The position numbers and the translations under genes are program-made. The notes beneath the pieces are model-generated. The model made no database searches. It saw nothing but the letters and a program-made list of their open reading frames with translations, and was not told where the DNA came from. 21,198 nt of DNA from a virus, in IMG/VR virus record IMGVR_UViG_3300027760_000096, positions 1 to 21,198 of that record. One strand, written 5' to 3'. This document shows, in pieces, positions 1 through 21,198 of the stretch. How positions within the stretch are numbered: the first letter of the stretch is position 1; every line of letters begins with the position of its first letter.

Positions 1-237
1 GATATCCAATTTAAATCTTCTGCTGAATTATATGACGCTGGCTACGCAGTAATGACTTACAGCATCGCAAACAACATAATGCAGTGGCGCTTTAAAGACA
101 AGTCTTTTGTAACGCCCAACGTTACCGACACAAAATATGTTGATGTGAACGGCAGTCAGATAGCCGTGTACCCAGTAAGCGAACTGGTCGTTACCCAACA
201 TTCCGCTCAAAGTGAGGGCAGTCCACCAAAGACTTAA
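1..237 (+). CDS. Possible 3' fragment of a plus-strand gene
   Basis: A plus-strand frame is open from base 1 to a TAA at 235-237 (78 codons, 5' end outside the window). The translation looks protein-like rather than random: KSSAELYDAGYAVMTYSIAN, IMQWRFKDKSFV, then KYVDVNGSQIAVYPVSELVV. I do not recognise a family. If real, it runs opposite to every other gene and converges on the HNH gene, overlapping it by 47 nt, which would mark the end of the late operon. A minus-strand frame of similar length covers the same bases but has a Cys/Trp/Val-heavy composition and looks like a shadow. Apart from this frame and two small inverted repeats (94-125) I see nothing in bases 1-190. Confidence 0.42.
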   Translation, partial: DIQFKSSAELYDAGYAVMTYSIANNIMQWRFKDKSFVTPNVTDTKYVDVNGSQIAVYPVSELVVTQHSAQSEGSPPKT

Positions 238-733
238 AGAAATATTGCACAGATCCATATTGCACATTTAAAGCCCGTGCAATTGCCGATGTAGAAGCGC
301 CAATTTCTTTCATTTTAATTGCCATACCTTTTTTTTCATCGGTCATCTTATGCCGATTTGCATTTCTGACGTTGATTGCATGGCTTACATATCGAATATT
401 TTCTGCGCTGTTGTTGGTTTTGTTGCGATCAATGTGATCAACAATTAAGCCTTTTGGAACAGGCCCCAAAAATGTCAAAGCCATCAGCCTATGCACAAGC
501 AAAGTTGTGTGTTTGCCCTCAACCATGGTGTTAAACCTAAGATACCCGTCTTTGTCTTTGCGGGTCTTAATTTCTTGACCTTTAATTTTGCAAGAATATG
601 GCGATCTTCCTCTAGAAAAGCTGTGCTTTACACGATCTTTTGTAAAGACCTTGCCGCAACGCGTAATAAAAAGATGATCGTACATAGTTTGAATTTTTTC
701 ATGGTGTAACTCTTGCAAATTCTGGTTTTCCAT
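191..733 (-). CDS. HNH endonuclease with C-terminal helix-turn-helix
   Basis: Free-standing homing-type endonuclease. 180 residues from the ATG at 733, which has AGAGG 5 nt upstream. An internal Met at 685 lacks such a site. The HNH core is LVHRLMALTFLGPVPKGLIV (~79-98), then DHIDRNKTNN (99-108) and ENIRYVSHAINVRN (111-124), giving H81, H100, N108/N112 and N121 as key residues. Upstream, KVFTKDR and GYLRF resemble the DNA-contact strands of this group. Residues ~137-167 (MAIKMKEIGASTSAIARALN, then VQYGSVQYFF) read as a helix-turn-helix that would set site specificity. It overlaps the endolysin end by 35 nt and is the last minus-strand gene, so it rides the lysis transcript. An alternative is an intron-less HNH with a packaging role, but it is far from terminase here. 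Confidence 0.85.
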   Translation of the reverse strand: MENQNLQELHHEKIQTMYDHLFITRCGKVFTKDRVKHSFSRGRSPYSCKIKGQEIKTRKDKDGYLRFNTMVEGKHTTLLVHRLMALTFLGPVPKGLIVDHIDRNKTNNSAENIRYVSHAINVRNANRHKMTDEKKGMAIKMKEIGASTSAIARALNVQYGSVQYFFKSLVDCPHFERNVG

Positions 734-1070
734 CTAAGCCTCTAGAGAAATGTGGTGTGTCCACCAATTTTACTCCATTGCCACCCCATGAATTAACTTT
801 ATTCAAAGACTCCCAATACGCACCCAGAGGGGCAAGCATTTCCTTGTTCCAGATTATCTGCCCGTCTTTGAAAAAGTTCAAGTCGATGGCGCATCGTTTT
901 AGGTGGATTGAATTTAAGGTCTTTGAGCGCCCCGTTTTGACGTAGATAGCCTGCTGCTCAACGGTACGTGCCAACTCGCCTCCAGTGACCATCCAGCCCT
1001 GTTCTGAGGCATATTGAATCAGCTTGCAAGCATCCAGCAGGAATGCGGCTTGTTCTTGAGAGAGGCTCAT
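699..1070 (-). CDS. Endolysin, M15-type L-alanyl-D-glutamate / DD-peptidase
   Basis: Cell-wall peptidase that cuts peptide bridges at the end of infection. 123 residues, a minimal single-domain enzyme with no signal peptide and no wall-binding domain, so it needs the holin to reach the wall. The M15 zinc site is visible: S54-x-H56 and D63 in the SIHLKRCAIDLNFF segment, and D104-x-x-H107 in DTPHFS, the same spacing logic as in the T5 endolysin (zinc His, Asp, His plus catalytic Asp). GGELARTVEQQAIYVKTGRS (~30-49) matches the substrate-side loop of the family. GAGG ~8 nt upstream of the start. The ATGA overlap with the holin couples their translation. Its last 35 nt are also the start of the HNH gene. 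Confidence 0.88.
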   Translation of the reverse strand: MSLSQEQAAFLLDACKLIQYASEQGWMVTGGELARTVEQQAIYVKTGRSKTLNSIHLKRCAIDLNFFKDGQIIWNKEMLAPLGAYWESLNKVNSWGGNGVKLVDTPHFSRGLDGKPEFARVTP

Positions 1071-1579
1071 TTTTTAGTCCTCATTTCCATGACTTTTTCA
1101 ACGGTGCGCCCACCAAAGTAAGCGGTCATCACCAGCATCCCCCACTGCCCTAGCAAGTTGACGTAAGTCTCTTGCACCTGTATACCCGCCGCGCTTAGGC
1201 CAGCAAAAATCAAATACGCCGTCAAGATATACAGCAGGGTTCCGGGGCGAATGTTTTTAGACAGCCATGAGTCGGAGGTCATATCCGCTTTCCAGCGGTC
1301 AGTGACATTGTTGTCTTGGCTGGCTTGCGCGGCCAGCAGTGCCTTGAGTTCTTCTTGCTCAAGACGGGCTTTTTCAATGCCCAGCTCCAGCAGGCGTTCC
1401 TCATGGTCAAACTGAAGTTGGCGCAGCTTGGCAATTTCTTCCGAGTTTGGGTTATCGGAGATTTTTACGCCGATGGCGTTTTCGACAACTTCTTTGCCCT
1501 TGGCTTGGATTGCGGACGACAGAAGACCTAGACCGCTTTCAGCCAGCGTACCAAGCAATGATGCAATGATTGGAATCAT
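1067..1579 (-). CDS. Holin of the three-TM, gene-transfer-agent type
   Basis: Inner-membrane pore former that times lysis. 170 residues. An N-terminal hydrophobic segment (MIPIIASLLGTLAESGLGLL) is followed by a charged coiled coil (~45-85, EEIAKLRQLQFDHEERLLEL). Then comes the family-like linker RWKADMTSDSWLSKNIRPG (~94-112) and two more hydrophobic segments (TLLYILTAYLIFAGLSAAGI and GQWGMLVMTAYFGG), with a basic tail (RTVEKVMEMRTKK). This matches the 3TM holin family described from gene transfer agents. GAAAGG 7 nt upstream of the ATG sets the start. The stop overlaps the endolysin ATG (ATGA). Confidence 0.82.
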   Translation of the reverse strand: MIPIIASLLGTLAESGLGLLSSAIQAKGKEVVENAIGVKISDNPNSEEIAKLRQLQFDHEERLLELGIEKARLEQEELKALLAAQASQDNNVTDRWKADMTSDSWLSKNIRPGTLLYILTAYLIFAGLSAAGIQVQETYVNLLGQWGMLVMTAYFGGRTVEKVMEMRTKK

Positions 1580-1581
1580 GG

Positions 1582-2037
1582 TCAGCCTTTCAATTCAAAA
1601 CTCAGATTTGCATGACGGGGATACTGCACAACGCGCTCTCCTTCAGGGCATTTGTACTTGATGGTTGCCAACAAGGTTGCTTTGCCGCTGGCAATCTTTT
1701 CTTTCCTCACCATCGTGAGTTCGTAGGTGAACGTGTCAATCTCTGGCCCTGCTGGGCCGCTAAACTTGCTTGCGGTGGTGGTTGCCTCATGCACCATGCC
1801 AGCAGCATCACGAATGCTTGGCGTAAAACTTTCAACAGAACAATCATTCCGTTTCTTAATTCTTGCAACCGTGACAGTGATGGGTTTCCCAGCCTCTGCC
1901 ACAATTTTGAAATTCTCTGGCGACCATTCAAGAATTGCTTTGTCAAACCAACCAAACTTGTCGGCAAGCGTGTAACTGCCACCCAGTGCGGCAACACTAG
2001 CGGCAACCGCTCCGATGGCTTTGGTAAGGTCAATCAT
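1582..2037 (-). CDS. Membrane-anchored unknown protein in the lysis cassette (151 aa)
   Basis: I start it at the ATG at 2037 (MIDLTKAIGAVAASVAALGG), one base after the previous TGA; a start 22 codons upstream would overlap the preceding gene and is less likely. 151 residues. The first ~25 hold a hydrophobic stretch (AIGAVAASVAALGGSYTLA) that could be a signal anchor, followed by a soluble beta-rich domain (ENFKIVAEAGKPITVTVARI, DTFTYELTMVRKEK, GKATLLATIKYKCPEGERVV). Two Cys residues are present. N-terminal anchor plus periplasmic domain is the topology of an inner-membrane spanin, but there is no coiled coil or lipobox partner, so the spanin idea is only a guess. Followed after 2 nt by the holin. 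Confidence 0.68.
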   Translation of the reverse strand: MIDLTKAIGAVAASVAALGGSYTLADKFGWFDKAILEWSPENFKIVAEAGKPITVTVARIKKRNDCSVESFTPSIRDAAGMVHEATTTASKFSGPAGPEIDTFTYELTMVRKEKIASGKATLLATIKYKCPEGERVVQYPRHANLSFELKG

Positions 2038-2038
2038 G

Positions 2039-2254
2039 TCATAGCCCAAAAAATTTCTTGATGACCTCCGCAGCGACACCCGGCCCAAGCAACACAGCGG
2101 CAATCACGGCGTACAACAAATACTCAATCTTGGTCATGCGCTTAGAACCATCACTAAAACTTGCTTGAATGCTTTCGTAACGGCTAGCGCAGATTGCTTC
2201 ATGGACGCTCAATCGCTTGTCGTTTTCGGCCACGACTTCTTTGATATCTTCCAT
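2039..2254 (-). CDS. XhlA-like membrane protein, possible holin partner (71 aa)
   Basis: 71 residues: an N-terminal amphipathic helix (EDIKEVVAENDKRLSVHEAI) and one C-terminal membrane segment (IEYLLYAVIAAVLLGPGVAA), then a short KKFFGL tail. This arrangement, a cytoplasmic coiled coil plus a single C-terminal transmembrane helix, matches haemolysin XhlA-type lysis proteins that assist holins. It begins one base after the collar gene stop and opens the lysis cassette. No strong ribosome site, so translation is probably coupled. Whether it is a holin, an antiholin or an accessory protein cannot be decided from sequence. Confidence 0.72.
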   Translation of the reverse strand: MEDIKEVVAENDKRLSVHEAICASRYESIQASFSDGSKRMTKIEYLLYAVIAAVLLGPGVAAEVIKKFFGL

Positions 2255-2255
2255 A

Positions 2256-2969
2256 TTAGCTTTTCATAATATACGCAAGCGCGTAGTAAGGTGGCAGGTT
2301 TGCGTTTGTGCCGCTAGTGCCAGCGGAAACTATGCTAATTCCAGTAACAGCCGAGTTTGTGGCGGCAATTGATGAACCCCGAACCGAAGACGCATTTAAA
2401 TTGTAAGTATTGGGGGGGGCATCACTTATAGCGTAGATACCGTGAGCGTGTCCGGGGTCTGTAACGCTGTGCGTGTGCGAAACTACAATTGCATCCGCAG
2501 ATCCGCCTGTTGCATTAACCGCATAAGTTGATCCAGCGCCAACAATAAATTTGTTCCGCAAGTCAGGCGTACCGTTTGAGCCATCACACAAATACCATCC
2601 GGTTGGGACGCTTCCAATTGACCCATACCAAAGCGTAATGACCCCTAGTGGAATGGTAGTGCCAACCGCAGTTTGAACGCCCACAATGCCATAAATATTG
2701 TCGTAAGTGCCAATGGTGCTGCCTGCTGAATTTTTCAACACAAACTTATAATTAACGCCATAAGTTAGCCAAACTTCATTAGCCAAACGCCCAGATGCAT
2801 CCAACACAATTGGATTGGCATTAGCAACAGTGCCGTTGATGTCTGTGTACGTTGCCAGCGGGGTGGTTGATCCAGCTTGGTAGGTATACAAAAGCCCACC
2901 GTTCAAAGGCACTCCGGTGTTGTCAAAGAATTGCTGGGCGTTGCCAATTGGCGAAAGATTTACTGCCAT
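2256..2969 (-). CDS. Tail collar protein with tailspike-type head-binding N-terminus
   Basis: 237 residues in two domains. Residues 1-96 (SPIGNAQQFFDNTGVPLNGG, LLYTYQAGSTTPLATYTD, NPIVLDASGRLANEVWL, YKFVLKNSAGSTIGTYDNI) follow the pattern of the P22 tailspike head-binding domain, which plugs a receptor-binding protein onto the virion. Residues ~105-237 are a phage tail-collar domain: IPLGVITLWYGSIGSVPTGW, LCDGSNGTPDLRNKFIVGAG and NLPPYYALAYIMK at the end. H-x-H pairs (H165/H167 and H174/H176, SHTHSVTDPGHAHG) resemble the His pairs that bind metal in the T4 gp37 fibre tip. It is the last virion gene before lysis, as tailspike gp9 is in P22, so it may be a short appendage. TAGGAAGCATCATG sets the start. 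Confidence 0.85.
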   Translation of the reverse strand: MAVNLSPIGNAQQFFDNTGVPLNGGLLYTYQAGSTTPLATYTDINGTVANANPIVLDASGRLANEVWLTYGVNYKFVLKNSAGSTIGTYDNIYGIVGVQTAVGTTIPLGVITLWYGSIGSVPTGWYLCDGSNGTPDLRNKFIVGAGSTYAVNATGGSADAIVVSHTHSVTDPGHAHGIYAISDAPPNTYNLNASSVRGSSIAATNSAVTGISIVSAGTSGTNANLPPYYALAYIMKS

Positions 2970-2977
2970 GATGCTTC

Positions 2978-5464
2978 CTATTTGTTCAAATCATTGATTT
3001 GATTTTTGCCAGATTGTTTTGTGCCTGCGCCAAGTTCTAAGGCTTTTCTTGTTTCTGCTTGTGCTGCCCGTCTTGCTCGCATTTCCATAACGGTTGTGCC
3101 TAATTGCAGACCCGGCACTAAAAGATTTCCGCCTTTTTCAGCGCCAACTGCAATAGCTTGTTTTCCTTTTTCAGCCAAACTACCTACTAAGGTATTGCTG
3201 TTATTAACAAAACTACCGCGAGGTTGAAATTGAGTATAGCCAGCAACATTACCCAGTGTTCGCAACTGTGTCGCAGAGGTTGGGTTAAAGATTTCTTGCG
3301 TGTTTTTTACGGCATCCAATTGTTTTAGAGCTTTGTTAAAACCAGCTTGTGAAAAGTTTGCTTGCTCGCCATAAATGCCAGCTTTGTCTGCTAACCAGTT
3401 AATTGTTCCAGCAGCCATATGTTGCCTAGCTGGAGAATCTTGACCCAAATGATTGACCATTGTTTGAACATTCTTGTTCACACCATTGATGACAAACTTT
3501 TGAATGAAGTTGTCAGCAGGCACAAGATCAGTGACCGCAGCGTTATAAGCTGGGTCTTTTTTAAGCATATCAAATCGTTCTTTTGCCAATGATCTAGCGT
3601 TGTCTGCCAAACCTTTAAGGTCACTTGCTACCCCTTTTTGCAGTGGCAATTCTTCGGCAGCTTGGCGTACCAAACCCAAAGCTGTTTTGGCGTTCCCATC
3701 TGCTGATTTTTGGGCTTTTCTAATTTCTGCCGCAAGATTAGTTCGTAATGCTTCATACTGTTCAAAAGTCATTTGTTCGCCATTTTTAAAGCGTTCTAAT
3801 TGATTTTTAATTGATGATGGCAAGAATTCAGTCTTTAACTTTTTGGCAAGCAAGGCATCAGCTTTTGCCGCAATTGCCTGACCGTCAACAGGAAATTGAC
3901 CGCCGTTTGCATCTTCCAATTTTTTATATGCTGCGCTAATTGATGTGTTTTTAACGTTATCCATTTCTTTATACGCATCAATAATTCCTTGGCTATTTTC
4001 TATAGTTTTTGTACCAAAAACATCCGGTGCAGCTTGATTGCGTATTTCTTGGACATTGTCAATCAAGTCTTTGTTTTGTTGATTAAAACGTTCAGCAAGT
4101 TGCGTGTCTCTACCGCGCCTGTTTTGTTCTTGTGAAAGTTTGACAAGATCACCAGTTGCTTGTCCCTCAGTTAACCGCACTGGAATTGGCAGCGTGTCGG
4201 CCTCAATGTGGCGCTGAAATGTGGGCACATTGATTTTATTTGGCGGTATACTTTTTAACGCTTGTTGAAGTTCAGGAGTAGCCACAGACAAAGCCTGTTG
4301 AACCATTGTTGCGTTAGGTACAGCAGCCGCGCCAACACTTTGCATATTACTTGGTGTTTGTGCGCCTGCGAGGGGCTGTTTTTCATAGGTAATTGCAGGC
4401 AATTTAGCTTTTATGTCTTGTGCTGCTTGACTAACCGCTGTACCAGCTTTAACTGGAATTGGGGCAGTTTGTTGAATGACTTTAGGAACAGCAGTAGAAC
4501 CAATGACAACCATGTTTCTAATGTCTTGAGGCGGTATGCCTGTTTTTTCCGATATTTGTTCTGGAGTCATTCCTAAGACGTTAAACATCTTGTTGACTTG
4601 TTGAGCAATTGGTTCGGTTATGCCGCCTAATGGCTTTTGATAGGCTTCGCTGCCAGTGATGCCAATTGCTTTGCCTAACGGCTTGTCAATTGATGCAGCT
4701 GCGGCTTGTCCTATTTCTTCGGCCCTTTGTGGCGTGTTTGCGGTTCTAGCCAAAGCCTGAACACCAGCGCCATACACAGCAGGTACGATTCCATAAACGG
4801 TATCAATAGCTCCAGCAGTACGTTCGGCTAAATCTTTTTTTACTTCTTGATATTTATTAAATGTCTGAGCTGCTATGTTGGCAATTTTGGGCGGCACAGA
4901 TTGACCAGTAATTACTGGGGCTGGCTGCGCTGCGGTTTGATCTGGTTGGGCCGAAGGTTGAACTTGCGGTTTAGCAGGTGCAGCCGAGGTTACAGGGTTG
5001 CCAGATAAAAACGCTTCTAATGGATCAGAAGAAGTCTGTAGAGGCGCGGCTGGTGCAATTGGTGCGGTTGACGTTGATGGCGCTGCGGCTTGACCTTGCT
5101 TGACATTGTTGACATAGCCTGATGGGTCTTTGGTTATAAAACCGCCATATTGCGCCAGCGCTTTATCCACATTGCCTTTGTTGCGGTCAACCAATTGACT
5201 GAGGTAAATCTTTGCCGCTTGACGAGCTTGTTCTTCATTGAATGGGTTGAACTCAATACCCTGCTTATGCAGCATCTGCACGGTTTCAGGCATGAATTGA
5301 TATGGCCCCATAGCCTTGGTATCTTTGTTCAATGCAAATTTGTCTTTGCCACTTTCTACACGGCGCAAACTGTCTAGCAATTGATCAGTAATCACTGACG
5401 CACTTTTTGGTTGTGGAGGAGGTGCAACCGCACCATTGCCAAGGAATTGTTCTAAAGCATCCAT
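2978..5464 (-). CDS. Large ejection protein with N-terminal lytic transglycosylase domain
   Basis: 828 residues, the largest gene and in the P22 gp16 position. Residues ~28-118 form an SLT (lysozyme-like) domain. RRVESGKDKF carries the catalytic Glu (E37), followed by AMGPYQFMPET (~51-61), the central helix with EEQARQAAKIYLSQL and a closing ALAQYGGF. Such domains, as in T7 gp16, open the peptidoglycan during DNA entry. The rest is non-enzymatic: a Pro/Ala/Gln-rich linker, a stretch of possible membrane-active segments (TVYGIVPAVYGAGVQALA, ~220-240) and a long helical C-terminal half ending in basic residues. The opening DALEQFLGN recurs as DPLEAFLSGN near residue 147, after the domain. GAGGATTTCTAAATG sets the start, directly abutting the previous gene. 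Confidence 0.85.
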   Translation of the reverse strand: MDALEQFLGNGAVAPPPQPKSASVITDQLLDSLRRVESGKDKFALNKDTKAMGPYQFMPETVQMLHKQGIEFNPFNEEQARQAAKIYLSQLVDRNKGNVDKALAQYGGFITKDPSGYVNNVKQGQAAAPSTSTAPIAPAAPLQTSSDPLEAFLSGNPVTSAAPAKPQVQPSAQPDQTAAQPAPVITGQSVPPKIANIAAQTFNKYQEVKKDLAERTAGAIDTVYGIVPAVYGAGVQALARTANTPQRAEEIGQAAAASIDKPLGKAIGITGSEAYQKPLGGITEPIAQQVNKMFNVLGMTPEQISEKTGIPPQDIRNMVVIGSTAVPKVIQQTAPIPVKAGTAVSQAAQDIKAKLPAITYEKQPLAGAQTPSNMQSVGAAAVPNATMVQQALSVATPELQQALKSIPPNKINVPTFQRHIEADTLPIPVRLTEGQATGDLVKLSQEQNRRGRDTQLAERFNQQNKDLIDNVQEIRNQAAPDVFGTKTIENSQGIIDAYKEMDNVKNTSISAAYKKLEDANGGQFPVDGQAIAAKADALLAKKLKTEFLPSSIKNQLERFKNGEQMTFEQYEALRTNLAAEIRKAQKSADGNAKTALGLVRQAAEELPLQKGVASDLKGLADNARSLAKERFDMLKKDPAYNAAVTDLVPADNFIQKFVINGVNKNVQTMVNHLGQDSPARQHMAAGTINWLADKAGIYGEQANFSQAGFNKALKQLDAVKNTQEIFNPTSATQLRTLGNVAGYTQFQPRGSFVNNSNTLVGSLAEKGKQAIAVGAEKGGNLLVPGLQLGTTVMEMRARRAAQAETRKALELGAGTKQSGKNQINDLNK

Positions 5465-7045
5465 TTAGAAATCCTCAGGTGTTAGTGGTTCTGCTGGCAA
5501 ACCAGTGGCTGCCATGCTTTTCAAATTCCTGTATTGCTTGAGAATGGTTTTGCGTTTCTTTTCTGATGGAAAAAGTTCTTTGAATTTTTGCTGCAACTTA
5601 TTGGGATCGGTTTCGGTTTCCAACATGTTCATTGCTTCAAAGATTTTGGTATCTCTGGCGTTAGCATTCCACGCTTGCTGATATGCCTTCATGTTGTTGT
5701 CGCCAAACTTTTGATTGAATTGCTGTGCGCCACTAGCTTGCATATCAAGGTTTCTTTGATCTGCTTGCACTCGACCAGCAATTTTCACCAACACATCTGG
5801 TGGAACTTTGATTGTGCCGTTAGCTACCGCTGCCATATCTAGGCCTGCAACCGTACCGCCAACAGAACCCATTGCTTTGGTGTTGGTGATAGCCATATTT
5901 GCTAAGTCTTTGGCGAGCATATCGTATTGATCGCTTCCAATTGCGGTGCGAATTTTTTGTTCTAACTGACCGGGTATACCGCCTTTTTCAAAATAAAGCT
6001 GATCACCAATTTTTTTGGCTTGTTGAATTACTTCATCAACGTTACGGCGGCCTTGGGCTAAGTTTGATTGTGCGGTAACCAAATTATTTCTGTAGTCAAA
6101 CCCAGCAGCTTGATCTTTTTCTTCGGTAGGCATAGCCGTATATGGTTGATCTGCTCGCCTTACCGGGAATGGTAAACGCACACCCGGCGCAATTTGAGAT
6201 CCAGCCGTTCCAGCTGCCCCAGTTGTACCGCCGCCTTGTGGGTTTTGACCTTGCAAACCTTCTGGGATGGTTACACCAACTTTTGGATTTTCACCAACAA
6301 CGCTAGGGGTTGTTGTTATTACTCGACCTTGTGCATCTAATGTTGATCTAGGTGCTAATGCGGTTTGTTGTGCATCCGGAGTCATTAAATTTTGTGCGCC
6401 TTTAATTGCTGTTTTAGGCAAGTTAGGGCCAGATTGCATTGATGTTTGCCAAATGGTTTTGTAAGAATCCAATAGCCTGCTCAAATCAGGATTGTCTGGA
6501 TTTTCTTTTTTCATTAAATCTATTTCATTGAGATAAAGACTTTTGTCTTGAACTCCTAATCTACCTAAAATAGAAAACCGTTGAGCAATCATTGTTCTTT
6601 GATCTGCGGTCAAATTTTGTTTAGCAGCAATAGCTTGTGTTTGTGCCTGATGTAATGTGCTGTATTTACTAATGTAATCAGCCCCAGTTAAAGGCGCAAT
6701 TTTTGGCACAGCCAAATTAATTTTGTCTATATCAATTCGACCATTAGTTTGAAAGTTATTTGGGTCAGCAAAGAACGATTGCATATTGTTGCGTTCAACG
6801 TTTTTTTGTTCTTCAACGCCTAAAGCAATTTCACCCGTGCGTGATGTTTGTTTTGCTTGTTGCAATAACTCAGGATTCATTTGCCTAGCTTGTTCAACAG
6901 TTTGTTGACTTGCTTGAAGCTGCAAGGGATTCAATTGTTGCGCTTGCTTGTATGACTGTATGCTGCTTGCAAGGTTAACCATGTCAGCCAAAGACATTTG
7001 CTGCGGTGGTTTTGATGCTGCCGCTACTGGTGTGTAATCTGCCAT
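5465..7045 (-). CDS. Probable internal ejection protein (P22 gp20 position)
   Basis: 526 residues, second of three genes in the slot of P22 gp7-gp20-gp16. No enzyme motif seen. N-terminal ~85 residues are Gln-rich and helical (SYKQAQQLNPLQLQASQQTV), with coiled-coil tendency. A globular part follows (SFFADPNNFQTNGRIDIDKI; GADYISKYSTLHQAQTQAIA), then a Gly/Thr/Pro-rich linker (~245-285) and a helical C-terminal half (YDMLAKDLANMAITNTKAMG; RVQADQRNLDMQ). No signal peptide. The start is well supported by TAAGGAAGCAAAATG, where the previous stop forms part of the ribosome site, and its TAA touches the ATG of the next gene with no gap. Role assigned from place and composition. Confidence 0.72.
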   Translation of the reverse strand: MADYTPVAAASKPPQQMSLADMVNLASSIQSYKQAQQLNPLQLQASQQTVEQARQMNPELLQQAKQTSRTGEIALGVEEQKNVERNNMQSFFADPNNFQTNGRIDIDKINLAVPKIAPLTGADYISKYSTLHQAQTQAIAAKQNLTADQRTMIAQRFSILGRLGVQDKSLYLNEIDLMKKENPDNPDLSRLLDSYKTIWQTSMQSGPNLPKTAIKGAQNLMTPDAQQTALAPRSTLDAQGRVITTTPSVVGENPKVGVTIPEGLQGQNPQGGGTTGAAGTAGSQIAPGVRLPFPVRRADQPYTAMPTEEKDQAAGFDYRNNLVTAQSNLAQGRRNVDEVIQQAKKIGDQLYFEKGGIPGQLEQKIRTAIGSDQYDMLAKDLANMAITNTKAMGSVGGTVAGLDMAAVANGTIKVPPDVLVKIAGRVQADQRNLDMQASGAQQFNQKFGDNNMKAYQQAWNANARDTKIFEAMNMLETETDPNKLQQKFKELFPSEKKRKTILKQYRNLKSMAATGLPAEPLTPEDF

Positions 7046-7054
7046 TTTGCTTCC

Positions 7055-7801
7055 TTACGCCTGATGGACAGTTAATGGTTGACTAAGAGGCGCTCCAACT
7101 TGTAAAGGCGCTCCAACTTGCTGCGGTTGCAGTGACAGTTGCGTTTGAGGGCGCAACAATTGAGACAACATATATGAGTTACCAGCGCCCTGTATGCCGC
7201 CACCGTAAGCATTTGCTGATGCAATCTGACCTGCACCCATTGCAGCTCCAGCACCAGAAATAGCGCTGCCGACATTTGATGCTGTATTGGCTGCCAGTTG
7301 TCCTGTTTGACCAAGTGACGTTTGACCTAGCCCCGCAATAGAGGCTAAGTTGTTGTAAATGTTGCTTCGTTGTGTTTGAAAACGATTAAAAACATTTCCA
7401 TATTCCGTGCTTGCTGCGCCTTGACCATAATCTGTTAAACCCTGCAAAGCATTTCCTCCAATTACACCGCCTGCTCTATTGACTAAATTAGTGTTTGCCA
7501 ATTTGCCTTGTTCAAATCTAAAGTTATAGCTTGGATCAATTCCCGCCTGAAAATCCTCTGGCCCAAATTGTTTGGTCAGATACGGTTTCATCCCGGCAAT
7601 ATCACTTAATGCGCTATATCCAGCTTCACGATATGGCCTTTGATTTTCGTTCTGAACATCAAACATTTGCTTCTGAAAAGCAGCAGATTCCCGTGCTGCA
7701 TCAGCTTGTGTTTGTGCGCCTTGTTTAGCGGCTTCGCCCGACATATAGCCGCTAGCCAGTGATGCGCCCCCCATAATTAAAGCTGCCGTTACGAACGCCA
7801 T
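7055..7801 (-). CDS. DNA-transfer / ejection protein, P22 gp7-like
   Basis: Injected internal protein thought to help build the conduit across the cell envelope. I use the ATG at 7801 (MAFVTAALIMGGASLASGYM), one base after the previous stop and with AAAGGGG upstream; the longer frame would need a TTG start. 248 residues, near P22 gp7 (229 by memory). The hydrophobic start may be a membrane-active segment. Then come a helical, Ala/Gln-rich part (KQGAQTQADAARESAAFQKQ), the RPYREAGYSALSDIAGMKPY segment, the DPSYNFRFEQGKLA motif, and GGNALQGLTDYGQGAASTEY followed by NVFNRFQTQRSNIYNNLASI. This motif order is shared by many phage DNA-transfer proteins. The C-terminus is Ala/Gly-rich and then Gln/Leu-rich with a VGAPLQ duplication. 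Confidence 0.85.
   Translation of the reverse strand: MAFVTAALIMGGASLASGYMSGEAAKQGAQTQADAARESAAFQKQMFDVQNENQRPYREAGYSALSDIAGMKPYLTKQFGPEDFQAGIDPSYNFRFEQGKLANTNLVNRAGGVIGGNALQGLTDYGQGAASTEYGNVFNRFQTQRSNIYNNLASIAGLGQTSLGQTGQLAANTASNVGSAISGAGAAMGAGQIASANAYGGGIQGAGNSYMLSQLLRPQTQLSLQPQQVGAPLQVGAPLSQPLTVHQA
7088..7120 (-). repeat. 15-nt direct repeat in the 3' end of the gp7-like gene
   Basis: The 15-mer AGGCGCTCCAACTTG (plus strand) occurs at 7088-7102 and again at 7106-7120, an 18-nt period that encodes the doubled hexapeptide VGAPLQ. Looks like a recent slippage duplication that keeps the frame. Confidence 0.9.
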
Positions 7802-7802
7802 A

Positions 7803-8267
7803 TTATTCCCCTTTAATTTCAAAAACTTTCAATTTATTGCTTGAATCAAACAATGAAAGTTCATCAGGTTCAACCAAATCTTTTTCAATTTCATCCAAGT
7901 CGGTTTTATCGGTCTTGTGAAATGTTATGCCTATTGCGTCAGTCACCGCCAACGTGACCCGCTTTGTGCCGGGTCTGCTTTCAATAATGTCACCCGCATA
8001 CAGATGCACCATTCCTTTTTCTGACCATGCAATTATTTCACCTTTGGCACATAAAAAATAGTGGTCTTGCTTGTGAACCTTACCGACAATCAACGTACCT
8101 GCTGGTCTGCTTAACTTTCTAGCATACATGCCAGCATGAAAATAATGCTCTGTTTGCATGGCATCAGCCGCCAACTGTAATTCAGAGTGAGGCATTGCCG
8201 ACATTTCCGCTTGCAGCTTTTCAATCTGTTCACGGGTTGGCACACCTGTTGAGATTAAATTGTTCAT
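7803..8267 (-). CDS. Cupin-like conserved phage protein (154 aa)
   Basis: 154 residues. A helical N-terminus (REQIEKLQAEMSAMP) is followed by a single cupin-like beta barrel: TEHYFHAGMYARKLSRPAG (~39-57), TLIVGKVHKQDHYFLCAKGE (~58-77), LYAGDIIESRPGTKRVTLAV (~89-108) and ITFHKTD (~114-120). Candidate metal ligands are H65, H69 and H117, with H41/H44 nearby. I recognise this His pattern and the AGD...PGTKR block from a family of small phage proteins of unknown role, usually near tail genes. An enzymatic function is possible but unproven; a structural beta-barrel that kept the metal site is as likely. The acidic tail (DLDEIEKDLVEPDE) looks helical. ATGA overlap with the previous gene and a 1-nt gap to the next. 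Confidence 0.8.
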   Translation of the reverse strand: MNNLISTGVPTREQIEKLQAEMSAMPHSELQLAADAMQTEHYFHAGMYARKLSRPAGTLIVGKVHKQDHYFLCAKGEIIAWSEKGMVHLYAGDIIESRPGTKRVTLAVTDAIGITFHKTDKTDLDEIEKDLVEPDELSLFDSSNKLKVFEIKGE

Positions 8268-8494
8268 TGGTTGTAGTAGGGAACTTTAAAAGCTACCCCA
8301 TTGACCGTGACATTTATAAACCCGACAGGATTTGCTGGCAAAGTTGCCGCGCCAGCAGTTGCAGTTGTTGCGCTACTAAAGTTCAACAAATTAATGAAGA
8401 ACTGCTGCCAAGCTCTTGTTGGGCGTTTTGTCACGCCATCCAAAAATTCGGATTGTGGATATGGTTGGGATTGTGGATTGGGTAGCAATGCCAT
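8264..8494 (-). CDS. Small structural-type protein following gp10 (76 aa)
   Basis: 76 residues from the ATG at 8494, which has AAGGGGA ~6 nt upstream and overlaps the gp10-like stop by one base (TGATG); an ATG 16 codons earlier lies wholly inside the gp10-like gene and is rejected. The protein has a Pro/Gln-rich start ([20 protein letters not shown]), a TKRPTRAWQQFFINLLNF helix, an Ala/Thr linker and a C-terminal strand pair (VGFINVTVNGVAFKVPYYNQ). That C-terminal pattern recurs in small unknown proteins of many phages. It overlaps the next gene by ATGA. It sits where P22 encodes the gp26 needle but is far too short and has no coiled coil, so function is unassigned. Confidence 0.75.
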   Translation of the reverse strand: MALLPNPQSQPYPQSEFLDGVTKRPTRAWQQFFINLLNFSSATTATAGAATLPANPVGFINVTVNGVAFKVPYYNQ

Positions 8495-10356
8495 CAATTT
8501 TCCCCTTGGGTTGCTTTGAGGTTGGCAGAGACAATCACGCACTTGACCGGATCAGAAACAGACACTTCAAAAATCCGATCCCTTGCCGTACCCAGCCGCC
8601 GCCAAATTGCACGGTTTGTGTATTTCCCCATGCGCCCGATAGAAGTCCAGTGTTCATTTGACCAAGTTGAACCGCCATCATTTGACCACCGCAACATGGC
8701 TTGCGGGTCGTCCCCCGTGCCTGTTGACAAGCCTACGCCGGGTTGAAACTGTATCTGTAACTCATCAAAATATTCACGCTGAAAATCCGCAACCAAGTGA
8801 GGGGCGCGGCGTAACCGCCTGACATTTTGCCCATCATCTGTGTAAATGGTTTTGTCTAAGTGGTAAATTTTGCCGTTGGAATAGTCGCCAACCAAAACAT
8901 ATCCTTGAAAAACCGCCGCACAATTTCCACGGCATCTTTCGTATTGGCCTAGATTGTTTGTATACAACCACTTATGCCACATTTGTGATGTAACGTCATA
9001 GCACCAAGTTAGCTGGATTGAGGGAAAGCTAATTACATAAACCTCATGCCCCTCTAATTGGTAAGTCCACGCCACTGCGTCAGTAATAGTTTGCCCTGTT
9101 AAGCTATTTTCCACCGCATGGTTTGAAATTCTTTGTGGGACATAGCCATTCATTGCAACAATCTGCGCTGTTCCACGGTTGTTTTTTGACAAATAAGCAA
9201 ATGAATTACCAAGTCTTGCCACGCTAAATGCTGTGACAATGCCGTGCTGGGTAGACGTACCGGGAATGCGTTGAAATGGAAATGGGTTTGTTCCCTGATC
9301 TACCCACACTTCGCTTGAAGTTTCCCCTAGCAAATAAATTTCACGGTGATCAACAATCAAAGTCACCAAATTATCAGGAGCGCCATCTTTGCTTGAGAAA
9401 CTTAATACTGGCGAAATAGGCGACAAAACCGCAGAAGCGCCAAATTGCTGAGTGCCGGGGCGGTTGTAGACAAAGTAGTTGTCCACAATATCAACATTTG
9501 TGCCGCCTTGGAAAGCGCCATCAGTGCTTGGCAAAACTGACCAATTCAATCCATACATTGTGGTTGAACTAATTGTTTGGGAAAAGTTAACCGTGTACGT
9601 TCCCGTTCCACCAGTGCCAGTTCCAAGGGATGTAATGATGGTATTTGCTGTAATGCCAGCGCCCTGAATGGTCATGCCAAGTGCTAACGTGCCGCTGCTA
9701 ACTGCTGAAACCGTCAACGTTGTGCCTGCAATTGCGCCTGTAATTATTGCGCCTGCTGTAGCTGAATTCATTTGCTCACTAGCAACGGTTTGAGAAAGAT
9801 TAATTGTGTAAGTGCCAGTCCCGCCTGTTCCAGAACCTAAAGCAGTGATCACGGTTTCTTGAGTAACACCAACGCCAAACAGCACTTGACCCACCACCAA
9901 AGCGCCGTCTGTTATAGCTGATACCGTAAGAGTTGTGCCGCTGGTTGACCCCGTAAAAACCGCGCTAGATGGCGTTGAAATGCGCCATGTATAACGGTAA
10001 GTCCCATCAACAATGTAGACATTAACGCCGTTATCAACTATGCCTACTCGACCAGTGCTGGAATTAAGTTGGCCTACCATTGTTACGATAAAACTGCTTG
10101 TCAGGGCATAGACGTAAGGGCCGCAAACCGCAACCAGAATACTGCCGCCCGACAAGGTGACCATGCCGCGCACTTCCTGCTGGTTTTGGAATAACACCAA
10201 AGATGACAGCCCCGGCGTTGGGTACAGCGCCACCACACCCCGGTCACCGGGTTGTTTCAACGGGTCAATTTCAGGAAACCAATTAATGCACTCTTGGGCA
10301 TCTTGGTAAATGCTTGGCGCTTCGTAGGATGGGCCAACAAAGCCAAAATCTGCCAT
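8494..10356 (-). CDS. P22 gp10-like packaged-DNA stabilisation / tail accessory protein
   Basis: Second tail accessory factor, which closes the portal channel beneath gp4 in P22. 620 residues. Clear family signatures: [53 protein letters not shown], then [18 protein letters not shown] (~288-305), [20 protein letters not shown] and [13 protein letters not shown]. Between TWRI and the [13 protein letters not shown] block sit two copies of a beta-rich module (~134-198 and ~205-267). Without them the length is near 485, close to the 472 I recall for P22 gp10, so the modules explain the excess. The C-terminal ~100 residues ([20 protein letters not shown], then [10 protein letters not shown]) resemble other phage gp10-like proteins. 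Overlaps both neighbours by one base (TAATG before, TGATG after). Confidence 0.9.
9556..9744 (-). repeat. Beta module copy 2 in the gp10-like gene
   Basis: Encodes residues ~205-267: [20 protein letters not shown], a [14 protein letters not shown] core, [17 protein letters not shown] and SSTTM. Its core (GMTI-x-G-x-GITA) is closer to the gp4-like copy than to copy 1. Confidence 0.8.
9763..9957 (-). repeat. Beta module copy 1 in the gp10-like gene
   Basis: Encodes residues ~134-198. Shares with copy 2 the phrases GTTLTVSA, a G-x-G-[VI]T turn, the nine-residue phrase GTGGTGTYT and SQT; start-to-start distance is 71 codons. The N-terminal strand begins FTGSTSG, like FTGSISG in the gp4-like copy. 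Confidence 0.8.
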
Positions 10357-11330
10357 TATCGGAATCCCCCATCCATGATAAAGCCAGCGTCTTTTGCTCG
10401 ACCAACCATCAGCGCATCAGGATACCGCGCCACTTGTGCGGGTTTCATGTTGGTTCGCTTAATGATGGCCTTTGCGTTTCCCGCAAATGAATTGATCATT
10501 GTGATTTGAGTCGTTGAAGCCTTGCCGTACATTGGCATCATGCGTTCAGCCAAACACCACCGCAGCGCCATGTTGTAGCCTTGCGGCAGCGTGATCGTGT
10601 CGTACAGCGTATTAAACGTGCGAAACATAGTGTTTGCAAACAAGTGCAATTCACCAGATGAGGGGTTAGGAAATACATACAGCGTTCCAAGTGTCTCGCT
10701 TGGCTGGTAATAAACCATTTTTGCCCACGGGCCGTTAAGCTGCTTGATGCCCAAAGATTCATATTCTTCTAGGCTCAAAATTGCTACTGGGTAGTCAAGA
10801 TAGCCGCCAGCCACACTTGAACCGCCTTGCTGTGTCGCCACGCGAACAAAGGCAGATTCAATTGTCAAAGGACGCTCGTAGTAAGCTGTAATCGTTGTGC
10901 TTGCAGCCGTTTGAGATTGGCTAACAGTGTATGTGCCGCCCTCATTTACGTTACCGCCAGCGCCAGTGCCGAACCCCACAATTGTTGTGCCTGCGGTGAT
11001 ACCCGTGCCGCTAATGGTCATGCCCATTGTGATTGCGCCAGAAATTACACCATTAACGGGAACGGTCAGGATTGTGCCTGAAATTGAACCCGTGAAAGAC
11101 GCACCAACCGAACCAGATGGGCCAAGCGTGTATTGAACTGTGTTTTGGACGGTCTGAAAAATGATTTCGGTTTTGTAAAAAACCATCATGTTTTCGTTTG
11201 ACCACTGGGCGCACATGTCATTGAGCATGTCGAACGCATCTTGCGCCGCATCTGCTGATGGAACTTCCCCGGCCTCTAATGCGCCAATATCTTTAAGCGC
11301 CCTGCTAACAATGTCGTATGGTGTTGTCAT
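10356..11330 (-). CDS. P22 gp4-like tail accessory factor with an inserted beta module
   Basis: Head-to-tail adaptor that seals the portal after packaging; P22 gp4 binds the portal and recruits gp10. 324 residues, much longer than the 166 I recall for P22 gp4. The N-terminal helical part ([36 protein letters not shown]) and the TVQYTLGP strand fit the family. Where the chain should continue into [11 protein letters not shown] there is an extra Gly/Thr-rich stretch (~78-149) of the same type found twice in the next gene. The family pattern resumes after it ([50 protein letters not shown]). Overlaps the gp10-like gene by one base (TAATG). P22 gp4 also has muramidase activity; whether this one does cannot be told from the sequence. 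Confidence 0.85.
10884..11099 (-). repeat. Beta module copy in the gp4-like gene
   Basis: Encodes residues ~78-149, with [10 protein letters not shown], a [15 protein letters not shown] core, then a GTG-rich turn and [17 protein letters not shown]. It aligns with the two copies in the gp10-like gene (9556-9744 and 9763-9957), sharing the order GTxLTV, G-x-x-I-x-G-x-G-[IV]T, a GTGxGG turn, GTYT[IV] and SQT. Here the turn is longer (NVNEG). It interrupts an otherwise ordinary gp4-family sequence between YTLGPSG and [10 protein letters not shown]. Confidence 0.75.
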
Positions 11331-11339
11331 GGCATTTTC

Positions 11340-11654
11340 TTAAAATTTAACGTTAAAAATTTGATCTTTCCAAGGAACATCAGTGTTTATAACGTTTTTT
11401 AGGTAGTCCAATTGCTCTTGTAATCGGGATTTTAGTGATTTTGGGTCATCTTGCATATAGATTTCTGCCAGGCAAGCAACTATGGTTGATTCCCTAATTT
11501 CAGCGTATGGGACGGTGATTTTCCCAGCAACATCCGCATGACCTTGACTTTGCACTTCATTGATATCATCTTTGGCTGTCACTAAATAATGAACGCTAAT
11601 TAATTCCTCGTCGATGGAGGATGTTTGCAAAATCTTCCATTCAAATGTTGTCAT
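11340..11654 (-). CDS. Small conserved-looking phage protein, unknown function (104 aa)
   Basis: 104 residues, MTTFEWKILQTSSIDEELIS at the start, then a strand-rich half (SVHYLVTAKDD, GKITVPYAEI) and a helical C-terminus (SRLQEQLDYLKNVINTDVPW). No signal peptide or membrane segment. It overlaps the preceding gene by 14 nt, has only a weak ribosome site, and is probably translated by coupling. Its own TAA lies 9 nt before the gp4-like gene with the bases shared in TAAGAAAATGCCATG. The style resembles small unknown proteins that occur beside structural genes in aquatic phages; no function is assigned. Confidence 0.7.
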   Translation of the reverse strand: MTTFEWKILQTSSIDEELISVHYLVTAKDDINEVQSQGHADVAGKITVPYAEIRESTIVACLAEIYMQDDPKSLKSRLQEQLDYLKNVINTDVPWKDQIFNVKF

Positions 11655-11991
11655 TTACTTCAACCCAAGATAATGTTGTTTCATCCCAACGATAAAGTTT
11701 TTTATCAGTAGGCAAAGGAATTGGCGCAGACCACAGGCAAGTGTCATCGCTCAGTATCCAGCTTGCAAAAGGTTTCGGCGGGATAAACGCATCACGGCTG
11801 GTGTCATAGGTGAAACCAACGCCAGCGTAGTTCTTACGCAAGGGTACGCCGCCGTTTGCGTGAACGCCACCAAGCGTGTTGTAGCTGGTCTGTACCCAGC
11901 CGTGACCAAAAATGCCCGTGTCAATGACATCTTGTTCGGCAACAATCACTTGAGCGACGATACCGTTTTCAACTTTTGCAAAGTGACTCAT
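11641..11991 (-). CDS. Small conserved phage protein of the fibre block (116 aa)
   Basis: 116 residues, MSHFAKVENGIVAQVIVAEQ at the N-terminus and many Trp/Tyr (GHGWVQTSYN, YRWDETTLSWVEV). I recognise this as a family common in aquatic myo- and podoviruses next to fibre genes, but it has no established function that I know. A VPLRKNYAGVGFTYD segment and PP-x-PF-x-SW motif resemble the small domains that end some fibres or act as fibre-assembly partners. It starts 9 nt after the glycine-rich gene's TAA (TAAGAAAAACATATG) and its 3' end overlaps the next gene by 14 nt. Role in fibre attachment or assembly is inference. Confidence 0.75.
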   Translation of the reverse strand: MSHFAKVENGIVAQVIVAEQDVIDTGIFGHGWVQTSYNTLGGVHANGGVPLRKNYAGVGFTYDTSRDAFIPPKPFASWILSDDTCLWSAPIPLPTDKKLYRWDETTLSWVEVNDNI

Positions 11992-12000
11992 ATGTTTTTC

Positions 12001-12840
12001 TTAAAACGTGATTGAACCTGATGAAGTCCATTGGTAGACACGATAGCCGCCAGCTACGGTGATTGTTGGTGAACCTGTGGTTGATGTTGCGGCAGCGTAT
12101 GTGTCTGCATAGCGAATTATCACAACCCCAGAACCGCCAGCGCCACCGGCTGTAAATCCACCGCCACCGCCACCGCCAAGGTTTGCCGTTCCGTTGCCGC
12201 CAGCACCGGATGTTGACGGAGTACCTGCCCCCGCAGGGCTTGTGCCGCTACTACCGCCCCTAAATCCGCTACCAGAACCACCAGCGCCCATCGCATAAGT
12301 TACTGACGTTCCAGAAATTGATGATGCCAAACCTGCGCCGCCATTTCCAGAAGTTGCTATTGCACCACTTGTTCCCGCCGCGCCCGCGCCACCGCCACCG
12401 CCTGCCAAATAAAAAGTTGCGCCCGTTCCAGTGCCACCCGCGTTACCCTGTCCAGCAGGGCTTGCCGCACCGGCTGCGCCTAACCTAGCAGCGCCGCCGC
12501 CAGAACCACCTGCCCCCGCCGCTGTATCGCCATCTCCGCTACCGTAACCACCACCAGCAGAAGTAATGCTGGAAAATACAGATGCGTTTCCTGTTGTCCC
12601 TTCCCAAGGAAAAATTGTTGTCCCGCCTGCTCCACCCGCGCCAACAGTTACTGTATACGGCGTTCCAAAAGTTACTGAAAGACCTGTAGCTGTTCGATAA
12701 CCACCCGCCCCACCGCCACCACCTGACGTATTGTTGTTGCCGCATCCACTACCACCACCGCCAGCAACTACCAAATACTCAACCGCAGTTGGGCCGAGGT
12801 AAGACGGGCCACCTAACAGAAAGTTTTTAGCGGCAAACAT
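12001..12840 (-). CDS. Glycine-rich tail adhesin-like protein
   Basis: 279 residues dominated by glycine runs broken by short strands. It opens with MFAAKNFLLGGPSYLGPTAV, then VEYLVVAGGGGSG, many GGGGAGG-type segments, and ends with GGSGVVIIRYADTY followed by a GGYRVYQWTSSGSITF cap. This is the phage glycine-rich domain pattern. In Salmonella phage S16 gp38-type adhesins, polyglycine-II helices pack into a sandwich at the fibre tip and intervening loops bind the receptor. The protein directly follows the long fibre with a 1-nt overlap, so it may cap that fibre or bind the host itself. The role as fibre-tip adhesin is inference from composition and context. Confidence 0.78.
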   Translation of the reverse strand: MFAAKNFLLGGPSYLGPTAVEYLVVAGGGGSGCGNNNTSGGGGGAGGYRTATGLSVTFGTPYTVTVGAGGAGGTTIFPWEGTTGNASVFSSITSAGGGYGSGDGDTAAGAGGSGGGAARLGAAGAASPAGQGNAGGTGTGATFYLAGGGGGAGAAGTSGAIATSGNGGAGLASSISGTSVTYAMGAGGSGSGFRGGSSGTSPAGAGTPSTSGAGGNGTANLGGGGGGGFTAGGAGGSGVVIIRYADTYAAATSTTGSPTITVAGGYRVYQWTSSGSITF

Positions 12841-15038
12841 TATGGTGTGTACCCTTGGGCAATCGAACCGTACCAGTTTGTGCCGTCAGCAATAAAAGTC
12901 AAGATATCCATCGTGCCAGCCGTTGCGGTAATAGTTGGTGCTCCAGCCGTACCAAACTTAACACTCGTAAATGTCGCCGTGCCGTTACCCGTAGCCGCTG
13001 CTTGTTTGAGCAACAGCACAAAGGACTTGCCAGCCGTAGCCGTTGGCATAGTGAACGTACAAGCCGTAGACGCTGTCAAAGTTGCAGTCTGCACTGTGCC
13101 ATTAGTTAACGACAAAGTGTTTGTCGTTGTGACTGTTCCAATGGCAACCACCGATTCCACATAGTTGGTCACTGTTGGATTGTTGATAACTGGGGCTGTC
13201 AATCCAGTAACAGTTAAATATCCTGTGCTTGGATTAAATGCAAGTTTGGTAGACGATACATTTGCGCCTGTAATTGATCCCGTTGTGGCGCTTGTAAACG
13301 TCAGATAGCGTGTCGCATTTGTAGTGGTGTCATCAGCAATCGTGATGCCACTGGTCAAGGTTGACCAAGTTGGTGCAGATGCGCCGTTAGACGTTAAAAC
13401 CTGACCCGTTGTGCCTGCTGCGGTAAACGCATAAGCAGTACCCGTGCCGTAAGTTATGCCCCCTGCGGTTGGTGTAGCGGTTGAATTAGTGCCGCCGTTT
13501 GCAATTGGCAGCGTCCCAGTAACACCCGTAGTTAAAGGCAGACCAGTAGCATTAGTTAACGTGCCAGAAGATGGCGTTCCCAATGCGCCGCCGTTCACCA
13601 CAAAAGCACCAGCAGAACCAACCGCCACGCCCAATGCAGTTACCACTCCCGTTCCGGTTGTGATTGTTGATGGCGCTACACCAGCCCCGCCGCCGATCAC
13701 TAGAGCGTTGGCAGCTAAAGCGCCAGATGATGCCCAAGTGGTTGCGCTTGAGAAATAAACAATGCCGCCAGATGTTCCCGCAACCGTTAATGCCGGGGTT
13801 GTTGTTGCGGTTGCAACTGAAATTATTCCACCAGTAAATCCTACTGATGTGACCGTACCCGTGTAATCTGTCCCCCATGCTGGCAAACCAGCAGCAACGC
13901 GCAGAACTTGGCCCGTTGTGCCAATACCAAGCATTGCCGTTGTGCCAGCGGCGCTTTGATATGGCAGCGAACCAGCAGCGCCACCAGCTACGTTAGTGGC
14001 AGTTGTTGCCAGCGTAGCGGTTGCCGCATTGCCACTGGTATTTTGGTTAAAGGTAGGCCAAGTGAATGTACCCGTGGAAAAATTACCCGATTGAGGCGTT
14101 CCTAAAATAGGGGTCACCAAAGTTGGGCTTGTGGCAAACACCAATGATCCAGTGCCTGTTTCATCAGTCATCGCCGCCAGCAAATTGGCGCTAGATGGCG
14201 TTGCAAGCCAAGTTGCTACTCCAGTACCTAAACCAGTGATTGACCCAACTGCCGGGGTAACAGTGGTGTTCCCAGCCAATGTTAATTGTCCTTGGGCATT
14301 GACTGTGAATGTGCCTACTTGGGTTGCTGATCCATACGCACCAGCAGTAACAGCAGTGTTTGTAATGCTGAACTGTGTGGCTGTTAATGTCAGGCCAGTG
14401 CCAGCGGTATAGGTAGAAGCAACAGAAAAGTTGTACCAATTGATGGCAGTTGTGCCAAGTGTGCCACCGGGTTGTGCGGAGGAATACCACGCCGAATCAG
14501 CCTGCGATCCTGAAATCACAAACACAATCGCGCCAACATACTCATCCCATGTATCCGCGCCAACACTTCGAGTCCATGCGCCTGATGACACCAAATAGAT
14601 GCCATTTTGCGCTGCCGTAGATTGGTTTTTAACCAAGACCGTATTGCCAGCAATCAAAGTAACCGTGTCAACAGTCAGCAAACCCGACAAACTGGCAATG
14701 TTTACGGTAGATGCGGCGTTAACTGGTTGTTTCCAACTAAGCCCAGCGGCGAAATAATCCACATATTGCTTGTTGACTAGATCAGTTGCGGCGGTTGGTG
14801 TTGCCGCCACTGTGCCTGATGTAAAAGCCGCCGTGGATGGGGTTGTTGCCCCAATTGTGGTGCTGTCAATCGTGCTGTTTGTGATGTGCAAACCAGATTG
14901 GTTTGGATTAATGCTGGCGTAGAACGGCGTTCCTGCTGGCCCAATCAATGAGATTAAGTCAAATGTTGGAGCTGGTTGGAACGTGCCCTGTACAGGAACA
15001 AAATTTGTCGTTGATGTAACGGCGGCTTCGTTGGACAT
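12840..15038 (-). CDS. Tail fibre protein, long and repeat-rich
   Basis: Elongated receptor-binding fibre, 732 residues, almost all Thr, Ala, Gly, Ser and Val with very few charges. After an N-terminal ~80 residues that probably attach to the virion, residues ~82-203 form a domain found in many phage fibres: ATDLVNKQYVDYFAAGL, then TLIAGNTVLVKNQSTAAQNG, a GAWTRSVGADTWDE stretch and LGTTAINWYNF. The rest is beta-repeat fibre shaft with recurring phrases such as GTPQSGNFSTGT / GTPSSGTLTNATG, LPIANGGTNSTATPTAGG and GTTGQVLTSNGASAPTW. The C-terminus (ADGTNWYGSIAQGYTP) is typical of such fibres. No tail-fibre chaperone or cleavage domain is seen. Ribosome site AAAAGGGGGTTGGAATG. The stop codon overlaps the next ATG by one base (TAATG), so the two are probably co-translated. 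Confidence 0.87.
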   Translation of the reverse strand: MSNEAAVTSTTNFVPVQGTFQPAPTFDLISLIGPAGTPFYASINPNQSGLHITNSTIDSTTIGATTPSTAAFTSGTVAATPTAATDLVNKQYVDYFAAGLSWKQPVNAASTVNIASLSGLLTVDTVTLIAGNTVLVKNQSTAAQNGIYLVSSGAWTRSVGADTWDEYVGAIVFVISGSQADSAWYSSAQPGGTLGTTAINWYNFSVASTYTAGTGLTLTATQFSITNTAVTAGAYGSATQVGTFTVNAQGQLTLAGNTTVTPAVGSITGLGTGVATWLATPSSANLLAAMTDETGTGSLVFATSPTLVTPILGTPQSGNFSTGTFTWPTFNQNTSGNAATATLATTATNVAGGAAGSLPYQSAAGTTAMLGIGTTGQVLRVAAGLPAWGTDYTGTVTSVGFTGGIISVATATTTPALTVAGTSGGIVYFSSATTWASSGALAANALVIGGGAGVAPSTITTGTGVVTALGVAVGSAGAFVVNGGALGTPSSGTLTNATGLPLTTGVTGTLPIANGGTNSTATPTAGGITYGTGTAYAFTAAGTTGQVLTSNGASAPTWSTLTSGITIADDTTTNATRYLTFTSATTGSITGANVSSTKLAFNPSTGYLTVTGLTAPVINNPTVTNYVESVVAIGTVTTTNTLSLTNGTVQTATLTASTACTFTMPTATAGKSFVLLLKQAAATGNGTATFTSVKFGTAGAPTITATAGTMDILTFIADGTNWYGSIAQGYTP

Positions 15039-15050
15039 TCCAACCCCCTT

Positions 15051-15389
15051 TTAACCCGCTTGTGCGGCTGTGATGTAAAGTGTATTCGTACCTGAGCTAA
15101 TGGCTTTGATGTAAAACGGGGCTTTAGGCGCTGCAATAATCAAAGGATAATTCATAGCCGCTGGCAATACATAAGAACCGCTGTTGCCAGTAGATGCCAC
15201 GGTTGGCGTTGTGACCGTACTTGAATTTGACAATTCCACCGCCGCAACGCCAGTGCCAGTATTTAGCAAATGAACATAATTTGTTTGATCATTTGTGGTG
15301 GCTTCAATTAGCAACGCAGAACTGGCTGAAGTTGTCAAATTTAGAGCGTATGTGCGACCCGATAGGCGCATAACTGAGACATTGACCAT
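15051..15389 (-). CDS. Small beta-rich virion protein (112 aa)
   Basis: Not recognised. Starting at the ATG at 15389 (MVNVSVMRLSGRTYALNL) gives 112 residues. That start has GAGGG ~9 nt upstream, whereas the upstream in-frame ATG at 15443 would put the start codon inside the terminator stem, so it is rejected. The protein is rich in Ala, Thr, Ser, Asn and Val with strand-like blocks (ALLIEATTNDQTNYVHLL; YPLIIAAPKAPFYIKAI). It resembles the preceding 143-aa protein in composition and build but I see no clear alignment. First gene of the fibre block; possibly a decoration or fibre-base protein. Confidence 0.65.
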   Translation of the reverse strand: MVNVSVMRLSGRTYALNLTTSASSALLIEATTNDQTNYVHLLNTGTGVAAVELSNSSTVTTPTVASTGNSGSYVLPAAMNYPLIIAAPKAPFYIKAISSGTNTLYITAAQAG

Positions 15390-15407
15390 TTTGAGTCCCT
15401 CAAAAGT

Positions 15408-15425
15408 TTGTTGAATTATAGGCTT
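15408..15425 (-). promoter_or_regulatory. Possible promoter (-10 TATAAT) restarting transcription after the terminator
   Basis: A perfect TATAAT lies at 15415-15420 on the minus strand, just past the terminator T tract and ~25 nt before the ATG at 15389. No good -35 box is present at 16-18 nt; that stretch is the terminator's own right arm. It is therefore either a weak sigma70 site or one that relies on a phage factor. Its placement directly after a terminator is the main support. Confidence 0.4.
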
Positions 15426-15433
15426 ACAAATAG

Positions 15434-15462
15434 AAAAAGCCACCCCTTTTGAGGATGGCTTT
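15434..15462 (-). terminator. Rho-independent terminator after the capsid genes
   Basis: The minus strand forms a 10-bp stem, AAAGCCATCC paired with GGGTGGCTTT (one G-T pair), with a 7-nt TCAAAAG loop, running straight into TTTTT. It begins 17 nt after the stop of the 143-aa gene. It is the clearest terminator in the window and splits the head transcript from the fibre/tail transcript. Confidence 0.85.
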
Positions 15463-15479
15463 CCTTAACTCATTCCCGA

Positions 15480-15911
15480 TTAAAACTCGGAGAAATCGTA
15501 TCCATACACAAAAATGTCTACAGTGCCGCCAGCGACTGCTGTGCCAACCTTGACATAAAGGGTTTGAGCCGTCAAACGAGTCGCCTTCGTACCAGCAACC
15601 ACGGTTGCGTTGGTGACATAAGTTGAACTTGTGTTGCTGGTCAAAGATGCGTTCGTCACGATCTCAGTGCCTGTGCCTGCTGGCGCAGTCCAGATAGCCA
15701 ATGCGCCGCCGCTAACGTCTACGTTTGCGTTGGTGATAGCTACATACTGAACGTTGTAGGAGGCGGTGTTAAACACTGGGAGGGTAACGGCTGCGTCACC
15801 TGTTGTGCTAACTGGAATGTTGTTAGCGTAAGCCAAAAGACGAACTGCCTGATTCGACAATACGTTTTGTGGGTGGATAGTTTGACTTGATGCTGGGCCG
15901 GGATTTGCCAT
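15480..15911 (-). CDS. Small beta-rich virion protein, candidate head decoration
   Basis: Not recognised by name. 143 residues with no charged coiled coil or membrane segment. It has alternating hydrophobic/Thr/Ser strands, for example QYVAITNANVDVSGGALAIW and TLYVKVGTAVAGGTVDIFVY, typical of an all-beta virion protein. It follows the coat gene by 26 nt with a strong ribosome site (TTAAGGAAAACATATCATG) and is the last gene before a strong terminator. It would therefore be made from the same abundant transcript as coat. Those facts make a capsid decoration or head-completion role the best guess; a tail or fibre-associated role cannot be excluded. Confidence 0.7.
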   Translation of the reverse strand: MANPGPASSQTIHPQNVLSNQAVRLLAYANNIPVSTTGDAAVTLPVFNTASYNVQYVAITNANVDVSGGALAIWTAPAGTGTEIVTNASLTSNTSSTYVTNATVVAGTKATRLTAQTLYVKVGTAVAGGTVDIFVYGYDFSEF

Positions 15912-15937
15912 GATATGTTTTCCTTAAAATTGGTTAA

Positions 15938-17185
15938 TTAAGCTGCGACACGGCAGGCAAGTTCAGGATACAGAGGTGACCAGCCATACAAAACATCAAC
16001 GCGAGTCGGAATCGAATCGTTATTGATGGTGTACTGACGAACCACGCGCATTGACAGACCCAGTTCTTTGTCGCTTGCGCGACCAGCAAAGTGAACCCCG
16101 TCAGGCAATTCGAGATCAGCACAGGCCAGCGTGAACGCATTTTTGTGCATAACAATATTCTGTGGTGACACAGTGCCAGTGTTGTTAAATGGGGTCACAA
16201 CAGCGGTTGCGCTGGTGGAAGCCAAATTAACGTTCTGGAACTGACCAGCAGTAATCACGGCAGGGCTAACAACCACAGAAGTTGTGCCAGAAGTTGCCAC
16301 GGTTACAGCCGTAGTCACCACAAAGTTACGCAGGCGGTTGCTACCGTAGGCTTGACGGTTCTGTGGGTTGACTGCGTAGATGCCAGCAATCGTGATCACA
16401 TCACCTTGTTTCAGGCCAGCGGTTGCCGTAGTTGCGGTCAGCGCAATGGTGGAAGTGGATGCCCAGCCGCTGGTCACGAAACCAGTTGCAGTGGTGGTAG
16501 CGCAAGCCAAAGTAGCGGTTGAATAAGAACCGAATGTTTGCGCTACAACGTTTTGATCCATCTTCCAGTTCATGCCTGCTGAGTCACGACCCATCATGCC
16601 TTTGCTGTATTGAGCCGAAATTTTGTCTGAGGGAACAAACAAACCTTTCAAGCTGTCAACAATGGTTGCGCCCGTGAACGGTTCAACGATACATGAGCGG
16701 CGACCATCACGGGGTGCGCCCTCGCTGTCAAGATACGCGCCTGCGGTCAGGTATGTGATCAAGCCAGTGGGTGGCGTACCAGCAGTGCCAACAATGTTAG
16801 CAGTGTTGTTTTTTGCCATTGTCAGACCATCAAAGTCAATCTTGTTGGCAATAGCGGCGACAGCGGGTTTCAGCACACGGTCAGAGAACATATCCAAAGA
16901 CAAAGCCAAGTCTTGGCTGGTGAATTGGGTGTCAACGTGGAACTGCGTGGAGAGGGTCACGGGCACTGAAGTCTCGTTGAAATCTTCAACGTTCAAAGCA
17001 GGGCCAGACGTACCAATGAAACGACCCGGTTTGCGGACGTTCAAAGTTGCGCCGATCTTTGCGCCAGTGACGGCGAATTGATCATCATAGTTGCGTTCGA
17101 CTTCGCTGGAGAAAGTCAATTCGTTTTCCAAGACCATCAACGCTTCGTTGGTGATCATACTGATGGTAAGCAGATTATTTGCCAT
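15938..17185 (-). CDS. Major capsid protein, P22 coat family
   Basis: HK97-fold coat protein that builds the icosahedral shell. 415 residues against about 430 for P22 gp5. The N-terminus MANNLLTISMITNEALMVLE, the RNYDDQFAV segment (~31-39), the TLNVRKPGRF strand (~47-56) and the FTSQDLALSLDMFSDR helix (~88-103) follow the P22 coat pattern. Residues ~222-335 are a Thr/Ala/Val-rich beta region with LKQGDVITIAGIYAVNPQ, the place and style of the inserted I-domain that stabilises P22-type coats. No protease gene or cleavage propeptide is seen, consistent with a P22-like capsid that is not proteolysed. Start set by TTAAGGAAACAAAATG, 23 nt after the scaffold stop. Confidence 0.93.
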   Translation of the reverse strand: MANNLLTISMITNEALMVLENELTFSSEVERNYDDQFAVTGAKIGATLNVRKPGRFIGTSGPALNVEDFNETSVPVTLSTQFHVDTQFTSQDLALSLDMFSDRVLKPAVAAIANKIDFDGLTMAKNNTANIVGTAGTPPTGLITYLTAGAYLDSEGAPRDGRRSCIVEPFTGATIVDSLKGLFVPSDKISAQYSKGMMGRDSAGMNWKMDQNVVAQTFGSYSTATLACATTTATGFVTSGWASTSTIALTATTATAGLKQGDVITIAGIYAVNPQNRQAYGSNRLRNFVVTTAVTVATSGTTSVVVSPAVITAGQFQNVNLASTSATAVVTPFNNTGTVSPQNIVMHKNAFTLACADLELPDGVHFAGRASDKELGLSMRVVRQYTINNDSIPTRVDVLYGWSPLYPELACRVAA

Positions 17186-17208
17186 TTTGTTTCCTTAAAT
17201 GAATAGAT

Positions 17209-18114
17209 TTAGCGAATCTTTCCAGCCAATCTTGCCGCTCTCCAAGCCTGATATGAACCATGAAATTGACCATCGCTAGTCAGGTTTACATCACGCCCAT
17301 TGGCAGCTGATCGAATTGGATTGATCGGCGCTGGGGCTTTACTTTTCCCAACAACAGGCTTTGTCTGTGAGTCAGTCTTTTCGTACTGACCTTCCAATTT
17401 CCCTATCGCTTTCAAGGCGGCGGTCAAGGTCATGCTTTGCAGTTTTACAGCAACATCAGGATTCTCAGCAAGGTGATACAGAATGCGTGGGCCAACCTCA
17501 GATTCAAAGATCGCATCCCGCACTTCATTACTTACCGTAACGTCAGTGGAATTGATCATGTCATCAAAGTCTGGCATTTCGGCTTTAGCTTCCTTTACCC
17601 GTTGACCCCAAGTATCAATTAACTTGGCGTGTTCGGCGGCAACTTTAGCCTGCGCTTCCTTTTGCTTTTCTTCCTTCAATCGATGCTCAACGCGATAGTC
17701 TGTCAACGCCTTGGCGTATTCATACATATCGCTAAACTGCTCTGGCAATGGTTCTGTTTCGGCTACTGGTTCAGCTTTAGGCTGAATTTTGGCTTCCAAG
17801 TCCCTTACCTTTGTTTCCAAATCTTCCCTAGCTTGGCGTTCCCTACGGGCTTCTTCCCGTGCTGATTCGCGCTGCTTGGTTATTTCCGAAAACCGTCTTT
17901 CCAGCTTAGGATTTTGTTTTCGATCCTCTGTTGCTGTCGCTTCGTTCTCTACCTCAGCAGGTTCACTCTGTCCTTGATCAACCTCTTGCGGCTCTGTCTT
18001 ATCAACAGCCTCGCTTGGGGATGGATCAGCTAAACCCATTCGTTTGGCGTTAAATTCAGCTAAATTTTCACTTGTCACCACATTGGCGGCAAGTCGTTCT
18101 GCTACTTCTGACAT
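17209..18114 (-). CDS. Capsid scaffold protein (P22 gp8-like by position and build)
   Basis: Internal scaffold that directs coat assembly into procapsids and is lost before or during packaging. 301 residues, close to the length I recall for P22 gp8 (303), with the build of such proteins. There is an acidic, low-complexity N-terminal quarter. A highly charged coiled-coil region follows at ~65-110 (many E, R, K, Q), then a helical middle with QKEAQAKVAAEHAKL, and a basic C-terminus (RAARLAGKIR) that would contact coat protein. It directly precedes the coat gene. The start is supported by GAGGAA 6 nt upstream (GAGGAAACTCAATG). Scaffolds diverge fast, so sequence homology to gp8 is not claimed. 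Confidence 0.8.
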   Translation of the reverse strand: MSEVAERLAANVVTSENLAEFNAKRMGLADPSPSEAVDKTEPQEVDQGQSEPAEVENEATATEDRKQNPKLERRFSEITKQRESAREEARRERQAREDLETKVRDLEAKIQPKAEPVAETEPLPEQFSDMYEYAKALTDYRVEHRLKEEKQKEAQAKVAAEHAKLIDTWGQRVKEAKAEMPDFDDMINSTDVTVSNEVRDAIFESEVGPRILYHLAENPDVAVKLQSMTLTAALKAIGKLEGQYEKTDSQTKPVVGKSKAPAPINPIRSAANGRDVNLTSDGQFHGSYQAWRAARLAGKIR

Positions 18115-18136
18115 TGAGTTTCCTCAAAGAATTCAC

Positions 18137-18153
18137 CCAGTTGACCCAACTGG
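18137..18153 (-). repeat. Perfect 7-bp inverted repeat in the scaffold leader
   Basis: CCAGTTG-GGT-CAACTGG forms a perfect 7-bp stem with a 3-nt loop. It lies ~7-20 nt after the predicted transcription start and ~23 nt before the scaffold ATG. No T tract follows on the minus strand, so it is not a terminator. It could be a 5' stabilising hairpin on the scaffold-coat mRNA or an operator-like site. A weaker 5-bp inverted repeat (GTGGT-AAAA-ACCAC, 18163-18176) overlaps the -10 box. Confidence 0.5.
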
Positions 18154-18166
18154 TAAGGTTTTGTGG

Positions 18167-18195
18167 TTTTTACCACGAAATCAATTATGCGTCAA
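18167..18195 (-). promoter_or_regulatory. Sigma70-like promoter ahead of scaffold-coat genes
   Basis: In the 83-bp gap before the scaffold gene the minus strand reads TTGACG (18190-18195), a 17-nt spacer, then TGG-TAAAAA (18167-18175). This is a 5/6 match to the -35 box, ideal spacing, a 4/6 -10 box and an extended -10 TGn. Transcription would start near 18160 and give a ~45-nt leader before the scaffold ATG. It would let scaffold and coat be made in excess over terminase and portal. Seen by eye; not tested. Confidence 0.55.
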
Positions 18196-18197
18196 TA

Positions 18198-18533
18198 TTA
18201 TTTTCTTGTTGCCATGTGCTGTTCGACTGCACTAGTTACCTCATGGGGAGTTTCATATTCGCCCATTTTCATGCTTGCGGCACTTAAACCGGGTTTTGAA
18301 ACAGACCTACGCAAATGGTATTTTTCAGGCGAACCAGCATATTTAACGTTGAAAGAATGTTTTGTTTTATCTTCCATTTCATGGGATTTTGCCCACTCAT
18401 AATCTTTAGTTAATTCTTTAAACCCAGAAGAACGCAAATGTTCATGCTTGTCTTCTGAAGATTTTTTGCCATTACGTTTTTCCATAAATTCACGGTCAAA
18501 TTTGGCTTTGGTTTCACTGGTTACGGTTGGCAT
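18198..18533 (-). CDS. Hypothetical charged 111-aa protein between portal and scaffold
   Basis: Not recognised. A 111-residue, very hydrophilic protein rich in Lys, Glu, Ser and His, without a signal peptide, membrane segment or Cys. The N-terminal half (KAKFDREFMEKRNGKKS) looks helical. The middle has a KHSFNVKYAGSPEKYHLRR stretch and the end has a short EVTSAVEQHM helix. Its start is well set by TAAGGAACTGATATG, where the portal stop codon forms part of the ribosome site. Position between portal and scaffold suggests a head-assembly accessory role, but that rests on context only. It is the last gene before the promoter-bearing gap, so it belongs to the upstream terminase-portal transcript. 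Confidence 0.7.
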   Translation of the reverse strand: MPTVTSETKAKFDREFMEKRNGKKSSEDKHEHLRSSGFKELTKDYEWAKSHEMEDKTKHSFNVKYAGSPEKYHLRRSVSKPGLSAASMKMGEYETPHEVTSAVEQHMATRK

Positions 18534-18542
18534 ATCAGTTCC

Positions 18543-20720
18543 TTATTGCATTGGTTGGTTGAATGACTGCTGCATTGGCGGCTGGGTTGGTTGTTGCATC
18601 GGCTGTTGCTGCGTGAATGGGCTTGCACCTTCTGCAATGTCTGACGCTGCAATGGTTGCATACTGGCCTTGCTCCATGTTCCGCTTGTCGATTTCTTGCA
18701 TTAAGCGGGTTGTATCCATGTGGTGCAGCAGCAATTCCACAATTGCATCAATTTCAGTCTTGTTTTGGCTAGTAATAGCGCGGGTATTTTGGTCATTGAC
18801 TTTGACCTCTGCCATTGTTTCTGTGTTGTGCGCTTTTGCGGTGACTTCCATAAGTTTGCGTTTGGTAGCGCCTTCCTCGCGGATTTGGGCAACTTGACCA
18901 CGGTTATTGATCTCCAGCATGGCGGCTTGTAGTTGCTGTTGCATATCTTGCACTTGTTTTTGTGCTTGCGCCAACCGCATCTGAACTTCAGGCGGTATAT
19001 CTGATTTCTCATCAATGTTAGCCATTGGGTTCATGGCGGCAAGGCGGTCAGCAATTACATCAGCGCCGGGGAAATCCATATTTCTAAACACCAAGTCACC
19101 AGCAACATTAAACAATTGCTCATTGCCTGTTAGCAAGGGCATCATCGCTTCAACCGCTTGCTGGCGTTTGCTTTGGAAACCCGGCCCGGTATCCATCACA
19201 ACATCATATTCGCCAACGGTCACATCATTCAACACCTCACCGACCTCATTCTTCTGATTAATTTCAGTCATGTCAGGCTGACCGTCTGAACCAATAATTC
19301 GCATTACCCGTGCTGTGTCGTAGATTTTCGGTATCAAATCCAACACAATTTTGCCCGTATGCCGGATAGATCGGGTCATGTTGTCATAGAAATGGAAGTT
19401 GCTTAAATCCACCTGATTCTGTTGACCAGCCAAGGCTTTGCCTGAAATGTTGCCGCTAGGCAGTTGGTTGGGGTCAAGAATGCCCAACACCATCTGCAAG
19501 TCTGCTGAAATAGCGGCGGCGGCTTCCATGATGCCAGCAGGGGGCGGCTCTGGTTGCAATCGAGTTGGCGCTGGGGCTGGTACGCCCTCAATATCTTTTT
19601 GCTTGTAACGCAGGACGGGACTGGATTTGATGTTAGCCATTGCCCATTCGTTCTCATGCCCCTCATCTTGCCCCTCTGCCAGCAACCATTTGGCCTTTGG
19701 TGCAAGGGCAACCGATTCGGTCATGCTGGTGCGCCAGAAGTTATACATGCGCTGCGGGTCTTTTGCAAACCGCACTAAACCATATTTTTTGCGCTTGTCA
19801 TCAACAATGACTTGAGCGCCATAACACGGCACAACAGGGATGTATTTACCTGCCCATGTCTTTTCTTCCAAGATTTCTAGGGCGGTCATCTTGCACCATT
19901 TAACCGCCTTGCGGAAACTATCGCGCTCATCTACAACGGTCAAGCCAGCGGCTTCAACACGTTCAAAAAACCTTTCAGAATCAGCAAATTGGCGTGTGCC
20001 ATCACTCAGCAAATACAGCTTGGCACGTTCCCTTTCGATGTGAAAGAATTCAGCAATCCTGATATCTTCTTTGGTGATCCAGCTTGCAGTGTCATCCCCG
20101 GTTGATCGTTGGACAAAATTAGCGCCATCATTAGCATCAGGGTAATACTCGCGGAAAACTTTCTTATCTAATACCGTAGTGATCAAGCAGCGTTCAGCGT
20201 CTGACCCATCAGGCAAAATTGAATTTGGGTCAAAGTACACGGTAAACGGGTTATCAATCGTGTCAATGTAGATTTCCTGATCGAACGAATCTTCGCTTGT
20301 ATAGCGAGTGTTAATCCTCCAGTAACCCCAGCCCATCCGCACGGCATAGTCAAAGGCCGTGTCATAAGCGGTGTCGGCATTGGAGTTGACCTCGATGTGG
20401 CGGGTCATGCCCTCAATCACTTGGGCAATTTTGTAGTCAGCCAAGTTATTCACAGGATGCACTTTGATGCGTGGACGCTGCATTCGCTGCTGGTTGGTTA
20501 CTTGCCGAATGTAGGAATCAATCTTGTTGATGGTCAAACAAGGTCTGGCTTCCAAGTTCCTGCTGTTCTGTATTTCAACAGGCCATTGATCGCCAGCAGC
20601 AAACTTAATATCTTGCAACGCCTCTGCCCGGTTGCTTGAGTCTGCATCATTGACCAACCGCCAAAATTCTATGGCTTTGTTGATTCTTTCGTCTTTGCCT
20701 GATGTGTCTTGGTAAGCCAT
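18543..20720 (-). CDS. P22-type portal protein
   Basis: Dodecameric portal at the packaging vertex: the DNA channel, terminase docking site and tail attachment site. I start it at the ATG at 20720 (MAYQDTSGKDERI), with AAAGGGG about 6 nt upstream; an ATG 16 codons earlier lacks a ribosome site and would run into the terminase stop. This gives 725 residues, the length I recall for P22 gp1. Segments typical of P22-like portals include RQVTNQQRMQRPRIKVHP, a GWGYWRI strand and a NPFTVYFDP motif in the first third. The last ~170 residues are a long charged, Gln-rich helical region (barrel-like) ending in a low-complexity tail of repeated MQQP-type units. It sits directly after terminase and 9 nt before the next gene, whose ribosome site overlaps this gene's TAA. 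Confidence 0.92.
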   Translation of the reverse strand: MAYQDTSGKDERINKAIEFWRLVNDADSSNRAEALQDIKFAAGDQWPVEIQNSRNLEARPCLTINKIDSYIRQVTNQQRMQRPRIKVHPVNNLADYKIAQVIEGMTRHIEVNSNADTAYDTAFDYAVRMGWGYWRINTRYTSEDSFDQEIYIDTIDNPFTVYFDPNSILPDGSDAERCLITTVLDKKVFREYYPDANDGANFVQRSTGDDTASWITKEDIRIAEFFHIERERAKLYLLSDGTRQFADSERFFERVEAAGLTVVDERDSFRKAVKWCKMTALEILEEKTWAGKYIPVVPCYGAQVIVDDKRKKYGLVRFAKDPQRMYNFWRTSMTESVALAPKAKWLLAEGQDEGHENEWAMANIKSSPVLRYKQKDIEGVPAPAPTRLQPEPPPAGIMEAAAAISADLQMVLGILDPNQLPSGNISGKALAGQQNQVDLSNFHFYDNMTRSIRHTGKIVLDLIPKIYDTARVMRIIGSDGQPDMTEINQKNEVGEVLNDVTVGEYDVVMDTGPGFQSKRQQAVEAMMPLLTGNEQLFNVAGDLVFRNMDFPGADVIADRLAAMNPMANIDEKSDIPPEVQMRLAQAQKQVQDMQQQLQAAMLEINNRGQVAQIREEGATKRKLMEVTAKAHNTETMAEVKVNDQNTRAITSQNKTEIDAIVELLLHHMDTTRLMQEIDKRNMEQGQYATIAASDIAEGASPFTQQQPMQQPTQPPMQQSFNQPMQ

Positions 20721-20739
20721 ATTTGCCCCTTTGTGGGAA

Positions 20740-21198
20740 TTATCCCATCCAACCGCCAGCCATTGCAACCTGTGCTTTAGCTTTGCGCTTGGGTGTGTCT
20801 TGAATCATTAGGGCAATATAGCGGAATGCGTCAGCCCCGTGCGAATAGTGATCATGTAGCGGATTGCGGCTGAACTGCCCTGTGGTTGGATCAACCTCAT
20901 ACCGATAATGGCGCAGGCAGTTGATTCCTTCTGCGGCGTGTTCCCTATCAAACCAGCAACTGGGGAATATTGTCCTTGCGGCGTTGATTGAGTCAATGAT
21001 TGGCACTCTTGGCAAAATACGGGTCTTAAAGCCTGCCGCCCTCACAATGTCATCGATTGACCGACCAGCCGCCGCCAGCGTTTGGTTCTCAGCGTCATGC
21101 GGCAACCAGATTGTTTCATATACATAACCAAAGGTCTGCATGGTTGCCAAGTAATGGCTCATGGTCTTTTGGCTATCTTCAATGTAGCGAATCAGGCG
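20740..21198 (-). CDS. Terminase large subunit, C-terminal nuclease part (5' end outside window)
   Basis: The motor-nuclease that packages DNA into the procapsid. Only the last 152 residues are inside the window; the frame stays open to the right edge, so the start and the ATPase domain lie beyond it and the first Met in view (21162) is internal. The visible part reads as the RNase H-like nuclease domain. A PHDAEN motif (visible residues ~33-38) supplies a candidate catalytic Asp and is followed by an AAGRS segment. Near the end, DHYSHGADAFRYIAL (~116-130) matches the D-x-SH-x-x-DA-x-RY signature that closes many terminase large subunits and contributes the last acidic metal ligand. The gene stops with TAA 19 nt before the portal start, the usual terminase-portal order. 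The family call is secure; the exact terminase subfamily is not. Confidence 0.88.
   Translation of the reverse strand, partial: RLIRYIEDSQKTMSHYLATMQTFGYVYETIWLPHDAENQTLAAAGRSIDDIVRAAGFKTRILPRVPIIDSINAARTIFPSCWFDREHAAEGINCLRHYRYEVDPTTGQFSRNPLHDHYSHGADAFRYIALMIQDTPKRKAKAQVAMAGGWMG

Follow-up and report, generated by a model that had tools for sequence, protein, structure and literature searches.

A 21-kb virus record encoding the head and tail of a P22-like podovirus raises the question of why two adjacent tail proteins contain the same Gly/Thr-rich stretch, and what it does on the virion. The whole stretch of DNA analysed, here called the window, spans 21,198 nucleotides (Table 1). It includes a portal gene (PF16510, E = 1.6e-175) and a coat protein gene (PF11651, E = 1.1e-35), with the genes for the adaptor and nozzle, the two stacked rings of the tail, lying back to back, both on the minus strand. 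Three of its nearest annotated matches are from Manatee Spring, and judging from its relatives only, this uncultured phage is probably of freshwater origin. Elsewhere in the window, residues 77-259 of a 732-aa protein (12840-15038) match the head-decoration family phrog_2647; a glycine-rich protein (12001-12840, Gly_rich_2) comes after it.

Table 1. Positions of the host genes and module copies within the analysed record
Feature	Position	Strand	Basis
Virus record IMGVR_UViG_3300027760_000096 (21 kb)	1 to 21,198		
gp10-like nozzle / head-closure protein, 620 aa, beta-propeller, two modules	8494-10356	-	phrog_578
Second gp10 module, residues 203-269	9550-9750	-	Repeat alignment, shuffle test; model strands 203-270
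First gp10 module, residues 132-198	9763-9963	-	Repeat alignment, shuffle test; model strands 131-200
gp4-like head-tail adaptor, 324 aa, one module	10356-11330	-	phrog_12985, E 3e-39; phrog_637 (adaptor Ad3), E 8e-6
Module in gp4-like adaptor, residues 76-149	10884-11105	-	Repeat alignment, shuffle test

Three homologous copies of one domain

An earlier note on this DNA had described one Gly/Thr-rich module in the gp4-like protein and two in the gp10-like protein. All three repeats were recovered by alignment, with the previously given positions off by at most 6 bases and the listed motifs correct. The copies are ~67-74 residues long and share 27 invariant residues in 74 aligned columns, with pairwise scores of 143, 169 and 209 that lie 13.4, 15.0 and 22.4 SD above the mean of 2000 shuffles. 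These values establish the three stretches as homologous copies of one domain. Convergence of low-complexity sequence, in which Gly/Thr-rich stretches would look alike by composition alone, has some appeal given the bias of the module, about half of which (49-52%) is Gly, Thr and Ser. However, the shuffles preserved composition exactly and rule this reading out, leaving it a negligible probability. None of the other Gly/Thr-rich proteins encoded in the window scores above 67 or is matched by the module HMM, and the module has a single confident predicted fold.

Charged residues (D/E/K/R) account for 1.5-3.7% of the modules, compared with 11-17% of the host parts. The modules have dN/dS values of 0.10-0.20, similar to those of the host cores, and are thus under purifying selection and kept by it. 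No conserved cluster of polar residues was seen in the modules, so an enzymatic role is not expected.

The second gp10 module was modelled alone, using a profile built on 125 modules of many different hosts (window 9541-9762, 74 residues), giving an AlphaFold2 pLDDT of 95.9. The model features two long end strands (5-23 and 54-72) with two short strands between them, and the confident prediction is a small beta-barrel whose terminal strands pair. The top structural neighbours of this four-strand model are other barrels, a list from which Ig folds are absent without thereby being excluded; in Pfam, no module matched an Ig-like family at E values up to 10. Mobile phage Ig-like domains are likewise small beta domains scattered over unrelated virion proteins, but the barrel predicted here would be a different fold.

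The closest phage structure in the PDB is the decoration protein of Arthrobacter phage Bridgette (8eci_1; Foldseek TMq 0.69, probability 1.00, 29% identity), at a modest E of 0.066. Its VIA Z of 7.6 over 67 residues is tied with those of an archaeal protein and elongation-factor barrels. The other nearest neighbours are barrels of the EF-Tu-domain-II type (elongation factor) and of the F1-ATPase N-terminal type (ATP synthase), some at equal Z. The gp4 family profile picks out 8eci_1 weakly (E = 2.5) and over the module columns only, and the plain module profile does not find it. The capsid cement proteins of Bridgette are dimers around the penton (PMC13033339). Like the decoration protein (8eci chain 1), the module is predicted to be a small virion-surface beta-barrel, and the two have ~30% identity over 67-75 positions at borderline scores, although the former is a stand-alone protein of 124-126 residues on the capsid, whereas the module is spliced into tail rings. 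Common descent of the two is plausible from sequence and model. Matches of the module to FeoA (E = 0.01, weak) and to antibody chains were taken as chance. The E1_FCCH family (PF16190), suspected from Pfam and UBA1 structure matches, was also rejected. One module-bearing phage protein (L318, ORF 204-3347) does contain an E1_FCCH match, elsewhere in the chain, at residues 828-893, with the module at 66-132.

Host proteins and predicted placement of the modules

Residues 1-618 of the gp10-like protein match phrog_578 (Hc3; E = 1.9e-103), over the whole length outside the modules. Its AlphaFold2 model (pLDDT 81.7) aligns with P22 gp10 (8eap_D) at Z 36.6 and rmsd 5.0 over 424 of 471 residues. Without both modules it would be ~482 aa long, close to the 472 aa of P22 gp10, as had been anticipated. 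In the model, blade 1 receives its velcro strand from the part preceding the modules, which also forms blade 2 (62-96) and strands A-C of blade 3 (105-125); strand D of blade 3 (272-274) follows the modules.

Blade 3 is a known site of distal additions in tail nozzles. In T7, the nozzle tip is reached from a blade 3 loop (PMC6702177). Four Ig-like nozzle domains of SU10 enter between blades 2 and 3, form a blunt tip and straighten on DNA release (PMC9509320), and crAss001 carries distal nozzle domains at the blade 3 site of its propeller (PMC10172136). The SU10 gp17 nozzle domains, the IG1 and IG2 domains of the crAss001 gp44 muzzle and the T7 gp12 tip are, like the gp10 modules, beta inserts at or beside blade 3. 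Unlike the module, the SU10 and crAss001 inserts are Ig-like folds and the T7 insert is another barrel. No sequence similarity was detectable between the module and these nozzle domains, and HHalign of T7 gp12 with gp10 gave nothing usable. Because the insertion site matches that of the distal domains in T7, SU10 and crAss001, the gp10 pair should form the tail tip rather than a collar, a placement obtained by counting strands in the gp10 model against the published nozzles. For gp10, strand order thus speaks against the collar decoration suggested earlier. Several relatives, including MW202520, have a second, variable insert of ~40 residues towards the C terminus of gp10 (around residues 540-552 of the window gp10).

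The gp4 proteins of the close relative MW202520 and of PAE2 match SU10_adaptor (PF24175) above the cut-off, with E values of 1.7e-9 and 2.8e-8, respectively; the window adaptor itself has no Pfam match at E 0.1. The P22_Tail-4 family (PF11650) was found neither in this adaptor nor in a six-frame search of the contig. The gp4 family profile matches P22 gp4 at both terminal helices (E = 1e-4), and in the adaptor, P22-like sequence does not extend beyond the first ~45 residues and a stretch at the C terminus. By its sequence relationships, the gp4-like protein is an SU10-type adaptor and not simply a P22 gp4. The adaptors of SU10, T7 and KP32 have a fibre-dock domain, which those of P22 and Sf6 lack (PMC9509320, PMC6702177). 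The module, flanked by YTLGP and RPLTI segments, lies in a beta region that would correspond to the SU10/T7 fibre dock, and a radial position there is plausible by analogy. In nearly all relatives checked, the gp4 module occupies this site. HHalign of T7 gp11 with gp4 gave nothing usable. The modules had been described as interrupting P22-family sequence in both hosts. This holds for gp10, which has the P22 gp10 fold, but not exactly for gp4, where the beta region around the module has no counterpart in P22 gp4.

In MW202674, a gene annotated as an endonuclease lies between the adaptor and gp10 genes. A gap separates the gp4 and gp10 ORFs at 11416-11994 in L081, and gaps of similar size occur in L028, L035 and L045.

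History in this lineage and spread over virion proteins

Comparison with module-free relatives bears directly on the proposal that the modules are shared insertions, and leaves it standing. The gp4 junction is closed in the module-free outgroups Rhodoferax phage P26218, Pseudomonas PAE2 and Vibrio VvAW1, and the gp10 junction is closed in relatives without gp10 modules. MW202674 and MW202520 have a module in gp4 and none in gp10. Among 80 viral contigs retrieved with a module-free gp10, none has a gp10 module, and 77 of 78 gp4 proteins have one or two. All gp10 proteins in 80 contigs retrieved with the window gp10 carry two modules, and 77 of 78 gp4 proteins carry one; copy number in gp10 ranges from 2 to 4 among relatives.

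In a gp10 tree built with the modules removed, all 94 gp4-positive tips fall within one clade of 99 (support 1.0). Of these 99 tips, the 64 that carry gp10 modules group with a support of 0.23 and the 35 that lack them with 0.997. As the gp4 copy is present in relatives whose gp10 lacks modules, it looks the older by sequence, and a later arrival of the gp10 pair looks to be the simplest history. Ancestral gp10 modules followed by loss in the 35-tip sister clade are a possible alternative, since the module-bearing gp10 clade has a support of 0.23. Members of the Xanthomonas phage PBR31 group have a divergent insert at the gp4 site of the module, and it matches the module profile with an HHalign probability of 90% from two sequences and 71% from the full group.

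Modules at the three sites evolve as orthologues, with ~70% identity between genomes at the same site; identity between sites within one genome is 47-57%. Concerted evolution of the gp4 and gp10 modules was rejected, as same-genome identity is barely above between-genome identity. Nor is an origin of the gp10 modules by copying from gp4 favoured, since they resemble modules of unrelated proteins at least as closely as they do the gp4 module.

Neither Pfam nor NCBIfam, both of which were searched, has a model for the module. It lies inside phrog_21413 and phrog_38233 (tail fibre protein), which each window module matches with E values of 1e-8 to 8e-16; these are whole-protein families that share the module part only. 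Among the matches listed, with hosts read as stop-to-stop ORFs, at least 141 host ORFs beyond gp4 and gp10 fall into at least 62 clusters after module masking. The module was confirmed in at least 39 bacterial genome loci. Named hosts include tail sheath, baseplate wedge, minor and major head proteins, head maturation protease, head closure proteins, a major tail protein with an Ig-like domain, and tail fibres. In BFVD, the module is found in an HK97 capsid protein, an Stf side tail fibre and a P22 Gp10, at TM values of about 0.9. Modules in non-homologous hosts share up to 78% nucleotide identity.

The search patterns required the GTYT region, which biases both the diversity and the invariance of the module; full invariance of the GTYT and Gly columns is partly an artefact of these patterns and is not counted as evidence. 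When the tandem modules were compared with annotated phages by tblastn, nothing matched and even module-bearing relatives were missed, probably owing to the low-complexity filter; profile and DNA-pattern searches therefore took its place. The module's signature peptide did not occur in the literature searched.

Sharing of the module by neighbouring genes is a recurrent pattern, since the sheath gene and the adjoining gene (phrog_1876) both carry modules in several phages and prophages (L159, L168, L174, L177, L190, L243 and L297). The hosts of these contractile-tail phages or prophages include Rhizobium and Paraburkholderia. The idea that the module spreads as a mobile protein domain is borne out by the ~60 unrelated host groups listed, most of them virion proteins, the nucleotide identities of up to 78% and the closed junctions. 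Its occurrence in so many unrelated groups identifies the module as a mobile virion domain.

Candidate roles of the module

We consider it probable that one mobile virion domain entered this lineage, in the adaptor first and as the gp10 pair later, and that it serves in passive display and contact. Its long first and last strands, at the barrel's two ends, would let it splice into a beta-hairpin loop and leave the host fold undisturbed. An ancestor may first have gained the module in the adaptor, in a beta region corresponding to the T7/SU10 fibre dock. A tandem pair would then have entered blade 3 of the gp10 propeller, standing in for the nozzle-tip domains found in T7, SU10 and crAss001. 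Passive display and contact is the least certain part of this account. The module could add thickness and support to the outside of the ring proteins, in the cement-like manner of the Bridgette decoration protein, and offer fibres, adjacent subunits or the cell envelope a neutral Thr/Ser/Gly-rich surface to touch weakly. From sequence and model together, it is best read as a displayed, stabilising and contact-making domain.

A purely structural cement, in which the sole task of the modules is to reinforce the interfaces of ring and nozzle against internal pressure and the cell is never touched, would accord with a capsid decoration protein as the best phage match and with purifying selection similar to that of the core. 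We nevertheless regard it as unlikely, as close relatives manage without gp10 modules and a gp10 copy number of 2 to 4 is odd for a part that strictly builds interfaces. Phage Ig-like domains and carbohydrate-binding modules have been proposed to bind polysaccharides, and the modules could mainly do the same with polysaccharides of the host surface or environment, concentrating the virion at its host, in line with the glycan binding suggested in the earlier note. Their presence in virion proteins of all tail types, their neutral Ser/Thr/Gly-rich composition and a gp10 site that by analogy would be the cell-facing tip are consistent with such adhesion, and 936-group lactococcal phages have carbohydrate-binding modules in their virion proteins (PMC6669499). 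However, the module matches no carbohydrate-binding family in Pfam or NCBIfam, its only conserved aromatic or acidic candidate is a single Tyr that belongs to the search pattern, and no lectin or CBM fold appears near the top of the PDB match lists, which makes a mainly adhesive role somewhat less likely still. Selfish or neutral spread, with the module persisting through harmless insertion in hairpin loops at no benefit to the phage, would account for the wide scatter over unrelated hosts and the variable copy number. It is made very unlikely by dN/dS values like those of the core, by retention of the same three sites across the window-like clade and by orthologous copies that show no sign of decay or gene conversion.

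The favoured reading, a mobile domain for display and contact, admits a broader and more tentative extension. The module may represent an undescribed superfamily of mobile virion domains with a non-Ig fold, derived from or ancestral to free-standing capsid decoration proteins, which moves among unrelated viruses, possibly giant viruses too, in their heads, tails and fibres, and which in this podovirus lineage serves as the nozzle tip of a P22-type tail. The module looks like a mobile building block in wide use on virus surfaces, and in environmental phages its host range covers capsid, sheath, baseplate, adaptor, nozzle and fibre proteins. This suggests that one mobile barrel can be used for nozzle tips, decoration proteins and tail insertions alike, as Ig-like domains are. 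The module thus provides a sequence handle on a surface domain absent from Pfam and NCBIfam, which would help to annotate many unnamed virion proteins. Moreover, relatives of the window form an ordered series (no module, gp4 only, gp4 and gp10), making domain gain directly testable. In the giant virus Indivirus ILV1, the module fold occurs in two collagen-repeat proteins (A0A1V0SCQ2 and A0A1V0SDM6) at 36-54% identity, which suggests that the module has spread beyond phages.
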